Below are positions 1 to 64,000 of a stretch of 64,000 nt of DNA, in pieces. Origin of the DNA: Amycolatopsis bullii (lineage in GTDB: Bacteria > Actinomycetota > Actinomycetes > Mycobacteriales > Pseudonocardiaceae). The DNA lies in the NCBI RefSeq assembly GCF_014654205.1, contig NZ_BNAW01000043.1, positions 1-64,000 on the forward strand. The letters run 5' to 3'. Numbering within the stretch: the first letter of the stretch is position 1; each line of letters starts with the position of its first letter. Position numbers and translations under genes: made by a program. The notes under the pieces are model-generated. The model was not told the DNA's origin. It searched no databases and worked only from the letters and a program-made list of their open reading frames with translations.

Positions 1-77
1 ACCCGGAAGCTAAGCCTGACAGCGCCGATGGTACTGCAACCGAAGGGTTGTGGGAGAGTAGGACACCGCCGAACTTA
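1..77 (+). rRNA. rrf: 5S ribosomal RNA, 3' part
   Basis: The first 77 bases match the conserved 3' half of bacterial 5S rRNA, including the GGAAGCTAAGC block, the GCCGATGGTACTGC block and the GGGAGAGTAGGACACCGCCG closing strand. The 5' half lies outside the window, so the rest of an rrn operon should lie to the left. A strong hairpin follows at once, as expected for the end of an rRNA transcript. Confidence 0.95.
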
Positions 78-83
78 CTTGAG

Positions 84-133
84 AAAGGGCCTGGGCCCGG
101 TCGAGACAATGTCTCCCGGCCCAGGCCCTTTCT
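84..133 (+). terminator. rrn operon terminator
   Basis: A long GC-rich hairpin has arms AAAGGGCCTGGGCCGG-like on the left and CCGGCCCAGGCCCTTT on the right, around a loop containing TCGAGACAATGTCTC, and a short T-rich stretch follows. It begins a few bases after the 5S rRNA and is best read as the rho-independent terminator of the rRNA operon. Confidence 0.9.
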
Positions 134-160
134 TCATGTCCGCCCGCCGCAATCCGACCC

Positions 161-202
161 TCCAGGCACGCAGGCCGACCGTCCAGGTACGCAGGCCGAC
201 CG
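161..202. repeat. 21-bp direct repeat, two units
   Basis: Two adjacent 21-bp units begin TCCAGGCACGCAGG and TCCAGGTACGCAGG and differ at one base. A degenerate third copy (TCTGGGGACGCG) follows. The block lies in the gap between the rrn terminator and the convergent Lrp gene, where no gene is visible. Confidence 0.75.
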
Positions 203-228
203 TCTGGGGACGCGAGTTGCGCCGGGCC

Positions 229-312
229 GGCCGCCGTGATGCCTCCTCAATCACGCGTGATGCCCCTGCAGACACGCGAGATACCTCCCGGATCACGCGT
301 GATGCCTCAAAC
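229..312. repeat. 21-bp tandem array with ATCACGCGTGAT core, four units
   Basis: Units start at about 229, 250, 271 and 292, each 21 bp. Units 2 and 4 carry the perfect 12-bp palindrome ATCACGCGTGAT (250-261 and 292-303). Unit 3 is degenerate (GACACGCGAGAT) and unit 1 keeps only the right half. The last unit runs into the stop codon of the Lrp gene. The 21-bp period means any frame read through it gives 7-residue repeats, but no start signal supports a protein here. Confidence 0.75.
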
Positions 313-759
313 CGACCCGCGCCGAGCCACCGACCTCCTCCGCAACGGCGACGACAACACCAGTGACGTGCTCGTCTCCCCGTACCGCTGCACCTTCTCC
401 AGCAGCTCCTCGAGCTCCGCCGTATCCCGGCACAGCACCCGCAGGATCCAGCACTCCTCACCCGTCACGTGGTCGGCCGCCATCACCTGCGGCAGCGGCA
501 ACACCGCCGTCCGGAACCGGGGCGTGTCCAGACTGCGGACCCGGGCCCGCACCAGCGCCTCGATCGGCAACCCCAGCTTCGTCGTATCGATACTCGCCGC
601 GTAGCCCGTGATCACCCCACGCTCCTCGAGACGGCGGACTCGCTCCGTCACCGCCGAGCCCGACAGCGATACCCGGCGCCCCAGCTCCGTGAAGCTCAGC
701 CGGCCGTCGGCCTGCAGGAGCTCCAGCAGGCGCCAGTCGACATCGTCGAGGTGGTCCAC
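307..759 (-). CDS. Lrp/AsnC family transcriptional regulator
   Basis: A 150-residue DNA-binding regulator of amino-acid or sulfur metabolism genes. Residues 3-50 form the Lrp-type helix-turn-helix (LSFTELGRRVSLSGSAV, then ERVRRLEERGVI), and about 70-140 form the RAM ligand-binding/oligomerisation domain ending in a TSTSLVLSSP strand. The GTG start at 759 was chosen because MDHLDDVDW is the usual Lrp N-terminus and a GGGAGA ribosome site lies 6-8 bases upstream; the longer open frame beyond it is antisense to other genes. It is divergent from a rhodanese gene 111 bp away, a common Lrp arrangement, so it probably controls that gene and itself. The ligand is unknown. Confidence 0.93.
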   Translation of the reverse strand: MDHLDDVDWRLLELLQADGRLSFTELGRRVSLSGSAVTERVRRLEERGVITGYAASIDTTKLGLPIEALVRARVRSLDTPRFRTAVLPLPQVMAADHVTGEECWILRVLCRDTAELEELLEKVQRYGETSTSLVLSSPLRRRSVARRGSV

Positions 760-870
760 CGCAACTCTCCCGGGTTCGCAGGGCCAGAACAGGGAAATCC
801 CCGGCCGTCCCGGGCTTCCACCCCGATTCTGCCCTGTCCGGAAACCGCCTGTCCCAGCAGGATTTACCCC

Positions 871-1293
871 ATGACACGCACGCTCGCCTTCCCCGCCGCG
901 GCCCCGGAAGCCGCCGTCCAATACTTCGGTGCCGAGCTCGGCTTCGAGGTTGATCCCGACGATCTCGTCCAGGACCTCGAAGCCGGCCGCACCGAGGGCT
1001 ACGTCGTCGTCGAGACCCGGGCGCCCGAAGCCTTCACCCACGCCCGCATCCCCGGCGCGATCAACCTGCCGTACCGGGACATGACGGCGGCCAGCACGCA
1101 GCACCTCGACCGGGACCTCGTGTACGTCTGCTACTGCGAAAGCACCGTCTGCAACGCCGCCACCAAGGGCGCCCTCAAGCTCGCCGAGCTCGGCTTCAAG
1201 GTGAAACGGCTCTCCGGCGGCATCACCGCCTGGATCGCCGCCGGGTACCCCGTCGAAGGCGACAAAGCCGGAGGAATTCGCTGTGCCTGCTGA
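871..1293 (+). CDS. Rhodanese-like sulfurtransferase domain protein
   Basis: A 140-residue single-domain rhodanese, a family that carries persulfide sulfur on an active-site cysteine. The HARIPGAINLP motif (residues 57-67) is typical, and the catalytic loop is YCESTVCNAATKG with the likely nucleophile Cys89. Extra cysteines at 87 and 94 and a terminal RCAC tail could bind metal or form disulfides. The ATG at 871 follows GCAGGATTTACCCC, a modest ribosome site. It is divergent from the Lrp regulator and 15 bp ahead of the amidotransferase gene, so the two plus-strand genes may be co-transcribed. The physiological acceptor is not evident. Confidence 0.88.
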   Translation: MTRTLAFPAAAPEAAVQYFGAELGFEVDPDDLVQDLEAGRTEGYVVVETRAPEAFTHARIPGAINLPYRDMTAASTQHLDRDLVYVCYCESTVCNAATKGALKLAELGFKVKRLSGGITAWIAAGYPVEGDKAGGIRCAC

Positions 1294-1308
1294 CCTACCC
1301 TGGAGAAC

Positions 1309-2055
1309 GTGACCCGAATCCTGATCATCCAGCCGGACGCGTCGGACCCGCTCGGCCCCCTCGGCGACTGGCTGACCGAGGCCGGCGCGGAACTCGACGT
1401 CCGCCTGCAGCCGGAGCAAGGCCTCCCGGACCTCGACGGCTACCAGGCCGTCGTCAGCCTCGGCGGCGGCATGGCCGCCGAGGACGACGCCAAGCACCCG
1501 TGGCTCGCCGACGTCCGGCGGCTGCTGGCCAAGGCCGCGGCGAAGAACCTGCCCACCCTGGGCATCTGCCTCGGCGCACAGCTGCTGGCCGTCGCCACCG
1601 GCGGCCGCGTCGAGGTCGGTCCCGACGGGCCCGAAGTGGGTCCGCACCTCGTCAACAAGAAAGACGCGGCGTGGACCGACCCGCTGTTCGCCGACCTGCC
1701 GCTCCTGCAGGACGTCCTGCAGTTCCACACCGACGCGATCACCCGGCTCCCGCCCGGCGCCGAGCTGCTCGCGTCCTCCCCGCGCTACGCGCACCAGGCC
1801 TACCGGCTCGGGCGTTGTGTCTACGGTGTCCAGTTCCACATCGAAACGACGCCCGAGGTCATCGAGAGCTGGGCCGCGGAATGCCCCGAAGAAGCCGAGT
1901 TCGCCCGGCCGGGCTCGCTCGAGCACGAAAACCTGGTCACCGTGCACGCCGACATCGAGGAAACCTGGCGCCCCTTCGCGCACCGGTTCGTCAAGCTGGC
2001 GGCCGGAGAACTCCAGCCCGCGGTGGCCGGTCAACGCACCTTGCCGCTGGCTTAA
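1309..2055 (+). CDS. Class I glutamine amidotransferase (GMP-synthase-like GATase1)
   Basis: A 248-residue stand-alone GATase1 domain. The nucleophile elbow is GICLGAQ with Cys87, and the triad is completed by His177 and Glu179 in VQFHIE. Such proteins release ammonia from glutamine or act as peptidases on gamma-glutamyl compounds; no synthetase partner domain is present. The GTG start follows TGGAGAAC. Its position beside a rhodanese and a phosphate permease gives no clear substrate. Family assignment is secure; the specific reaction is not. Confidence 0.9.
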   Translation: MTRILIIQPDASDPLGPLGDWLTEAGAELDVRLQPEQGLPDLDGYQAVVSLGGGMAAEDDAKHPWLADVRRLLAKAAAKNLPTLGICLGAQLLAVATGGRVEVGPDGPEVGPHLVNKKDAAWTDPLFADLPLLQDVLQFHTDAITRLPPGAELLASSPRYAHQAYRLGRCVYGVQFHIETTPEVIESWAAECPEEAEFARPGSLEHENLVTVHADIEETWRPFAHRFVKLAAGELQPAVAGQRTLPLA

Positions 2056-2149
2056 CGACGGAGGTCACAACCAGCAACATCCTGTTAACGCCAGGCGTAC
2101 CCGTCAGGTACCTTGCGGGAGGAGTCCCCACAAGGGTGCGGAGGTCGGG

Positions 2150-3283
2150 GTGCAACCCTCGTTGCTGGTCGTGGTCGTCGTCGTCACGGCCCTCATTTTC
2201 GATTTCACGAACGGGTTCCACGACACCGCGAACTCGATGGCGACGTCGATCGCCACCGGCGCACTCCGGCCCCGCGTGGCCGTCGCGATCTCCGCGGTGT
2301 TGAACCTCGTCGGCGCGTTCCTGTCGGTCGAGGTCGCCAAGACGATCTCCAGCGGACTGGTGGACGACACGAAGATCGGTCCGGCGATCGTCTTCGGCGG
2401 GCTGATCGGCGCCATCGTCTGGAACCTCGTGACGTGGTTCGTCGGCCTGCCGTCGAGTTCGTCGCACGCGTTGTTCGGCGGCCTGATCGGCGCCACCTGG
2501 ATCTCCGCGGGCGCCGACTCCGTCCACTTCGGAAAGATCGTCGAGAAGGTCCTGGTCCCGGCCGCGGCCAGCCCGGTCATCGCCGGGCTCGTCGCGATGG
2601 TCGCCACCTACCTGGTCTACCGCTTCCTCGTACGCGGCCGCCCGGCCACGCGCGGGTTCAAGGTCGGCCAGATCGTCTCGGCCTCCCTCGTCTCGCTCGC
2701 GCACGGCACCAACGACGCGCAGAAGACGATGGGCGTCATCACGCTCACGCTCGTCACGGCCGGCAGCCTCCCGGCGGGCGCGTCGCCGCCCGTCTGGGTG
2801 ATCGTCAGCGCCGCGTGCGCGCTCGCCCTCGGCACCTACCTCGGCGGCTGGCGCATCACCCACACCCTCGGCAAGGGCCTGACCGACATCGAGGGCCCGC
2901 AGGGCTTCGCCGCCCAGACGAGCTCGGCGCTGGTCATCCTGGTTTCGTCGCGGCTGGGCTTCCCGTTGTCGACCACGCACGTCTGCTCCGGCGGGATCGT
3001 CGGCTCCGGCGTCGGCCGCCGGGACGCGCCGGTCCGCTGGCGGATGGCGGGCCGGATGGTCGCCGCCTGGCTGTTCACGCTGCCCGCGGCCGCGATCGTC
3101 GGCGCGATCTCCGGCAAGATCGCCTCGCTCGGCAACGCGGGCACCATCGCCGTCGGTGTCGCCGGGGCCGGGGTCGGCCTCGGCATCTACCTCCTCTCCC
3201 GACGTCACCCCGTCACCGCGCACAGCTTCCAGGTGCCCGAGCCGACACCCGCCGGGACCGAGCCGGGCCGGCTCGCCGCCTGA
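2150..3283 (+). CDS. pit: Inorganic phosphate transporter, PiT family
   Basis: A 377-residue integral membrane low-affinity phosphate/cation symporter. It shows both PiT repeat signatures: FDFTNGFHDTANSMAT near the N-terminus and SLAHGTNDAQKTMGVI in the second half, with GLPSSSSHALFGG and LSTTHVCSGGI loops. It has about ten hydrophobic segments. The GTG at 2150 has a GGAGGT site 4-9 bases upstream. A close paralogue lies at 52.6 kb. It runs in the same direction as glnE, 29 bp ahead of it, so read-through is possible. No convincing PHO box was seen upstream of this copy. Confidence 0.95.
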   Translation: MQPSLLVVVVVVTALIFDFTNGFHDTANSMATSIATGALRPRVAVAISAVLNLVGAFLSVEVAKTISSGLVDDTKIGPAIVFGGLIGAIVWNLVTWFVGLPSSSSHALFGGLIGATWISAGADSVHFGKIVEKVLVPAAASPVIAGLVAMVATYLVYRFLVRGRPATRGFKVGQIVSASLVSLAHGTNDAQKTMGVITLTLVTAGSLPAGASPPVWVIVSAACALALGTYLGGWRITHTLGKGLTDIEGPQGFAAQTSSALVILVSSRLGFPLSTTHVCSGGIVGSGVGRRDAPVRWRMAGRMVAAWLFTLPAAAIVGAISGKIASLGNAGTIAVGVAGAGVGLGIYLLSRRHPVTAHSFQVPEPTPAGTEPGRLAA

Positions 3284-3312
3284 GCCGCGTTCCCCGGCTA
3301 CGGTTGTGGGTG

Positions 3313-6288
3313 ATGGCAGACCGCGCGCGAACGACCGCTTCGGCGGCGAGGTACGGCTTCACCGACTCCCGTGCCGAGGGTCAGTTGCGCGCGGCCGGCT
3401 GGTGGGCCGACGCCGGCCCGGCCGAGGCGGCCGCCGACGTGCTCGCGGCGTTGTCCCGCACCGCCGACCCGGACCTCGCCCTGCTCGGCCTCGACCGGAT
3501 CCGCGAGGCCGACGCCGCCGAGTGGACCGACCTCGAAGCGCAGCTCCGCACCCACCGGACGTTCCGCGGCCGCTTCCTCAGCGTGCTCGGGACGTCGAGT
3601 GCGCTCGCCGACTTCCTCGCCGCCAACCCGGACCAGTGGCGCTCGCTCACCGGGGACAAGTGCACCGATTCCGCCTGCTACCGCGAAGCCCTGCGCACGG
3701 CTCTCCTGGCCGACGACGGTTCGGTGCTCACCGGGCTCAAAGCCGAGCAGGCCCTCAAGGTCGCCTACCGCGGTCAGCTGCTCGGCATCGCCGCCGCCGA
3801 CCTCGGGCACGTCGTCGAGGCCGGGCTCGAGCACCCGCGCTACGCGGAGGTCGCGGCGCAGCTGACCGAGCTCGCGGAAGCCGCGCTGGCCGCCGGACTG
3901 GTCGTCGCCGAGGCCGAAGCCGGCGCGTCCGCCGAAGGCACCCTGGCCGTCATCGCGATGGGCAAGTGCGGGGGCCGGGAGCTCAACTACGTCAGCGACG
4001 TCGACGTCATCTTCGTCGGCGAGGGCGACCTCGGCCTCGCGACGCGGCTGGCGAGCACGATGATGCGCGTCGTCGGGAAGGCGTGCTTCGAGGTCGACGC
4101 GGCGCTGCGCCCCGAAGGCAAGGCGGGCGCGCTCGTCCGCACGCTGGACGGCCACCACGGCTACTACCAGAAGTGGGCCAAGACCTGGGAGTTCCAGGCG
4201 CTGCTCAAGGCGCGGCCGGTGGCGGGCGACGCCGAGCTCGGCCGCCAGTACGCCGAGATGGTCGCGCCGCTGGTGTGGTCGGCGGCCGACCGCGAGAACT
4301 TCGTCGCCGAGGTGCAGCAGATGCGCCGCCGGGTCGAGGGGCACGTGCCGTCCGAGCACGCCGAACGCGAGCTGAAGCTGGGCCGTGGCGGCCTGCGTGA
4401 CGTCGAGTTCGCGGTGCAGCTGCTGCAGCTCGTGCACGGCCGGGTCGACGCGGACCTGCGTTCACCGTCCACGATGGACGCGCTCGAGGCACTCGGCGAA
4501 GGCGGTTACGTCGGTCGCCAGGACGCCGCCGAGCTGGGCGCGTCGTACGAGTTCCTGCGGATGATCGAGCACCGGCTCCAGCTGCGGCGGCTGCGCCGGA
4601 CGCACCTGTTCCCGGCGCCGGCGGACACCGACGAGCTGCGCATCCTCGCCAGGGCGAGCGGGATCAAGGCGACCGGCGGCAGGACCCAGGGCGAGGCGCT
4701 GCTCGCGGAGTTCCGTCGGCACGGCAAGGGCATCCGGCGGCTGCACGAGAAGATCTTCTACCGGCCGCTGCTGCAGTCGGTCGCGAACGTGCCGGCCGAG
4801 GCGCTGCGCCTGACCACCAAGCAGGCCGCCAGCCGGCTGGCCGCGCTCGGCTACACCGCCCCCGACGGCGCCCTCCAGCACATCAAGACCCTGACCGCGG
4901 GTGTTTCGCGGCGCGCGGCGATCCAGCAGGCGCTGCTGCCGGTGCTGCTCGACCTCTTCGCCGACACCCCGGACCCCGACGGCGCCCTGCTGTCGTATCG
5001 GAAGGTGTCCGAGGCGCTCGAAGACACCCCGTGGTATCTGCGGGTGCTGCGCGACGAGGGCACGGTCGTGGAGAACCTGGCCTTCCTGCTGGGCACGTCC
5101 CGGCTGGTGCCCGACCTGCTGGTCCGCGCGCCGGAAGTGCTGCAGCTGCTCGGCGACCCGGCCCGGCTGCTGGGCCGCACGCCCGCCGAGGTGGCGACGT
5201 CGCTGCGGGCCGCCGTCCGGCGTCAGCCGGGGATGAACGCCGCCATCGCGGCCGCGCGTTCACTGCGGCGGCACGAACTCCTGCGCGTCGCCTGCGCGGA
5301 TCTGCTCGGGCTGCTCGACGTGCGCGCGGTCTGCGAAGCGCTGTCTTCGGTTTGGGTCGCGGTGCTGCAGGGCGCGCTGGCCGCGGCGTTCCGCCAGCGG
5401 CAGGCCGAACTCGGCCGGACGCCGGCCCGCATCGCCGTGATCGGGATGGGCCGGCTCGGCGGCGCGGAACTCGGCTACGGCTCCGACGCCGACGTGCTCT
5501 TCGTCTGCGAGCCGTCCGAAGGGGTTTCGGACGCTGACGCGGTGAAGTTCGCTTCGTCGGTCGCGGAGACGGTCCGGAAGATGCTGGGCGCGCCGAGTTC
5601 GGACCCGGCCCTGGAGGTCGACGCCGACCTGCGGCCGGAGGGGCGGAGCGGGCCACTGGTCCGGACGCTGGAGTCCTACCGCGCCTACTACGCGCGGTGG
5701 GGCGAGGTGTGGGAGGCGCAGGCCCTGCTGCGCGCCCGGTTCGTCGCCGGCGACGACGAGCTCGGCGCGCGGTTCATCGCCATGATCGACCCGATCCGCT
5801 ACCCCGAAAGCGGCCTGGACGCGACGAAGGCCCGCGAAATCCGCCGTATCAAGGCCCGCGTCGAGACGGAGCGGATGCCGCGCGGCGCCGACGCGACGCT
5901 GCACACGAAGCTCGGCCGCGGCGGCCTCGCCGACGTCGAGTGGACGGTGCAGCTGCTGCAGCTCCAGCACGCCCACGAGGTCGAGGGCCTGCGGACGACG
6001 TCGACGCTCGACGCGCTGGCGGTGCTCCCGGAAGCAGGCCTGGCCGAGCAGCCCGAAGCGGACTCGCTGGCCGAGGCGTGGCTCCTGGCGACGCGCGTGC
6101 GCAACGCCGGGATGCTGGTGCGCGGCAAGGCGGTCGACCAGGTACCGGGTTCCGGCCGCGACCTGGCCGCGGTGGCCCGCGTCCTCGGCCAGTCGGCGGG
6201 CGACGACCCGGGCGAGTTCCTCGACACGTACCGCCGCATCACCCGGCGGGCCCACGCGGTGGTGGAGCACCTGTTCTACGAGGCCTGA
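3313..6288 (+). CDS. glnE: Bifunctional glutamine synthetase adenylyltransferase/deadenylase
   Basis: A 991-residue GlnE that adds AMP to, or removes it from, the regulatory tyrosine of glutamine synthetase in response to nitrogen status. Two nucleotidyltransferase domains are visible. The N-terminal one has CGGRELNYVSDVDVIF (about residues 218-233) and the C-terminal one GGAELGYGSDADVLF (about 715-730); each is followed by a helical GlnD/HD-like region with KLGRGGLRDVEF or KLGRGGLADVEW. ATG 3313 was chosen; a GTG one codon upstream is equally possible. Its presumed target glnA lies 1.2 kb downstream on the other strand. A thioesterase gene follows after 14 bp. Confidence 0.97.
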   Translation: MADRARTTASAARYGFTDSRAEGQLRAAGWWADAGPAEAAADVLAALSRTADPDLALLGLDRIREADAAEWTDLEAQLRTHRTFRGRFLSVLGTSSALADFLAANPDQWRSLTGDKCTDSACYREALRTALLADDGSVLTGLKAEQALKVAYRGQLLGIAAADLGHVVEAGLEHPRYAEVAAQLTELAEAALAAGLVVAEAEAGASAEGTLAVIAMGKCGGRELNYVSDVDVIFVGEGDLGLATRLASTMMRVVGKACFEVDAALRPEGKAGALVRTLDGHHGYYQKWAKTWEFQALLKARPVAGDAELGRQYAEMVAPLVWSAADRENFVAEVQQMRRRVEGHVPSEHAERELKLGRGGLRDVEFAVQLLQLVHGRVDADLRSPSTMDALEALGEGGYVGRQDAAELGASYEFLRMIEHRLQLRRLRRTHLFPAPADTDELRILARASGIKATGGRTQGEALLAEFRRHGKGIRRLHEKIFYRPLLQSVANVPAEALRLTTKQAASRLAALGYTAPDGALQHIKTLTAGVSRRAAIQQALLPVLLDLFADTPDPDGALLSYRKVSEALEDTPWYLRVLRDEGTVVENLAFLLGTSRLVPDLLVRAPEVLQLLGDPARLLGRTPAEVATSLRAAVRRQPGMNAAIAAARSLRRHELLRVACADLLGLLDVRAVCEALSSVWVAVLQGALAAAFRQRQAELGRTPARIAVIGMGRLGGAELGYGSDADVLFVCEPSEGVSDADAVKFASSVAETVRKMLGAPSSDPALEVDADLRPEGRSGPLVRTLESYRAYYARWGEVWEAQALLRARFVAGDDELGARFIAMIDPIRYPESGLDATKAREIRRIKARVETERMPRGADATLHTKLGRGGLADVEWTVQLLQLQHAHEVEGLRTTSTLDALAVLPEAGLAEQPEADSLAEAWLLATRVRNAGMLVRGKAVDQVPGSGRDLAAVARVLGQSAGDDPGEFLDTYRRITRRAHAVVEHLFYEA

Positions 6289-6302
6289 CCTACAGTGGGC
6301 CG

Positions 6303-6731
6303 GTGACCGATCGCGAGCCCTTCCGGATCCGGATCAAGGTCCGGCACTACGAGCTGGACACCCTGGGCCACCTCAACCACGCCGTCTACCACTCCTACGG
6401 AGAGGTTTCCCGCCTGGAGCTCCTAGAAGCGTCGGGCGCGCTGAAGGGGCTTCAGGGCGTTGCCGCGGTGCTGCTGGAGACGCACGTGGTGTTCCGCCGC
6501 GAGCTGCGCGCGGGCGACGAGGTCGAAGTGACGTGCGAGGCGAAGTTCGGCACCGGCAAGACGTTCAAGATGGATTCGAACATCATCAAGCTCGACGGGA
6601 CGCTGGCCGCGGAGATCACCTGCACGCTGGGGCTGATGGACCTGGAGGCCCGCAAGCTGGTGGCCGATCCGCGCGGCCGCTTCGAGGCGGCCGGCGCGGA
6701 CCTGAAGCTGATGTCCACCTCGGACGGGTGA
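6303..6731 (+). CDS. Acyl-CoA thioesterase, 4HBT hot-dog fold
   Basis: A 142-residue single hot-dog domain thioesterase of the 4-hydroxybenzoyl-CoA type. The catalytic/helix region YELDTLGHLNHAVY sits at about residues 14-27, matching the YxDxDxxGHxNN signature. Its substrate is likely an acyl- or aryl-CoA but cannot be told from sequence. The GTG start lies 14 bp after glnE in the same direction, implying co-transcription although no functional link is known. It converges on the lipoprotein gene. Confidence 0.9.
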   Translation: MTDREPFRIRIKVRHYELDTLGHLNHAVYHSYGEVSRLELLEASGALKGLQGVAAVLLETHVVFRRELRAGDEVEVTCEAKFGTGKTFKMDSNIIKLDGTLAAEITCTLGLMDLEARKLVADPRGRFEAAGADLKLMSTSDG

Positions 6732-6744
6732 GCGCGCCTCCGGA

Positions 6745-7326
6745 TCAGCGCAGCCAGCGGACGGGCTTGTCCTGGTAGTCGCGCCCTTCGGAGTACGAGG
6801 CACCCGTGACCTTGTCGTCGGCCGCGGCGGCGTCCAGCCGGCAGGTGTCGAACTTGGCGCCGACGGTCGTGAAGGTCTTCGGGGTCAGCTTGCTCGAGCA
6901 GGCGTCCACGGAGCCGGTGATGAACGTGCCGGTGCCGCTGCCGTCGGCGAGCATGGCGCGCACGAGCGGCGGGTTCTTGGTCGAAAGGTCGGTGCCGCCC
7001 AGGTTTTCCAGCGTCAGGCGGATGTAGTACGGCGTCATCCCCTCGGCGTTCGACCCGAACTTCTGCCGGAAGCTCGCGACGTCCCCGGTTTCGACGGCGG
7101 TCACGGTGATCCCGATGTAGCCGTCCTGCCACGGCACCACCGCCTGCTGGCCGAGCTTCAGCTCGGCACCGGCGGCGGCGATACCGGTGGGAACGACCGT
7201 GCTGGGCGGCGCCGTGCTGGTGGACGCCGGAGTGGACCGGTCCTTGTCATCGCTTCCCGAGGAGCTACCGCAGGCGACGAGGCAACCGGCGGTCCCGGCC
7301 GCGATGATGGCGTGCTTGATCCGCAT
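6745..7326 (-). CDS. Putative lipoprotein, unknown function
   Basis: A 193-residue secreted protein with a positively charged N-terminus, a short hydrophobic stretch and the lipobox LVAC, so Cys19 should be lipidated. A Ser/Thr/Pro-rich linker (about 20-48) follows, then a domain of roughly 140 residues with two later cysteines (in VDACSSK and FDTCRLD) that may form a disulfide. The domain resembles the DUF4352-like immunoglobulin fold of actinobacterial lipoproteins, but this is only an impression. It lies downstream of glnA on the same strand, separated by a terminator. Confidence 0.85.
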   Translation of the reverse strand: MRIKHAIIAAGTAGCLVACGSSSGSDDKDRSTPASTSTAPPSTVVPTGIAAAGAELKLGQQAVVPWQDGYIGITVTAVETGDVASFRQKFGSNAEGMTPYYIRLTLENLGGTDLSTKNPPLVRAMLADGSGTGTFITGSVDACSSKLTPKTFTTVGAKFDTCRLDAAAADDKVTGASYSEGRDYQDKPVRWLR

Positions 7327-7411
7327 GACAATCCGTCCTTCCCCAGTTGATCACCGCGATTCTGGACCAACCGGACGACGGCCGATCATCGGGGGGTGAT
7401 CTTGCGGCGGA

Positions 7412-7462
7412 CGGAAAAGAGAAACGCCGGCGGCGAGGGCTGTTCGCTCCTCGCCACCGGCG
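7412..7462 (-). terminator. glnA terminator
   Basis: On the minus strand a hairpin with arms CGCCGGTGGCGAGG and CCTCGCCGCCGGCG (one mismatch) is followed by TTTCTCTTTTCC. It lies about 25 bp after the glnA stop codon, and is well placed to end the glnA transcript before the lipoprotein gene. Confidence 0.85.
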
Positions 7463-7484
7463 TGTCCGGGGGCGTCTCAGCCGA

Positions 7485-8909
7485 TCACACGTCGTAGTAC
7501 AGGGCGAACTCGTACGGGTGCGGGCGCAGGCGCAGCGGGTCGATCTCGTTCTCGCGCTTGTACGAGATCCACGTCTCGATCACGTCGGGGGTGAACACGC
7601 CGCCCTCGAGGAGGTAGTCGTGGTCCGCCTCGAGCGTGTCCAGCACCGTGCCGAGGTCGCCCGGGACGAGCTTGACGTCCTTGGCCTCCTCCGGCGGGAG
7701 CTCGTAGAGGTCCTTGTCGATCGGCTCCGGCGGCTCGATCTTGTTCCGGATGCCGTCGAGGCCCGCCATCATCATCGCCGAGAACGCCAGGTACGGGTTG
7801 CCCGAGGAGTCCGGGCAGCGGAACTCGGCGCGCTTGGCCTTCGGGTTGTTGCCCGTGATCGGGATCCGGACGCAGGCCGAACGGTTGCGCTGCGAGTACA
7901 CCAGCGAAACCGGGGCCTCGAAGCCCGGGACCAGACGGTGGTAGGAGTTCACCGTCGGGTTCGTGAAGGCCAGCAGGCTCGGGGCGTGCTTGAGCAGGCC
8001 GCCGATGTAGTGGCGCGCGGTGTCCGACAGGCCGGCGTAACCCGACTCGTCGTGGAACAGCGGCTGGCCGTCCTTCCACAGCGACTGGTGGCAGTGCATG
8101 CCCGAGCCGTTGTCGCCGGCGAGGGGCTTCGGCATGAACGTCGCCGTCTTGCCCGCCGCGAACACCGTGTTCTTCACGATGTACTTGAACAGCTGCAGGT
8201 CGTCGGCCGCGTGCAGCAGCGTGTTGAACTTGTAGTTGATCTCGGTCTGACCGGCGGTGCCCACCTCGTGGTGCGCGCGCTCGATCTCGAAACCGGTGTT
8301 CGTCAGGTTGCGGACGATCTCGTCGCGCAGGTCGGCGAAGTGGTCGACCGGCGGGACCGGGAAGTAGCCGCCCTTGAACTTCGTCTTGTAGCCCTGGTTG
8401 CCGCCCACCTCGTCGGCGCCGGTGTTCCACCAGCCCTCGACGGAGTCGATCTCGTGGAAGGAGGCGTGCTCGGCGGAGTCGAAGCGGATCGAGTCGAAGA
8501 TGTAGAACTCGGCTTCGGGACCGAAGTAGACGTTGTCGGCGACGCCGTACTCGGAGATGTACTGCTCAGCCTTGCGCGCGATGTTGCGCGGGTCGCGGCT
8601 GTACGCCTCACGGGTGAAGGGGTCGTGCACGAAGAAGTTGAGGGCCAGCGTCTTCGCCTTGCGGAACGGGTCGATCCGCGCGGTCGCCGCGTCCGGCAGC
8701 AGCAGCATGTCGGACTCGTGGATGGACTGGAAGCCGCGCACCGAGGAGCCGTCGAACGCGAGACCTTCTTCGAAGGCCTCTTCGGTGAAGGCCTTCGCGG
8801 GGACCGTGAAGTGCTGCATCACGCCGGGCAGGTCGCAGAACTGGACGTCGATGACCTCGACGTCCTCGTCGGCGATGAGGCGCTGGATGTCGTCTGGAGT
8901 AGTGGGCAC
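7485..8909 (-). CDS. glnA: Glutamine synthetase type I
   Basis: A 474-residue GSI-beta enzyme that makes glutamine from glutamate, ammonia and ATP. It shows the [19 protein letters not shown] metal-site, [12 protein letters not shown] and NRSACVRIP motifs. The adenylylation site is Tyr402 in [10 protein letters not shown], the residue GlnE modifies, which shows this is the regulated housekeeping isoform. The GTG at 8909 ([11 protein letters not shown]) was preferred to upstream starts because AAGGAGT lies 8 bases before it and the length fits the family (about 475-478). A GlnR-type box lies 69 bp upstream, indicating nitrogen control of transcription as well as of activity. Confidence 0.98.
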
Positions 8910-8977
8910 CCTCGGTGACTCCTTCTCGTTCGAGCTCGTACGGCAGTGCTCTCTTCGGCTCACGCTAAAAGTGCGGT

Positions 8978-9015
8978 GTTGCCCGACCGTCACCCGTATG
9001 TTTCGCGGGTGTTAA
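8978..9015 (-). promoter_or_regulatory. GlnR box upstream of glnA
   Basis: Read on the minus strand, the order is TTAAC, six bases, GAAAC, six bases, GTGAC, six bases, GCAAC. This fits two consecutive copies of the actinobacterial GlnR consensus gTnAc-n6-GaAAc with the proper 6-bp spacings; only the first base of unit 1 and one base of the last block deviate. A TAGCGT-like -10 lies between the box and the gene. The inference is direct GlnR control of glnA under nitrogen limitation. Confidence 0.8.
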
Positions 9016-9082
9016 CGGGTGGTCGATATCGGGTATCCGACCAGGTCGGATGTGCTCCACGCCACCGGCATACCCTGGACGG

Positions 9083-9568
9083 GTGGCGAGATGGACCGGT
9101 GAATGGCTCCCCGGCACCGGCGACGGCGGTCAGGGCACTGATCAGCACGGCTCGCGGTGGCCGGGCGAGAAGTTCGGTTTGCCCGAATCGGGCGTCGGCT
9201 CGGCGGCGAGCGGAGGCGCGCGACTGCTCGGACTGATCGTCGACCTCGTGGTCGCGGCCCTGGTCACGGCGATCTTCCTGCACCCCAGCCTGCAGGACCC
9301 GGCCGCGATGCAGCAGTTCAACCTCTGGTCCGGCGGCGTGTGGGCGATCATCTCGGTCATCTCGGCCGGGTTCTTCGGCTTCACGCCGGGGATGGCCGCG
9401 GTCGGCATCCGCGTCGCGCGGTTGGACGGCGCCGCGCTGGTCGGCCCGCTGCGCGCGCTGGTCCGGGCCGCGCTGACGTTCGTGCTGATCCCGGCGGCGG
9501 TCCGCAACGCCGACGGCCGCAGCTGGCTCGACCGGCTCACCGGCACGGTGGTCATCCGGATGCGCTGA
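9083..9568 (+). CDS. RDD family membrane protein
   Basis: A 161-residue small membrane protein with three hydrophobic segments (around LLGLIVDLVVAALVTAIFL, GVWAIISVISAGFFGF and ALVRAALTFVLIPAAV). Membrane-proximal charged motifs match the RDD family (GARLLGLIVDL, then PGMAAVGIRVARLDG). The GTG at 9083 was chosen because the upstream codons overlap the glnA control region. Divergent from glnA, as in Mycobacterium tuberculosis (Rv2219A/Rv2220). Function unknown; some RDD proteins are ion antiporters. Confidence 0.87.
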   Translation: MARWTGEWLPGTGDGGQGTDQHGSRWPGEKFGLPESGVGSAASGGARLLGLIVDLVVAALVTAIFLHPSLQDPAAMQQFNLWSGGVWAIISVISAGFFGFTPGMAAVGIRVARLDGAALVGPLRALVRAALTFVLIPAAVRNADGRSWLDRLTGTVVIRMR

Positions 9569-9628
9569 GGACCGCCGGTCGTGAGGGCCGCCGCCCGCGC
9601 CGCCGTCGCCCGGCGCCGCGTGAGCGTG

Positions 9629-9665
9629 AAAAGGCCCCCGCCCGGAATCCCGGCGGGGGCCTTTC
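9629..9665. terminator. Bidirectional terminator between RDD and DUF4191 genes
   Basis: A perfect hairpin has arms AAAGGCCCCCGCC and GGCGGGGGCCTTT around a 9-base loop, flanked by A and T runs, so it can act on both of the convergent genes. Confidence 0.88.
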
Positions 9666-9676
9666 TCGTGCGGGGG

Positions 9677-10405
9677 TCAGCGGCGGCGGATCGTCCGCTG
9701 GACGTTGCGCATCTTCGCGCCGGCCGGCATCGGGCCCTTGGGCAGCGCCGCGCCGCGGTTGCCGAGGGCAGCCAGCTTCGCTTCGAGTGCGTCGACCTGG
9801 GCCGGCTTGAGGTTGCGGGGCAACTTCATCAGGTAGCCCTGGAGCTTCTTCAGCGGGAGCTGGCCCTCGTCGTGGCCGATCGTCACGTCGTAGATCGGCG
9901 TGTCGCCGATCAGGCGGGAGACACGCTTCTTCTCCTGGGCGAGCAGCGTCTTCACCCGGTGCGGCGCGCCTTCGGCGACCAGCACCACGCCGGGACCGCC
10001 GAGGACCCGGTGCACCGCGTCGAGCTGGGTGGTCGCCGCGACGGTCGGCGTCACCTTCCAGCGGCCGCGCAGGTTCTCCAGCGCCCACGCCGCCGCGCCG
10101 GGCTGGCCGTCGGCCTTCGAATAGACGGTCTTCTGGACGCGCCGGCCGAAGATGATCATGGCGGCCAGGCCGCCCAGGATCAGGCCCAGCGGCAGCAGCA
10201 CCCACTGCATGTCGAAGAAGAACCCGATCCCGAACAGGACGCCGGCCACGACGATGATCGCGCCGACCATCCACGGGATGAGCCAAGGGTCTTCCTTGCG
10301 CTGCATCTTGAAGGCCTCGAAGAGCTGGCCACGGCGGGCCTTGCTCGCCGCGCGCTTCTCCTTCTTGGCCTGCTTGGCCGCTTCCTTGTCCTGCTTACCC
10401 GCCAT
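9677..10405 (-). CDS. DUF4191 domain membrane protein
   Basis: A 242-residue protein starting with a very Lys/Ala-rich cytoplasmic segment ([18 protein letters not shown]). Two adjacent transmembrane helices (about 50-70 and 75-95) follow, then a soluble domain containing [21 protein letters not shown] and IYDVTIG. This matches the DUF4191 family (M. tuberculosis Rv2219 position). The start was set at ATG 10405 because the upstream reading is basic low-complexity without a ribosome site. Convergent with the RDD gene. Function unknown. Confidence 0.87.
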
Positions 10406-10470
10406 ATGACCAGGATACGGCCGCGTGCCCCTGCCCCGTTTCCCCGTCCCCCTCTGCGAGGATGCCGGAC

Positions 10471-12558
10471 GTGACCGGCGTACTTTCACCCCAGAGCCCG
10501 AACCGACTGCTCGACGGTCTCGACCCCGAGCAGCGCGCCGCCGCCAGCGCCCCCCGGGGGCCGGTCTGCGTGCTCGCCGGAGCCGGCACGGGCAAGACCC
10601 GCACGATCACCCACCGGATCGCCCACCTCGTCCGGTCCGGGCACGTTTCCGCCGGTCAGGTCCTCGCCGTCACGTTCACGACGCGCGCGGCGGGGGAGAT
10701 GCGGACGCGGCTGCGCGGCCTCGGCGTCGACGCGGCGCAGGCGCTGACGTTCCACGCTGCCGCCCGCCGCCAGCTGCGCTACTTCTGGCCGCGCGTGGTC
10801 GGCGACCGGCCGTGGGACCTGCTGGAGAACAAGCTGCGGTACGTCGGCCAGGCCGCGAACCGGGCCAAGCTCGGTACCGAGGTCGAGGTCCTGCGCGACC
10901 TGGCGAGCGAGATCGAGTGGGCGAAGGCGTCGCTGATCAGCCCGGACGACTACCCCGCCGTCACCGCGCGCGCCCAGCGGGACATCCCGGCCCCGGCGGC
11001 GCAGGTCGCCGAGGTCTACCGGACGTACGAAGAGCTGAAGAACGCCGCGCAGGTGCTCGACTTCGACGACCTTCTGCTGCACACGACGGCGGTGCTCGAG
11101 GAGCACGGCACCGTCGCCGAGGAGTTCCGGGACCGCTACCGCTGCTTCGTCGTCGACGAGTACCAGGACGTCACGCCGCTGCAGCAGCGCCTGCTCGACG
11201 CGTGGCTCGGCGGCCGCGACGACCTGACCGTCGTCGGCGACGCCAACCAGACCATCTACTCCTTCGGCGGCGCGTCGCCGCGGCCGCTGCTGGAGTTCAC
11301 GCGGCGCTACCCCGACGCCACCGTCGTCCGCCTAGAGCGCGACTACCGGTCGACTCCCGAGGTCGTCGCGCTGGCCAACCGGGTGATCGGCGCGGCCAGG
11401 GGCCGGCCGGCGGGCTCGCGGCTGAAGCTGATCGGCCAGCGCCCGCCGGGGCCGGAGCCGCGCTTCGCCGAGTTCGACGACGAGGCGGTCGAGGCCGGCG
11501 CGGTCGCGCGCCGGGTGCGCGAGCTGCTCGACGGCGGCGTCTCGGCGAGCGAGATCGCGATCCTCTACCGGATCAACGCCCAGTCCGAGGCCTACGAATC
11601 GGCGCTGGCCGACGCCGGCATCCCGTACCTGGTCCGCGGCGGCGAGCGGTTCTTCAACCGGACGGAGGTCCGGCAGGCGATGTCCGCGCTGCGGGCGGCG
11701 AGCGGCGACGGCAGCTCCGACCTGGTCACGACGGTGCGTTCGGTGCTCGCGCGGGTTGGCCTCACCGAGTCGCCGCCGGCCGGTGGCGCGGCGAAGGAAC
11801 GCTGGGACGCGCTCCTGGCCATCGTCGAGCTGGCCGAGGAGCTGGCTTCGACCGTGGCCGACGCCGACCTGCCGCGGTTCTGCGCCGAGCTCGACCAGCG
11901 CGCCGCGGCCCAGCACCCGCCGACGGTCGAGGGCGTCACGCTGGCGTCGCTGCACGCGGCGAAGGGCCTCGAGTGGGACGCGGTGTTCCTCGTCGGCCTC
12001 TCCGAGGGCACGATGCCGATCCTGCACGCCGACGGCGACGAAGCGGCGATCGAGGAGGAGCGGCGGCTGTTCTACGTCGGCGTCACCCGGGCCCGCGAGC
12101 ACCTGTGGCTGTCCTGGGCGCTGGCCCGCACGCCGGGCGCGCGGCGCAACCGGCGGCGCAGCCGGTTCCTCTACGGCCTGGTCCCGGAGGACCACCCGGC
12201 CGCCCGGGTGGCCCGGTCGGCCCAGCAGAAGGCGGCTCCGGTGAAGACGGCGCGCTGCCGGCTCTGCGGTGGGCCGCTGCTGGAAACCCTCGACATCAAG
12301 CTGGGCCGTTGCGGGCGCTGCCCGTCCACAGTGGATGAGGGCTTGCTGGAGCGCCTGAAGTCGTGGCGCGCCGACCGGGCGCGCGAGCTGAAGGTGCCGG
12401 CCTTCGTCGTCTTCACGGACGCCACGCTGATGGCCATCGCCGAGCAGCGTCCGGCCGACGAGGCGGCGCTGGTGTCGATCTCCGGCATCGGCGCGACGAA
12501 GCTCGAGCGGTTCGGCGCCGAGATCCTCGGCGTCGTCCGGGCCTCGACGGGGTCTTGA
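10471..12558 (+). CDS. uvrD2: ATP-dependent DNA helicase UvrD2 (SF1, UvrD/PcrA type)
   Basis: A 695-residue superfamily 1 helicase for DNA repair. Walker A is AGAGTGKT near the N-terminus, motif II is VDEYQD, motif III is [15 protein letters not shown], and the C-terminal motor has [22 protein letters not shown] and [11 protein letters not shown] four-cysteine zinc-ribbon-like stretch (CRLCGG, then CGRCPS) precedes a C-terminal HRDC domain (about 615-685), the layout of actinobacterial UvrD2. GTG 10471 was preferred because a GAGG site lies nine bases before it; ATG 10462 would have the site abutting the start codon. Next to whiB7, as in mycobacteria. Confidence 0.95.
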
Positions 12559-12765
12559 CCGCGTCCGAACCATGATCGACGCGGCGAACCCGCTGCTCAG
12601 GGGCGATCTTCGTAACTTCGAGGATTTTCCCGTTAATTGAGTTGCCTCGGTGTGGTGCGGAGCAATAACCTGCCAGTACCGAGCCCGAAGGGCTCGACTG
12701 GGGATCTACTGAGAAGCGCCGCTCGGCGGACGCGTGTGCAGAGTACAGAAGGAGGTGCCGGTGAA

Positions 12766-13032
12766 ATGACCATCAACATGACGCTCACGAACCCGGGCAC
12801 CCGTCTGTCCTGCGCCGCGGAAGTTGCGGCTGCTCAGCGCCCGGGCACCGGTGTGTTCGCCGGCTCCGTGAGCGCTCACGAGATCCGTGGCATGCGGCGC
12901 GTCTCGCGTCGTTGGGCCACCGGTGTCGTCGTCTTCGGGACGCAGGGCGTTCTCGCCGCGTACCCGCAGGCCGATCTGCCGACCATCAAGCAGTTCCGTG
13001 TTCCGTTGTCGATACGGGAGCGAAGTTCCTGA
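12766..13032 (+). CDS. Small hypothetical protein upstream of whiB7 (possible leader ORF)
   Basis: An 88-residue ORF with an excellent AAGGAGG ribosome site ten bases before ATG 12766. The product is basic, with HEIRGMRRVSRRWATG in the middle and no recognised domain or membrane segment. Its stop codon sits 20 bp before the hairpin in front of whiB7, inside a short 7-bp stem (13027-13043). It may be an independent gene whose transcript ends at that hairpin. It may also serve as the upstream ORF whose translation state decides read-through into whiB7. Sequence alone does not settle this. Confidence 0.6.
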   Translation: MTINMTLTNPGTRLSCAAEVAAAQRPGTGVFAGSVSAHEIRGMRRVSRRWATGVVVFGTQGVLAAYPQADLPTIKQFRVPLSIRERSS

Positions 13033-13052
13033 CCTAGTCAGGACTCAAGGCT

Positions 13053-13102
13053 CACGAAGGCCGCGGAACCGGATAACCCGGATCCGCGGCCTTCGTGTTT
13101 TT
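13053..13102 (+). terminator. Rho-independent terminator, probable whiB7 attenuator
   Basis: A perfect 15-bp stem (CACGAAGGCCGCGGA pairing with TCCGCGGCCTTCGTG) with a 15-base loop is followed by TTTTT. It lies 82 bp before the whiB7 start and 20 bp after the stop of the 88-codon ORF. In mycobacteria whiB7 is known to be controlled by an upstream ORF and a conditional terminator in its leader; position and structure here match that arrangement. Confidence 0.9.
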
Positions 13103-13183
13103 GGCTGCACAACCCAAGAGGAACCAGCGTTGCCCAGCTCCAGCACCCAACCGAAAACCCGTACGGCACAAGGAGGAACCACC

Positions 13184-13540
13184 ATGTCTTCGGCCATCGC
13201 CTACACCTCGGGTGAGGCAATATTCGCCGACCTGCTCGACCCGATCGACGTCCCCGACGTCGCGCTGCCCTGCCGTTCGGGCGACGCGGACCTCTGGTTC
13301 GCGGAGTCCCCGGCCGAGCTCGAGCGCGCCAAGGCACAGTGCGCCGACTGCCCGGTCCGCGAGGCCTGCCTGGCCGGCGCCCTGGCGCGTCGCGAGCCCT
13401 GGGGCGTTTGGGGCGGCGAGATCTTCGAGCGCGGCGCGGTGATCGCGCGCAAGCGGCCCCGTGGCCGCCCGCGCAAGAACGCAGCCGTCGAGCCCGCCGC
13501 GGCCAAGGCCGCCGGCGATCACCGGAGCGCCGCCGCATGA
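13184..13540 (+). CDS. whiB7: WhiB7-type iron-sulfur transcriptional regulator
   Basis: A 118-residue Wbl protein that binds a [4Fe-4S] cluster through Cys30, Cys53, Cys56 and Cys62. It has the sigma-contacting turn EPWGVWGGE (71-79) and a C-terminal AT-hook KRPRGRPRK (90-98). The AT-hook is the hallmark of WhiB7, the activator of intrinsic antibiotic resistance genes with SigA. The ATG has a strong AAGGAGG site. Neighbours uvrD2 and an ABC1 kinase match the whiB7 locus of M. tuberculosis (Rv3197, Rv3197A, Rv3198c). Expression is probably set by the leader attenuator. A small gene overlaps its stop codon. Confidence 0.93.
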   Translation: MSSAIAYTSGEAIFADLLDPIDVPDVALPCRSGDADLWFAESPAELERAKAQCADCPVREACLAGALARREPWGVWGGEIFERGAVIARKRPRGRPRKNAAVEPAAAKAAGDHRSAAA

Positions 13541-13791
13541 GCGTCGAACCGGTCACCACGAGGGACTACGAAGCCCACCCCCGCAGCGAACAGCTGCAGT
13601 TGACCAAGACCGAGATCGAGGAGATCAGCGAGATGTTGCTTTACGAAGAACTGTCCAGGGCCCGAATACGGGACCTGGAAGAGGGGGTCCGCGCGCAGCG
13701 GGCCCGAGGTAGCGCGCGTGCCGTGCGCCGCTGGTCGCGAGTAGCCCGCTGGGCCGCTCGGCGGGCGGAGCGGTACCAGGACCAGAACTGA
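13537..13791 (+). CDS. Small hypothetical protein translationally coupled to whiB7
   Basis: An 84-residue charged protein whose ATG overlaps the whiB7 stop (ATGA), a classic coupling arrangement. Residues 20-55 (KTEIEEISEMLLYEELSRARIRD) are predicted helical and the C-terminus is very Arg-rich (ARAVRRWSRVARWAARRAER). No domain was recognised. Coupling suggests it is made in proportion to WhiB7 and could act with it, but this is inference. Confidence 0.7.
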   Translation: MSVEPVTTRDYEAHPRSEQLQLTKTEIEEISEMLLYEELSRARIRDLEEGVRAQRARGSARAVRRWSRVARWAARRAERYQDQN

Positions 13792-13797
13792 GCGCAG

Positions 13798-13830
13798 GCC
13801 CCTGCCGCCCGTTTGGGTGGCGGGGGCTTC
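13798..13830 (+). terminator. Terminator after the whiB7 operon
   Basis: A 13-bp stem (GCCCCTGCCGCCC with GGGTGGCGGGGGC, two G-T wobbles) with a TTTG-like loop lies seven bases after the stop of the 84-residue gene. The U tract is weak (TTCG). Confidence 0.65.
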
Positions 13831-14183
13831 GCGCTTTGCCGGGCTGGTCGGGGACGAGACAGCGCTGCCGGGGTGTGGCGCCGCGGCGAATCATGGTTGC
13901 GGCCCGGCTGCGCGGGACCGAGGCGTGCCGCGACGACACCGTGCCGCTGCGGCGATCGGTCGCGTCGGGCGGTGCGGCGGCGCCTGTGCTGTCGCGGTGC
14001 CGTCGGGCAGGCAGACTGCTCCGTGCGGTGGTGTCGGGCAACGAGCGTGCTGTTGCCAGGGCGTGCTCGTTGCTCCGCGCGGGTGCGGCCTGCGCCTTGC
14101 GGGCGCGCTTGGTGGTCGGGCCTCCTTCGGGTGGTCTCCTTGCGTGGGGCTCCGGGGGCGGGGCGCTGGTGTTGAATGGGGTG
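13831..14183. other. Intergenic stretch without a visible gene
   Basis: About 350 bp between the whiB7 operon terminator and the methyltransferase start. Several overlapping open frames exist in both directions, but none has a ribosome site or recognisable protein features; the composition is GC-rich noncoding-like. It may hold the methyltransferase promoter, though no confident -35/-10 pair was seen. Confidence 0.5.
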
Positions 14184-15050
14184 ATGTCCGGACACAGCCA
14201 CGGTGACATCGACTGGGCGGACCGCCTGACCCAGCTGCGCATGGCCGATGCCCTCGACGCCGAGGCGCTGGCGCCCGTCGCCCGGCGGCTGCTCGGCCTG
14301 GTGGGCGAGCGGCCGGCCGTTGTCGATGTCGGGTGCGGGGCCGGGGGCATGAGCGTGCTTCTCGCGCGCGAACTCGCCCGCCGCGGTGGGGGCACCCTAG
14401 TTCTCTTCGATGCCACGCCGAAGCTGCTGGTCGAGGCCGAACGGGCCGTGGCCGAGGTGGCCGGCGAGTCCGTCGAGGTCGTCAGCCTGCTCGGGGACCT
14501 GACCGATCCGGCGCTGGCCGTTCCCGCCGCCGATCTCGTCTGGGCGTCCGGCGTGGTGCACCACGTCGGCGATCAGCAGGCCGCGCTGCGCACGCTCGCC
14601 GGGCTGTTGCGACCGGGTGGCGTGCTGGCCATCTCCGAAGGCGGCCTCGAGATGCGGTGCCTCCCGTGGGAACTGGGTGTCGGACGGCCCGGGCTGGAGC
14701 AGCGGCTGCACGCCGCTCGCGCCTCGTGGTTCGAGGCGATGCGGGCCGGGATTCCGGGCAGCGTCGCCATGCCCTACGGCTGGCCGCGCGCGCTTCGCGA
14801 AGCCGGCCTCCAGGACGTCGAATCGTTCGGGGCGCTCATCGACCACCCGATGCCGGGTTCGGACCTCCTTCGTGAGTACGTGGTGCAGCGCGTCGGGTGG
14901 TTCGCGGAGTCGGCCGGGGAATGGCTCGACGCCGACGACCGGGCGGCGACCGCCACCTTGACCGACCCGCAGAGCCCGCACTTCCTCGGCCGCCGGGACG
15001 ACGTCTACCTGTTCGGCGCCAAGGCGATCCACTGTGGACGGTTGCGGTGA
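14184..15050 (+). CDS. Class I SAM-dependent methyltransferase
   Basis: A 288-residue Rossmann-fold methyltransferase. Motif I is VVDVGCGAGGMS (47-58), followed by TLVLFDATPKLL, the post-II region DLVWASGVVHHVGD and the LRPGGVLAISEGG strand. The ATG at 14184 was taken as the start because SGHSHGDIDWADRL begins the conserved region. Substrate unknown (small molecule likely). It overlaps the next gene by four bases, so the two form an operon. Confidence 0.88.
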   Translation: MSGHSHGDIDWADRLTQLRMADALDAEALAPVARRLLGLVGERPAVVDVGCGAGGMSVLLARELARRGGGTLVLFDATPKLLVEAERAVAEVAGESVEVVSLLGDLTDPALAVPAADLVWASGVVHHVGDQQAALRTLAGLLRPGGVLAISEGGLEMRCLPWELGVGRPGLEQRLHAARASWFEAMRAGIPGSVAMPYGWPRALREAGLQDVESFGALIDHPMPGSDLLREYVVQRVGWFAESAGEWLDADDRAATATLTDPQSPHFLGRRDDVYLFGAKAIHCGRLR

Positions 15051-15232
15051 GCGCGCCGGAACCGGTCGGGTGCACGCGCTGCGGCCGGACGCGCACCGCC
15101 GACGACGACCCGGCTACGGCGCTCGCGTGGGTTTCCACCCGTGAGCGCGGCGCGCTGCGGTGGCTTTGCCCGGACTGCGCGCGCCAGCACGTGCGGGACA
15201 TCGAAGGCAAGCTTCCGGACGAGTACTGGTGA
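15047..15232 (+). CDS. Small zinc-ribbon protein
   Basis: A 61-residue protein with two CxxC pairs: Cys9/Cys12 (CTRC) and Cys41/Cys44 (CPDC), spaced as in a treble-clef or rubredoxin-like zinc ribbon. The GTG overlaps the methyltransferase stop (GTGA). Function unknown; the coupling suggests a partner or regulator of the methyltransferase. Too short for further assignment. Confidence 0.75.
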   Translation: MSAPEPVGCTRCGRTRTADDDPATALAWVSTRERGALRWLCPDCARQHVRDIEGKLPDEYW

Positions 15233-15264
15233 TCAATTCGACCTCCTGAGCGTGACGGCGGATA

Positions 15265-16212
15265 TCAGGCGGCGTCTCCCATGGGCCTTTGCGGGACCGC
15301 TCGCACCTTCGGGCGGGGTGTCCTGGATGCGGCGCCGTACGCCCTGGCCAGCTCCCGGGCCACCTCTTGCGGCACTTGGCGCAGCTGGCCGACCGTGCAG
15401 CGGACCAGGACGATGCCCGTCGCCGCCAGGGCCAGGTGGCTGAAGCCGCTTCCCACGCCCGGGGTGCAGCGGTACTGCCAGGCGAGGCCGAGCTCGTCCC
15501 ACCAGGCGTCCGCCTCGCCGAGGCGGCGGCCGCGGCGGTCGCAGATCGTCTGGTCCCAGCTCGGCGGGGGGACGGGCACCAGGTCCAGGACCCGGGCGGC
15601 CAGACCGTGTGCCTGGATCGGCCCCTCGTCGAGCCTGCGCAGCACCTTGCGGACCACTGCCGTGCCGCGCTGGGAACCCGCCTCGAGCTCCGCCAGCAGC
15701 TCTCGGCGGTCGCACAGGCCCCAGTAGAGCGGCAACGTCAGCAGATACCGGATGCGGTCCGGGTCGGGTTCGGACCGGGCCATGTCCAGCGTCGCCCGGG
15801 CCGGCGGGGCGAACGGGAGGCCGTCGACCTGGACCGGTTCCGGTAACCGGGCCGTGCGCGCCAGGCGGACCCCTTCGCCGGCCACCACCCGGCAGTGCTG
15901 GGGCACCAGCAGGCGGATCTCGCTCTCCACCGGGCACTTCACGCCGTGGGCGCGCAGGGCATCGGCGCCGGTGATCACCACCCCGGGCCCGTAGCGCACG
16001 AGCGCGGCCTGCAGCAACTGCTGCCGCGTAGGGGCGGTGTTGCGCAGCAGGACGACACCGGGGTGCAGGCGGCGCCACGGCCCTCCCGGACCGCAGAGCC
16101 GCCGGACTCTTCGATCGGACACCCCCGCCCGGCGCAACTGTTCGAGGTTCATCACCTCGCAGGCGGCGGGATTACCAAGGGCAAGCGGGTCGGTGCATTG
16201 GGTAGCAGTCAT
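15265..16212 (-). CDS. AbiEi-like winged-helix / DUF559-type protein
   Basis: A 315-residue protein. Residues about 20-60 form a winged helix (NLEQLRRAGVSDRRVRRLC, then WRRLHPGVVLL) like the antitoxin domain of type IV AbiEi proteins. The C-terminal half (DQTICDRRGRRLGEADAWW, WQYRCTP) resembles the nuclease-like DUF559 tail that many actinobacterial orphan AbiEi proteins carry. No AbiEii-type toxin gene is adjacent, so a functioning toxin-antitoxin pair is not supported. ATG 16212 (MTATQCTD) was preferred over a start 20 codons upstream. Confidence 0.72.
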   Translation of the reverse strand: MTATQCTDPLALGNPAACEVMNLEQLRRAGVSDRRVRRLCGPGGPWRRLHPGVVLLRNTAPTRQQLLQAALVRYGPGVVITGADALRAHGVKCPVESEIRLLVPQHCRVVAGEGVRLARTARLPEPVQVDGLPFAPPARATLDMARSEPDPDRIRYLLTLPLYWGLCDRRELLAELEAGSQRGTAVVRKVLRRLDEGPIQAHGLAARVLDLVPVPPPSWDQTICDRRGRRLGEADAWWDELGLAWQYRCTPGVGSGFSHLALAATGIVLVRCTVGQLRQVPQEVARELARAYGAASRTPRPKVRAVPQRPMGDAA

Positions 16213-16263
16213 GTTCCGAGCATGACGGCTCGGCCAACCGGGTGGAACCCCGTCCGCCGCAGC

Positions 16264-16313
16264 TGTGGACAACTCGGCCGAATCCGTCCGTTCGGGGCCC
16301 CACCTGTGGACAA
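16264..16313. promoter_or_regulatory. Pair of DnaA boxes (TTGTCCACA consensus)
   Basis: Two exact copies of TGTGGACAA, the complement of the actinobacterial DnaA box TTGTCCACA, lie at 16264-16272 and 16305-16313 in the same orientation, 41 bp apart, both extended as CTGTGGACAACTC. They lie in the gap between the AbiEi-like gene start and the ABC1 kinase stop. Confidence 0.7.
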
Positions 16314-16314
16314 C

Positions 16315-17655
16315 TCAGGAGGCGAACCCCGGCTGCCAGCGCTCCACGATGCCGCGGGCCGGGATTTCCGCGTCGAGCTGGCAGAGGATGCCCGTCGACC
16401 CCGCCGTCACCCGGTGGATCATCAGGTACTCGGGCGGCAGGTTGAGCGAACGCCCGACCCGGAAGTCGTTGCCGCGGCTGTCGCCGACCCGCCCGGCCTG
16501 CTTCTGCATCCAGCGACGCGTGAAGTGGAACGTCGGCGCCGCCAGCGGCTCGGTGAACGGTGCGAGGTAGGCGAGCACCTCCTCCGCGGTCAGGTCGCTG
16601 TCCGGCCGGATGAACCGGTTCTCCCGCAGCAGGCGCATCAGCTCGGTGGACTCGCCGTCGAGCGCCAGGCGCGTCATCTCGCCGAGGTGGCGGGGAATGC
16701 CTTCGGGCAGCCGGGCGACGCCGCCGAAGTCGATGACGACCAGCCTGTCGTCGTCGGTGATCATGAAGTTGCCCGGGTGCGGGTCCGAGTGCAGCAGGTG
16801 GACCCGCTCCGGCGACGAGTAGTGGAACTCCGCCAGCAGCCGGCCCGCCAGGTTCCGGGTCTCGCGGTCGCCGTCCGCGATCACCTTCGACAACGGCGTG
16901 CCGGTGGCCCATTCCGTCACGACGACCTTCGGCGCGCTGGCCACCACGCGCGGCACCAGGATGCCGGGATCGCCGTCGAACGCCTTCGCGAAGGCGCGCT
17001 GGTGCTGGGCCTCGGCCTGGTAGTCGAGCTCCTCGTTCATCCGTTCGGCGAGCTCGGCCAGCAGCGGCTTGACCTCGGTGCCGGGTACGAACGCCTGGAA
17101 CAGCCTGCTGAACCGCTGCAGCTGCCGCAGATCGCTGCGCAGCGCCTCGTCGGCGCCCGGGTACTGCACCTTGACCGCGACCGCCCGGCCGTCGTGCCAG
17201 ACCGCGCGGTGCACCTGGCCGATGCTCGCGGACGCCGCCGGTTCGTCGTCGAACGAGGCGAACCGGCTGGTCCAGGTGCGGCCCAGCTGCTCGGCGAGCA
17301 CCCGGTGGGTCTGCCGGACCGGCATCGGCGGCGCGGCGGCCTGCAGCTTCGTCAGCGCTTCGCGGTACGGCTTCGCCATGTCGTCCGGCACCGCCGCCTC
17401 GAACACGCTCAGCGCCTGGCCGAACTTCATCGCCCCGCCCTTGAGCGTGCCGAGCACCTCGAACAGCTGCTCGGCGGCCTTCGCCGACAGCGTCGCGTTC
17501 ACCTGTTCCGCGCTCTGGCCCGCGAGCCTCTTGCCCCAGCCACCGACCGCCCGGCCGGCGATGCCGAGCGGGAGACTGGCGAGCTTGGCGGTACGGGCGG
17601 CACCCTTGCGCGGCATCGCGGTGTCACGATCGGCTGGGTCGCGGAAGTCGGTCAC
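16315..17655 (-). CDS. ABC1/UbiB/ADCK-type atypical kinase
   Basis: A 446-residue member of the ABC1 (UbiB/ADCK) protein-kinase-like family. It shows the family KxGQ motif as KFGQ (77-80), the ATP-anchoring AVAVKVQYPG, the ERMNEELDYQAEAQ motif, HSDPHPGNFM as catalytic loop and VIDFGG as the DFG-like metal site. These proteins act as ATPases/kinases linked to lipid or quinone metabolism. In M. tuberculosis the orthologue position (Rv3197) is next to whiB7 and has been linked to macrolide tolerance. Its start overlaps nothing; the ThiF-like gene is upstream on the same strand, 60 bp away. Confidence 0.92.
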   Translation of the reverse strand: MTDFRDPADRDTAMPRKGAARTAKLASLPLGIAGRAVGGWGKRLAGQSAEQVNATLSAKAAEQLFEVLGTLKGGAMKFGQALSVFEAAVPDDMAKPYREALTKLQAAAPPMPVRQTHRVLAEQLGRTWTSRFASFDDEPAASASIGQVHRAVWHDGRAVAVKVQYPGADEALRSDLRQLQRFSRLFQAFVPGTEVKPLLAELAERMNEELDYQAEAQHQRAFAKAFDGDPGILVPRVVASAPKVVVTEWATGTPLSKVIADGDRETRNLAGRLLAEFHYSSPERVHLLHSDPHPGNFMITDDDRLVVIDFGGVARLPEGIPRHLGEMTRLALDGESTELMRLLRENRFIRPDSDLTAEEVLAYLAPFTEPLAAPTFHFTRRWMQKQAGRVGDSRGNDFRVGRSLNLPPEYLMIHRVTAGSTGILCQLDAEIPARGIVERWQPGFAS

Positions 17656-17715
17656 ACCGGCGATTCTGCCCTGCGGCGTCGGCGGCGCGCAGCCTGCGAG
17701 CGACGTCTTCGTGGG

Positions 17716-18762
17716 CTACGTCTCCAGGATCACCTCCTGGGCGCCGCAGCGGCACCGCGGGTGCGGCGGCCAGCGCCGGTGGCGGATGCGGCCGTCGAAG
17801 GCGTCGATCTCGAGCGTCGCGTTCCACGCCGGTGGGGCCGGCGCGCTGGGCGAGAGCAGCCGCATCGCCTGGGCGACGGCCAGCGACGCGCAGGACTGGA
17901 CCGCGCCGAGGTCGGGCCGCTGGTGCCGGCCGGCGAGCTGCCCGGCGACGCGCGGCCAGCACGGGTCGAGGTCCGTGCGGTGCAGGTCGGCGCAGCGCAG
18001 GCACGAGCTGCGGCCCGGCACGACCAGCGGCCCGACGATGCCCGTGCCGTCGCGGACGCGCGCCGCCAGGTGCGGGACGCCGTCGCCCATCAGCTCGGCG
18101 ACGAGTTCGGGAGCCGGCACGACGGCGTCAGTGAGCAGGGCGAGGTCCGGGTAGCGGTCGTGCAGGCGGGTGACGCGGACGTGGGGATCGACCCGGCGGA
18201 GCAGGTCGGCGAGGGCGTGCCGCCGGGACCGGCCCAGGTCCGCGGCGGTGAAGCCGGAACCGAGGTCGTGCTCGGTCACCGTGCCGGACAGCTGCAGCTC
18301 GACGTGCCCGATGCCGGCGTTGGCCAGCAGCACGGCGACCGCCACCGCCACCCGGCCCTCGCCGTGCACGGAGACCGCGGCGGCGCGGCGGCGGTCGGCC
18401 ATGGCCGGCTGGTGGTGGCGCGCTCGCAGCGACCAGAGGCCGGGCTCGCCGCGGAAGCCCGGGCCGTCGGGCCGGCCGGCGTCGGTGACCAGGCCGAGCG
18501 CGGTCAGTTGCCGCAGGAGCGTCCGCAGCTGGTCGCGGTGTTCGCTCTCCGCGAGCAGGAGCCGGTCGACGGGTTTGCTGCCGTCGAGGGCGCGCAGCTT
18601 CGCGACGAGGTGCGGGGAGAGGTTTTCGACGATCACGCCGTGGCGCGGATCGAGGCCGATCTGGATCTCCCGGGGGCCGCGTTCGAGCACGGTGAGGCCC
18701 GGGAGCAGGGCAGGGTGGGCCGGCAGGAGGACCGGGGGCATGTCCGCGGTGTCGAGGATCAT
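17716..18762 (-). CDS. ThiF/E1-like protein, apparently degenerate
   Basis: A 348-residue protein with a ThiF/MoeB-like fold. An N-terminal half resembling a leader-binding domain (about 15-110, RQIQIG-type strands) precedes a Rossmann-like region (VHGEGRVAVAVAVLLANAGIGHV). The structural zinc cysteines are kept (CLRC in the middle, and Cys337/Cys339 in RCRCG). The usual ATP-binding aspartate and arginine of active E1 enzymes are not seen (QLSGTV replaces the acidic strand end), so adenylation activity is doubtful. The locus equals Rv3196 of M. tuberculosis. ATG 18762 chosen (MILDTADMPP). Probably an operon with the ABC1 kinase. Confidence 0.75.
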   Translation of the reverse strand: MILDTADMPPVLLPAHPALLPGLTVLERGPREIQIGLDPRHGVIVENLSPHLVAKLRALDGSKPVDRLLLAESEHRDQLRTLLRQLTALGLVTDAGRPDGPGFRGEPGLWSLRARHHQPAMADRRRAAAVSVHGEGRVAVAVAVLLANAGIGHVELQLSGTVTEHDLGSGFTAADLGRSRRHALADLLRRVDPHVRVTRLHDRYPDLALLTDAVVPAPELVAELMGDGVPHLAARVRDGTGIVGPLVVPGRSSCLRCADLHRTDLDPCWPRVAGQLAGRHQRPDLGAVQSCASLAVAQAMRLLSPSAPAPPAWNATLEIDAFDGRIRHRRWPPHPRCRCGAQEVILET

Positions 18763-18822
18763 GTTCGCAGGATCGCACCCGGCGGTGACCGGGAAGCCTC
18801 GGAAGACGCCGGATCGGCCGAG

Positions 18823-18852
18823 TTGTCCACAAGTGGAACCGGCTGTGGACAA
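18823..18852. promoter_or_regulatory. Inverted pair of DnaA boxes
   Basis: TTGTCCACA (18823-18831) and its complement TGTGGACAA (18844-18852) form an inverted pair within 30 bp, flanked by GAGT and CTCG extensions that match the pair at 16.3 kb. They lie in the 149-bp divergent promoter region between the ThiF-like gene and the metallopeptidase gene. Confidence 0.7.
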
Positions 18853-18911
18853 CTCGGGTCTGTGACCTCAAGGCGCTCGGAGTTGTCGGTGCCTGGCCTT
18901 ACCGTTGTCGG

Positions 18912-19502
18912 GTGGTCGAAGCACGGATGCCCTCACTGAGAGGCCGGGGGGAAACGAACCCCTCGTCGGACACACCCGGACACAAGGTCGAAGTGCGGCG
19001 CAGCCAGCGCCGGCACCGGACGGTCACCGCGTATTGGAATGACGACACGCTCGTCGTGCTCATCCCCGCGCGGATGACCAGGGCGGAGGAGAAACACTGG
19101 GTCGCCGAGATGGAGCGCAAGCTGCAGCGCTCGGAGCCACGTCGGCCGGCGTCCCCGAAGACGTCGGACGAAGCCCTGCTCGCGCGCTGCGCGCTGCTGT
19201 CGGGCAAGTACCTGGGCGGCACCGCGGTGCCGGCGAGCGTCCGCTGGGTGCCGCCGATGCGCACGCGGTGGGCCTCCTGCACGCCGGTCGACGCGACCAT
19301 CCGGGTCAGCGAACGGCTGCGGAAGGTGCCTCCGTGGGTGCTGGACTACGTGCTGGTGCACGAGCTGGCGCACCTGCGGGAGCCCGGGCACGACGCGGCT
19401 TTCTGGGCGTTGGTGCAGCGGTATCCGAAGACGGAACGGGCGATCGGGTACCTGGAGGGGCTGTCGGCCGCTGCCGGGTGGGGCATCTCCACGGAGGACT
19501 GA
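18912..19502 (+). CDS. YgjP/DUF45-type zinc metallopeptidase
   Basis: A 196-residue protein of the YgjP-like/SprT-like metallopeptidase group. The zinc motif is HELAH at 150-154 with the third ligand likely His160 (REPGHDAAFW), preceded by RWASCTP typical of the family. The GTG at 18912 was used; ATG 18927 is an alternative. Divergent from the ThiF-like gene, sharing the DnaA-box promoter region. Substrate unknown; E. coli YgjP is only poorly characterised. Confidence 0.87.
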   Translation: MVEARMPSLRGRGETNPSSDTPGHKVEVRRSQRRHRTVTAYWNDDTLVVLIPARMTRAEEKHWVAEMERKLQRSEPRRPASPKTSDEALLARCALLSGKYLGGTAVPASVRWVPPMRTRWASCTPVDATIRVSERLRKVPPWVLDYVLVHELAHLREPGHDAAFWALVQRYPKTERAIGYLEGLSAAAGWGISTED

Positions 19503-19791
19503 GGGGGTGAGGTGGCCGGGGTGGCCTGCTTCTGGGCGGGTTGCCCCGGCTGGTTCGCTCGCCCCCGGGCTGCGGGCCGAGGGCTGGGGGCCGGGAGGAG
19601 AGGAGGCCCTGGGTTGAGAGCTGGGACCGGGGCAGGCCATGAGGGAGCGGGCCGGGACCGCGAGCTCGGGGACGCCAGGACGGGAGTGGCACGCTGGGTT
19701 GATGTCCGGGCCGGGAGCTGAAAGGGCGAGCTCGAAGGGCCCGGGCGGGGAGAGGTGTGGTGGGTGGTCGGTGGCGCGGGGCTGGACAGAA
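19503..19791. other. Intergenic G-rich stretch
   Basis: About 290 bp of purine-rich sequence (runs such as GGGGGCCGGGAGGAGAGGAGG) after the metallopeptidase. No ribosome site or protein-like frame stands out. With the hairpin to its right it separates two convergent genes. Confidence 0.5.
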
Positions 19792-19839
19792 GAAGGCCGG
19801 TGACCCGTCCACCGCAGTGGGGGAGGGGCACCGGCCTTC
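19792..19839 (-). terminator. Terminator of the DUF2342 gene
   Basis: Perfect arms GAAGGCCGGTG and CACCGGCCTTC are separated by a long 26-base loop; read on the minus strand it is followed by TTCTTCTG. It lies 36 bp after the DUF2342 stop codon. Confidence 0.55.
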
Positions 19840-19874
19840 CGAGGTTCCGGAGCTCCGAGAGCGAGCAGCTCAGC

Positions 19875-21236
19875 TCAGGACTGCTTGCCGCCCTCTTCCG
19901 AAGGAGGCTCGTCCTTCTTCTCGTCCTTCTCCGCGCGTTCGGCCTGCTCCGTGCGCTCCAGCTCCGCGATCGGGTCGAGGTCGTCGATCGAGCCTGCCGA
20001 CCCCACTCGGTCGGCGAAGTCGATCGGCTCGTCCAGGTCCTCGGCCGTCGGCATGAGGTCCGGGTGGGACCAGAGGCCGTCGCGCTTCTCCGTGCCGTGG
20101 CGGTCGCCCACCAGCTTCCACAGGTTCGACGCGTCCCTCATGCGGCGGGGGCGCAGCTCCAAGCCGACCAGGGTGGCGAACGTCTGCTCGGCCGGGCCGC
20201 CCGTTGCGCGGCGGCGGCGCAGCGTCTCGCGCAGGGCGTCCGCTCCCGGCAGGCGGTCGCCCACCGCTTCGGCCACCACCACGTCGACCCAGCCCTCGAC
20301 CAGGGCCAGCAACGTCTCCAGGCGCCTCAGCGCCGCCTTCTGCTCCTCGGTCGTCTGGGGCTCCAGCAGCCCCGAGGACATCGCCTCTTCGATGCTCGCC
20401 GGGTTCGCCGGGTCGATCCGGCCGGCCAGGGACTCCAGCGCGGACGTGTCCACCGAAATCCCGTGGGCGAACTCCTCGACCGTCGCCAGCAGGCGCTGCC
20501 GCAGCCACGGCACGTGCGTGAACAGGCGCTGGTGCGCGGCCTCGCGAGCGGCCAGGAACACCAGGATCTCGCTGTTCGGCAGCTCCAGGCCCTCGGCGAA
20601 CTTCTCGATGTTCGCCGGCAACAGGGCCGACGTGCCGGCCGGGGCCAGTGGCAGGCCGATCTCCGTCGAGGTCAGCATCTCCGAGGCCAGCTGGGCCAGC
20701 GCGTTGCCGAGCTGGGAGCCGAAGGCCATGCCGCCCATCTGCCCCATCATCTGCAACAACGGACCCGCGGCCTGCTTGGCCTCCTCGGGCAGCGCCTCCA
20801 TCCAGGCGCCCGAGACCTGCCGGGCCACCGGGTCGCACAGGCGCTGCCACGTCGGGAGCGTCTTCTCCACCCAGGACCGCGGCGACCAGGCGACCGTCGA
20901 CGTCGCCCCGGCCGGGAACACCGTCGCCGCGTCGAGCCAGAGCTCGGCCAGGTGGGCCGCGTCGCGGACCGCCGCGTTCGCGTCGTCACCACCTCGGAAG
21001 CCGAGCTTGCTCTCGCCGGTGTTGCCCGCGCTGCCCAAGGTCTGGAGGGCGATCTGCTTGGCGAGGTCGTAGTTCACCGGCCCGCTGGAGCTGCCGGCCT
21101 GGCTGAGCATCTGGCCCAGCTGGCTCAGCATCTGCCCGAGCTGGTTGAAGGCCTCGGCGCCGGAGGGCTCCGAGGGGTCGTTCTCACCTCGTTTGTCGGG
21201 ATCGGAAGGTCCGAAGCCGAACGGGGGTTTGCTCAT
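19875..21236 (-). CDS. DUF2342 zinc-dependent metallohydrolase-like protein
   Basis: A 453-residue protein with the DUF2342/TIGR03624 hallmark AAREAAHQRLFTHVPWLRQRL in its middle and FAHGISVD after it. Homologous structures have a metalloprotease-like fold. The N-terminus is a Gln/Met-rich helix (FNQLGQMLSQLGQML) and the C-terminus is a highly charged acidic/Lys tail. ATG 21236 (MSKPPFGFG) was chosen because the upstream frame overlaps the promoter of the divergent PDZ protease gene. Matches Rv3195 in the conserved mycobacterial order. Biological substrate unknown. Confidence 0.87.
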   Translation of the reverse strand: MSKPPFGFGPSDPDKRGENDPSEPSGAEAFNQLGQMLSQLGQMLSQAGSSSGPVNYDLAKQIALQTLGSAGNTGESKLGFRGGDDANAAVRDAAHLAELWLDAATVFPAGATSTVAWSPRSWVEKTLPTWQRLCDPVARQVSGAWMEALPEEAKQAAGPLLQMMGQMGGMAFGSQLGNALAQLASEMLTSTEIGLPLAPAGTSALLPANIEKFAEGLELPNSEILVFLAAREAAHQRLFTHVPWLRQRLLATVEEFAHGISVDTSALESLAGRIDPANPASIEEAMSSGLLEPQTTEEQKAALRRLETLLALVEGWVDVVVAEAVGDRLPGADALRETLRRRRATGGPAEQTFATLVGLELRPRRMRDASNLWKLVGDRHGTEKRDGLWSHPDLMPTAEDLDEPIDFADRVGSAGSIDDLDPIAELERTEQAERAEKDEKKDEPPSEEGGKQS

Positions 21237-21325
21237 GTGTCCACCGTACGCGGGTCGAAGCCCGCTCAGCGCGTCAACCGTGGCCTTCACCGGGAAGCGA
21301 ACGCGGTCACCGTACGCTGTCGGGC

Positions 21326-22432
21326 GTGACCAAGTCCTCCGAGGAGACCGCCCCCGCGAAGCGCGCCCCGGAACCGGCGCCGGAGCCGGCCGGCGAGGCC
21401 CGCCGGATGACCCGCCGTGGCTGGACACTGGTGGTCAGCGGCTCGCTGTTCCTGATCTTCGTGGTGCTCGGCTCGGTCGTGCCGGTGCCGTTCGTCGCCA
21501 TCAGCCCCGGGCCGACCTACGACACGCTGGGTCGCGACGCGGCGGGCAACCCGGTCATCCAGGTCACCGGACACGAGACCCACCCGACCACCGGCGAGCT
21601 GCGGATGACGACCGTCTCCCTGCACGACGGCGTCACCCTCTTCCAAGGGCTCGGCTTCTGGGCGAGCGGCCGGTACGCGCTCGCCCCGCGCGAGGAGTAC
21701 TTCAAGCCCGGCGAGACGAACGAGCAGGTCAAGCAGGAGAACATCCAGCAGCTGCAGGACTCCCAGACGAACGCCCAGGTCGCCGCCCTGCGCAAGCTCG
21801 GCTACCCGATCAAGGTGCTGGCGAAGCAGATCGTCTCCGGCAGCCCGGCCGACCACGTGCTCTCGCCCGGCGACAAGCTGATCACCGTCAACGGCAAGAA
21901 GATCGTCGAGGCCGCCGACGTGCGGGCCGCGCTCACCGGCACCCTGCCCGGCCAGACCGTGCAGATCACCTTCCAGTCCGACGGCCAGCCCGAGCGGACC
22001 GTGCCGCTCACCCTCGCCGCGCGCCCCGACCGCAAGGAGGGCTTCATCGGCCTCACCGCGGTCGACCGCGCCGACGCGCCGTTCACCGTCAACATCTCCC
22101 TGCAGGACGTCGGCGGCCCGTCGGCCGGCCTGATGTTCACCCTCGCCATCATCGACCGCCTGCAGTCCGGCGACCTCGCGGGCGGACGGCACATCGCCGG
22201 CACCGGCGAAATCACCGAGACCGGCGAGGTCGACCCGATCGGGGGGATCTCGTTCAAGGTCGTCGGGGCCCGCGAAGCCGGCGCCACCGACTTCCTGGTG
22301 CCCGCGCACAACTGCCCCGAGGCCAAGACCACCGCGCCCGCCGGGCTCAACCTCATCAAGGTGTCCACACTGGACGACGCGCTCGCCCAGCTGGCCAACC
22401 TGAAGGCGGGGCGGCCGACGGCGTCCTGCTAG
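21326..22432 (+). CDS. YlbL-type membrane-anchored PDZ/Lon-like serine protease
   Basis: A 368-residue protein with one N-terminal membrane anchor (about 33-55), a PDZ domain (about 155-225; IVSGSPADHVLSPGDKLITVNG) and a C-terminal Lon (S16) proteolytic domain. The catalytic dyad is Ser266 in GGPSAGLM and Lys311 in ISFKVVGA. The enzyme should degrade proteins on the outer face of the membrane. GTG 21326 gives a short basic leader. Matches Rv3194c. Its stop codon overlaps the convergent PPA1309-like gene by four bases. Confidence 0.93.
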   Translation: MTKSSEETAPAKRAPEPAPEPAGEARRMTRRGWTLVVSGSLFLIFVVLGSVVPVPFVAISPGPTYDTLGRDAAGNPVIQVTGHETHPTTGELRMTTVSLHDGVTLFQGLGFWASGRYALAPREEYFKPGETNEQVKQENIQQLQDSQTNAQVAALRKLGYPIKVLAKQIVSGSPADHVLSPGDKLITVNGKKIVEAADVRAALTGTLPGQTVQITFQSDGQPERTVPLTLAARPDRKEGFIGLTAVDRADAPFTVNISLQDVGGPSAGLMFTLAIIDRLQSGDLAGGRHIAGTGEITETGEVDPIGGISFKVVGAREAGATDFLVPAHNCPEAKTTAPAGLNLIKVSTLDDALAQLANLKAGRPTASC

Positions 22433-22968
22433 GGCAGCAGCGTGGCCTTCAGCGCTTCGACCAGGTTCGGCGCCAGGTCGGGGCTTTCCACGACCTCGTC
22501 CATGGACTCCTCCGTGCCCATCCCGCGCAGCCGCATCACGCACGCGCCTTCCCCGTCGCGCAGGACGGCCGCGACCAGGCGCGCCTCCGTGCGCTGCGGG
22601 TGGTCGGCGGCCGCGCGGCGGAGGCTCTCCGCGTCCGCCTCGGCGACGTCCGGCAGCTCCGACTCCGAACCCGGCGGCAGCACGATGATCTCCTGCGCCA
22701 GCGCGCAGCCGATCACCAGATCCGGCCAGGCGATCCGGCCCAGCGCCTCGGCCAGGTCGCCCTCGGGCAGTGCCTCCTGGGCCACCGGCGTCAGCGGGTT
22801 CGCCCGGTCGAGCTGCCCGGCCAGCTCCGGCTGCTCGTCCAGCAGCGCCGCCGTCGGCACCAGCGCGAACAGCTGCGGCGGCTGGTCCCAGCCGCCCGCG
22901 GCCATGAACTCCTCGATCTCACGGGCGAGCGCGGCCACGCCGGCCTGTCGCGCTTCGTTCGCTGCCAT
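22429..22968 (-). CDS. PPA1309 family hypothetical protein
   Basis: A 179-residue cytosolic protein with WDQPPQLFALVPTA and DLVIGCALAQEIIVLPP, matching the actinobacterial PPA1309 family usually found next to the UPF0182 gene, as here. No catalytic motif is visible. ATG 22968 was chosen; GTG 22974 two codons upstream is possible. Divergent from UPF0182 with a 149-bp gap, convergent with the PDZ protease gene (4-bp overlap). Function unknown. Confidence 0.85.
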   Translation of the reverse strand: MAANEARQAGVAALAREIEEFMAAGGWDQPPQLFALVPTAALLDEQPELAGQLDRANPLTPVAQEALPEGDLAEALGRIAWPDLVIGCALAQEIIVLPPGSESELPDVAEADAESLRRAAADHPQRTEARLVAAVLRDGEGACVMRLRGMGTEESMDEVVESPDLAPNLVEALKATLLP

Positions 22969-23117
22969 GCGCACATCGTGTCAGGTCGGCCGGCGCCGCG
23001 ACGCCGCGAGTCCGGTTTGGGCGGGTCCCGGGAACTTCACCGGGCATCCGTAGAGTTAGGGAATCAGGGGGCGCACGCGCCCCTGCTCGAGTATTGACGA
23101 AGACAGGAGCGTGTGCC

Positions 23118-26114
23118 GTGGCGACTCGGCCCCCGGTGAGCCTGCCGAAGCTGTCCCGGCGGAGCCGGATCCTCCTCATCATCGCCGCGGTGATCGTGCT
23201 GGCGCTGTTGCTCGGGGCCCGCCTCCTCGACACGTACGTCGACTGGCTGTGGTTCGGCGAAGTCGGCGCGCGGTCGGTGTTCACCACCCAGCTGGTGACC
23301 CGGATCATCCTCTTCTTCGCGGTCGGGTTGCTCGTCGGCGGCGCGCTCGCGATCAGCCTGATGATCGCCTACCGGACCCGCCCGGTGTTCGTGCCGATCT
23401 CCGGCGCCGACGACCCGCTGGCGCGCTACCGCTCCGCGATCGTCGCCCGCATCCGCCTCTTCGGCGTCGGCATCCCGGTGCTCACCGGCCTCATCGCCGG
23501 CCTGTCCGCCCAGGGCGACTGGCAGGTCGTGCAGCTGTTCCTCAACGGCACCTCGTTCGGCCAGACCGACCCCGAGTTCGGCAACGACGTCGGCTTCTAC
23601 GCCTTCGACCTCCCGTTCATCAACTGGCTGCTCGGCTGGCTGTTCATCACCGTCGTCATCTCCTTCTTCGGCGCGCTGATCTCCCACTACGTCTTCGGCG
23701 GCATCCGCCTGGCCGGCAAGGGCGGCCAGCTCGCCGGGCCGACCCGCGCGCAGCTCGCCATCACCGTCGGCCTCTTCGTGCTGCTGAAGGCGGTGGAGTA
23801 CTTCTTCGACCGGTACAACCTGCTGCTGTCCGACCGCGGGATGCCGCTGTTCGTCGGCGCCACCTACACCGACCTCAACGCGGTGCTGCCCGCCAAGCTG
23901 ATCCTGCTGTGCATCTCGGTGATCTGCGCGATCGCGTTCTTCGCCGGTGCTTTCCTGCGCAACCTGCAGCTTCCGGCCATCGCACTGGTGCTGCTGATCC
24001 TGTCGAGCATCCTCGTCGGCGTCGCCTGGCCCGCCGTCCTCGACCAGTTCTCGGTGAAGCCCAACGCGAACGAGAAGGAAGCGGCGTCCATCCAGCGCAA
24101 CATGGACGCCACCCGCCGCGCCTACGGCCTCACCGACGTCCAGTACCAGCCCTACACCGGCAAGTCGGACGCCACCCCGGACCAGATCAAGGCCGACACC
24201 GGGACGATGTCGAACATCCGGCTGCTCGACCCGAACGTCCTCTCCGACACCTTCACCCAGCGCGTCGGCCGCGAGAACTTCTACGGCTTCCCGGCCAAGC
24301 TGGACATCGACCGCTACACCGTCGGTGGCGTGACGCAGGACTACATCGTCGCCGCCAAGGAGATCAAGACCGAGGGCCTCACCGGCAACCAGACCAGCTG
24401 GATCAACAAGCACCTCGTCTACACCCACGGCAACGGCTTCGTCGTCGCCCCGGCCAACACGATCGACCGCGCCGTCAAGGACGCCAACTCCGACGGCGGC
24501 TACCCGATCGCGACGACCAGCGACACGCAGAACCCGGCGGGCGCCGGCTCGGCCGGATCCGGCCAGCCCGGCATCGAGGTCAAGGAACCGCGCATCTACT
24601 ACGGCGAGCTGTCCGCCGCCGAGTCCGACTACGCCATCGTCGGCGGGAACGGCGCGCCCGGCGAGTACGACACCGCCACCGACCGCTACACCTACAAGGG
24701 CTCCGGCGGCGTCTCGGTCGACAACTGGTTCAACCGCCTCGCCTTCGCGGCCGAGTACGGCGAGCGCAACATCCTGTTCTCCGATGCCATCGGCGACGGC
24801 TCCCGGATCATGTACAACCGTGACCCGCGCGACCGCGTCAGCAAGGTGGCGCCGTGGCTGACCCTCGACGGCGACCCGTACCCCGCGGTCGTCGACGGCA
24901 AGATCCAGTGGATCATCGACGGCTACACCACCCTCAACAACTTCCCGTACGCCCAGCAGACCCAGCTCGGCGCGGCCACGAACGACTCCCTCAACGGCGT
25001 CGCCCGCCAGGCCAACAGCTCCATCAACTACATCCGCAACTCGGTCAAGGCCACCGTCGACGCCTTCAACGGCACCGTGACGCTGTACTCCATCGACGAC
25101 AAGGAACCGGTCCTCAACGCCTGGGAGAAGGTCTTCCCCGGACTCGTGAAGCCGAGCTCCGAGATCTCCCCGGACCTGCGCGCCCACTTCCGCTACCCCG
25201 AAGACCTCTTCAAGATCCAGCGTGAGCTGCTGTCGCGCTACCACGTCAGCAACCCGCAGGAGTTCTACTCGCAGCAGGCCTTCTGGAGCGTCCCGCAGGA
25301 CCCGACCGCCGAGGGCGGCTCCAACCCGGCCGCGGCCGGCGCGGCCAACCAGCCCGGCTACTACGTCCTCGCGGACGCCCCGGGGCAGAGCAAGCCGACC
25401 TTCCAGCTGACCAGCTCGCTGACCGGCCTCCAGCGGCAATACCTCGCGTCCTGGATGTCGGTGTCCTCCGACGCCCTCGACTACGGCAAGATCCGCGTCC
25501 TCCAGCTGCCCAGCGCGGCCACCGGGGCAACCCAAGTCGACGGGCCCGTCCAGGTCCAGAACCGGTTCCAGAGCGACTCCCGCGTCGCCCAGGACCGGAC
25601 CCTCTTCAACAACCCCAACGTCACCCCCATCTACGGGAACCTGATCACGCTGCCGGTCGCCAACGGCTTCCTCTACGTCGAACCCGTCTACATCCGGCAG
25701 CGCACCCAGCCCAGCTATCCGCAGCTGGCCCGCGTCCTCGTCTCCTACGGACCCAAGGTCGGCTACGGCGCCACCCTCCAGGAAGCCCTCGACCAGGTCT
25801 TCGGAGCGGGCACCGGCGAGGCCACCACCACCCCACCCCAAGCCGGGCAGCCGACCACCACACCGCCGTCCTCCACCAACCCGACGACCACCCCGCCCGC
25901 GAACAACGGCGGCGGCAACGCGGCCCTCGACCGGGCGGTCGCCGACATCCAGTCCGCGCTCGCCAAACTGAAAGCCGCCCAGCAATCCGGCAACTTCACC
26001 GACCAAGGCGCCGCACTGGCCGCCCTCGACGCGGCCGCCCGGGCCTACGAAGCAGCCAAGACCGCAGCCCCCGGGACCAGCACCCCACCGTCCAGCACCC
26101 AGCCCGGAGGGTGA
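23118..26114 (+). CDS. UPF0182 family large membrane protein
   Basis: A 998-residue protein with seven N-terminal transmembrane helices (about 20-310; early WLWFGEVGARSVFTTQ motif), a long extracellular domain (VGRENFYGFPAKLDIDRYT, NWFNRLAFAAEYGERNILFSD, PWLTLDGDPYPAVVDGKIQWI) and a Thr/Pro-rich linker before a final acidic/Ala helical tail. This is the full UPF0182 layout (Rv3193c). The GTG start has GGAGCG nine bases upstream. Function unknown. The initiator tRNA gene begins 67 bp after it. Confidence 0.95.
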   Translation: MATRPPVSLPKLSRRSRILLIIAAVIVLALLLGARLLDTYVDWLWFGEVGARSVFTTQLVTRIILFFAVGLLVGGALAISLMIAYRTRPVFVPISGADDPLARYRSAIVARIRLFGVGIPVLTGLIAGLSAQGDWQVVQLFLNGTSFGQTDPEFGNDVGFYAFDLPFINWLLGWLFITVVISFFGALISHYVFGGIRLAGKGGQLAGPTRAQLAITVGLFVLLKAVEYFFDRYNLLLSDRGMPLFVGATYTDLNAVLPAKLILLCISVICAIAFFAGAFLRNLQLPAIALVLLILSSILVGVAWPAVLDQFSVKPNANEKEAASIQRNMDATRRAYGLTDVQYQPYTGKSDATPDQIKADTGTMSNIRLLDPNVLSDTFTQRVGRENFYGFPAKLDIDRYTVGGVTQDYIVAAKEIKTEGLTGNQTSWINKHLVYTHGNGFVVAPANTIDRAVKDANSDGGYPIATTSDTQNPAGAGSAGSGQPGIEVKEPRIYYGELSAAESDYAIVGGNGAPGEYDTATDRYTYKGSGGVSVDNWFNRLAFAAEYGERNILFSDAIGDGSRIMYNRDPRDRVSKVAPWLTLDGDPYPAVVDGKIQWIIDGYTTLNNFPYAQQTQLGAATNDSLNGVARQANSSINYIRNSVKATVDAFNGTVTLYSIDDKEPVLNAWEKVFPGLVKPSSEISPDLRAHFRYPEDLFKIQRELLSRYHVSNPQEFYSQQAFWSVPQDPTAEGGSNPAAAGAANQPGYYVLADAPGQSKPTFQLTSSLTGLQRQYLASWMSVSSDALDYGKIRVLQLPSAATGATQVDGPVQVQNRFQSDSRVAQDRTLFNNPNVTPIYGNLITLPVANGFLYVEPVYIRQRTQPSYPQLARVLVSYGPKVGYGATLQEALDQVFGAGTGEATTTPPQAGQPTTTPPSSTNPTTTPPANNGGGNAALDRAVADIQSALAKLKAAQQSGNFTDQGAALAALDAAARAYEAAKTAAPGTSTPPSSTQPGG

Positions 26115-26140
26115 CGTCGGTAACCCGAACGGCACCTGCT

Positions 26141-26170
26141 TTGCACCCCCGCGAAACGAGGGCGTAAGGT
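26141..26170 (+). promoter_or_regulatory. Promoter of the first initiator tRNA gene
   Basis: TTGCAC at 26141-26146 and TAAGGT at 26165-26170 are spaced 18 bp, a fair SigA-type promoter ending 11 bp before the tRNA 5' end. Confidence 0.55.
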
Positions 26171-26181
26171 AGGTGCCACGA

Positions 26182-26255
26182 CGCGGGGTGGAGCAGCTCG
26201 GTAGCTCGCTGGGCTCATAACCCAGAGGTCGCAGGTTCAAATCCTGTCCCCGCTA
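26182..26255 (+). tRNA. tRNA-fMet (CAT), initiator, CCA not encoded
   Basis: A 74-nt cloverleaf. The anticodon is CAT within CTGGGCTCATAACCCAG; the three G-C pairs next to the loop and the unpaired first position (C1 opposite U72) mark an initiator tRNA. The T arm is CAGGTTCAAATCCTG. The next bases are CAG, so CCA must be added enzymatically. Identical in its 74 nt to the copy at 28568. Confidence 0.97.
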
Positions 26256-26263
26256 CAGAGGTT

Positions 26264-26305
26264 GGGAGGGGTGTGCTCGCCAAAGTCGGCGAGCCGCCCC
26301 TCCTT
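26264..26305 (+). terminator. Terminator after the first tRNA-fMet
   Basis: A GC hairpin (GGAGGGGTGTGCTCGCC with GGCGAGCCGCCCCTCC, minor mismatches) with an AAAGTC loop, followed by TTCG. It begins about 9 bp after the tRNA. Confidence 0.7.
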
Positions 26306-26313
26306 CGCATTTG

Positions 26314-26373
26314 TTCTGGGGGTCGAACCCCCAGACCCCCGCCAGGGGGGCTTCGCCGCCCCTGGACCCCCCG
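26314..26373. repeat. Dispersed C/G-run repeat, copy A
   Basis: About 60 bp built from nested palindromes: GGGGGTCGAACCCCC, then CCCCCGCCAGGGGGGC, then a CTTCG turn and a C-rich arm. A close copy lies at 38702-38762. Each copy directly follows the terminator of a stable-RNA gene. Confidence 0.85.
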
Positions 26374-26389
26374 GTGTCTGGCTGGGTTG

Positions 26390-27808
26390 TCAGGTTAACC
26401 AGCTTTTTGTTTCTCCTGTTGTGTTTGCTATGTAGCCGTCTGGGCGGACCAGGAGCCTCTCTGCGTTGGGGTGGGGGAGGTTGGGGGTCTCGGCTACGAG
26501 TACCTCTGGGTGGGGCGTGTCCGCCGGGGTTTTCGTCAGGAGGACCCAGGTTCCTTTGTGGAATAGGGTGCTCGCGTAGCCCTGGGGTGTCTGGAAGTCC
26601 GGGAGGCGGGTGCCCGCCGCGGGGTGGGACTCCGTTGTCGCGTAGTGAATGGCGAGGCCGGAGACCAAGCCGGACAGGTGGTGCTGGACCTGGTCCAGGG
26701 CTGCCAGGTCTCGGAAGAGGGCTCGGAGGGCCAGCTGGTTGGGGGTTGTCGGGATCAGGGCGTTCTGGGCCGCCACATTGTCCAGGACGTCTGCGGCCAC
26801 CTGGCGGCGTTCTTGTTCGTACGTGTCCAGGAGGCCTGGTGCCGCACGGTTGCGGAGCTCCGCTGCCAGCTTCCAGCCCAGGTTCATGGCGTCCTGGATG
26901 CCGAGGTTGAGGCCCTGGCCTCCGGCTGGGAAGTGGATGTGGGCCGCGTCGCCCGCCAACAGGACCCGGCCCACCCGGTAGTTCGCGGCCAGGCGGCTGT
27001 CGTCCGAGAAACGGGAGGCCCAGCGGACCTCCGCTATCTCCGCCTCAGGACCGAAACGTTCGGCGACCGCTCGCTCCACTTCTTCGCTGGTGACCTCCGC
27101 GCGCAGGTTTTCGGGGCGGTTCAGGCGATCTCCGAAACTGATGCGGTACAGGTTCGGCTCGGCCAGCGGGATCGCCCCGACGAACTTGCCCGGGCTCTGC
27201 GAGGTCACCATGTTCGTCATCGAACGCCACTGCGTCGGCGCACCCGGCGGAGTCCCCTTGAACAGCACATCCGCCGACACGCCGTGGCCCTGGCCTTCGA
27301 TGCCCTCGAACGGCATGTTCAAGGCCTTGCGCACCGTGCTGCGGCCGCCGTCGCAGCCCACCAGGTACTTCGCCCGGATGCGCAGCTCTCCTGCCGTGAT
27401 CGTGACGCCGTCGGCGTCCTGCACGAAGCTCGTGAGCTCGTGCCCTCGCCTGACCCGCACCCCCTGCTCCGCCAGGCGCTCCTCCAACGCCGCTTCCACC
27501 TCCGCCTGCGGGATGCCCAACTGGTACGGGTGGCGCGTGTCCCAGCCCGCATAGCTCACCGGAATCACCGCGAAGTGTCCGTCCGCGACAGTCGCGAACG
27601 AGCGATCCTTCGCGCGCGGCAGCAAACCCCGCAGATCCAGCACTTCCGCCGTGCGCGGCTGAAGGTTCAGGGCCTTCGACAGACCCGTTCGCGCGTGCAT
27701 CCGCTCGAGCACCGAGGTGTCCACTCCGGCCAGTGCCAGTTCGTTCGCCAGCATCAGACCCGTCGGGCCCGCGCCGGCGACAACCACGTCCGTGGTCAGC
27801 TCTTCCAT
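26390..27808 (-). CDS. FAD-dependent aromatic monooxygenase (group A, rifampicin-monooxygenase-like)
   Basis: A 472-residue flavoprotein hydroxylase. FAD/NADPH motifs: VVVAGAGPTGLMLANEL at the N-terminus, LVGCDGGRSTVRK near 150-162 and AGDAAHIHFPAGGQGLNLG near 290. The C-terminal thioredoxin-like region is present. The family oxidises phenolic or polyketide rings and includes Rox and tetracycline-inactivating enzymes, so antibiotic modification is one possibility; the true substrate is unknown. Divergent from a TetR gene with two operator-like palindromes between them, implying substrate-induced expression. Confidence 0.9.
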   Translation of the reverse strand: MEELTTDVVVAGAGPTGLMLANELALAGVDTSVLERMHARTGLSKALNLQPRTAEVLDLRGLLPRAKDRSFATVADGHFAVIPVSYAGWDTRHPYQLGIPQAEVEAALEERLAEQGVRVRRGHELTSFVQDADGVTITAGELRIRAKYLVGCDGGRSTVRKALNMPFEGIEGQGHGVSADVLFKGTPPGAPTQWRSMTNMVTSQSPGKFVGAIPLAEPNLYRISFGDRLNRPENLRAEVTSEEVERAVAERFGPEAEIAEVRWASRFSDDSRLAANYRVGRVLLAGDAAHIHFPAGGQGLNLGIQDAMNLGWKLAAELRNRAAPGLLDTYEQERRQVAADVLDNVAAQNALIPTTPNQLALRALFRDLAALDQVQHHLSGLVSGLAIHYATTESHPAAGTRLPDFQTPQGYASTLFHKGTWVLLTKTPADTPHPEVLVAETPNLPHPNAERLLVRPDGYIANTTGETKSWLT

Positions 27809-27820
27809 CTCCCCAGCTCC

Positions 27821-27869
27821 TTAACAACGTTAAATTGACCTGCCGCGAGGATGCCCTTAACATCGTTAA
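27821..27869. promoter_or_regulatory. Twin TetR operators TTAAC-N3-GTTAA
   Basis: TTAACAACGTTAA (27821-27833) and TTAACATCGTTAA (27857-27869) are perfect 5-bp inverted repeats around a 3-bp spacer, centred 36 bp apart in the 97-bp gap between the monooxygenase and TetR starts. They stand out as AT-rich in a GC-rich background and are probably the TetR binding sites controlling both genes. Confidence 0.8.
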
Positions 27870-27905
27870 ACTGTCAAGCAGCGATCATGAGGAGCAGTGC
27901 ACAAG

Positions 27906-28490
27906 ATGGCCCTGACCAGGGAAAACATTGCCCGGTCCGGGCTGAAGCTGCTCAACGAGGTGGGGCTCAACGGGCTCACGCTGCGGCTGATCGCCGCCGA
28001 TCTCGGGGTCAAGGCTCCTGCGCTGTACTGGCACATGAAGAACAAGCAGGAGCTGCTCGACGAGATGGCGACCCAGATGTACCGCGATTCCGTAGCCGAT
28101 CGGCGGCCGCCGGCGTCGGCGGGGGAGTGGGAAGGTGTCGCGCACGGCGCTCGCGCGCTGCGGCGGATGATGCTCGCCTATCGCGACGGCGGAAAGGTTT
28201 TCGCTGGTACGTACCTCGGTGACACGAGTTTGGTCGGCGAGCACCCGCTGCGCCGGAGCATCGACGCCGGGCTCGATGCGGGACGGGCGAGCCGCGCGAC
28301 CTTCACCGTCTACTGCTTCGTCATCGGGTACGTGATCGAGGAGCAGGCCGTGCGGCCCATGCCCGGCGAGTTCGACGAGCGTTACCGCGAGTCGGCGGGT
28401 GAGGCGGTGCTGGGGGACGCGGACGCGCGGTTCGAGGACGGGCTGGCCATGGTCCTGAGTGGAGCCCGTCAGTGGCTCGAGACCGCGTAA
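27906..28490 (+). CDS. TetR family repressor (TetR_C class)
   Basis: A 194-residue repressor. N-terminal HTH: LTRENIARSGLKLLNEVGLNGLTLRLIAADLGVKAPALYWH, the VKAPALYWHMKNKQELL helix being typical of the true TetR subfamily. The C-terminal domain would bind the inducer, perhaps the monooxygenase substrate. ATG 27906 was preferred to GTG 27897 because the GAGGAG site is 11 bases from the ATG but only two from the GTG. Divergently controls the monooxygenase. Confidence 0.9.
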   Translation: MALTRENIARSGLKLLNEVGLNGLTLRLIAADLGVKAPALYWHMKNKQELLDEMATQMYRDSVADRRPPASAGEWEGVAHGARALRRMMLAYRDGGKVFAGTYLGDTSLVGEHPLRRSIDAGLDAGRASRATFTVYCFVIGYVIEEQAVRPMPGEFDERYRESAGEAVLGDADARFEDGLAMVLSGARQWLETA

Positions 28491-28567
28491 GGGCAGGTCA
28501 GAGCGTTTCGGGACCCCGGTGAAAACCTGGTGGCGACCCCGTGTAATCTATTCAAGTACCACAACGG

Positions 28568-28644
28568 CGCGGGGTGGAGCAGCTCGGTAGCTCGCTGGGC
28601 TCATAACCCAGAGGTCGCAGGTTCAAATCCTGTCCCCGCTACCA
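28568..28644 (+). tRNA. tRNA-fMet (CAT), initiator, CCA encoded
   Basis: The same 74-nt initiator tRNA as at 26182, but here the CCA tail is encoded (28642-28644). A TAATCT -10-like box lies at 28544-28549. The gene is an exact direct repeat of the first copy 2.4 kb away. Confidence 0.97.
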
Positions 28645-28646
28645 CG

Positions 28647-28687
28647 AAGAGGCACGTTTCCGGGAAATCCGGGAACGTGCCTCTTTT
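28647..28687 (+). terminator. Terminator after the second tRNA-fMet
   Basis: Hairpin AAGAGGCACGTTTC / GGGAACGTGCCTCTT with a GGGAAATCC loop region and TTTTG tail, starting three bases after the encoded CCA. Confidence 0.9.
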
Positions 28688-29023
28688 GTCATGCCGGAAC
28701 GGCTTTCGCTGCCGACTTTTCCGTCCGGTGCGCGGAAAACTGCGGATCCCACGATGTGGACGGGCGCGCCGGGTGGTTGCGGTGAGTGTCCGGAGTCGGC
28801 CAAGCCGGGGATCGCCGCCCGTCGAACTCACCTGCCTGGACGCGCCGAGGCGGTCCGGGTGCGTCTGGTTGGACCAAAATTCCCTGGGAGCGGTTGCAGA
28901 GCGTATTCACGTCCACAGTGGACCTGCTCGCATTGGGCCGAACGAGGGGATCTGTCTAGCCACAATGGACAGATCCGCTGACCACTGTGGACACAGCGGC
29001 CGATAAGTGGGAATCTAGGGGGC
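28688..29023. other. Intergenic region with palindromes before the PadR gene
   Basis: 336 bp with no supported gene. It holds GTCCACAGTGGAC (28911-28923), an 8-bp inverted repeat GATCTGTC/GACAGATC (28949-28956 and 28968-28975), and ACCACTGTGGA just after. These lie 50-115 bp before the PadR start and could be operator sites, as PadR proteins usually repress their own gene. Confidence 0.55.
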
Positions 29024-29524
29024 GTGTCCGAATTGAATGCAACAGCCGCCGCCCTGCTCGGTCTGCTCCACGACGGTCCCGCCACCGGCGGGCAGCTCGT
29101 CGCCGGAGCCGGAGAGCGGTTCGGTGCCTTCTTCAGCGTCACCCGCAGCCAGGTGTACCGGGAGCTCCCGGCGCTGTCCAAGGAAGGCCTCGTCCGGCTC
29201 GGCAAGCAGGGCCCGCGCTCCAGCCAGCAGTACCTGATCACCGCCGCCGGCAAGAAGGCCTTCAAGGCCTGGCTGACCTCCGAAGCCGGCCCCGACCACC
29301 TGCGCAGCCCGCTCATCCTGCGGCTCGTGCACGCCGGGTCGCTGACCGCGAAGCAGCGGCAGTCGCTGCTCGAGTCGGCCCGGACGAGCTACAGCCAGCA
29401 GCTCGACGAGGCCAGGGCGGCCACCAAGGCGGCCGAGGGGCCGTACGAAAAGGCCGTCGCCGAGTTCGCCCAGGCCCAGGCCAAGGCCGCGCTGAAGCTG
29501 CTCGACGCCATCCCCGCGGCCTGA
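29024..29524 (+). CDS. PadR family transcriptional regulator
   Basis: A 166-residue PadR regulator. The winged HTH is ATAAALLGLLHDGPATGGQL, then SVTRSQVYRELPALSKEGLV and the wing GPRSSQQYLITAAGKKAF. A C-terminal helical dimerisation region (about 95-160) follows. The GTG gives the standard MSELNATAAALL N-terminus. No obvious target gene is divergent from it. A terminator separates it from prfB. Confidence 0.9.
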   Translation: MSELNATAAALLGLLHDGPATGGQLVAGAGERFGAFFSVTRSQVYRELPALSKEGLVRLGKQGPRSSQQYLITAAGKKAFKAWLTSEAGPDHLRSPLILRLVHAGSLTAKQRQSLLESARTSYSQQLDEARAATKAAEGPYEKAVAEFAQAQAKAALKLLDAIPAA

Positions 29525-29534
29525 GGTTCGCGCG

Positions 29535-29569
29535 CCCGCGACCGGTCCTCGCAACCGGTCGCGGGTTTT
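29535..29569 (+). terminator. Terminator between PadR gene and prfB
   Basis: Perfect 11-bp stem CCCGCGACCGG / CCGGTCGCGGG, loop TCCTCGCAA, then TTTT. Confidence 0.9.
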
Positions 29570-29587
29570 GCCGTAACCTTGACAAAC

Positions 29588-30685
29588 GTGAGTGATGAGT
29601 TCGACGCGGCACTGAAGGACCTGGCCGGCAAGCTGACGCAGATCGAGTCGGTGATGGACCTGGATGCGCTGCGTGCCCAGGTGGCCGACCTGGAGCAACA
29701 GGCCTCGAGCCCGACCCTCTGGGACGACCCGGAGGCGGCGCAGAAGGTCACCAGCCAGCTGTCCCACCGGCAGGGCGAGCTGCGCCGGGTCTCCGACCTG
29801 CGCCAGCGGCTCGACGACCTCGGCGTGCTGTACGAGCTCGCCGAGGCCGAAGGCGACTCCGGCAGCATGGGCGAGGCCGAGACCGAGCTCGCCGACCTCG
29901 GCAAGGCCATCGACGGCCTCGAGGTCCGCACCCTGCTCTCGGGCGAGTACGACGACCGCAACGCCGTCGTCACCATCCGCTCCGAGGCCGGTGGCGTCGA
30001 CGCGGCCGACTTCGCCGAGATGCTGCTGCGCATGTACCTGCGCTGGGCGGAGCGCCACGGCTACCCGACCGACGTCTACGACATCTCCTACGCCGAAGAG
30101 GCGGGCATCAAGTCGGCGACGTTCAAGGTCAGCGCCCCCTACGTCTACGGCACCCTCTCGGTCGAGCAGGGCACCCACCGGCTCGTCCGGATCTCGCCGT
30201 TCGACAACCAGAGCCGCCGCCAGACGTCGTTCGCGCACGTCGAGGTGCTGCCCGAGGTCGAAGAGGTCGACCACGTCGACATCCCGGAAAAGGACATCCG
30301 GGTCGACGTGTACCGCTCGTCGGGCCCCGGTGGACAGAGCGTGAACACGACCGACTCCGCGGTGCGCATCACGCACCTCCCGACGAACATCGTCGTCTCC
30401 TGCCAGAACGAGAAGTCGCAGCTGCAGAACAAGGCGGCCGCGATGAAGGTCCTCCAGGCGCGGCTGCTGCAGCGCAAGAAGGAAGAGGAGCGCAAGGAGA
30501 TGGACGCGCTCAAGGACGGCGGCTCGAGCTGGGGCAACCAGATGCGCTCCTACGTGCTGCACCCGTACCAGATGGTCAAGGACCTGCGGACCGAGTTCGA
30601 GGTCGGCAACCCGTCGGCGGTGCTCGACGGCGACATCGACGGCTTCCTCGACGCCGGCATCCGCTGGCGGAAGCAGAGCGCCTGA
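29588..30685 (+). CDS. prfB: Peptide chain release factor 2
   Basis: A 365-residue class I release factor that ends translation at UGA and UAA. The stop-codon-reading tripeptide SPF is at 203-205, the RF2 form, and the peptidyl-tRNA hydrolysis motif GGQ at 248-250. The gene is one continuous frame: the programmed +1 frameshift with internal UGA found in many bacteria is absent. GTG 29588 ([12 protein letters not shown]) was chosen. It precedes ftsE, ftsX and smpB, the usual actinobacterial order. Confidence 0.97.
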
Positions 30686-30797
30686 TCGGCGCAGCGGGTG
30701 TCGGGGTGACCGCTCACCGTACGCAAACACCCGCTGCTCCACCCGGGTGCACCGGGCAACCGGGGCTTCACGAGACCGGTGGGTAGTATGCCGAATC

Positions 30798-31487
30798 GTG
30801 ATCCGGCTCGAAGAGGTTTCCAAGGTCTACAAGACCTCGACGCGGCCCGCGCTCGAGCGGGTGTCCGTCGACATCGAAAAGGGTGAGTTCGTCTTCCTCA
30901 TCGGTCCCTCGGGATCGGGGAAGTCGACCTTCCTCCGGCTCCTGCTGCGCGAAGAGACGCCGACCAAGGGCCGCGTGATGGTGTCCAACTTCGACGTCGC
31001 CAAGCTGGCCCGCCGCAGGGTCCCGCGCCTGCGGCAGACCATCGGCTGCGTCTTCCAGGACTTCCGGCTGCTGGCGAACAAGACCGTCGCCGAAAACGTG
31101 GCGTTCGCCCTCGAGGTCATCGGCAAGCCGGGGCCGACCATCAAGAAGGTCGTCCCCGAGGTGCTGGAGCTCGTCGGCCTCGACGGCAAGGCCGACCGGC
31201 TGCCCAACGAGCTCTCCGGCGGTGAGCAGCAGCGCGTCGCGATCGCGCGCGCGTTCGTGAACCGCCCGCTGGTGCTGCTCGCCGACGAACCGACGGGGAA
31301 CCTGGACCCCGACACCAGCCAGGACATCATGCTGCTGCTGGAGCGGATCAACCGCACCGGCACCACCGTCCTGATGGCCACCCACGATCACTCCATCGTG
31401 GACTCCATGCGGCGCCGCGTGGTCGAGCTGCAGCTCGGCCGGGTGATCCGCGACGACGCCCGCGGCGTCTACGGCATCGGTCGCTGA
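30798..31487 (+). CDS. ftsE: Cell-division ABC transporter ATP-binding protein
   Basis: A 229-residue ABC ATPase that powers FtsX and, with it, controls septal peptidoglycan hydrolases. Walker A GPSGSGKS (36-43), signature [14 protein letters not shown], Walker B LLADEPTG and H-loop MATHDHS are all intact. The GTG gives [11 protein letters not shown]. ftsX follows after 48 bp. Confidence 0.97.
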
Positions 31488-31535
31488 GACCCGTCCACCC
31501 CGCACCGACCCCGACCCCAAGGACCTGCACCCGCC

Positions 31536-32429
31536 ATGCGCGCCAGTTTCGTCTTCAGTGAGGTAGTCACCGGCCTGCGCCGGAACGTCACGATGACCAT
31601 CGCGATGATGCTGACCACGGCCGTGTCGCTCGCCATGCTCGGCGGCGGCCTCCTCGCCGTGCGGACGATCGACAAGATGAAGTCCAACTTCCTCGCCGAC
31701 GTCGAGGTCTCGGTCTACCTCACCGACGACATCAGCGCGACCGACAAGAACTGCACCCAGGCGCTGTGCCAGTCGCTGCGGACCTCGCTGCAGAGCAACA
31801 ACGGTGTCGAATCGGTCGTGTTCGAGAACCGCGACCAGGCCTTCGACCGGTTCAAGAAGATCTTCGAGAGCCAGCCGGAGCTGATCGCGCTCACCGGTCC
31901 CGAGTCGCTGCCCGCGTCGCTGCACGTGAAGCTGAAGGACCCGGACCGCAGCGACGCGATCGTGCAGGAGTACGCGAACAAGCCGGGCGTGCGGAAGGTC
32001 GACGACCAGAAGAAGTTCCTCGACCGCGTCTTCAACGCCTTCAACGGCGTCCGCAACATGGCCTTCGGTGCCGCGCTCATCATGGCCATCGCCGCGCTGC
32101 TGCTGATCGCCAACACGATCCAGGTGTCCGCGTTCACCCGGCGCACCGAGGTCGGCATCATGCGGCTGGTCGGCGCGACGCGGTGGTACACGCAGCTGCC
32201 GTTCCTCCTGGAGGCGGTGGTCGCCGGCGTGGTCGGTGCGGTCCTCGGGATCATCATGCTGGTGCTGACCAAGGCGAGCTTCCTCGACTCGGTGTTCACC
32301 GGCGACGTCTTCCCGAAGATCACCATGCTGGAGCTGCTGTTCCCGGTCGCGCCGATCCTGCTCGGGGTGTCCGTGGTGATCTCCGCCATCACCGGGTACG
32401 TCACGCTGCGGCTGTACGTCCGGCACTAG
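31536..32429 (+). CDS. ftsX: Cell-division protein FtsX
   Basis: A 297-residue four-helix membrane subunit of FtsEX. An N-terminal helix (about 22-42) leads to an extracellular domain of about 120 residues (DVEVSVYLTDDIS, with two cysteines in KNCTQALCQ likely forming a disulfide). Three C-terminal helices with the family TRRTEVGIMRLVGATRWY loop follow. The extracellular domain binds a peptidoglycan hydrolase (RipC in mycobacteria). Confidence 0.96.
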   Translation: MRASFVFSEVVTGLRRNVTMTIAMMLTTAVSLAMLGGGLLAVRTIDKMKSNFLADVEVSVYLTDDISATDKNCTQALCQSLRTSLQSNNGVESVVFENRDQAFDRFKKIFESQPELIALTGPESLPASLHVKLKDPDRSDAIVQEYANKPGVRKVDDQKKFLDRVFNAFNGVRNMAFGAALIMAIAALLLIANTIQVSAFTRRTEVGIMRLVGATRWYTQLPFLLEAVVAGVVGAVLGIIMLVLTKASFLDSVFTGDVFPKITMLELLFPVAPILLGVSVVISAITGYVTLRLYVRH

Positions 32430-32473
32430 ATAACCGGCTGCTCGTCACCGTCGGAATCACGTAGAGTGGTCAT

Positions 32474-32956
32474 ATGCCCAAGGAACGTGGCCAGAAGGTG
32501 ATCGTGTCGAACCGCAAGGCGCGGCACGATTACTCCATCCTCGACACCTACGAGTGCGGTCTCGTGCTCGTCGGCACCGAGGTCAAGAGCCTGCGCGAGG
32601 GCAAGGCGTCACTGGCGGACGCGTTCGCGACGGTCGACGACGGCGAAGTGTGGCTGCGCAACGTGCACATCCCGGAGTACACGCAGGGCACGTGGACCAA
32701 CCACATGCCGCGGCGCACCCGGAAGCTGCTGCTGCACAAGCGGGAGATCGAGAAGCTGATCGGCAAGACCAAGGAGAGCGGGCTCTCCTTGGTCCCGCTG
32801 TCGATGTACTTCAAGGACGGCAAGGTCAAGGTCGAAATCGCGCTGGCCCAGGGCAAGAAGGCCTACGACAAGCGGCAGTCGCTCGCCAAGCGCGACGCGG
32901 AGCGCGACATCAGGAAGGCGATGGGCCGCGCGCTGAAGGGCCGGTTCACGGAGTGA
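32474..32956 (+). CDS. smpB: SsrA-binding protein SmpB
   Basis: A 160-residue SmpB, partner of tmRNA in trans-translation. Conserved blocks: [81 protein letters not shown] and the C-terminal helix [13 protein letters not shown]. The RNA partner ssrA is 5.3 kb downstream. Its stop overlaps the amidohydrolase start by four bases. Confidence 0.97.
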
Positions 32957-33858
32957 CGCACGGCCCGGCAACCGATGCGGACGTCGCGCGCTGGACGGCG
33001 TCGCTGGGCCTGCCGGGCCTGGTCGACCTGCACGTCCACTTCCTGCCGAAGCCGGTGATGGACAAGGTCTGGGCGTACTTCGACGCGGCCTCGACGCACT
33101 ACGGCACCGAGTGGCCGGTGTTCTACCGGACGTCCGAAGAGGAGCGTCTGGAGACGCTGCGTGCGCTCGGTGTCACGCGCTTCGCGCCGCTGGTCTACCC
33201 GCACAAGCCGGGGATGGCCGAGTGGCTGACGGAGTGGGCGCTCGAGTTCGCCGCGCGGGTGCCGGACGCCGTGCCGACCGGGACGTTCTACCCCGAGCCC
33301 GGCGCCGGGTCCGCTGTGGACAGTGCGCTGCGGGCCGGCGCCCGGGTGTTCAAGGCGCACGTGCAGGTGGGTGCGTACGACCCGCGTGACGACCTGCTGA
33401 AGCCCGTGTGGGGTTCCCTGGCCGACGCCGAGGTTCCGGTCGTCGTCCACTGTGGACACGGTCCGTTGCGGGGTGACTTCACGGGGTTGTCGGTGTTCGA
33501 GGAGGTCCTGGCCCGGCACCCGCGGCTCACGGCGGTGCTCGCGCACGCGGCGATGCCGGAGTTCGGGACGGCGTTCGAGCTCATGGCGAAGTACCCGCGG
33601 GTGCACCTGGACACGACGATGGTGGGGGTGCCGTTCGCCGAGGCGATGGCGCCGCTGCCGCCGGACTGGACGGCGCGGCTGGCCGGGTTCGCCGACCGCG
33701 TCGTGTTCGGCACGGACTTCCCGAACATCCCCTACTCCTACGCGACGCAGTTGCAGGCGATCGCCGGCTGGGCGGCCGACGATCGCCTGGGGGAGCCGTT
33801 CCTGCGGGCGGTCCTGCACGACACGCCCTGGCGCCTCGTGAGTGGTAAGGCGGGTTAG
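32953..33858 (+). CDS. Amidohydrolase family protein (amidohydrolase 2 type)
   Basis: A 301-residue TIM-barrel metal hydrolase. The HxH metal motif is VDLHVHF (His27, His29), further ligands are VVHCGHG and AHAAMPE, and the late aspartate is in [11 protein letters not shown], giving the pattern of the amidohydrolase-2/ACMSD-like group. Substrate unknown. The GTG overlaps the smpB stop (GTGA), so it is translationally coupled. Its last codons lie in the left arm of a 20-bp perfect palindrome and its TAG stop falls in the loop. Confidence 0.88.
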
Positions 33859-33880
33859 AACCCGCCTTACCACTCACGAG
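33835..33880. repeat. Perfect 20-bp inverted repeat, stop codon in the loop
   Basis: Arms CTCGTGAGTGGTAAGGCGGG (33835-33854) and its exact complement (33861-33880) flank the hexamer TTAGAA, which contains the amidohydrolase stop codon. There is no T tract. It lies between convergent genes and could act as a bidirectional terminator or be a REP-like element; the length and perfection suggest a mobile palindromic repeat. Confidence 0.85.
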
Positions 33881-33882
33881 GG

Positions 33883-35199
33883 TCAACGCTTGATCGCTGC
33901 TCGCTCGGTGACGACGACCGCGCGGCCGAGCAGCCGGGTGCCGATGACCGTGACCGGGATCTGCCTGCCGGCCAGGAGGAAGCCGGCCGTGGCGAGGACC
34001 ACCCAGGGGACCGGGCCGTGGGCGATGCCGTCCGAGAGCGGGGCGAACCCGTGGGCCGCCAGGCCGAGCAGGCCACCCGAGACCAGGAGCCCGGCCACGA
34101 CCAGCTGCGGCGTCCTGGCCGTGAGTTCGCCGGTGTCGCGCTGCATTTCGAAGTGGGCGAACAGCCGCAGCAGGCCGAGCAGCACCATCCCGCACGCCGC
34201 GAACCACGCCGGCGCCATGATCAGCCAGAACACCGTGCCCGGGGCGGGGGTCTGGTAGCCGAGGCCGTACACCGTCACGCCCGCCACCACGACCAGCGCC
34301 GGCATGTGCCAGAGGTAGACGCTCATGAAGCGCGCGCCGAGCCAGCCGAGGGCGTCGCCGATGCCGGGGCGCGCCGCGAGCGCGTTGAGCTGCGGGCGGA
34401 AGGCGAGCAGCAGGCCGACCTGGCCGACGGCGAGGAAGGCAAGCAGCACGGTCGGCGGGCTCATGTTCGACACCGGCGCGCCCGGCATGCCGATCATGCT
34501 GGCCGGGTACGGCCCGAACGCGACCATCAGCGCCGTGACGCCGAACCCGGCGGCCGACAGCGTCAGCGCGCCGCGGCGGGTCAGCGAGCCGAGGCGGCCT
34601 TCGACGTAGTGGAAGCCCAGCTGGTGCACGGCGACCCAGACGAAGATCGCGTTGGCGTACCCGATGTAGCCGAGGTCGTTGAAGCGCGCGACGTCGACGA
34701 GGACGCCCGCCGCGCCCATGACGAGCGGCACCTTCAGGCCCCAGCGCCGGTGCGCGGCCACCATGAGCGGCGTGAGCAGCACGACGAGCACGTACACCGC
34801 GAGGAACCAGAGCAGCTGCGCGGCGATCGCGCTGCCGACCTGCACCGGCTGCGGCGGGACGCCCAGGCCGCGCAGGAAGTCCGGCACGACCAGCCAGACC
34901 GCCATCAGCGGCAGCACCGGCACCATCAGGCGCTTGATGCGCCCGGCGAGCCACTGCCGCGTGGACGCGGCGCGGCGGAACGAGATCAGGTTCGCCGCGC
35001 CGCCGGCGAAGAAGACCAGGGGCATGACCTGGCTGAGCCAGGTGACGACCCACCAGCCGGGCGTCGCCAGCGCGTTGCCGGTGGCGAGGTGCCCGTCGGA
35101 GTAGGAGAGCACCGGCATGATCCAGTGCTGGGCGATGACGGCGAGGATGGCCCCCGCCCGGACGACGTCGAGGAACCTGTCCCGGCCCGCTGTCTGCAT
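33883..35199 (-). CDS. Acyltransferase family 3 membrane protein
   Basis: A 438-residue protein with about ten transmembrane segments and the family N-terminus RDRFLDVVRAGAILAVIAQHW, where the Arg and His (RDRFLD, QHW) match acyltransferase-3 catalytic positions. FFAGGAANLISF and MSVYLWHMPAL are also typical. These enzymes O-acetylate or acylate sugars, antibiotics or peptidoglycan. Substrate unknown. It starts at ATG 35199. Confidence 0.9.
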   Translation of the reverse strand: MQTAGRDRFLDVVRAGAILAVIAQHWIMPVLSYSDGHLATGNALATPGWWVVTWLSQVMPLVFFAGGAANLISFRRAASTRQWLAGRIKRLMVPVLPLMAVWLVVPDFLRGLGVPPQPVQVGSAIAAQLLWFLAVYVLVVLLTPLMVAAHRRWGLKVPLVMGAAGVLVDVARFNDLGYIGYANAIFVWVAVHQLGFHYVEGRLGSLTRRGALTLSAAGFGVTALMVAFGPYPASMIGMPGAPVSNMSPPTVLLAFLAVGQVGLLLAFRPQLNALAARPGIGDALGWLGARFMSVYLWHMPALVVVAGVTVYGLGYQTPAPGTVFWLIMAPAWFAACGMVLLGLLRLFAHFEMQRDTGELTARTPQLVVAGLLVSGGLLGLAAHGFAPLSDGIAHGPVPWVVLATAGFLLAGRQIPVTVIGTRLLGRAVVVTERAAIKR

Positions 35200-35296
35200 G
35201 CTGTTCAGCCTGGCCGGTTCGACCAGCGGAAACAGCGGTGCTGACCGCCCTCTTGGAGGTCCTGTTCACCCCCGGTGGATACGGGGGTTCTCCCTA

Positions 35297-35521
35297 CTAC
35301 CGCAAACCGTCGGGCTCGGGTTCGTGCTGCGCGGCGGCGAGGCGGTACTCCCAGCCGTGCTCGGTGAGGCCGAGCTCGTAGCGGGTCTCGATCTTCGGGC
35401 CGCCGTGCAGGTGGATGTGCCGGATGACGGTGCCGGGAATGGGCTCGGCGTCCCCGAGCTCCTGGACGCGGCCGTCGAGCGGGCCGCCGAAGAAGCGGAC
35501 GCAGCGGATCTCGTCGGACAT
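35297..35521 (-). CDS. Small hypothetical protein
   Basis: A 74-residue soluble protein beginning MSDEIRCVRFFGGPLDGRVQEL and containing IRHIHLHGGPKIETRYEL, a compact beta-rich look resembling small actinobacterial proteins of unknown role. ATG 35521 has GAGGAG eight bases upstream; ATG 35551 is a weaker alternative. A 12-bp palindrome lies 36 bp upstream. Confidence 0.75.
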   Translation of the reverse strand: MSDEIRCVRFFGGPLDGRVQELGDAEPIPGTVIRHIHLHGGPKIETRYELGLTEHGWEYRLAAAQHEPEPDGLR

Positions 35522-35556
35522 CTGCGCGCTCCTCTCGAGGGGTCCGCTCATGGTAG

Positions 35557-35568
35557 GTGAGCGCTCAC
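35557..35568. promoter_or_regulatory. Perfect palindrome GTGAGCGCTCAC
   Basis: A 12-bp perfect palindrome in the promoter region of the 74-residue gene, of the size and form of a TetR- or GntR-type operator. No matching regulator is adjacent. Confidence 0.4.
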
Positions 35569-35636
35569 ACGGGTGCCGCCCGCGGAACGGGTGACTCGGT
35601 GTCCACCCTACGGGACCTCCGGTCACCGTCCGTCGC

Positions 35637-36278
35637 TCAGCGGCCCAGGTAGGTCAACACCGCACGGACGCGGCGGTGTTCCTCGGCGCTGGCTTCGAGC
35701 CCGAGCTTCGAGAAGATGTTCCCGATGTGCTTCTCCACGGCGCCGTGCGAAACCACCAGGGAGTTCGCGATCGCCGTGTTGGACAGGCCCTGCGCCATCA
35801 GGCCCAGGACCTCGGACTCGCGAGCGGTCAGCGCGTCCAGCGGGTTGCGCCGGCCGCGGGCCATCAGCTGGGCGATCACGTCCGGGTCGATCGCCGTACC
35901 GCCGCCCGCCACCCGGCGGACCGCGTCCAGGAAGTCCGCGACGTCCGCCACGCGCTCCTTCAGCAGGTAGCCGACGCCGCCGGCGCCGCCCGAGAGCAGC
36001 TCCACCGCGTAGGACTCCTCGACGTACTGCGACAGCACCAGCACCGGCAGCCCGGGGATCTCCTTGCGCGCCGCCAGTGCCGCGCGCAGGCCCTCGTCGG
36101 TAAATGTCGGCGGCATCCGGACGTCGACGATCGCCAGGTCGGGACGGTGTTCCTTGACCGCGCCGAGGAGGTCGTCCCCGTTGTCGACGGCCGCGGCCGT
36201 CTCGATGCCCTCGTCGGCGAGCAGGCGGGTCACCCCGGCCCGCAGCAGCACGGCGTCCTCGGCGATGACTACCCGCAT
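35637..36278 (-). CDS. NarL/LuxR-type response regulator
   Basis: A 213-residue response regulator. The receiver domain has the acidic pair in AEDAV, phospho-acceptor Asp52 in AIVDVRMPP and Lys in YLLKERV. The LuxR HTH is LTARESEVLGLMAQGLSNTAIANSL, ending EKHIGNIFSKLGL. The last gene of a three-gene minus-strand operon with the kinase 39 bp upstream. Target genes unknown. Confidence 0.95.
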   Translation of the reverse strand: MRVVIAEDAVLLRAGVTRLLADEGIETAAAVDNGDDLLGAVKEHRPDLAIVDVRMPPTFTDEGLRAALAARKEIPGLPVLVLSQYVEESYAVELLSGGAGGVGYLLKERVADVADFLDAVRRVAGGGTAIDPDVIAQLMARGRRNPLDALTARESEVLGLMAQGLSNTAIANSLVVSHGAVEKHIGNIFSKLGLEASAEEHRRVRAVLTYLGR

Positions 36279-36317
36279 CCGGCCCCCAGGTTCGTGGATG
36301 AACGGGGTCCAGACTAT

Positions 36318-37451
36318 TCACCACTGGCAGGGCAGGTCCGCCCGGATCACGGTCGGCCCGCCGACCGGGCTGACCACGGTGATCACGCCGTCGATCGTCG
36401 CGGCGCGGTCGGCCAGGCCGGCCAGCCCGCCGCCGGGACGCACCTCCGCGCCGCCGTGACCGTTGTCGGTGATCTCGACGACCACGTGGTCGTCGGTCCG
36501 CCAGACCTTCACGCCCGCTTCGGTCGCTCCGGAGTGCTTCGCGATGTTCGTCAGGGTCTCGCCGACGATGAAGTACGCCGTCGTCTCCACCGCGGCCGGC
36601 GGACGCGGGTCGACGTCCACCGAGACGTCCACCGGGATCGGCGACTTCGCCGCCTGCGCCGACAGCGCCGCGTCCAGCCCCCGGTCGCCCAGAACGGCCG
36701 GGTAGATGCCGCGCGCCAGGTCCCGCAGCTCCGACACGGCGAGCTTCGCGTCCAGGTGCGCCTCGTCGATCAGGTCCCGCACCGCCTGCGGATCCTGGTC
36801 GAACTTCGACTTCGCCCGTCCGAGGCTCATCGCCACGGCCACCAGCCGCTGCTGCGCGCCGTCGTGCAGGTCACGCTCGATGCGGCGGCGTTCGGCTTCG
36901 GCCGCGTCGACCCCGCGGGCCCGGGACGCCTGCAGCCGCTGCGCCTTCTGCTCCAGCCGTTTCGTGCGGTCCGGCCCCAGCAGCGCCAGCGCCAGCTCAC
37001 CGTGCAGCCAGCCCAGCCACGGCGTCACCCAGATCGCCATCGGCAGCAGCACGATCGACGCCAGCGCGATCCCGAGCTCCACGCAGGCCAGCGGGAACGC
37101 CGCCATGAGGTACGCCAGGTCCCGCCACGTCGTCGGATCGCTCAGCCGGGTGACCCACCGGCGCAGCAGCGGCTGCCCCTCTTCGTACGGCCGCCGCTGC
37201 ACCGGCGGTAGCGGCACGTTCAGCATCCGGGCCGCCCAGCCCCGCTCGCGGTCGCCGGACCAGCGGACGAAGCTCGTCGTCGCCAGCAGGATCGGGAACC
37301 CGACCCAGATCACCGCCGTCGAGACCCCCACCGCGATGCCGACCACGATCAGCACGAACTGCACGAGCCGGAAGACGAAGCTGACGATCATGTAGAGGAT
37401 CGTCCGGGCCGGGTGCGGCCGCGGGTGGTCCAGCTGCTGAGCCTCGGTCAT
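36318..37451 (-). CDS. Two-component sensor histidine kinase (HisKA_3)
   Basis: A 377-residue membrane kinase. Two pairs of transmembrane segments (about 20-60 and 110-150) belong to a putative sensor domain containing RLSDPTTWRDLAYL. The dimerisation/phospho-acceptor helix is RIERDLHDGAQQRLVAVAM with His196. The ATPase domain has ETLTNIAKHSGA, ITDNGHGGA and GGGLAGLADR. Its ATG overlaps the stop of the upstream sensor-domain gene (ATGA). Signal unknown. Confidence 0.95.
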   Translation of the reverse strand: MTEAQQLDHPRPHPARTILYMIVSFVFRLVQFVLIVVGIAVGVSTAVIWVGFPILLATTSFVRWSGDRERGWAARMLNVPLPPVQRRPYEEGQPLLRRWVTRLSDPTTWRDLAYLMAAFPLACVELGIALASIVLLPMAIWVTPWLGWLHGELALALLGPDRTKRLEQKAQRLQASRARGVDAAEAERRRIERDLHDGAQQRLVAVAMSLGRAKSKFDQDPQAVRDLIDEAHLDAKLAVSELRDLARGIYPAVLGDRGLDAALSAQAAKSPIPVDVSVDVDPRPPAAVETTAYFIVGETLTNIAKHSGATEAGVKVWRTDDHVVVEITDNGHGGAEVRPGGGLAGLADRAATIDGVITVVSPVGGPTVIRADLPCQW

Positions 37452-38122
37452 CCCGCCACCAGGTTCTTCTCTTCCGCGTCTTCCCACCAGCGCTCCATCC
37501 GGCGGCGCTGCGCCACCGTCGGCCCCAGCAGCGCCTCCGCCAGCCGGGCGTGCGTGCCCGCCAGCGCCTTGGTCAGCGCCACCGACAACGCGACGAACAA
37601 CACCCCGAGCGCCGCCCACGGTAGCGCCTCGACGGTGGAGTCCACGGTCAGCCACGGCACGTCCCAGGACGGGAAGCGGTACTCCCCGCCCGGTAGCCAC
37701 CGGAAGTACACCGGCAGGCCCACGAGCGCCAGGCTCGTCGCCCAGAACGTCGTCACCAGCACGAACTCGACCAGGCCCACCGGGAACAACAGCGCAAAGT
37801 AGGTGAGGTCCCGCCAGGTCGACGGGTCCTTCAGCCGCCCCTTCCACCGCGCGGCCTGCTTGCCGGCGGGCAGCGGCAGGTAAGGGAGGTCGATGTGGCG
37901 GTCCAGCAGCGCGTAGACCCGCGCCCGCTCCAGCCGCCCAGCCCCCCGCACGGCGAGCACGACGAAGGCGAGCAGGCCCACCCCGACCCACACCACGGCG
38001 GTCCCCGCCCCGGCCGAGACGAACGCCGTGAGGAAGACGAACGCCAGCACTCCCAGTGGCAGGTTCATCAGCAAGAACACCGCCGAACCACCGAACGGCG
38101 GATCCCGCCTCTCGCTCACCAT
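37448..38122 (-). CDS. Stand-alone sensor-domain membrane protein of the two-component operon
   Basis: A 224-residue protein with four hydrophobic segments and RLKDPSTWRDLTYFALLFP, clearly paralogous to the N-terminal half of the kinase encoded next. It lacks the kinase core. ATG 38122 has AAAGGAG seven bases upstream. Four-base overlap with the kinase start implies coupled, perhaps stoichiometric, synthesis. It could be a decoy or co-receptor for the kinase; that is inference. Confidence 0.82.
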   Translation of the reverse strand: MVSERRDPPFGGSAVFLLMNLPLGVLAFVFLTAFVSAGAGTAVVWVGVGLLAFVVLAVRGAGRLERARVYALLDRHIDLPYLPLPAGKQAARWKGRLKDPSTWRDLTYFALLFPVGLVEFVLVTTFWATSLALVGLPVYFRWLPGGEYRFPSWDVPWLTVDSTVEALPWAALGVLFVALSVALTKALAGTHARLAEALLGPTVAQRRRMERWWEDAEEKNLVAG

Positions 38123-38247
38123 GACCGCACTCCTTTCCACGGCTCCCAGCATCGCGGCTCGCCGCTTCGCGGGACATGGTGTGAGCGGGCATCCCGGCGG
38201 TAGGGCTGGCCCCACCCCACCCGGACTAAAGCAGTGGCGCCGGGCGT

Positions 38248-38253
38248 TATGAT
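38248..38253 (+). promoter_or_regulatory. -10 box of ssrA
   Basis: TATGAT in an otherwise GC-rich stretch, 21 bp before the mature tmRNA 5' end, consistent with a precursor trimmed by RNase P. No clear -35 was seen. Confidence 0.5.
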
Positions 38254-38274
38254 GAACAGGTTGTGTCCCGACAA

Positions 38275-38641
38275 GGGGGTGAACGGTTTCGACTTTGGAC
38301 GTTGAGTCAGGGGAAGCGTGCCGGTGCAGGCGAGAGACCACCGTAAGCGTCATCGCAAACCAATAAGCGCCGACTCCAGTCAGCGCGAGTTCGCCCTCGC
38401 CGCCTGAGCGAGTGCGACTCTGTCGGCCCGGGTTCGCCTCCGGCCCGGGTACCGGCATCAGCTAGGAGGCTCAGCGGCTGTCCCGGCCACGGGGAACAGT
38501 CGTGAAGCAAACAGTGGCTGGGCTCGTCACCTCAGCTTGTTCGCGTGATTGAGGGAGCCGAGTAGAGACGCAGCGGACTGCGCACGGAGAAGCCCTGTCG
38601 AGACGCCAGAGGACCCGGGTTCAATTCCCGGCACCTCCACC
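38275..38641 (+). ncRNA. ssrA: Transfer-messenger RNA (tmRNA)
   Basis: About 367 nt. The 5' GGGGGTG pairs with the 3' CACCTCC to make the tRNA-like acceptor. The D-arm-like AACGGTTTCGACTTTGGACG and the T arm CCGGGTTCAATTCCCGG are present. The tag reading frame at 38369-38407 encodes ADSSQREFALAA followed by TGA, very close to the mycobacterial tag. The discriminator A is followed by CCG, so CCA is not encoded. Works with SmpB to free stalled ribosomes. Confidence 0.97.
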
Positions 38642-38651
38642 GACACTTCGC

Positions 38652-38693
38652 GGAAGGCCCACGCCCCTTCGGGGCTGGGCCTTCCTTCGTTTT
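38652..38693 (+). terminator. ssrA terminator
   Basis: Hairpin GGAAGGCCCA, inner GCCCC TTCG GGGC, TGGGCCTTCC, then TTCGTTTT. Confidence 0.9.
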
Positions 38694-38701
38694 GCCGTAT
38701 C

Positions 38702-38762
38702 TTTTGAGGGTCGAACCCCCAAACCCCCGCCAAGGGGGCTTCGCCCCCCTGGCCCCCCCGGG
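38702..38762. repeat. Dispersed C/G-run repeat, copy B
   Basis: GAGGGTCGAACCCCC, then CCCCCGCCAAGGGGGC, a TTCGC turn and CCCCCTGGCCCCCC, matching copy A at 26314-26373 almost base for base. It starts nine bases after the ssrA terminator tail. Confidence 0.85.
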
Positions 38763-39417
38763 TGGATGCGTTCGCGGGTGAGCCAGACGGGGTTTGCTAC
38801 CGGCTCGCTGATCTCTGCCCGGCCGGGCAGTTCTGTGCCCGGCCGGGCCGGGCAGACCTGGCCTGGTCAGTCACGCCCGGGCGTAGCCCGCTTTTCGGGC
38901 GCCGGGCGTAACGGCAGGCTGCAGGCTGACGGCTGACCGGCACCCCGCCCAGACCTCCCCCCGCCCCGATCAGAAGCCGGAACACGGCCGGTAGTGCCGG
39001 GTCAAGGCACGCTTTCCCGCCTTGACGCGGTGCTGCCGGCCGTAGTCACAATCGGGCTTCGGGGTGGTGGGCCCCGAGGTGACTGCCTGGCCGAGGCGCC
39101 TCGGCGGTGTCCGGGTCAGTCATGCGCAGGCCAGTCAGCCGCGCCTTCGGGCGGAGTCCGGTCGGCGGACCGCGCTTCCACCACGGCACACCGCACCGGC
39201 AATCGAGTCCGCCGGACCCCTGGCTGGACCCCCGGGTGGTTGCGTCGGGGGTGGCCGGACGGGGTGTTCATCCCTGGTGGTGATGGGGTGCTCAGCTGGG
39301 GGTTCGAGGTCTACTCGGGGTGGTGATGGGGGCCACTTGTGAGTGAAATTCCTGTAAGTGTCATGCTGGGGGTCCGACCATGGCCCCGCACCCGTGGGGC
39401 CGGAAGTAGGTGGCCAG
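38763..39417. other. Gene-free region rich in short CCGGGC repeats
   Basis: About 655 bp. It has direct and inverted copies of CCCGGCCGGGC (around 38818-38850) and a weak inverted repeat AAGGC/GCCTTGAC near 39005-39020. Open frames on both strands lack ribosome sites and codon bias. Part of it must hold the promoter of the 70-codon gene. Confidence 0.5.
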
Positions 39418-39630
39418 ATGACCTGGGCCCGACGCAGTGGCAGCTCTCTTGCCAACGACGAAGACAGCCGGATGGGTGTGATCCGGGCCGAAGAAGCCGT
39501 CCGGCTCGGTGAACAGAACGATCGGGCCGTCCTCACCGTCGCCGGGCACTCGTCCGACTCGCGGGACTGTGCCGAACTGCTCGCCATGCTCGGGCTCGAC
39601 GCCGGACGGCGGCGGCACCGGACCGCCTGA
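39418..39630 (+). CDS. Small hypothetical protein, Pseudonocardiaceae-type
   Basis: A 70-residue protein beginning MTWARRSGSSLANDEDSRMG and containing VIRAEEAVRLGEQNDRAVLTVAG, with an acidic/Leu-rich CAELLAMLGLD end. It reads as a compact conserved protein, and I have the impression of seeing such proteins in Amycolatopsis relatives, which cannot be checked here. Ribosome site weak. It is tail-to-tail and directly adjacent to the GGDEF gene. Confidence 0.6.
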   Translation: MTWARRSGSSLANDEDSRMGVIRAEEAVRLGEQNDRAVLTVAGHSSDSRDCAELLAMLGLDAGRRRHRTA

Positions 39631-40929
39631 TCACACCAGGTCCGCCACGTGGACCACCTTGTTCCGGCCGGTCGCTTTCGCGTGGTAGAGCGCGGTGTCC
39701 GCCGCGTCCAGCAGACGCTGCAATGACGTCCCGGCCGTCGGGTACACCGCGATGCCGATCGAGACCGTCAGGCCCGTGATCGAAAGGCGGCCCGCCGGGA
39801 CCTGCAGGGCGCTGATCGCCCGGCGGATGCGCTCGGCCACCGCTCCGATGTCCGGCTGGGTGATGCCCGGCAGCAGCACCACGAACTCTTCACCGCCGAA
39901 GCGGCCCACCGCGTCGCCGCGGCCGCGGACCGCCGAGATGATCGACTGGGCCACCGCCTTCAGGACCGCGTCGCCCGCCAGGTGGCCGTACGTGTCGTTC
40001 ACCTGCTTGAAGTGGTCGAGGTCCAGCATCAGCAGCCCGAACGTGCCGCCCTGGCGGGCGGTGGCCGCCAAGGTGCGCTTCGCCAGCGCGTGCCAGCCGC
40101 TCGTGTTGTACAGGCCCGTCTTCTCGTCGCGGTGGGCCGCCACCTCCAGCTGCCTCACCAGCACCGTGCGGTGCAACAGCAGCAACGGCGGGAACACCAG
40201 CACCACCAGGCCCGGCAACGTCGCCAGCGCCATCGCGTTCAAGGCACCCAGGCAGAGCGTCGCCACCTCGAGGCCGTTGTCCGACCACGTGCCGAAGAGG
40301 GCCTCCGGCGTCCGGCCGACTTCGCGGCGCGCCGGGAGGACCAGGAGGGCGTTCACCGCGAAGAACGTCACTCCCGCGGCCGCGATCGCGAACGTGCCCG
40401 CCCAGCTGTGGGTCAGCGCCGCGCGGACGTCGGGGAAACCCGAAACCCGCAGCACCGACTGGGCCGCGTAACACGACAGCACGATGATCGCCGCGTTGCT
40501 GACCGTGCGGGAGACCGGGACCCGCTGCAGGCGGTACCAGCTGCGGATCGCCAGGTGCGCGTACAAGCCGGCGACCAGGACCGCCAGCAGGAGCGGCGGC
40601 AGCAGCAGCACCCCGGCGAACGTCCAGACCGACGTCATGTTGATGTGCGGGGTCCCCGACACGCGACGGCGGATCCGCTCCACGCGCCGTCCCGTCTCCG
40701 ACTGCACCACCCCGAGCACCAGCAGCACCACCAGGATCGACACCGTCCGGCGGTCCACCGCGATCGGCGACGGGCGCAGCGTCAGCACCACCGCCACCAC
40801 TTCGCTGGCCAGGCAGTAGACGACCACCCGCGGCCCCTGCCGCCACAGCACCCAGTGCCGCGGTGCCACGAGGACGTCACGAATGTGCGGCCCAGTGCGC
40901 GGAATCCCGCCGCCGGTCCGCATACTCAT
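39631..40929 (-). CDS. Membrane-bound diguanylate cyclase (GGDEF)
   Basis: A 432-residue protein with about seven hydrophobic segments (a MASE-like sensor, residues 40-270) followed by a GGDEF domain that makes cyclic di-GMP. The active-site signature is GGEEF at 345-349, with substrate residues in LMLDLDHFKQVNDTYGHLAGD. No RxxD inhibitory site is evident just before it. No EAL domain is fused. ATG 40929 chosen; ATG 40923 is an alternative. Confidence 0.92.
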   Translation of the reverse strand: MSMRTGGGIPRTGPHIRDVLVAPRHWVLWRQGPRVVVYCLASEVVAVVLTLRPSPIAVDRRTVSILVVLLVLGVVQSETGRRVERIRRRVSGTPHINMTSVWTFAGVLLLPPLLLAVLVAGLYAHLAIRSWYRLQRVPVSRTVSNAAIIVLSCYAAQSVLRVSGFPDVRAALTHSWAGTFAIAAAGVTFFAVNALLVLPARREVGRTPEALFGTWSDNGLEVATLCLGALNAMALATLPGLVVLVFPPLLLLHRTVLVRQLEVAAHRDEKTGLYNTSGWHALAKRTLAATARQGGTFGLLMLDLDHFKQVNDTYGHLAGDAVLKAVAQSIISAVRGRGDAVGRFGGEEFVVLLPGITQPDIGAVAERIRRAISALQVPAGRLSITGLTVSIGIAVYPTAGTSLQRLLDAADTALYHAKATGRNKVVHVADLV

Positions 40930-41008
40930 GGTGTCCGGCCGGTGACGGAACCGGTGCGGCCCGAGGTCGTGAAGGGAGGCGCACCATGTGCGGACGCGAC
41001 AACTGAGG

Positions 41009-42226
41009 TCATCGGTCCTCCACCCCGACCCGGCGCCACGCCCTCGCGATCGGCACGGCCACCGCGGCACCCGCCGCCCCGGCCACGGCGATGGTGTGCG
41101 CCGGGCCCAGCACGTCGGCCAGCCCGCCCGCCACGGCCGCCCCGACCCCCTGCACGGTGATCAGGCCCGCCGAGTTCACCCCGGCGCACTGCGCGCGGTG
41201 CTCGTCGGGCACCCGCCGCATGAACGACACCGTCCCGGTGATGTTGTAGCCCGTGGCCAGCAACCCGGACGCCGCGAGCAGCACCACCGACACGACCAGG
41301 CCGGGCCGGCACGCGAATACCACCAGGGGCAGCCCCGCCGCGATCCCCAGCAGCCCGAGCACGCGCAGCTGCGCCCGCTCCGGGATCCACTTGCCGAACA
41401 CGACGCCGCCGAGCACGCTGCCCGCCGGGTCCGCCGCCATCAGCAGCCCCACCAGCGTCGCGCCCGCGCCGATCCCGGCCGCGTACGGCGCGGCCAGCGC
41501 CTCCGGGACGACGTAGAACCCGGCCAGCCAGTTGAGCGCCACCAGCGTCCGCAGGGCCGGGTCGCGCCAGATCAGCCGGATGCCCGCGCCGGTCGTGGCC
41601 AGCCACGCGGGCCGGACCGCCTGGGCGCCCGCCGCCCGCCGCCGGACGCCGGTGACCAGGAACAACGCCGAAAGCAGGAAGGTCGCCGCGTCCAGCGCCA
41701 GTGCCGCGGACGGGGTGAGCGAGGCGATCAGCGCGCCGCCGCCGGCGAACCCGGCCAGCTGCGCGCCCTGCATGGTCACGTTCCGCAGGACCATCCCGAC
41801 CAGGTACCGCTCGCCTTCGAGGACCGACGGCAGCAGGGCCTGCTGCGCCGCCTTGAACGGCCCGCCGAGCGCCGTCATCACCGCAACCAGTACGCACAGC
41901 ACCCACAGCGGGACGCCGGGGATCGCGATGCCCGCGACCAGCGCGGCCCGCGCCAGGTCGGCGGCGACCATCACGTCCCGCCGCGGCCACCGGTCGCCCG
42001 CACCGGCCAGCAGGATGCCGCCGAGCAGCGAGGGGACGTACGTCAGGGCGTAGGTCAGGCCGGTCAGCGCGGCCGATGACGTGCGCTGGAAGACGAGGAC
42101 CGCGAGCGCGACGCGGGCGAGCTGGTCGCCGCAGACCGACAGCAGCTCGGCGGTCCACATCGCCCGGAACTCGGCGACGGCGAGCACCGCGCCGAAACCG
42201 ACCTTCTCCACGCGTGCGTCATCCAT
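41009..42226 (-). CDS. MFS transporter
   Basis: A 405-residue major-facilitator protein with about twelve transmembrane segments. The conserved loop 2-3 motif appears as GDRWPRRDVMVAADLARA. The enterobactin-exporter/macrolide-efflux-like MFS_3 group fits (FQRTSSAALTGLTYALTYVPS). Substrate unknown; efflux likely. It starts at ATG 42226. Confidence 0.9.
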   Translation of the reverse strand: MDDARVEKVGFGAVLAVAEFRAMWTAELLSVCGDQLARVALAVLVFQRTSSAALTGLTYALTYVPSLLGGILLAGAGDRWPRRDVMVAADLARAALVAGIAIPGVPLWVLCVLVAVMTALGGPFKAAQQALLPSVLEGERYLVGMVLRNVTMQGAQLAGFAGGGALIASLTPSAALALDAATFLLSALFLVTGVRRRAAGAQAVRPAWLATTGAGIRLIWRDPALRTLVALNWLAGFYVVPEALAAPYAAGIGAGATLVGLLMAADPAGSVLGGVVFGKWIPERAQLRVLGLLGIAAGLPLVVFACRPGLVVSVVLLAASGLLATGYNITGTVSFMRRVPDEHRAQCAGVNSAGLITVQGVGAAVAGGLADVLGPAHTIAVAGAAGAAVAVPIARAWRRVGVEDR

Positions 42227-42347
42227 CGGTGCCCCTCGAAACCGCAGCTCCAGCCACGGTAATCACCCACCGGAGTGGAATCGAGCCGTTCGGTGACAGT
42301 TGCCCCGTTCGCAGCAGCCGTGGCGCCCGGACGGCCCGCGACGGCCG

Positions 42348-43130
42348 TCAGGCCGGGTGGCCGCCGATGCGGGTGGTCAGCTCGGCCGCCGTCGCCGCCA
42401 CTTCGGCGGCGAGGTCCGGCCACGTCTCGGCGCACGGCTCCGCCGCGCAGTGGTGGCGCAGGGTGACGCTGATCGCGGCCAGCGGGCGGGCGCCGTGGTC
42501 GAAGACCGGGCAGGCCACCGACGCGAAGCCGTCGGTGACGTGACCGTCCTCGACCGCCCAGCCGAGCCGGCGTTCCGCGGCGAGGGTGCGGCGCAGCTCG
42601 GCCAGCGTGTGCGGGCCGCGGCCGGTGCGGAGCACGAACGCCGCCGCCGAGGGGAACAGCGCGCGGACGTGCGGGGCGGGCAGGTGCCGCAGGATCGCCC
42701 GGCCGGACGCGGTCAGCTGCGCCGGCAGCCGGACCCCGACCTCGGTCACCAGCGTCTCCGGCCGGGCCGGGCGTTCCTTGATCAGGTACAGCGACTCGTT
42801 GCCGTGCAGGACGCCGAGGTGGGCGGTGTGCCCGACGCGGTCGACGAGCTTGCGCAGCAACGGCCCGGCCAGGCGTTCCAGCGGGTCGTGGCGCAGGTAG
42901 GCCGACCCCAGCTCGAAGGCGGCGATGCCCAGGCCGTAGCGGCGTTCCGCGGGCAGGTGCACGACGAAACCGGCCGCTTCGAGCTCGTTGAGCAGGTGGT
43001 AGGTGGTCGAGCGGGGGAGCTTCGCCTCACGCGCGATGGCCGCCGCGGTGACCGGGCCCGGGCGCGTGGCCAGCAGGCGCAGCACCGCCAGCCCGCGGCG
43101 CAGCGCGGGGACCTCGCTGCTGTCGCCCAT
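42348..43130 (-). CDS. IclR family regulator, probable hut regulator
   Basis: A 260-residue IclR protein: winged HTH (ALRRGLAVLRLLATRPGPVTAAAIAREAKLPRSTTYHLL) and C-terminal effector domain (GRAILRHLP, FASVACPVFDHGARPLAAISVTL). Divergent from hutH with an 83-bp gap containing a 16-bp palindrome, so it is the likely histidine- or urocanate-responsive regulator of the hut operon. Whether it activates or represses is not shown. Confidence 0.92.
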   Translation of the reverse strand: MGDSSEVPALRRGLAVLRLLATRPGPVTAAAIAREAKLPRSTTYHLLNELEAAGFVVHLPAERRYGLGIAAFELGSAYLRHDPLERLAGPLLRKLVDRVGHTAHLGVLHGNESLYLIKERPARPETLVTEVGVRLPAQLTASGRAILRHLPAPHVRALFPSAAAFVLRTGRGPHTLAELRRTLAAERRLGWAVEDGHVTDGFASVACPVFDHGARPLAAISVTLRHHCAAEPCAETWPDLAAEVAATAAELTTRIGGHPA

Positions 43131-43143
43131 GCCCCGAGCCTAC

Positions 43144-43159
43144 GTCTGGGATACCAGAC
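43144..43159. promoter_or_regulatory. Operator palindrome GTCTGG-N4-CCAGAC
   Basis: A perfect 6-bp inverted repeat around GATA, 14 bp before the IclR start and 55 bp before hutH. The size and central position fit an IclR-family operator that controls both divergent transcripts. Confidence 0.65.
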
Positions 43160-43213
43160 AAAACCACTCCGTGGGGTGTCCCACCAGCGATTCCGAAGGG
43201 GTCCAATGAGCCC

Positions 43214-44739
43214 ATGCCGGAAAAAGTGTTCCTGGGCCCGGAACCACTGACCGCCGCCCAGGTCGTCGACGTCGTTCGCGGGTACGCGCCCGTCGGGCTC
43301 ACGGACGCCGCCGAGAAGAACCTCGCCGCGACCCGCCAGCACATCGAGAACCTCGCCCACGCCGTCACGCCCACCTACGGCGTCTCGACCGGTTTCGGCG
43401 CGCTTGCCACCCGGCACATCCCGGTCGAGAGCCGGACCGCGCTGCAGCGGAGCCTGATCCGCTCGCACGCCGCCGGCGCCGGACCCGCCGTGGAGCCCGA
43501 GGTCGTCCGCGCGCTGATGCTGCTGCGCCTGCGGACCCTGGCCAGCGGCTACACCGGCGTCCGGCCGGGCACCGCGCAAACGCTTGCGGCCCTGCTCAAC
43601 GCCGACATCACCCCGGTCGTCCACGAGTACGGCTCGCTCGGCTGCTCCGGCGATCTCGCGCCCCTGGCCGCCGTCGCGCTCGCGCTCATGGGCGAGGGTG
43701 AAGTGACGTACCGCGGCGACGTCATGAACGCGGCAGAAGCGCTGAAGCACGCCGGGATCGAGCCGGTCGTCCTCGCCGAGAAGGAAGGCCTCGCGCTCAC
43801 CAACGGCACCGACGGCATGCTCGGGATGCTCCTGCTCGCCGCCGCCGACCTGCACAAGCTGTTCGACATCGCCGACCTCACCGCCGCGATGAGCGTCGAG
43901 GCCCTGCTCGGCACCGACCGCGCGTTCGCCGCCGACCTCCAGGCCCTGCGCCCGCACCCCGGGCAGGCGAAGTCCGCGGCCCGGATGTGGCAGGCGCTGC
44001 AGGGTTCGAAGATCGTCGAGAGCCACCGCGGCCCGGACTGCAACCGCGTCCAGGACGCCTATTCGCTGCGCTGCGCCCCGCAGGTGCACGGCGCCGCGCG
44101 CGACAGCCTGGCCCACGCCGAACTCGTCGGCGAGCGCGAGCTGATGTCCGCCGTGGACAATCCCGTCGTCCTCGCCGACGGCCGGGTCGAGTCCAACGGC
44201 AACTTCCACGGCGCGCCCGTCGCCTACGTCCTCGACTTCCTGGCCATCCCGATCGCCGACGTCGCCAGCATCGCCGAGCGCCGCACCGACCGGATGCTCG
44301 ACAAGGAGCGTTCGCACGGCCTGCCGCCGTTCCTCGCCGACGACCCCGGCGTCGACTCCGGCCACATGATCGCCCAGTACACCCAGGCCGCCGTGGTCAG
44401 CGAGCTCAAGCGGCTCGCGGTCCCGGCGTCGGTCGACTCGATCCCGAGCAGCGCCATGCAGGAGGACCACGTCTCCATGGGCTGGTCGGCCGCGCGGAAG
44501 CTGCGCAAGGCCGTCGACGGCCTGACCACCGTCCTCGCCATCGAGCTGCTGACGGCGGCCCGGGCGCTGGACTTCCGGGCGCCGCTGGAGCCGTCGCCGG
44601 TCACCGGACGCGTCCGGGATCTCTTGCGTACCAAGGTGAACGGCCCCGGTCCCGACCGCCACCTGGCGCCCGAGATCGCGGCCGCCGAAGAACTCGTCCG
44701 CTCCGGCGCCGTCCTCGACGCCGCCCGTCTGGAGGTCTG

Positions 44740-44740
<1 letters not shown>
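43214..44740 (+). CDS. hutH: Histidine ammonia-lyase
   Basis: A 508-residue enzyme turning histidine into urocanate and ammonia. The MIO cofactor triad lies in [12 protein letters not shown] as Cys144-Ser145-Gly146; many homologues have Ala first, but Ser and Gly are the essential residues. NGTDGML and [10 protein letters not shown]-like ([12 protein letters not shown]) substrate loops follow. First gene of the hut operon; hutU starts on its stop codon (TGATG). Confidence 0.97.
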
Positions 44741-46388
<1,648 letters not shown>

Positions 46389-46392
<4 letters not shown>

Positions 46393-47585
46393 CGGCTTCG
46401 AGCCTGCTGGGCGAGATCGACGGCGTCGGGCGCGACCGGAAGCGCGGCGGTTACTCGCGGCACGCCTTCGACGGACCCGAGCACGACCTGCGCGAGTGGT
46501 TCGTCGAACGCGCACTGGGGCTCGGGCTCGACGTCGAGACCGACCGCAACGGCAACATCTGGGCGTGGTGGGGGCCGCCGGGACGCAACGCCGTGGTCAC
46601 CGGCAGCCACCTCGACTCGGTGCCGGGCGGCGGCGCGTTCGACGGCCCGCTGGGCGTGGTGAGCGCGCTGGCCGCCGTCGAAGCGTTACAGGCCAAGGGT
46701 TTCCGGTCGCGGCGACCGCTCGCCGTCGTGGTGTTCGCCGAGGAGGAGGGCGGCCGGTTCGGCGTCCCGTGCCTGGGTTCGCGGCTGCTCACCGGCACGA
46801 TCGACGCCGACAAGGCGCGTGGCCTGCGGGACGCCGACGGCGTGACATTCGCCGAGGCGGCCGCGAAGGCGGGCGTCGACCCGGCGCGGATCGGGCCGGA
46901 CACCGAGCGGCTCGACCGGATCGGGCAGTTCCTCGAACTGCACGTCGAGCAGGGGCGCGGGCTGATCGACCTCGGGGCGCCGGTGGCCGTCGGCAGTACG
47001 GTGATCGCGCACGGGCGGTGGCGGTTTTCTTTTGCGGGGCAGGGGAACCACGCGGGAGCGACGTTGCTCGCCGACCGCGCGGACCCGATGTTGCCCGCCG
47101 CGGCGACGGTCACGGCCGTCCGGCGGCTGGCCGCGAAGGTGCCGGACGCGCGGGCAACCGTCGGCCGGCTCGTGCCGACCCCCGGCGGGACCAACGTCAT
47201 CGCGTCCACAGTGGACCTGTGGCTGGACGCGCGGGTGCCCGGCGAGGGCACGCCGGGACTGGTCGCCGAGATCAGCAGGGCAGCCTCGGAGGCGGCCGCG
47301 GCGGAGGGCTGCCGGGTCGCGGTGACGCGCGAGTCCTATTCGGACGACGTCGTATTCGACGACGGCCTCCGCCGCGACCTGGGCGAGTGGCTCGGCGGCC
47401 CGCCGGAGCTGCCGACCGGCGCCGGGCACGACGCGGCCATCCTCGCCGGGTTCGTCCCGGCCGGGATGCTCTACGTGCGCAACCCGACCGGCATCAGCCA
47501 CTCGCCGGAGGAGTTCGCCGAGGCCGAGGACGTCGAAGCCGGCGCCACGGCGCTGGCCACGGTGCTGGAACGGCTGGCGCAGTGA
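46389..47585 (+). CDS. M20/Zn-carbamoylase family amidohydrolase (AllC-like), within hut operon
   Basis: A 398-residue binuclear-zinc amidohydrolase of the allantoate amidohydrolase/N-carbamoyl amino acid hydrolase type. Metal sites: [35 protein letters not shown] and LELHVEQG; the late [10 protein letters not shown] completes it. It sits between hutU and hutF with 4-bp overlaps on both sides, so it is made with the histidine pathway. No hutG is present, and this enzyme may supply the missing N-formylglutamate deformylation; that is inference. Specificity is unproven. Confidence 0.87.
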
Positions 47586-47641
47586 CCCCCGACCCGCGGG
47601 GGCGCCCCCCGGTTCCAGCGTATCGCGCGGCACCGACAGTT
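47582..47641. repeat. Dispersed GC repeat, copy inside the start of hutF
   Basis: GACCCGCGGGGGCGCCCCCCGG, then TTCCA, CGTA, GGCACCGACA and a TT-rich end resemble the intergenic stretch at 59038-59097 (shared GCGGGGGCGCCCCCCG and GCACCGACA blocks in the same order). Confidence 0.7.
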
Positions 47642-48919
47642 TTCTGGTGCGAGCAGGCCTGGCTGCCCGGCGGGATCGCGTCCGGTCTGCGGATCGACGT
47701 CGACGGCGGCCGGATCATCGCCGTGACGCCGGACTCGCCGCGCACGGGCACGATCCTCGCCGGGCTGACGCTGCCCGGCTTCGCGAACGGGCATTCGCAC
47801 GCCTTCCACCGGGCCCTGCGGGGCCGGACGCACCACGAGCGCGGCACGTTCTGGACCTGGCGCGAGCGGATGTACGCCCTGGCCGCACGGCTCGACCCGG
47901 ACACCTACTACCGGCTGGCCCGCGGGGTCTACGCCGAGATGGTGCTCGGCGGGTACACCAGCGTGGGGGAGTTCCACTACCTGCACCACGCGCCCGGCGG
48001 CAAGCCGTACGCCGACCCGAACGCGATGGGGGAGGCGCTGCGGCAGGCCGCGGCCGACGCCGGGATCCGGTTGACGCTCTTGGACACGTGCTACCTGGCG
48101 GGCGGGATCGGCGTGGAGCCCGACGAAGTCCAGCGACGGTTCTCGGACGGCTCGGCTTCGGCCTGGGCTTCGCGGGTCGCCGCACTCGAGGAAGGCGAGC
48201 TCTTCCGGGTCGGTGCGGCCATCCATTCGGTGCGGGCGGTCCCGGCCGACCAACTGTCGCTGGTGGACAGCAAGAGGGTCGTGCACGTCCACCTCTCGGA
48301 GCAGCGGGCCGAAAACGAACAGTGCCGGGCCGCCTACGGCCGCACGCCCACCGAATTGCTGGACGATCGCGGGGTCCTGACCGAGCGCCTGGTCGCCGTG
48401 CACGCCACGCACCTGACGAAGTCGGACATCGACCGGCTGAGCGGGGCGCGGGCGTGCTTCTGCCCGACCACCGAACGCGACCTCGGCGACGGCATCGGCC
48501 CCGCCCGCGCCCTGCGGGACGCCGGGGTGAGGCTGAGCGTCGGCAGCGACAGCAACGCCGTCGTCGATGCGTTCGAAGAGACCCGCGCGCTGGAGCTGGA
48601 CGACCGGCTGGCCAGCGAGGAACGCGGCCGATTCAGCGCCGAGGAGCTCCTCGAAGCGGGCACCGACCACGCGGCGATCGGGTGGGAGGAAGTCGGCGCG
48701 CTCGCCGAGGGGGCGGGCGCGGACTTCGTCACGGTGGCCCTGGATTCGGTGCGGACGGCCGGGATCGAGCCGTCGGGGGTCGTCTTCGCGGCGTCCGGCT
48801 CGGATGTCCGGCACGTCGTCGTCGCCGGCCGCGAGGTCGTCCGCGACGGCACACACCTGCTCGTCGACCGACCGGAAACCGTTCTGGTGAAGGAGATCGA
48901 GGCACTGTGGCAGTCCTGA
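47582..48919 (+). CDS. hutF: Formimidoylglutamate deiminase
   Basis: A 445-residue TIM-barrel amidohydrolase that converts N-formimino-glutamate to N-formylglutamate and ammonia. Motifs: [16 protein letters not shown] (HxH metal site), [20 protein letters not shown] and [16 protein letters not shown]. The GTG overlaps the previous stop. The first 20 or so codons come from a repeat-like GC sequence also present at 59.03 kb, so the N-terminus is atypical; the family core begins near [11 protein letters not shown]. No later start codon is available before that core. Confidence 0.93.
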
Positions 48920-50055
48920 TCACGGGCATCGGGGAGCTCACCACCAACGACCCGGCGCTGGGCCGTCTTACCGACGCGGCCCTGGTGCTGGACGGCTCGT
49001 CCGTCGCCTGGGCAGGCCCGGCGGCGAGCGCACCGGCGGCCGACGAACGCGTCGACGTCGAAGGGCGCGCGGTGCTGCCCGGCTGGGTGGACAGCCACAC
49101 GCACCTGGTCTTCGCCGGCGACCGCACCGCCGAGTTCGAGGCGCGGATGGCGGGAAAACCCTACACCGCAGGCGGAATCGCGATCACCGTCGGCGCGACG
49201 CGGGAGGCGTCCGACGAGCAGCTGGCCGCGAACCTGCGCCGCCACGTCGACGAGGCGGCCCGGCAGGGGACGACCTGCCTGGAGACCAAGACCGGCTACG
49301 GGCTCACGGTCGCGGACGAAGCCCGCAGCGCCCGGATCGCCGGCGAGGTGGCCGACGAGGTGACGTTCCTCGGCGCGCACCTGGTGCCGCCGGGCGCCGA
49401 CGCCGAGTCCTATGTGGACTTGGTGTGCGGCGAAATGCTGGACGCGGTGGCGGAAAGCGTGCGCTGGGCGGACGTGTTCTGCGAGACGGGGGCGTTCGAC
49501 GAGGCTCAGTCGGCGCGGGTGCTCAAGGCCGCCGCCGAGCGCGGGCTCGGCCTGAGGGTACACGGCAACCAGCTCGGCGAAGGCCCCGGCGTGCGGCTGG
49601 CGGTGGAACTCGGCGCGGCGAGCGTCGACCACTGCACCTACTTGAGCGACGCCGACGTCGAAGCGCTGGCGGCGTCCGAGACCGTGGCGACTTTGCTGCC
49701 CGCGTGCGATTTGTCGACCCGCCAGCCCCTGCCCCCGGCGCGGCGGCTGCTCGACGCGGGCGCGACGGTGGCGCTGGCCAGCAACGCCAACCCGGGCAGC
49801 TCGTACACGACGTCGATGGCGTTCTGCGTCGCCACGGCGGTGCTGCAGATGCGCATGACGATCGAGGAAGCGGTCTGGGCGGCGACGGCGGGCGGGGCGA
49901 AAGCGCTGCGGCGCGAGGACGTGGGCGTCCTGCGGCCCGGTTCGCGGGCGGACGTCCACGTCCTCGACGCGCCTTCGGTGACGCACCTGGCCTACCGGCC
50001 GGGCGTGCCGCTGACCGGTGCGGTGTGGCGGGCCGGGGTCAGAGTGGCAGGGTGA
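48907..50055 (+). CDS. hutI: Imidazolonepropionase
   Basis: A 382-residue amidohydrolase opening the imidazolone ring to N-formimino-glutamate. Motifs: [17 protein letters not shown], the family [41 protein letters not shown] and [14 protein letters not shown]. The GTG start overlaps the hutF stop by 13 bases. Last gene of the hut operon; its end overlaps the convergent lipase gene by 17 bp. Confidence 0.95.
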
Positions 50056-50905
50056 ACGCCGTGCAGGACGGTACGTAAGACGCGTCGAGGGCGTGCAGGA
50101 TCAGGCCGGTGACGTTCGGGTCGATCGCCTGGCTCAGGTGACCCGACGCGTCGGACGGGCAGAAGTCCTGCAGCATGATGTCCGTCGTGCCCGGCTCGCC
50201 GAGGATCCCGCTCGTGTACGGCGTCACGACTTCGTCGTACTTGCTGACGATGCTCGTGTACGTCGGCCCTGGCACGTGGACGCCGCCGCGGGCGAGGTCG
50301 TCCAGGAACGCCGAGGGCGCCAGGTACTCGGTGCACGCGCCGCACGCCGTGCGCAGGGCCGCGCCGAGGCCGGGCACGGACGTGAGCAGGGCATTGGCCA
50401 GCGCGTCGAGGCCGCCGAGGGTCGTCCCGCGGTAGTTGGCGCCGAAGCCGACGAAGTGGGCGACCTCGGCCGCGCCGCCGCCGTACTTCAGGTAGTACGC
50501 GGGCATCGTGCTGCCCTCGGAGTGGCCGACGATGTCGACCTTCGCCGCGCCGGTCGTGGACCGGACCCGGTCGACGAACCGGCCGAGCTGCGCCGCGCTG
50601 TCGCGCATGGAGGCGAGCCCGCCGACGCCGGGCCCGAGGATTCCCGTGCCGTAGGTCAGGGAGAAGACGCAGTAGCCCTCGGCGGCGATCTTCGGCGCGT
50701 GGAAGAACCAGTTGACGCTGTCGTTCGCGCCGAGGCCGTGCACGAGCACGACGGGCTCCGGGCGCGCGGCCGACGGACGGCAGCCCCAGTCGTTCCAGCC
50801 GCTGCGCGGTGCCGCTTGCGCGACCGCCGGCGCGAGCACGCCGAAGGTGAGCGCCGCGGCGAGCACGGCCAGGGTTCGCTTGGCACCGCCGTTGGTGACC
50901 CGCAT
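50039..50905 (-). CDS. Secreted alpha/beta-hydrolase, lipase class 2-like
   Basis: A 288-residue exported lipase/esterase. A Sec signal peptide (about 1-31, ending AVAQA) precedes the mature enzyme. The nucleophile elbow is VGHSEGS (Ser129), the oxyanion strand is [10 protein letters not shown], and later [11 protein letters not shown] and DASGHLSQ hold the probable Asp and His. Several cysteines suggest disulfides. It resembles the actinobacterial triacylglycerol lipases of the LipA/EstA type. Starts at ATG 50905. Confidence 0.9.
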
Positions 50906-50985
50906 TCCGTTGCCTCCAGTTACCCGTCAGTACGTGACGCAGATCATGATCGGTCACAGACTGCTGGAGACGACCTGGGAAACGC

Positions 50986-52404
50986 TCAGAGTTGCCCGGC
51001 GTTCGTTGTGACGGGTGACAACGACGGCCGACGTAGTCCGACGGCGAGCCCGGTCAGCGCGATCAGCCCGCAGAGCCACGCGAACCAGTCGCCGAAGCGC
51101 GCGTACGGTGTCTTGCCCGGCCCGCTCGGGACGTCGGCGACGACCACCGTGAACGGGCGGCCGCCGGTGTGGGCTTCGGCCAGTACGTGACCGCGTGAGT
51201 CCGCCAGCATCGGCGTCCCGCGGGTCGCGCTCCACGCCACCGAGAAGCCGTTCTCGACGCCGCGGATCAACGCCGTGCGGCTGTGCGCCCAGCCGTCGAC
51301 GTCTTCGTCGGATGCCGGGATGAGGACCAGGCCCGTGCCGGCTTGGCCGTATTCGCCGCTGGGGTCGGCGAAGTTGACGTCCATGCACACCATCAGCCCG
51401 GTTCCCCCGAAGTGCGCGAGCTGCGTGCCGGAGGTCATGTTCGGCGAATCCCCGTTGTGCCACTTGCGGTATTCCACCGTCACGCCGGACGGCGGGATCG
51501 CGAGCGCGGCGTTGAAGCGGCCCTCCGGGGTCGTCTCGATGACGCCGGTGACGACGGTGAGGTTCCGCGTGCGGGCGACCTCCGAGAAGGCCCCGACGAG
51601 CCGCGGACGGCTGGTCTGGTCCACCGCGAAGGCGGCTTCGGGGAGCACGACCGCTTGGACGCCGTCCGGCAGCCGGCCGAGCTGGTCCACAAAGGACCGC
51701 AGGTACGCCTGGCCGTCCGGGGTGGCGACGTCGGCCGCCCAGCGGCTCTGCCCGGGCGCGACCAGCGCGACCCGCGTCGAAGGCCCGGTAAGGGGCGGCG
51801 TGGTCCAGTAGACGAGCCCACCGGCGATGGCGGCCAGTGCGAGTACCGGGACGAGCCGGGAGCGGCCGCGCAGGCCGGGTGCGAGCGCGGCGGCGACGGC
51901 GGCCGGGACGAACAGCACCAGGAACTCGACGCCCCAGCCGCCGGTCACGGCGGCGAGGTGCAGCACGGTCGGCCGGTCGGCCTGGGTCGTCATCAGCGTG
52001 TCCATCACGCCGGTCGGGTTGAGCAGCGAGACGCCGTAGAGCACCACCGTCCACAACGCCGGTGCGGCGAGCGCCGCCGTCAAGCCGTGTCCGCGGCGAA
52101 CCAGCAGCCGGAACAGCCCCGTGGACAAGGCGAACACCAGGGCACTGCCGCCGAGGATCCCGATCGCCGCGGGGCGGGGGATCGACAGGGAATGCCAGAA
52201 GTAGCTCCAGCTGCCGGCGCTGCCCGCCAGGGAGGCGAGGAACGCGCTCGTCATCGCCGCCGCGCCGGGAACGCGGGGCGCGAGCAGCAAGATCGGCAGC
52301 GGCGCCACCCAAGCCAGCTCCGGCACCGGATCCAGACCGGTGCCGAAGAAGAACAACACCGCCGACGCCGCTGTCGCGGCGGCCGCCCACCCCAGCTTGT
52401 TCAT
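50986..52404 (-). CDS. Apolipoprotein N-acyltransferase-like protein (nitrilase superfamily)
   Basis: A 472-residue protein with about six N-terminal transmembrane helices, an extracytoplasmic nitrilase domain and a final helix, the layout of Lnt. Catalytic triad candidates: Glu in VVLPEAAF, Lys in EYRKWHNG and Cys in LMVCMDVNF. It would N-acylate lipoproteins at the outer membrane face, but sequence similarity to canonical Lnt is limited in the membrane half. ATG 52404 chosen (MNKLGWAA), as the upstream frame lacks a ribosome site. Confidence 0.83.
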   Translation of the reverse strand: MNKLGWAAAATAASAVLFFFGTGLDPVPELAWVAPLPILLLAPRVPGAAAMTSAFLASLAGSAGSWSYFWHSLSIPRPAAIGILGGSALVFALSTGLFRLLVRRGHGLTAALAAPALWTVVLYGVSLLNPTGVMDTLMTTQADRPTVLHLAAVTGGWGVEFLVLFVPAAVAAALAPGLRGRSRLVPVLALAAIAGGLVYWTTPPLTGPSTRVALVAPGQSRWAADVATPDGQAYLRSFVDQLGRLPDGVQAVVLPEAAFAVDQTSRPRLVGAFSEVARTRNLTVVTGVIETTPEGRFNAALAIPPSGVTVEYRKWHNGDSPNMTSGTQLAHFGGTGLMVCMDVNFADPSGEYGQAGTGLVLIPASDEDVDGWAHSRTALIRGVENGFSVAWSATRGTPMLADSRGHVLAEAHTGGRPFTVVVADVPSGPGKTPYARFGDWFAWLCGLIALTGLAVGLRRPSLSPVTTNAGQL

Positions 52405-52499
52405 CGTGGCCCCTTTCGCCCGGTTCCGAGGGTTCCAGGCCAGACCGGCGGGCACAGTGGGTCAAACCACCCAGTCCGGGTGGGGTTTACCCCACCCCG

Positions 52500-52521
52500 G
52501 TTCATGCAGAGTTCAGTAAGC
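52500..52521 (+). promoter_or_regulatory. PHO box-like direct repeat upstream of the second phosphate permease
   Basis: Two adjacent 11-bp units, GTTCATGCAGA and GTTCAGTAAGC, share the GTTCA core of the actinobacterial PhoP box with the right 11-bp period, about 78 bp before the start codon. A hairpin GGGTGGGG/CCCCACCC lies just upstream (52478-52497). Confidence 0.55.
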
Positions 52522-52598
52522 CGTCACGCGACAGGGATCGGAGCGGCCGAAGTGGATCAGTAGCGTTGCCAGCGAACAGCTACGAAAGTGGGCCGCCC

Positions 52599-53726
52599 AT
52601 GGACTTCTCGCTGATCGTGCTGGTGGTGATCGTGGCCGCGCTGGCCTTCGACTTCACCAACGGCTTCCACGACACGGCCAACGCGATGGCCACCTCCATC
52701 GCCACCGGGGCGCTCAAACCGAGAGTCGCCGTCGCCGTTTCCGCCGTGCTGAACCTCGTCGGCGCGTTCCTCTCGGTCGAGGTCGCCAAGACGATCTCCG
52801 GCGGGATCGTCGACGACACGAAGGTGACGCCGGTGATCATCTTCGCCGGGCTCGTCGGCGCGATCGTGTGGAACCTGGTGACCTGGCTGATCGGGCTGCC
52901 GTCGAGCTCGTCGCACGCGCTGTTCGGCGGGCTGATCGGCGCCACCTGGATCGCCTCCGGCTCCGACGCCGTCCACTTCGGGAAGGTCGTCGAGAAGGTG
53001 CTGATCCCGGCGCTCGCCTCGCCGATCGTCGCCGGGATCGTCGCCACGCTGGGCACCTTCCTCGTCTACCGGATCACCGCCCGGGCGAAGCGGGACACGG
53101 TCGGCCGGACGTTCAAGGCCGGCCAGATCGCCTCGGCGTCGCTGGTGTCGCTCGCGCACGGCACGAACGACGCGCAGAAGACCATGGGCGTCATCACGCT
53201 GACGCTGATCGCCTCCGGTTCGCTCGCGCCGAACTCGGGGCCGCCGTTCTGGGTGATCCTGACCGCGGGCTCCGCGATCGCGCTCGGCACCTACCTGGGC
53301 GGCTGGCGGATCATCCAGACGATGGGCAAGAAGCTCACCGAAATCCAGACGCCGCAGGGGTTCGCGGCGGAAACCAGCGCCGCGGCGGTCATCCTCACCT
53401 CGGCGCACCTCGGGTTCGCGCTGTCCACCACGCACGTCTGCTCGGGCGGCATCATCGGCTCCGGGCTCGGCCGCAAGCTCGCCGAAGTCCGCTGGGGCGT
53501 CGCGGGCCGGATGGTCCTGGCCTGGGCGCTGACGCTGCCCGCCGCCGCGATCGTCGGCGCGCTCGCCGCCGAGGTCTCGACGCTCGGGACGTGGGGCACC
53601 GTGCTGGTCGGCCTGGCCGGCGTCGTCGTCGCGCTGGGCATCTACCTCGCGTCGAAGCGGAACCCGGTCGACGCGAACTCCATCCACGAGCCCGAGCCCG
53701 GCGTCACGCAGCCGGCCAACGCCTGA
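52599..53726 (+). CDS. pit: Inorganic phosphate transporter, PiT family (second copy)
   Basis: A 375-residue paralogue of the permease at 2.1 kb, with the same signatures FDFTNGFHDTANAMAT, GLPSSSSHALFGGLIGATWI, SLAHGTNDAQKTMGVITLTL and LSTTHVCSGGI. The two proteins look identical over long stretches. ATG 52599 follows a weak site (GTGGGCCGCCC). A small membrane-protein gene follows 8 bp later, probably co-transcribed. A PHO-like box upstream suggests phosphate control of this copy only. Confidence 0.95.
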   Translation: MDFSLIVLVVIVAALAFDFTNGFHDTANAMATSIATGALKPRVAVAVSAVLNLVGAFLSVEVAKTISGGIVDDTKVTPVIIFAGLVGAIVWNLVTWLIGLPSSSSHALFGGLIGATWIASGSDAVHFGKVVEKVLIPALASPIVAGIVATLGTFLVYRITARAKRDTVGRTFKAGQIASASLVSLAHGTNDAQKTMGVITLTLIASGSLAPNSGPPFWVILTAGSAIALGTYLGGWRIIQTMGKKLTEIQTPQGFAAETSAAAVILTSAHLGFALSTTHVCSGGIIGSGLGRKLAEVRWGVAGRMVLAWALTLPAAAIVGALAAEVSTLGTWGTVLVGLAGVVVALGIYLASKRNPVDANSIHEPEPGVTQPANA

Positions 53727-53734
53727 GGAGCGCC

Positions 53735-53956
53735 GTGCACATCAATTGGGGTTCCCTCGGTCTCGTCTTCGTCGTCGCCCTCGCGTCGGTCGTGGTGCTG
53801 ACGAGCCTCTTCTCCTTCGGGGTGGTGGGGCTTTCCCAGCGCGACGCGGCCCGCGAGTCGGGTGCCTCGGGCACCGGGCCGCTGGCCGGCGCGGTCGTCT
53901 GCTTCGCCGCCTGCGCGGCGATCATCGGTTACGGCATCTATTTGATCGTGGCCTGA
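53735..53956 (+). CDS. Small two-TM membrane protein downstream of pit
   Basis: A 73-residue protein with two transmembrane segments (about 8-30 and 50-70) separated by a short polar loop (SQRDAARESGASGTGP). GTG 53735 has GAGGAG six bases upstream. Its tight linkage to the permease suggests an accessory role in phosphate transport; function unknown. Its end overlaps the convergent gene by 19 bp. Confidence 0.8.
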   Translation: MHINWGSLGLVFVVALASVVVLTSLFSFGVVGLSQRDAARESGASGTGPLAGAVVCFAACAAIIGYGIYLIVA

Positions 53957-54684
53957 ACGCGCTCCCGGAACCCTTCGGGCAGGCCGGCGAGCAACGGTTT
54001 CAGCGTGGCTCGCCGTGCCTCGCTCAGGTGGGTCAGCAGGTCGAGCGCCGGCGTCCAGAGGTCTTCGTCGGCGCTCGCCGCGGTGACCAGCCGGCCGAGC
54101 CGGTGGGCCGGGAGCAGGCCGACGACGTGGTCGACGCGGCGCTTGTCGTCGAGCACGAAGGCGATCCGCAGCAGCGCCGGGTCGTCGATCCGTTCCAGGG
54201 CCCGCCGCACGGTGAGGTCCGGCAGGTGCCCGACGAACCGGCCGAGGGTGATCCAGTCCTCCTTGCGCGCCAGTTCGCCGGCGACGGCGAGGACGGTGTC
54301 CAGGGGGATCCGGCTGATGATCGCGCTCGCGCGCCGCGGGTCGAGCTCCGCGGCCACGTCGGCGAGGAACCGCGGGCTGAGCCGCTTGGCGACGTCGACG
54401 CCGCGCGCGACGTCGACCAGCCCGGCGATCCGCGCGCACAGCAGCGGGCCGAACACCTTTTCGGCGATCTTGGCGAGCACCCCGACGGGCACGATCCGCG
54501 CCGCCAGGGCCATCCGCTGCAGTACGGCCGCGTTGGCGTCGAACAGCGTGTCGGTGACCTGTTCGCGGAAGGCCTGCAGGTCGTCGGCGTCGACGCGGGC
54601 GAGGTACGCCAGGCGGGTGGGCTCGACGTCGAGGACGCGGGCCAGCTTCAGGATCTCCGCCTCGGCTGCGTAGTTCTCCGTCAC
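53938..54684 (-). CDS. Hypothetical helical protein
   Basis: A 248-residue soluble, mostly helical protein beginning MTENYAAEAEILKLARVLDVEPTRL. Repeated helical pairs such as RRASAIISRIPLDTVLAVAGELARKEDWITLGRFVGHLPD, RRALERIDDPALLRIAFVLDDKRRVDHVVGLLP and the closing LKPLLAGLP suggest HEAT- or MgtE-N-like repeats. No catalytic motif. GTG 54684 overlaps the stop of the 69-residue gene upstream, so the two are coupled. Function unknown. Confidence 0.8.
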   Translation of the reverse strand: MTENYAAEAEILKLARVLDVEPTRLAYLARVDADDLQAFREQVTDTLFDANAAVLQRMALAARIVPVGVLAKIAEKVFGPLLCARIAGLVDVARGVDVAKRLSPRFLADVAAELDPRRASAIISRIPLDTVLAVAGELARKEDWITLGRFVGHLPDLTVRRALERIDDPALLRIAFVLDDKRRVDHVVGLLPAHRLGRLVTAASADEDLWTPALDLLTHLSEARRATLKPLLAGLPEGFRERVQATIK

Positions 54685-54890
54685 AGGCCCACTGCTTTCC
54701 GGACCGCGCCGCGCAGCAGCGCGGGGACGTACCGGAGGCCTTCTTCGCCCGCTTCGGCCAGCGCTTTCGCCTGGCGGCGGCGCGCGTCGCGGAGGGCATC
54801 GGCGAGGTCTTGTCGCTCGTGCTCTTCGAGGGCCTCGATGCCTTCGGGGAGGTAGCCGCCCAACTGGTCGGCGAGTGTGCGCTCGGCCAT
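54681..54890 (-). CDS. Small hypothetical protein coupled to the helical protein
   Basis: A 69-residue highly charged helical protein (MAERTLADQLGGYLPEGIEALEEHERQDLADALRDARRRQ, ending LLRGAVRKAVGL). Its stop overlaps the next start (four bases). The amphipathic helices suggest a protein-protein adaptor; no family recognised. Confidence 0.75.
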   Translation of the reverse strand: MAERTLADQLGGYLPEGIEALEEHERQDLADALRDARRRQAKALAEAGEEGLRYVPALLRGAVRKAVGL

Positions 54891-55116
54891 GGTGGATCAT
54901 CATGCAACACCACGGGCGGTGTCGTGCGGATATGCGCGTCGAGACGTCCACCGTCCGTGTCGGCGCGACTGGACGGGGAAGCGCTGCTCGCTGTCGTGAG
55001 CACCGCTCTCGGGTGACCGGCGCGCGCCGCTCAACTTCGAGAGCACTGCTCTGGCGCGGGGAAGGGTGACTTTCGGCAGTGGCCCGGCCGTGGTCACGCC
55101 TTGTAGCGTCGAACCC
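54891..55116. other. Intergenic region with palindrome AGAGCA-C-TGCTCT
   Basis: 226 bp between divergent operons. AGAGCACTGCTCT (55040-55052) is a perfect 6-bp inverted repeat around one base; a related GAGCACCGCTC lies at 54998-55008. A TAGCGT -10-like box (about 55104-55109) sits 7 bp before the kinase GTG, suggesting a leaderless transcript. Confidence 0.5.
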
Positions 55117-56685
55117 GTGCGGACGGTGACGAAGCGCAGGTGGCAGGTGGCGCTCGACGTCGCCCTCGGGGTGTTCCTCGCGTTCATCGTCGTCGCGGGC
55201 ACGCTGGGCACCCGGTCGTACTGGGAGCTGGCCGGCGGTCTCGCGGTCGTGGCCGGCTCGGTCGTGACCGCCCGGCGGTACCCGGCCGTCTCGCTCGGCA
55301 TCGCGCTGGCCGGGACGCTGGCTGTGCCGTTCCCCCTCGGCGACCACGTGCCCGCGTGGGTGATCTTCGTGCTGGTCGCGATGAGCTACCAGGCCGGGCT
55401 GCGGATGCCGCGGGCCCGTCCGGGGATCCTGACCGGCGTGGCTTGCACGGTCCTCGGGCTTCCGCTCGCGCTCGCATTCGGCCCGGACGGCCTGGGGGAC
55501 TGGGCGCAGATGGTCGCGATGCTCGTCTTCGCCGGGCTGTCGCCGTGGCTGCTCGGCCGGTACATCCGGGTCCGCGGCGAGCTCGCCCGCACCGGCTGGC
55601 GCCGGGCCGAGGAGATGGAGAGCAGGCAGCGGCTGGTCGCCGAGCAGGCCCGGCTGCGCGAGCGCGCGCGGATCGCCAGCGACATGCACGACTCGCTGGG
55701 GCACGAGCTGAGCCTGATCGCCGTCCGCGCGGCCGCGCTGGAGGTCGCGAGCGGGCTCGACGACGCGCAGCGCGACGCCGCCGCGCAGCTGCGGACCAGC
55801 GCCGCGACCGCGACCGAGCGGCTGCGCGAGATCATCGGCGTGCTGCGCGAGGACGCCGCGCCGGTGGAACCGGTGCAGGGCGACCTCGGCGAGCTGATCG
55901 GCCGGGCGCGGGCGTCCGGGTTGCTGATCGAGTCCACAGTGGACACCGACGGCGCGCCCCCGATGGTCGCCCGCGCCGCTTACCGGGTGGTGCAGGAAGC
56001 CCTGACGAACGTGGCGAAGCACGCGCCGGGCGCCGCTGTCACCGTCCGGGTGACCAGCACCGGTGCGCGGACCGACGTCAGCGTGGTCAACGCGCCGCCG
56101 CCCGCCGGGCCGCTGCCCGGTGCCGCGTCCGGGCACGTCGGGCTGATCGGCCTGCGCGAGCGCGTCCGGCTCGTCGGCGGCACGCTGCGGGCCGGCCCCG
56201 ACGCCGGTGGGTTCGCCGTCACCGCGACGCTGCCCCACGGGGCCGGCCCGGCCGAGCCGGATGCCGCGGCGGATGACGAGGACGGGCAGTCGACGTCGGC
56301 GCGGGCGCTCGAACTGGCCCGGCGGGACGTGCGCCGCAGCCTGGTCCAGGCGGTCGCCGTCCCGCTCGGGCTGTTCGCGGTGGTGCTCGCGATCGCCGGG
56401 ATCGCGTTCCTCTACCAGTGGAATTCGTCGGAGCTGCCGTCCGGCGTCTACGACCGGCTGCGGATCGGGCAGCCGCGGGCCGAGGTGGCGCCGCAGCTGC
56501 CGGGGAACCAGCGCATCGCGCGGCCGGTGCGGGGCGAGCCGCCGCTGCCGGCCGTGCCCGGTGTCGTCTGCGAGTACTACGGCACGGGAAGATCGTGGCT
56601 CGACAACGACTACGCCGCCTACCGGCTGTGTTTCGCCGATGGGAGACTGGTCGCCAAGGACAGGTTCGCCGAGGGGGCATCGTGA
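55117..56685 (+). CDS. NarL-type sensor histidine kinase with C-terminal membrane/BamE-like extension
   Basis: About 522 residues. Five or six N-terminal transmembrane segments lead to a HisKA_3 domain with His191 in IASDMHDSLGHELSLIAV and an HATPase domain (EALTNVAKHAPG, GHVGLIGLRERVRLVGG). After the ATPase come an extra transmembrane helix (LVQAVAVPLGLFAVVLAIAGIAFLY) and about 80 extracytoplasmic residues (YDRLRIGQPRAEVAPQLPG, then CEYY, YRLCFADGRLVAKDRF) that look like a BamE/SmpA-type fold. Kinases rarely continue past the ATPase. GTG 55117 chosen as a leaderless start. Confidence 0.9.
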   Translation: MRTVTKRRWQVALDVALGVFLAFIVVAGTLGTRSYWELAGGLAVVAGSVVTARRYPAVSLGIALAGTLAVPFPLGDHVPAWVIFVLVAMSYQAGLRMPRARPGILTGVACTVLGLPLALAFGPDGLGDWAQMVAMLVFAGLSPWLLGRYIRVRGELARTGWRRAEEMESRQRLVAEQARLRERARIASDMHDSLGHELSLIAVRAAALEVASGLDDAQRDAAAQLRTSAATATERLREIIGVLREDAAPVEPVQGDLGELIGRARASGLLIESTVDTDGAPPMVARAAYRVVQEALTNVAKHAPGAAVTVRVTSTGARTDVSVVNAPPPAGPLPGAASGHVGLIGLRERVRLVGGTLRAGPDAGGFAVTATLPHGAGPAEPDAAADDEDGQSTSARALELARRDVRRSLVQAVAVPLGLFAVVLAIAGIAFLYQWNSSELPSGVYDRLRIGQPRAEVAPQLPGNQRIARPVRGEPPLPAVPGVVCEYYGTGRSWLDNDYAAYRLCFADGRLVAKDRFAEGAS

Positions 56686-57356
56686 TCAGGGTCGTGCTGG
56701 CCGACGACGAAGCGATGATGCGCGCGGGGGTGGCGGCGATCCTCGCCGCGGACTCCGGGATCGAGGTCGTCGCCGAAGCCGCCGACGGCCGGGAAGCGGT
56801 CTCGCAGGTCCTCGCCACGCACCCCGACGTCGTGCTGCTGGACATCCGCATGCCCGGCCTGGACGGCCTGGGCGCGGCCGCCGAGATCCGGCGGCTGCTG
56901 CCCGCGACCGGCGTGATCATGCTGACCACGTTCGGCGAGGACGACTACATCGAGCGCGCCCTCGGCCTCGGCGCCGGCGGCTTCCTGCTGAAGTCGGGCG
57001 ACCCGCGCGAGCTGCTGGCCGGCATCCACGCCGTCGCCGGCGGGGCCGCGTTCCTCTCGCCGAAGGTGGCGCAGCGGGTGATCGCCCGGCTCTCCGGCGG
57101 GCAGCTGGCGCGCGCCGCCGCGGCCCGCGAGCGGATCAGCGCGCTGACTCCGCGCGAGCGCGAAGTGCTGACCCTGCTGGGTTCCGGACTGTCCAATGCG
57201 GACATCGCGGCGAAGATGTTCGTCGTCGAGGGCACGGTGAAGGCGCACGTGAGCACCATCCTGACCCGGCTCGGCGCGAAGAACCGGGTGCAGGCGGCGA
57301 TCACGGCGTACGAGGCGGGACTGGTCGGGGGAGACGCGGCGGCGTCCACCCCGTGA
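56682..57356 (+). CDS. NarL/LuxR-type response regulator
   Basis: A 224-residue response regulator: receiver with ADDEAMM and phospho-acceptor Asp54 in VVLLDIRMPG, Lys in FLLKSGD; LuxR HTH LTPREREVLTLLGSGLSNADIAAKM ending KAHVSTILTRLGAKNR. The GTG overlaps the kinase stop (GTGA), so this is its cognate partner. Its end overlaps the convergent monooxygenase gene by 56 bp. Confidence 0.95.
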   Translation: MIRVVLADDEAMMRAGVAAILAADSGIEVVAEAADGREAVSQVLATHPDVVLLDIRMPGLDGLGAAAEIRRLLPATGVIMLTTFGEDDYIERALGLGAGGFLLKSGDPRELLAGIHAVAGGAAFLSPKVAQRVIARLSGGQLARAAAARERISALTPREREVLTLLGSGLSNADIAAKMFVVEGTVKAHVSTILTRLGAKNRVQAAITAYEAGLVGGDAAASTP

Positions 57357-58434
57357 TCCCCGCGCCGACGCGGGCGGTGGCCGTGGCCGGCAGGCACTTC
57401 AGCACGGCCGTGCGCAGGGTGGTGGCGACCGGGTTGGTCAGCTGCGGCCCGAGCTTGCCCATCCGGACCGACTCCCGGACGACCTGCTGGCTGCGAGGCC
57501 GTCGCTGCCGGTCGTAGCTCGCGAGGGCGGTGTCCAGGTCCTGGGTGGACACGGCGTGGGCGAGCACGACGGCGTCCTCGATGGCCTGGCAGCCGCCTTG
57601 CCCGAGGAACGGTGGCATGGCGTGGGCGGCGTCACCGAGCAGCGCGATCCGGCCGCGCGTGTAGGCCGGCAGCGGCGTGCCGAGGTAGTGGAGGTCGTGG
57701 TGCAGGACGGCTTCCGGCGGGGTGGCGGCCAGGAGCGCCGGGATCGGGTCGTGCCAGTTCTCGAAGGCGTGGCGCAGGTCGGCTCGGCGGGTGCCGGGGG
57801 CGGCGAGGGTGGAGATCCACCAGTAGACGTCGCCGCCGGTCAGCGGCAGGACACCGATCTCGGTGCCGCGGTCGAAGCTGGTGCTCAGCCGGGTGCCGGG
57901 CAGGTGCGCGACACCGCGGAACGCCGTGCTGCCCGAGTACACCGGCTCCGGGTGCCGCGGGAAGAGCGCGTGGCGGACCGGGCTGTGGATGCCGTCGGCC
58001 GCGACGACGAGGTCGGCGCGCAGTTCTTCGCGGCCTGTGCGGACCAGGCCGTCTTCGCGGACTTCGGTGACTTCTTCGCCGGTGCGCAGGCTTTCGGCGG
58101 GAATCGCGTCGCGGAGGGCGGCGATGAGGTCCCGCCGGTGGATCGCGCCGAGCGGCCGCCCGTGCCGTCGTTCGAACTCGGCGGCGTCGAAGCGGGTGAT
58201 CCGGCGGCCGCGCCGGTCGCGGAACCCGCCTTCGGTCTGCACGGCCAGGCGGTCCCCGAGGTCGACGCCGAGTTCGTCGAGGCTGCGCAGGGCGTTCGGC
58301 CAGAGCGAGATCCCGGCGCCGACGTCGCCGGACTCGGGTGCTTTCTCCAGGACGGTGACCGTCCAGCCGACCCGGTGCAGCCCCGCGGCCGCCGCCAGTC
58401 CGCCGATACCGCCGCCGATCACTGTCGCCTGCAT
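57301..58434 (-). CDS. FAD-dependent monooxygenase (salicylate/zeaxanthin-hydroxylase type)
   Basis: A 377-residue group A flavin hydroxylase. FAD motif TVIGGGIGGLAAAAGLHRVGW, the DG motif LVVAADGIHSPVR and the second FAD site ALLGDAAHAMPPFLGQGG are intact. GISLWPNALRSLDELGV is typical of the salicylate-hydroxylase-like subgroup. ATG 58434 has GAGGAGG eight bases upstream. Divergent from a TetR gene across a 51-bp gap filled by two abutting palindromes, so expression is probably induced by its substrate. Substrate unknown. Confidence 0.92.
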   Translation of the reverse strand: MQATVIGGGIGGLAAAAGLHRVGWTVTVLEKAPESGDVGAGISLWPNALRSLDELGVDLGDRLAVQTEGGFRDRRGRRITRFDAAEFERRHGRPLGAIHRRDLIAALRDAIPAESLRTGEEVTEVREDGLVRTGREELRADLVVAADGIHSPVRHALFPRHPEPVYSGSTAFRGVAHLPGTRLSTSFDRGTEIGVLPLTGGDVYWWISTLAAPGTRRADLRHAFENWHDPIPALLAATPPEAVLHHDLHYLGTPLPAYTRGRIALLGDAAHAMPPFLGQGGCQAIEDAVVLAHAVSTQDLDTALASYDRQRRPRSQQVVRESVRMGKLGPQLTNPVATTLRTAVLKCLPATATARVGAGITGWTPPRLPRPVPPRTP

Positions 58435-58442
58435 GACGTCCT

Positions 58443-58478
58443 CCTCTACAGATGTAGAGGACTCTACACCTGTAGAGT
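58443..58478. promoter_or_regulatory. Two abutting 18-bp TetR operators
   Basis: CCTCTACAGATGTAGAGG (58443-58460) and ACTCTACACCTGTAGAGT (58461-58478) are both perfect palindromes with the core CTCTACA-N2-TGTAGAG, set end to end, 18 bp centre to centre. They fill most of the gap between the monooxygenase and TetR starts and overlap the TetR -10 region (TAGAGT). Confidence 0.9.
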
Positions 58479-58485
58479 GCGGTCC

Positions 58486-59028
58486 GTGGAGCGGATCGAG
58501 GTGATCGCCGACGCAGCGATCTCGGTGATCGCGGCCGACGGCATGCGCGGGCTGACCCACCGGGCGGTGGACCGGGCGGCGGGCCTGCCGGTGGGATCGA
58601 CGTCGTACTACGCGCGCACGCGGGCGGCGCTGCTGGAGCTGGCGATCGCCCGGATCGTGGCCCTGGACCAGCCGGTTTCGCGGCCGTCGGCGTCGCTGGC
58701 GGAGTTCGTGGCGGGGTATGCGTACGAAGCGATCACTTCGGGCCGGACGCGGATGCTGGCGCGGTATGAGTTCGCGCTGGAGGCGACGCGGCGGCCGGAG
58801 TTGCGGGCGGTGTACGACGAGGGGGGCTTGCAGATCCGCCGCCTCGCGGCTTCGGCGCTGGAGGCGGCGGGGTCGTCAGCTCCCGAGCGGCACGCGAAGA
58901 TCGTGGTGGACTGGATGGAGGGGACGATCTTCGGGGCGCTGGCCGGGACGGGATCGCTGGCGCCGCCCGGCTTGGAGGAGCTGGTCGAGAGCGCCGGGGA
59001 GATTCTCGCGGGGATCGGCGTGGCGTGA
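58486..59028 (+). CDS. TetR family transcriptional regulator
   Basis: A 180-residue regulator with N-terminal HTH (VIADAAISVIAADGMRGLTHRAVDRAAGLPVGSTSYYARTRAALL) and a C-terminal ligand domain. GTG 58486 is favoured: TAGAGT lies 8 bp before it, giving a leaderless transcript; GTG 58477 would start inside the operator. It should repress itself and the divergent monooxygenase by binding the twin palindromes. Confidence 0.9.
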   Translation: MERIEVIADAAISVIAADGMRGLTHRAVDRAAGLPVGSTSYYARTRAALLELAIARIVALDQPVSRPSASLAEFVAGYAYEAITSGRTRMLARYEFALEATRRPELRAVYDEGGLQIRRLAASALEAAGSSAPERHAKIVVDWMEGTIFGALAGTGSLAPPGLEELVESAGEILAGIGVA

Positions 59029-59097
59029 TTCGGGCCGACCCCCGCGGGGGCGCCCCCCGTTTTCCACGCTACCGGAGGGCACCGACAATTCCGGATT
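59029..59097. repeat. Dispersed GC repeat, intergenic copy
   Basis: CCCCCGCGGGGGCGCCCCCCG, then TTTTCCACGCTACC, GGGCACCGACAATTCCGG, between the convergent TetR and ABC permease genes. It shares block order with the copy at 47582-47641 in hutF. The palindromic front half could also terminate transcription. Confidence 0.7.
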
Positions 59098-59108
59098 CCC
59101 GCTGGGGC

Positions 59109-59894
59109 TCAGGCGTCCCGGCGGCGCAGGACCGCCGTCCCCGCCAGCAGTGCCCCCGCTGCCCAAGCCGCACAGATCAGCAGCCCCGCCCAAGGGGCAT
59201 ACGGCGCCGCCGTCATCGTGATCGGGTTGGGTTGGCCCGCCTCGACCATGGCGTTCACGCCCGCGATGCCCGGGAAGTACGGCATCGCCTCCGGCAGGCC
59301 CAGCGAGGCCACGATCAGCGGCAGCGGGACCAGCAGCACGATCACCGACACCAGCGTCCCGGCCGCGCTGCGCAACGCCCAGCCGATTCCCGTGCACAGC
59401 AAGCCCAGCAGCGCGAAATAGCCGCCCATGCCGGACGCCGTCGTGAAGCCCGCCTCGAACGACGTCGGCAGGCCGTGGCCGTTCATCACCGCGGTCGCCA
59501 GTGCCATTCCCGCGCACGACAGGAGCACGCCGTACGCGAACAGGACCGGTGCCAGCACCGCCGCCTTCGCCAGGACCACCCGGGGGCGGACCGGGGTCCA
59601 CAGCAGCGTCGACCGGATGCCCCCGCCCGCGTATTCGCTCGTCACGAACAGCGTGGCCAGCGCGATCACCGCGAACTGGGTCAGGTAGAAGCCGCCGCCC
59701 AGGGCGATCGTGTGGGCGCCCTGGGGCTGGTCGCCGATGCGCTGGGCGATCGCCGACAGCGTTCCGTAGAACAGCATCAGGGCCGTTCCCGCCACCAGGC
59801 ACCACCAGGTCGCCCGGACCGACCAGAACTTCGTCCACTCGGACGCCACCGCGCCCGGCAGGCCGCCGCCGCGCACTTCCACCGTCGCCGTCAT
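59109..59894 (-). CDS. ABC-2 type transporter permease
   Basis: A 261-residue membrane protein with six hydrophobic segments. The N-terminal GAVASEWTKFWSVRATWW and the EYAGGGIRSTLLWTPVRPRVV loop are typical of actinobacterial ABC-2 permeases for lipids, peptides or drugs. ATG overlaps the ATPase stop by four bases, so they form one transporter. It ends the five-gene minus-strand run that starts with the TPR gene. Confidence 0.9.
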   Translation of the reverse strand: MTATVEVRGGGLPGAVASEWTKFWSVRATWWCLVAGTALMLFYGTLSAIAQRIGDQPQGAHTIALGGGFYLTQFAVIALATLFVTSEYAGGGIRSTLLWTPVRPRVVLAKAAVLAPVLFAYGVLLSCAGMALATAVMNGHGLPTSFEAGFTTASGMGGYFALLGLLCTGIGWALRSAAGTLVSVIVLLVPLPLIVASLGLPEAMPYFPGIAGVNAMVEAGQPNPITMTAAPYAPWAGLLICAAWAAGALLAGTAVLRRRDA

Positions 59895-60805
59895 GCCGAA
59901 ACCCCGTATTCCACCGAAGAAGCCGTCAGTTCCATGTACGCCTGCTCGAGCGACGCCGTCCGCTCGGCGAGTCCGTGCACGCGGATCCCGAGCTCGTGCA
60001 CGAGGTCGCCGACACGGGTGACGGCGACGCCGTCCACCACCAGTTCGCCCGGCTCGCCCGGGTGCGTCAGGCCGCCTTCGGCACGCAGCCGCGCGTCCAG
60101 CGCGTCGCGCTCGCCGTCGGCCGGGACGCGGACCGAGACCGTGGTGCGGGAATTGCCCGCGATGAACTCCGCCACCGGGGCATCGGCCAGCAGCTTGCCC
60201 TTGCCGATCACCACCAGGTGGTCGGCGGTCAGCTGCATCTCGCTCATCAGGTGGCTGGAGACGAACACCGTCCGCCCCTCGGCCGCCAGCGACCGCATCA
60301 GCTGCCGCACCCAGCGGACGCCGTCCGGGTCGAGGCCGTTGACCGGCTCGTCGAACAGCAGCACCCCCGGGTCACCCAGCAGCGCGCCCGCGATGCCCAG
60401 CCGCTGTCCCATGCCGAGGGAGAACTGGCCGGCCCGTTTGCCGGCGACGTCGGACAGCCCGACCGTCGCCAGGACCTCCTCGACGCGGCTCGCCGCGATG
60501 CCGTTGCTGCGGGCCATGGCCAGCAGGTGCTTCCCGGCGCTGCGGCCCGGGTGCAGGGCCTTGGCGTCGAGCAGCGCCCCCACCTCGCGCAGCGGGTGCC
60601 GCAGCTCGGCGTACCGCTTCCCGCCGACCAGGACTTCACCCGCCTGCGGGTGGTCGAGCCCGACGGTCATCCGCATGGTCGTCGACTTCCCGGCCCCGTT
60701 GGGACCGAGGAAGCCGGTCACCTGGCCGGGCGCGACGTCGCAGGTGAGCGCGTCGACGACGGTTTTCTCCCCGTAGCGCTTGGTGAGTCCCCTGAGTGTG
60801 ATCAT
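59891..60805 (-). CDS. ABC transporter ATP-binding protein
   Basis: A 304-residue ABC ATPase of the DrrA/CcmA-like exporter type. Walker A GPNGAGKS (34-41), signature FSLGMGQRLGIAGALL, Walker B VLLFDEPVNGLD and switch His in FVSSHLMSEM. A C-terminal DUF4162-like region (about 215-304) follows. Lies 78 bp after the DUF4231 gene, same strand. Cargo unknown; a peptide product of the upstream radical SAM enzyme is one idea. Confidence 0.93.
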   Translation of the reverse strand: MITLRGLTKRYGEKTVVDALTCDVAPGQVTGFLGPNGAGKSTTMRMTVGLDHPQAGEVLVGGKRYAELRHPLREVGALLDAKALHPGRSAGKHLLAMARSNGIAASRVEEVLATVGLSDVAGKRAGQFSLGMGQRLGIAGALLGDPGVLLFDEPVNGLDPDGVRWVRQLMRSLAAEGRTVFVSSHLMSEMQLTADHLVVIGKGKLLADAPVAEFIAGNSRTTVSVRVPADGERDALDARLRAEGGLTHPGEPGELVVDGVAVTRVGDLVHELGIRVHGLAERTASLEQAYMELTASSVEYGVSA

Positions 60806-60883
60806 GCCTCGAAGTCTGCGGCCCGCGGGGGTGCGCGGGCATCGGACGACGGTCGCGGGCCGCCCCCGACTTTCGGCAGGGTT

Positions 60884-61309
60884 TCAGGTCCGGGGCTTCT
60901 CCTCGGCCAGCTTCACCCAGCTGTTCATCTCGCCCTGCTCGATGCGCGTGACCGCGCGGACGAGGGCTTCTTCGCGGGCCGCCGGATCGGCGTACGGTTC
61001 CGCGCCGATGTGGTAGAGCCGCCGCTCGGCGTCGATCGCTTCGCGGGCGGCGCTGTACCGGAGGTAGTTGTCCTGCCAGTGGAACACCGACCGCAGGCCC
61101 GAACCGACGACGAGCACCGCGCCGATGACGGCCAGCACCACCGTGCTCGCCGGGTTGATCGCGGCGATCACGGGAATGCTGGCGGACAACGCGATCATCG
61201 CCACCTCGGTCGCCTTGTACCACCGCCGCGAGCGGATGGCGTGCGACCGGTACCAGTCGTAGGAGGCGTCGGCCAGCGCCAGTCCCGGCCCGGGAACCCC
61301 CTCGCCCAT
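60884..61309 (-). CDS. DUF4231 (SLATT-like) two-TM protein
   Basis: A 141-residue protein. Residues 15-32 are basic and aromatic (YDWYRSHAIRSRRWYK), then two close transmembrane helices (about 34-50 and 55-72), then a helical tail with W78 and the pattern YLRYSAAREAIDAERRLYHI and IEQGEMNSWVKLAEE. This is the layout of DUF4231, which belongs with SLATT domains, small membrane effectors seen in prokaryotic conflict systems. It starts 13 bp after the radical SAM gene, so both are likely co-expressed. Confidence 0.83.
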   Translation of the reverse strand: MGEGVPGPGLALADASYDWYRSHAIRSRRWYKATEVAMIALSASIPVIAAINPASTVVLAVIGAVLVVGSGLRSVFHWQDNYLRYSAAREAIDAERRLYHIGAEPYADPAAREEALVRAVTRIEQGEMNSWVKLAEEKPRT

Positions 61310-61322
61310 CGGGACCTCCCTG

Positions 61323-62792
61323 TCAGCGGGCCGCGTACTTCAGCAGCCGCAATCCTTCCAGACGCACGGCTTGCGGGTAAATGGTCCGGTAGATGGCGCA
61401 GTTCGGCGAGCGGACGTCGAACCGGCCGGTCGCCCGGAAGGTGGCCGCCGCGCACCCGCCGGAACACCAGTGGCGCCACGTGCAGTCGCGGCAACCCTGC
61501 TTGTCCTCGACGAGCAGGTTCCGGATTCCGCGCGGGTCGGTGCGGACGGCAAGCACCGGGTCGGTGGTCCGGACGTCGCCGATGGTGTCGGAGATTTCCA
61601 TGTGGCACTTCGCGATCTGCCCGCGCTGGTCGATCACGACGTAGTCGTCGCCGACGCCGCAGGCGCGGCGGCGGGGCGCGAGCAGCTGGCCCCGGTCCAG
61701 CACGCAGCCGAGGACGCTCCACCGCGGCAGGTTCTCTTCGATCTCCGCGAACGCCGATTCCAGGCCCGCGAGCATCGCCTGCTCTTCGAAGCGGAGGTCG
61801 GCCACGGCGGCCGAGCAGTCGTTGTCCCGGAAGAAGTTGAAGCTGAACGTGAGGTCCCGCTCGAGCGCGAACCGGACGACCGGGCCGATCGCGTCGACGT
61901 TCCGGCTCGTGATGGTGATCGAGATGTGCGGCCGCACCCCGGCCTCGAGCAGCCGTCCGATCGTGCGGACCACGAGGTGCGACGAGCGGTGCCCGCCCAC
62001 CGTGGGGCGCTGGGCGTCGTGCGCCTCCCCGATGCCGTCGAGGGAGATCATCACCCCGATGCCGTGCTCGGTGAGGGCGGCCGCCAGGCGCCGGTTGATC
62101 GCGACGCCGTTGCTGAGCAGCACCGCGCTCAGCGTCAACCCGGCCGCGTCGCACCGACCCCGGGCGTACTGGTGCAGATCCAGCAGGACGTCGGCGTTGA
62201 GGCTCGCCTCGCCGCCCGCGTATTTGAGGCGCAGTGCGGAAAAACCGTTCCGGACCGCCGAGCGGACGAGCGCGTCCACGGAATCCCGGCCGGTGTCCCG
62301 GGTCATGCCTTCGTCGGACTTGCTGACGTAGCAGTAGGGACACTTGAGGTTGCACTTGTTCGTGACGTGCAGCCAGGCGGTCAGCTGCCGGCTTTCGGCG
62401 AACCGGGGATCCGGCGGCGCGCCCGCCGGGTGCAGCAGATCGTGCGAGAAAAGGTGACGCGCGGCCGCTTCCGCCGATTCGTCCGCCGCGAGCGCACCGA
62501 TCTCCCGCGGAGTGGAGAAAAGCTCGAGAAGGGCGTGGGCGGCCCGGTTGACGATCAGCACCCCGCCGTTCCCGTCCGGGTTGAACAATGCGGTGTGCTC
62601 GCCGTCGACCGGGCATTCCACGATCTCCCGCGCGCGCACCAGCGGGCCGGCGGGCAATCCGGCCGCCGTCCGGACGGCACTCCCGCCGCTCGGCGGGCAG
62701 GCGCAGTCCTCGCAGCTGTGGACGAGCAGCTCGTGCGCTCCCGGAACGTCCGAACCGGACAGTGCCACAGCGCGCTGGTCGCTGGAATGCAT
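61323..62792 (-). CDS. Radical SAM/SPASM enzyme with PqqD-like N-terminal domain
   Basis: A 489-residue radical SAM enzyme. The [4Fe-4S]/SAM motif is CNLKCPYC (Cys147, Cys151, Cys154) after LHVTNK; the GGE-like motif is KYAGGEASLN. The C-terminal SPASM region has Cys434, Cys437, Cys443, Cys447 and Cys465 (CRDCTWRHWCSGGC, SPNC) for auxiliary clusters. Residues about 60-122 (ALFNPDGNGGVLIVNRAAHALLELF) resemble PqqD, a peptide-recognition element. The N-terminus also holds CEDCAC. This is the architecture of RiPP maturases, but no precursor gene is visible nearby. Confidence 0.9.
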   Translation of the reverse strand: MHSSDQRAVALSGSDVPGAHELLVHSCEDCACPPSGGSAVRTAAGLPAGPLVRAREIVECPVDGEHTALFNPDGNGGVLIVNRAAHALLELFSTPREIGALAADESAEAAARHLFSHDLLHPAGAPPDPRFAESRQLTAWLHVTNKCNLKCPYCYVSKSDEGMTRDTGRDSVDALVRSAVRNGFSALRLKYAGGEASLNADVLLDLHQYARGRCDAAGLTLSAVLLSNGVAINRRLAAALTEHGIGVMISLDGIGEAHDAQRPTVGGHRSSHLVVRTIGRLLEAGVRPHISITITSRNVDAIGPVVRFALERDLTFSFNFFRDNDCSAAVADLRFEEQAMLAGLESAFAEIEENLPRWSVLGCVLDRGQLLAPRRRACGVGDDYVVIDQRGQIAKCHMEISDTIGDVRTTDPVLAVRTDPRGIRNLLVEDKQGCRDCTWRHWCSGGCAAATFRATGRFDVRSPNCAIYRTIYPQAVRLEGLRLLKYAAR

Positions 62793-62865
62793 CGCGGATC
62801 CCTCTCACTGGCCGGACGGCACCGAACACGCGGGTAGCTTTTGTACCGCCGGGAGGCGGCGGAGC

Positions 62866-64000
62866 TTAGTACAGTTGCTCCAGCCGAGCCAGTAAGGACG
62901 TCGAGCGGCTCTTCGTGGACCAGTCCTCCCGCAATCTTGCGTACCACCGCGCCTGCGTTTCGGTGCTCAGCCGGGAGAACAACTGGTGGAATCTTTCGAA
63001 CTCGCTGGCGATCGCGGCGGCACCGTGCGATCCCACGCGGCGGTCCGCCAGGGTGCGGAAGCCGAGGGAATAGTGCGTCAGCGCGACGTCGAGCGTCTCC
63101 GAGGTGTCACCGTCGAGGTTGTCGTGCAGGATCAGGTGGCCCTGCAGCAGATCCCAGCGCGCCTCGAGATCGGTGTAGTCGTATTCCTCGATCGCCCGCT
63201 CGATGTCCGCCACGCGCGATTTGATCAGGGCACGGTAGCGCGGCTCCCGGGTGCGGGTCCAGAGCTGGTACACCAGTTCCAGGTATTCGATGAGGCTGGC
63301 CGAGACGAACCAGCCGTCGGCGACCTTCGTGGCCTCGGCGATGGACTTGTCCAGGTAGTCGAGGCCCGCTTCGGGGTCGTCGTCGCCGAAGATCCGCCCG
63401 GCCCGGTTGAGCGCGGAGGGAAACCACCTGATCGCGTAGTCGCGGCAGATCTCCAGTGAGCGCAGGATGATCTGCTTGGCCTGGGTGACGGCGTCGGGCA
63501 GCAGCTCGTAGCCGGATTCGTGGGCCTGGAAGAGGCAGATGGCCTGTTCCTGGAGGATCATCCCGATCCACGGCCAGTTACGCAGCGTCGAAAAGCAGGT
63601 CTCCGCCTGGGCGTACGATTCCCACGCCAGGGTGAACTTGCGTTCGTAGCGGTAGATTTCGCCCGAGACGCTGTGGGAGACCGCGAGCTGGTGGTCCGAA
63701 CCCAGCCGCCGCCGCACGGCGATCGCGCTTTCGATGAGGTTGCGGGCGTCGTCGTACTGGCCGTGCAGCGCCTTGAGGTACGCCCAGTTCGCCTGGATGG
63801 AGGCGAGCTCCTCCCGGTCGGCGCTCGGACGGCCCGGCCCGACGACCGCGGCGATGACCTCGTAGGCCCGCTGGTAGTACTCGTCGGCCTGCTTCCACCG
63901 GCCGAGGTTCCTGGTGTAGTACCCGAGTTCCTTGTACGCCTGGGCCTGCCGGTGCTCGCGTTCCGGTGAGGGCAGCTCGCCCGCGTGCCGCAGGGCCAGG
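62866..64000 (-). CDS. TPR-repeat protein, partial (5' end outside the window)
   Basis: The C-terminal 378 residues of a larger protein, open to the window edge. The first part has regular tetratricopeptide repeats (AYKELGYYTRNLGRWKQADEY, NWAYLKALHGQYDDARNLIES, EIYRYERKFTLAWESYAQAE). A helical C-terminal domain with WYARLREDWSTKSRSTSLLARLEQLY closes it. Such tails often follow HTH, NB-ARC or other sensor modules, which would lie to the right. It is 73 bp upstream of the radical SAM gene on the same strand and may be its regulator. Confidence 0.87.
   Translation of the reverse strand, partial: LALRHAGELPSPEREHRQAQAYKELGYYTRNLGRWKQADEYYQRAYEVIAAVVGPGRPSADREELASIQANWAYLKALHGQYDDARNLIESAIAVRRRLGSDHQLAVSHSVSGEIYRYERKFTLAWESYAQAETCFSTLRNWPWIGMILQEQAICLFQAHESGYELLPDAVTQAKQIILRSLEICRDYAIRWFPSALNRAGRIFGDDDPEAGLDYLDKSIAEATKVADGWFVSASLIEYLELVYQLWTRTREPRYRALIKSRVADIERAIEEYDYTDLEARWDLLQGHLILHDNLDGDTSETLDVALTHYSLGFRTLADRRVGSHGAAAIASEFERFHQLFSRLSTETQARWYARLREDWSTKSRSTSLLARLEQLY

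Follow-up and report, generated by a model that had tools for sequence, protein, structure and literature searches.

In Amycolatopsis and soil-dwelling relatives, three adjoining genes, encoding a TIR-AAA protein of predicted immune type, an AAA-TPR protein and a radical SAM/SPASM enzyme, are well shown to form a unit, and this triad is mobile. The enzyme begins with a tail that carries an invariant cysteine-rich motif, and its sequence raises the somewhat doubtful possibility of a radical SAM maturase with a built-in substrate, whose cross-linked CEDCACP tail might act as internal ligand or safety catch of the mobile TIR/AAA-TPR unit. The literature searched contained no description of such a unit, in agreement with the initial annotation, which knew of no described system joining a radical SAM/SPASM enzyme to a DUF4231 protein.

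Locus layout and distribution of the triad

The window, a stretch of 64,000 nucleotides, ends with the five closely spaced minus-strand genes that the initial annotation had described, and their arrangement is confirmed. Extension of the contig, as had been suggested, completed the TPR gene (62866..64000 in the window, continuing to C43:65718, minus strand), which encodes a 950-aa AAA-TPR protein, a putative STAND-like NTPase. It also revealed a partner missing from the earlier list, a TIR-AAA gene (617 aa, C43:65718-67571) that precedes the AAA-TPR gene just beyond the window.

Searches of 390 genomes of the family found the enzyme (E 1e-30) and the TIR-AAA protein (TIR profile, E 1e-20) in the same eight, with the top three or four candidates scored per genome. 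These genome-wide searches used the enzyme and the TIR profile only, and the AAA-TPR gene was read at the resulting loci, where all three genes adjoin one another in 8/8 carriers, the intergenic distance ranging from −4 to 11 bp at one junction and from 24 to 73 bp at the other. The earlier idea of a TPR protein and a modifier in one unit therefore holds, the TPR gene being present at every one of the eight enzyme loci. In class-wide sampling, run twice on apparently one and the same sample, relatives of the enzyme at E 1e-40 were confined to its own genome (1/394). A contig scan with two patterns, which covers the N-terminal part of the enzyme only and says little on wider spread, returned one locus, in A. 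rifamycinica (G043). Pattern matches were present in 24 stretches of viral contigs, none of which was a relative; 175 plasmid records had generic radical SAM matches, and among the matches listed (30), all were below 60% identity and none spanned 80% of the query at a single location. Genes for caspase, TIR-TIR, TIR-TPR and NB-ARC-TPR proteins lie near the triad in other loci, an anecdotal observation with no background control.

Insertion site

In genomes G000 and G008, the unit is inserted between hrpB and a pair of ABC genes, a site that is empty in relatives; the order in G000 is hrpB, TIR-AAA, AAA-TPR, enzyme, SLATT and ABC pair. The inserted block comprises four genes, and its right junction lies at the SLATT stop codon. 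G043 combines an empty hrpB-ABC site with a copy of the unit elsewhere in its genome. For the empty-site test, hrpB was matched in 13 of the 14 same-genus relatives searched. An ABC ATPase homologue followed within 1.5 kb in 12 of these 13, as it did in G043, at 86-137 bp from the aligned hrpB end in six and at about 0.9-1.2 kb in six; the sole exception was L091, with no ABC homologue in that range. L092 and L093, from other families, gave hrpB hits and likewise no ABC homologue within 1.5 kb. In G043 and in the four empty-site loci that were read completely, the permease gene follows the ATPase gene. Because the pair follows hrpB in unit-free relatives and in G043, the ABC ATPase (59891..60805, minus strand) and permease (59109..59894, minus strand) belong to the chromosomal backbone, outside the unit. 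The ABC exporter that the initial annotation had counted among the members is thus ruled out as the unit's exporter. The region has a repeat motif close to each of its ends, which yielded no mechanism of mobility, and L009 contained no tRNA.

The last gene of the inserted block (60884..61309, minus strand), separated from the radical SAM gene by 13 bp, encodes an accessory SLATT/DUF4231 protein of 141 aa that satisfies the two-TM SLATT model NF033634 (86.1 bits, cut-off 41). Although part of the block, it stands beside only two of the eight triads, those of close relatives whose enzymes are 91% identical, and neither protein contains a cysteine. At the other six loci, tblastn (E 1e-3) found no DUF4231 homologue within the fetched stretches, which in G633 extend 2.5 kb after the enzyme. 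The linkage of the enzyme to DUF4231 and TPR genes that the initial annotation had put up for testing is therefore half upheld, with the TPR gene constant and the DUF4231 gene mostly missing. At E 1e-8, 21 of 80 genomes of the genus, G000 and G008 among them, encode a SLATT relative; nine of the 19 further loci were read and had no homologue of the remaining query genes nearby. The contexts of these nine differ, L070-L072 being alike and L075/L076 partly alike.

The proteins of the unit

The enzyme (489 aa, 61323..62792, minus strand) matches PF04055 with 48.2 bits (cut-off 29.5). The CxxxCxxC cysteines C147, C151 and C154 and the stretch G193-G194-E195 are invariant in 8/8, and so are cysteines 378, 396, 434, 437, 443, 447 and 465, which match the SPASM seven-cysteine pattern. 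Its fold matches include anSME, ChlB, TigE and CteB; by sequence, its top PDB match is CteB (5wgg, 3.3e-24), and the best NCBIfam model is PapB, whose 126.9 bits fall short of the equivalog cut-off of 340. The AlphaFold model of the whole enzyme, built with eight sequences, is weak (mean pLDDT 65.1). A second AlphaFold model, restricted to residues 1-132, reaches pLDDT 74-91 in blocks within residues 41-130, and this N-terminal domain matches TigE, MccB, PbtF, TbiB1 and PqqD (VIA). The enzyme is thus predicted to have a PqqD-like RiPP-recognition element at about residues 50-129 (62406..62645, minus strand), a domain that not every radical SAM/SPASM peptide maturase possesses. PADLOC pVip matched residues 141-300 (1.8e-13), and viperins were among the fold matches. 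A viperin-like nucleotide enzyme was nevertheless rejected, since peptide maturases match better in NCBIfam and the recognition and SPASM parts are present.

The AAA-TPR protein matches AAA_16 (36.0 bits, cut-off 32.6) and TPR_12 (41.6 bits, cut-off 30.1), while its scores against nSTAND models, 15.8 and 15.6 bits, are below the cut-offs of 34 and 27.7. The P-loop residues G43, K44 and T45, together with D149, are invariant in the eight homologues, and Cys132, 728 and 758 are also invariant. The TIR-AAA protein matches TIR_2 with 66.5 bits (cut-off 28). C71 and E74 are invariant in 8/8 and WCxxE is found in 6/8; E74 is presumably the catalytic Glu of the TIR domain, and the protein is probably an NAD-consuming or NAD-derived-signal enzyme. 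The NCBIfam Thoeris model ThcB4 weakly matches seven of the eight TIR proteins (best 4.1e-11), the one of this genome with 22.6 bits against a cut-off of 220. PADLOC matches reflect shared domains only, namely, the TIR of SAVED and Thoeris proteins, the radical SAM domain of viperin and a TM effector.

Precursor search and N-terminal tail

A precursor peptide gene near a radical SAM/SPASM maturase is usual but not universal. The 73-bp and 13-bp gaps contain none, which bears out the initial annotation, and no evident precursor is present within the four-gene block of G000 and G008. Stop-to-stop frames of at least 20 codons were compared (filter on, E 1e-3) in stretches of 2.3-2.6 kb upstream and 2.5-5 kb downstream, as available, and no short ORF common to divergent groups near the unit (up to 2.6 kb upstream and 5 kb downstream) was taken as a precursor. 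Eight matches linked divergent groups, none of them in more than two groups. They comprised long frames that belong to ABC, TIR or other genes or lie antisense to such genes, a 51-residue match (2.2e-5) that is antisense to the ABC gene, and a 53-residue match (7.9e-4).

The tail of the enzyme itself (residues 1-37, 62682..62792, minus strand) is a candidate built-in substrate or metal site. Its motif CEDCACP (residues 27-33) is invariant in 8/8 and is the sole invariant run of at least five within residues 1-132; in a permutation test, runs of at least seven had p about 0.001. Mean pairwise identity is 0.84 over residues 27-37 versus 0.45 in the next linker. The initial annotation had been right to single out the CEDCAC N terminus. 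When the eight genomes were searched with the tail, each returned its own copy of the enzyme, and every further hit had E 0.2 or worse. Both AlphaFold models give the tail low confidence (in the 1-132 model, residues 1-40 have pLDDT <50 except residue 11), and so lend no support to the tail docking in the enzyme's own recognition domain. VIA alignments to SkfB and SuiB start at model residues 33-35, within the low-confidence tail.

A model for the unit and its alternatives

We infer a conflict function of the unit and self-modification of its enzyme. Our model, which is tentative, is a mobile TIR/ATPase-TPR conflict unit of immune type in which the enzyme would cross-link its own tail as a ligand, lock or arming signal, with SLATT as an option. 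The AAA-TPR protein would sense a trigger via its TPRs and NTPase and then release or activate the TIR protein. The enzyme may cross-link the cysteines of CEDCACP in cis, with the tail held by the recognition domain, and the modified tail, kept or clipped, would set the state of the TIR/TPR pair; SLATT might be an optional membrane effector. The model leaves peptide release unexplained, because the unit has no protease or exporter of its own.

The tail Cys triplet could equally bind a metal. CEDCACP might be a metal or Fe-S ligand or a redox switch that, for example, completes an auxiliary cluster, the true substrate being encoded elsewhere; we give this a rather low probability. The Cys-rich motif does precede an enzyme with auxiliary clusters, and CteB, the closest PDB sequence, reportedly has an auxiliary cluster with an open site; however, the seven SPASM cysteines are already present. 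A substrate elsewhere would agree with the peptide recognition implied by the recognition domain, but the four-gene block is without an evident precursor and divergent carriers share no short ORF near the unit.

It is unlikely, although conceivable, that the enzyme modifies TIR-AAA or AAA-TPR and that the tail serves for docking within the complex. No further gene is shared along with the triad, and both partners offer invariant cysteines, Cys71 of TIR-AAA, three residues before the conserved Glu, and the three of AAA-TPR. On the other hand, where a radical SAM/SPASM enzyme has a recognition domain of this kind, the known substrates are, to our knowledge, short peptides.

A divergent FxSxx-type RiPP system with a small precursor at an unlinked place is improbable. 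FxSxx systems bring together radical SAM/SPASM, TPR and TIR-AP-ATPase genes (PMC7159879). The TIR proteins match the N-terminal FxsC model weakly in 8/8 (E up to 1, best 9.6e-6) and one of eight TPR proteins matches HaaT (0.0011). FxsB proteins over the cut-off are encoded elsewhere in two of the six carriers searched (G541, 441.8 bits; G480, 391.7 bits). However, the other four have none, the enzyme, with which FxsB matching in G000 at E 1e-5 is exhausted, reaches 44.9 bits with the FxsB model TIGR04269 against a cut-off of 370, and a common precursor ORF near the triad was not found.

The version that goes back to the initial annotation, in which the adjoining DUF4231 gene within the inserted block encodes the enzyme's target and the ABC pair exports the product, has a negligible probability, since SLATT, present at two of eight triads in close relatives and without cysteine, is ruled out as a dedicated substrate and the ABC pair is backbone.

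If the built-in-substrate reading is true, peptide chemistry would set the state of an NTPase-driven, NAD-acting effector, and the tail would represent a new route by which a radical SAM enzyme receives its substrate, as well as a novel means of arming an immune-type protein. From FxSxx loci, a link of radical SAM maturases to TIR/NTPase conflict systems has been predicted (PMC7159879). Here, that link comes down to three linked genes, near which no separate precursor was found, and is testable by one expression experiment.

Comparison with known systems

The enzyme shares the layout of RRE, radical SAM and SPASM parts with SCIFF/ranthipeptide maturases (CteB, TigE and PapB). In contrast to these, it is below the equivalog cut-offs, no precursor gene was found and an extra tail of ~45 residues precedes the aligned region, which starts at residue 54 for CteB and at 47 for TigE. 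If the enzyme is its own substrate, it would resemble the borosins, self-methylating enzymes to which the core peptide is fused, in having enzyme and core in one chain; enzyme and chemistry differ and the peptide is N-terminal here, so that this is an analogy only.

SLATT effectors of nucleotide-signal conflict systems resemble the SLATT protein, which is over the NF033634 cut-off and in one block with a TIR gene, a combination described for GAP1 systems (PMC7159879); here, however, it is accessory (2/8 loci). A parallel in gene content is with the FxSxx-COOH systems (PMC7159879) of actinobacteria, in which a radical SAM/SPASM enzyme likewise stands beside TIR- and TPR-containing NTPases. In contrast to these, the unit has no FxSxx precursor that we could find and the four genes of its inserted block include no evident vWA/MoxR core or zincin peptidase, and it carries the tail motif CEDCACP in place of a separate peptide.

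Results

When contig C43 of the 9.38-Mb A. bullii genome was read beyond the window to position 74999 of 83497, the TPR gene at which the initial annotation had broken off proved to encode a 950-aa AAA-TPR protein, preceded by a gene for a 617-aa TIR-AAA protein. The five-gene run described there (59109 to 64000) was confirmed, and its intergenic gap sizes were exact on re-measurement. All genes lie on the minus strand and are transcribed in the order hrpB, TIR-AAA, AAA-TPR, radical SAM enzyme, SLATT/DUF4231, ABC ATPase, and permease. According to Pfam and NCBIfam models with their cut-offs, the first gene encodes the helicase HrpB (TIGR01970, 767 bits; cut-off, 546). Matches above the cut-offs were likewise obtained for TIR-AAA (65718 to 67571; TIR_2, 66.5 bits), AAA-TPR (62866 to 65718; AAA_16, 36.0 bits, and TPR_12, 41.6 bits), the 489-aa enzyme (61323 to 62792; Radical_SAM, 48.2 bits), and the 141-aa SLATT protein (60884 to 61309; DUF4231, 61.6 bits, and SLATT_1, 86.1 bits).

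The enzyme was found in 3 of 80 genomes of the genus and TIR-AAA in the identical three; within the family, both occur in the same 8 of 390 genomes from four genera, TIR-AAA having been located by profile search. TIR-AAA, AAA-TPR, and the enzyme adjoin in that order at all eight loci. Class-wide samples (394 genomes) yielded nothing beyond A. bullii itself. Among the carriers, the enzyme is the best-conserved member (60 to 91% identity to the protein of the window; 67% in the same-genus genome G043), followed by AAA-TPR (49 to 89%) and TIR-AAA (36 to 92%). We are highly confident of the unit and its boundaries. The expected link of radical SAM and DUF4231 genes was seen at only two of eight loci, in A. 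bullii (G000) and the carrier G008 (judged on fetched stretches), whereas the TPR gene is linked at every one.

In relatives free of the unit, the ABC pair follows hrpB, 98 to 124 bp from its aligned end at the four fully read loci, and an ABC homolog lies within 1.5 kb past hrpB in 12 of 13 same-genus loci. Hence, the ABC exporter, previously counted as a member, belongs to the chromosomal backbone. Between the hrpB stop codon and the stretch CCTGCCGAAAGTCGGGG preceding the ABC gene, G000 and G008 carry a block that runs from TIR-AAA to SLATT (about 6.9 kb long in G000) and ends on the right with the SLATT stop codon; four genes fill it, none of them an integrase or transposase. In G043 this site is empty (104 bp) and the triad is located elsewhere, and thus the unit was inserted at different places. 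Six Amycolatopsis relatives (L085 to L090) carry some 0.9 to 1.2 kb of other sequence at the site occupied in G000 and G008; the gap between hrpB and the ABC gene is possibly a recurrent insertion site. Just past the permease gene lies a dispersed repeat of about 54 bp (59041 to 59094) with at least 25 further places in the genome (77 to 98% identity; 40 of 921 candidates scored), and the core of this repeat, CGGTNCCCTNCGGTANCGTGGAA, is found again ahead of TIR-AAA in both G000 and G008.

The view that the gaps hold no precursor gene was borne out: only 24 to 73 bp precede the enzyme across the eight loci, and no short product common to divergent groups was found among frames of at least 20 codons, with as much as 2.6 kb of upstream and 5 kb of downstream sequence covered. 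Eight cross-group matches emerged from the comparison of frames near the triad, none of which was taken as a precursor. The N-terminal tail of the enzyme (residues 1 to 37, with CEDCACP at 27 to 33), searched against the eight whole carrier genomes, retrieved the enzyme in each, all other matches having E values of 0.2 or worse. Directly upstream of TIR-AAA is a 15-codon ORF (L009, 12569 to 12616, minus strand; 14 codons in G008), which follows a purine-rich, ribosome-binding-like stretch and whose stop codon overlaps the TIR-AAA GTG start; its first seven codons are identical between G000 and G008, and it was not seen in the other six carriers.

At other triad loci, neighbor genes were noted as anecdotal observations. 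In G622 (L027), a caspase-like protein is encoded about 1.7 kb ahead of the triad (59 to 1024), and 94 bp past the triad comes the gene for an HTH-NB-ARC-TPR protein (8952 to 11276), for which G633 has a 93% identical frame. G633 (L028) has a separate TIR-TIR gene (about 1164 to 2001; TIR_2, 145.9 bits over two stretches) some 0.3 kb upstream of TIR-AAA, and in G480 a 960-aa TIR-TPR frame (L025, 11877 to 14759), similar to a TIR frame in G482, follows the triad at a distance of about 2.8 kb.

Discussion

In sum, our data show a mobile unit with a probable, though by no means assured, function in conflict, which matches its domain make-up, patchy spread (8/390), insertion history, and neighbor genes in other loci. 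In our model, AAA-TPR would sense a trigger and activate TIR-AAA. Glu74 of TIR-AAA, which we take to be the residue of NAD-directed TIR activity, is invariant in all eight proteins (WCxxE in six), and therefore such activity is likely. In the boldest step, the enzyme would cross-link its own CEDCACP tail, which might then serve as ligand or lock of the TIR-AAA/AAA-TPR pair; we regard this self-modification as doubtful. Where present, SLATT may supply a membrane effector. Since the whole can be no likelier than its weakest step, a mobile conflict unit with a self-modified tail remains a tentative explanation. The earlier idea of a sensor, modifier, and membrane effector holds in part: a new TIR/NTPase-coupled radical SAM unit stands, but the ABC pair and, at most loci, SLATT fall outside it.

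Actinobacterial peptide-processing systems have been described in which an FxSxx precursor and a zincin peptidase are joined by a radical SAM/SPASM enzyme and a TPR-bearing TIR-AP-ATPase (PMC7159879), and by analogy the triad could work as a stripped version of them. However, the enzyme of the window fails the FxsB model (44.9 bits; cut-off, 370), and the FxsC and HaaT models match proteins of the unit only weakly. Of six carriers searched, G541 (441.8 bits) and G480 (391.7 bits) encode a true FxsB at another place in their genomes; none of the other four has one above the cut-off. The Thoeris model ThcB4 weakly matches seven of the eight TIR proteins, staying below the cut-off for that of the window (22.6 versus 220 bits). 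No description of the triad was recognized in searches of open-access literature, and the unit appears to be a novel form of the TIR/NTPase conflict systems that are coupled to radical SAM enzymes.
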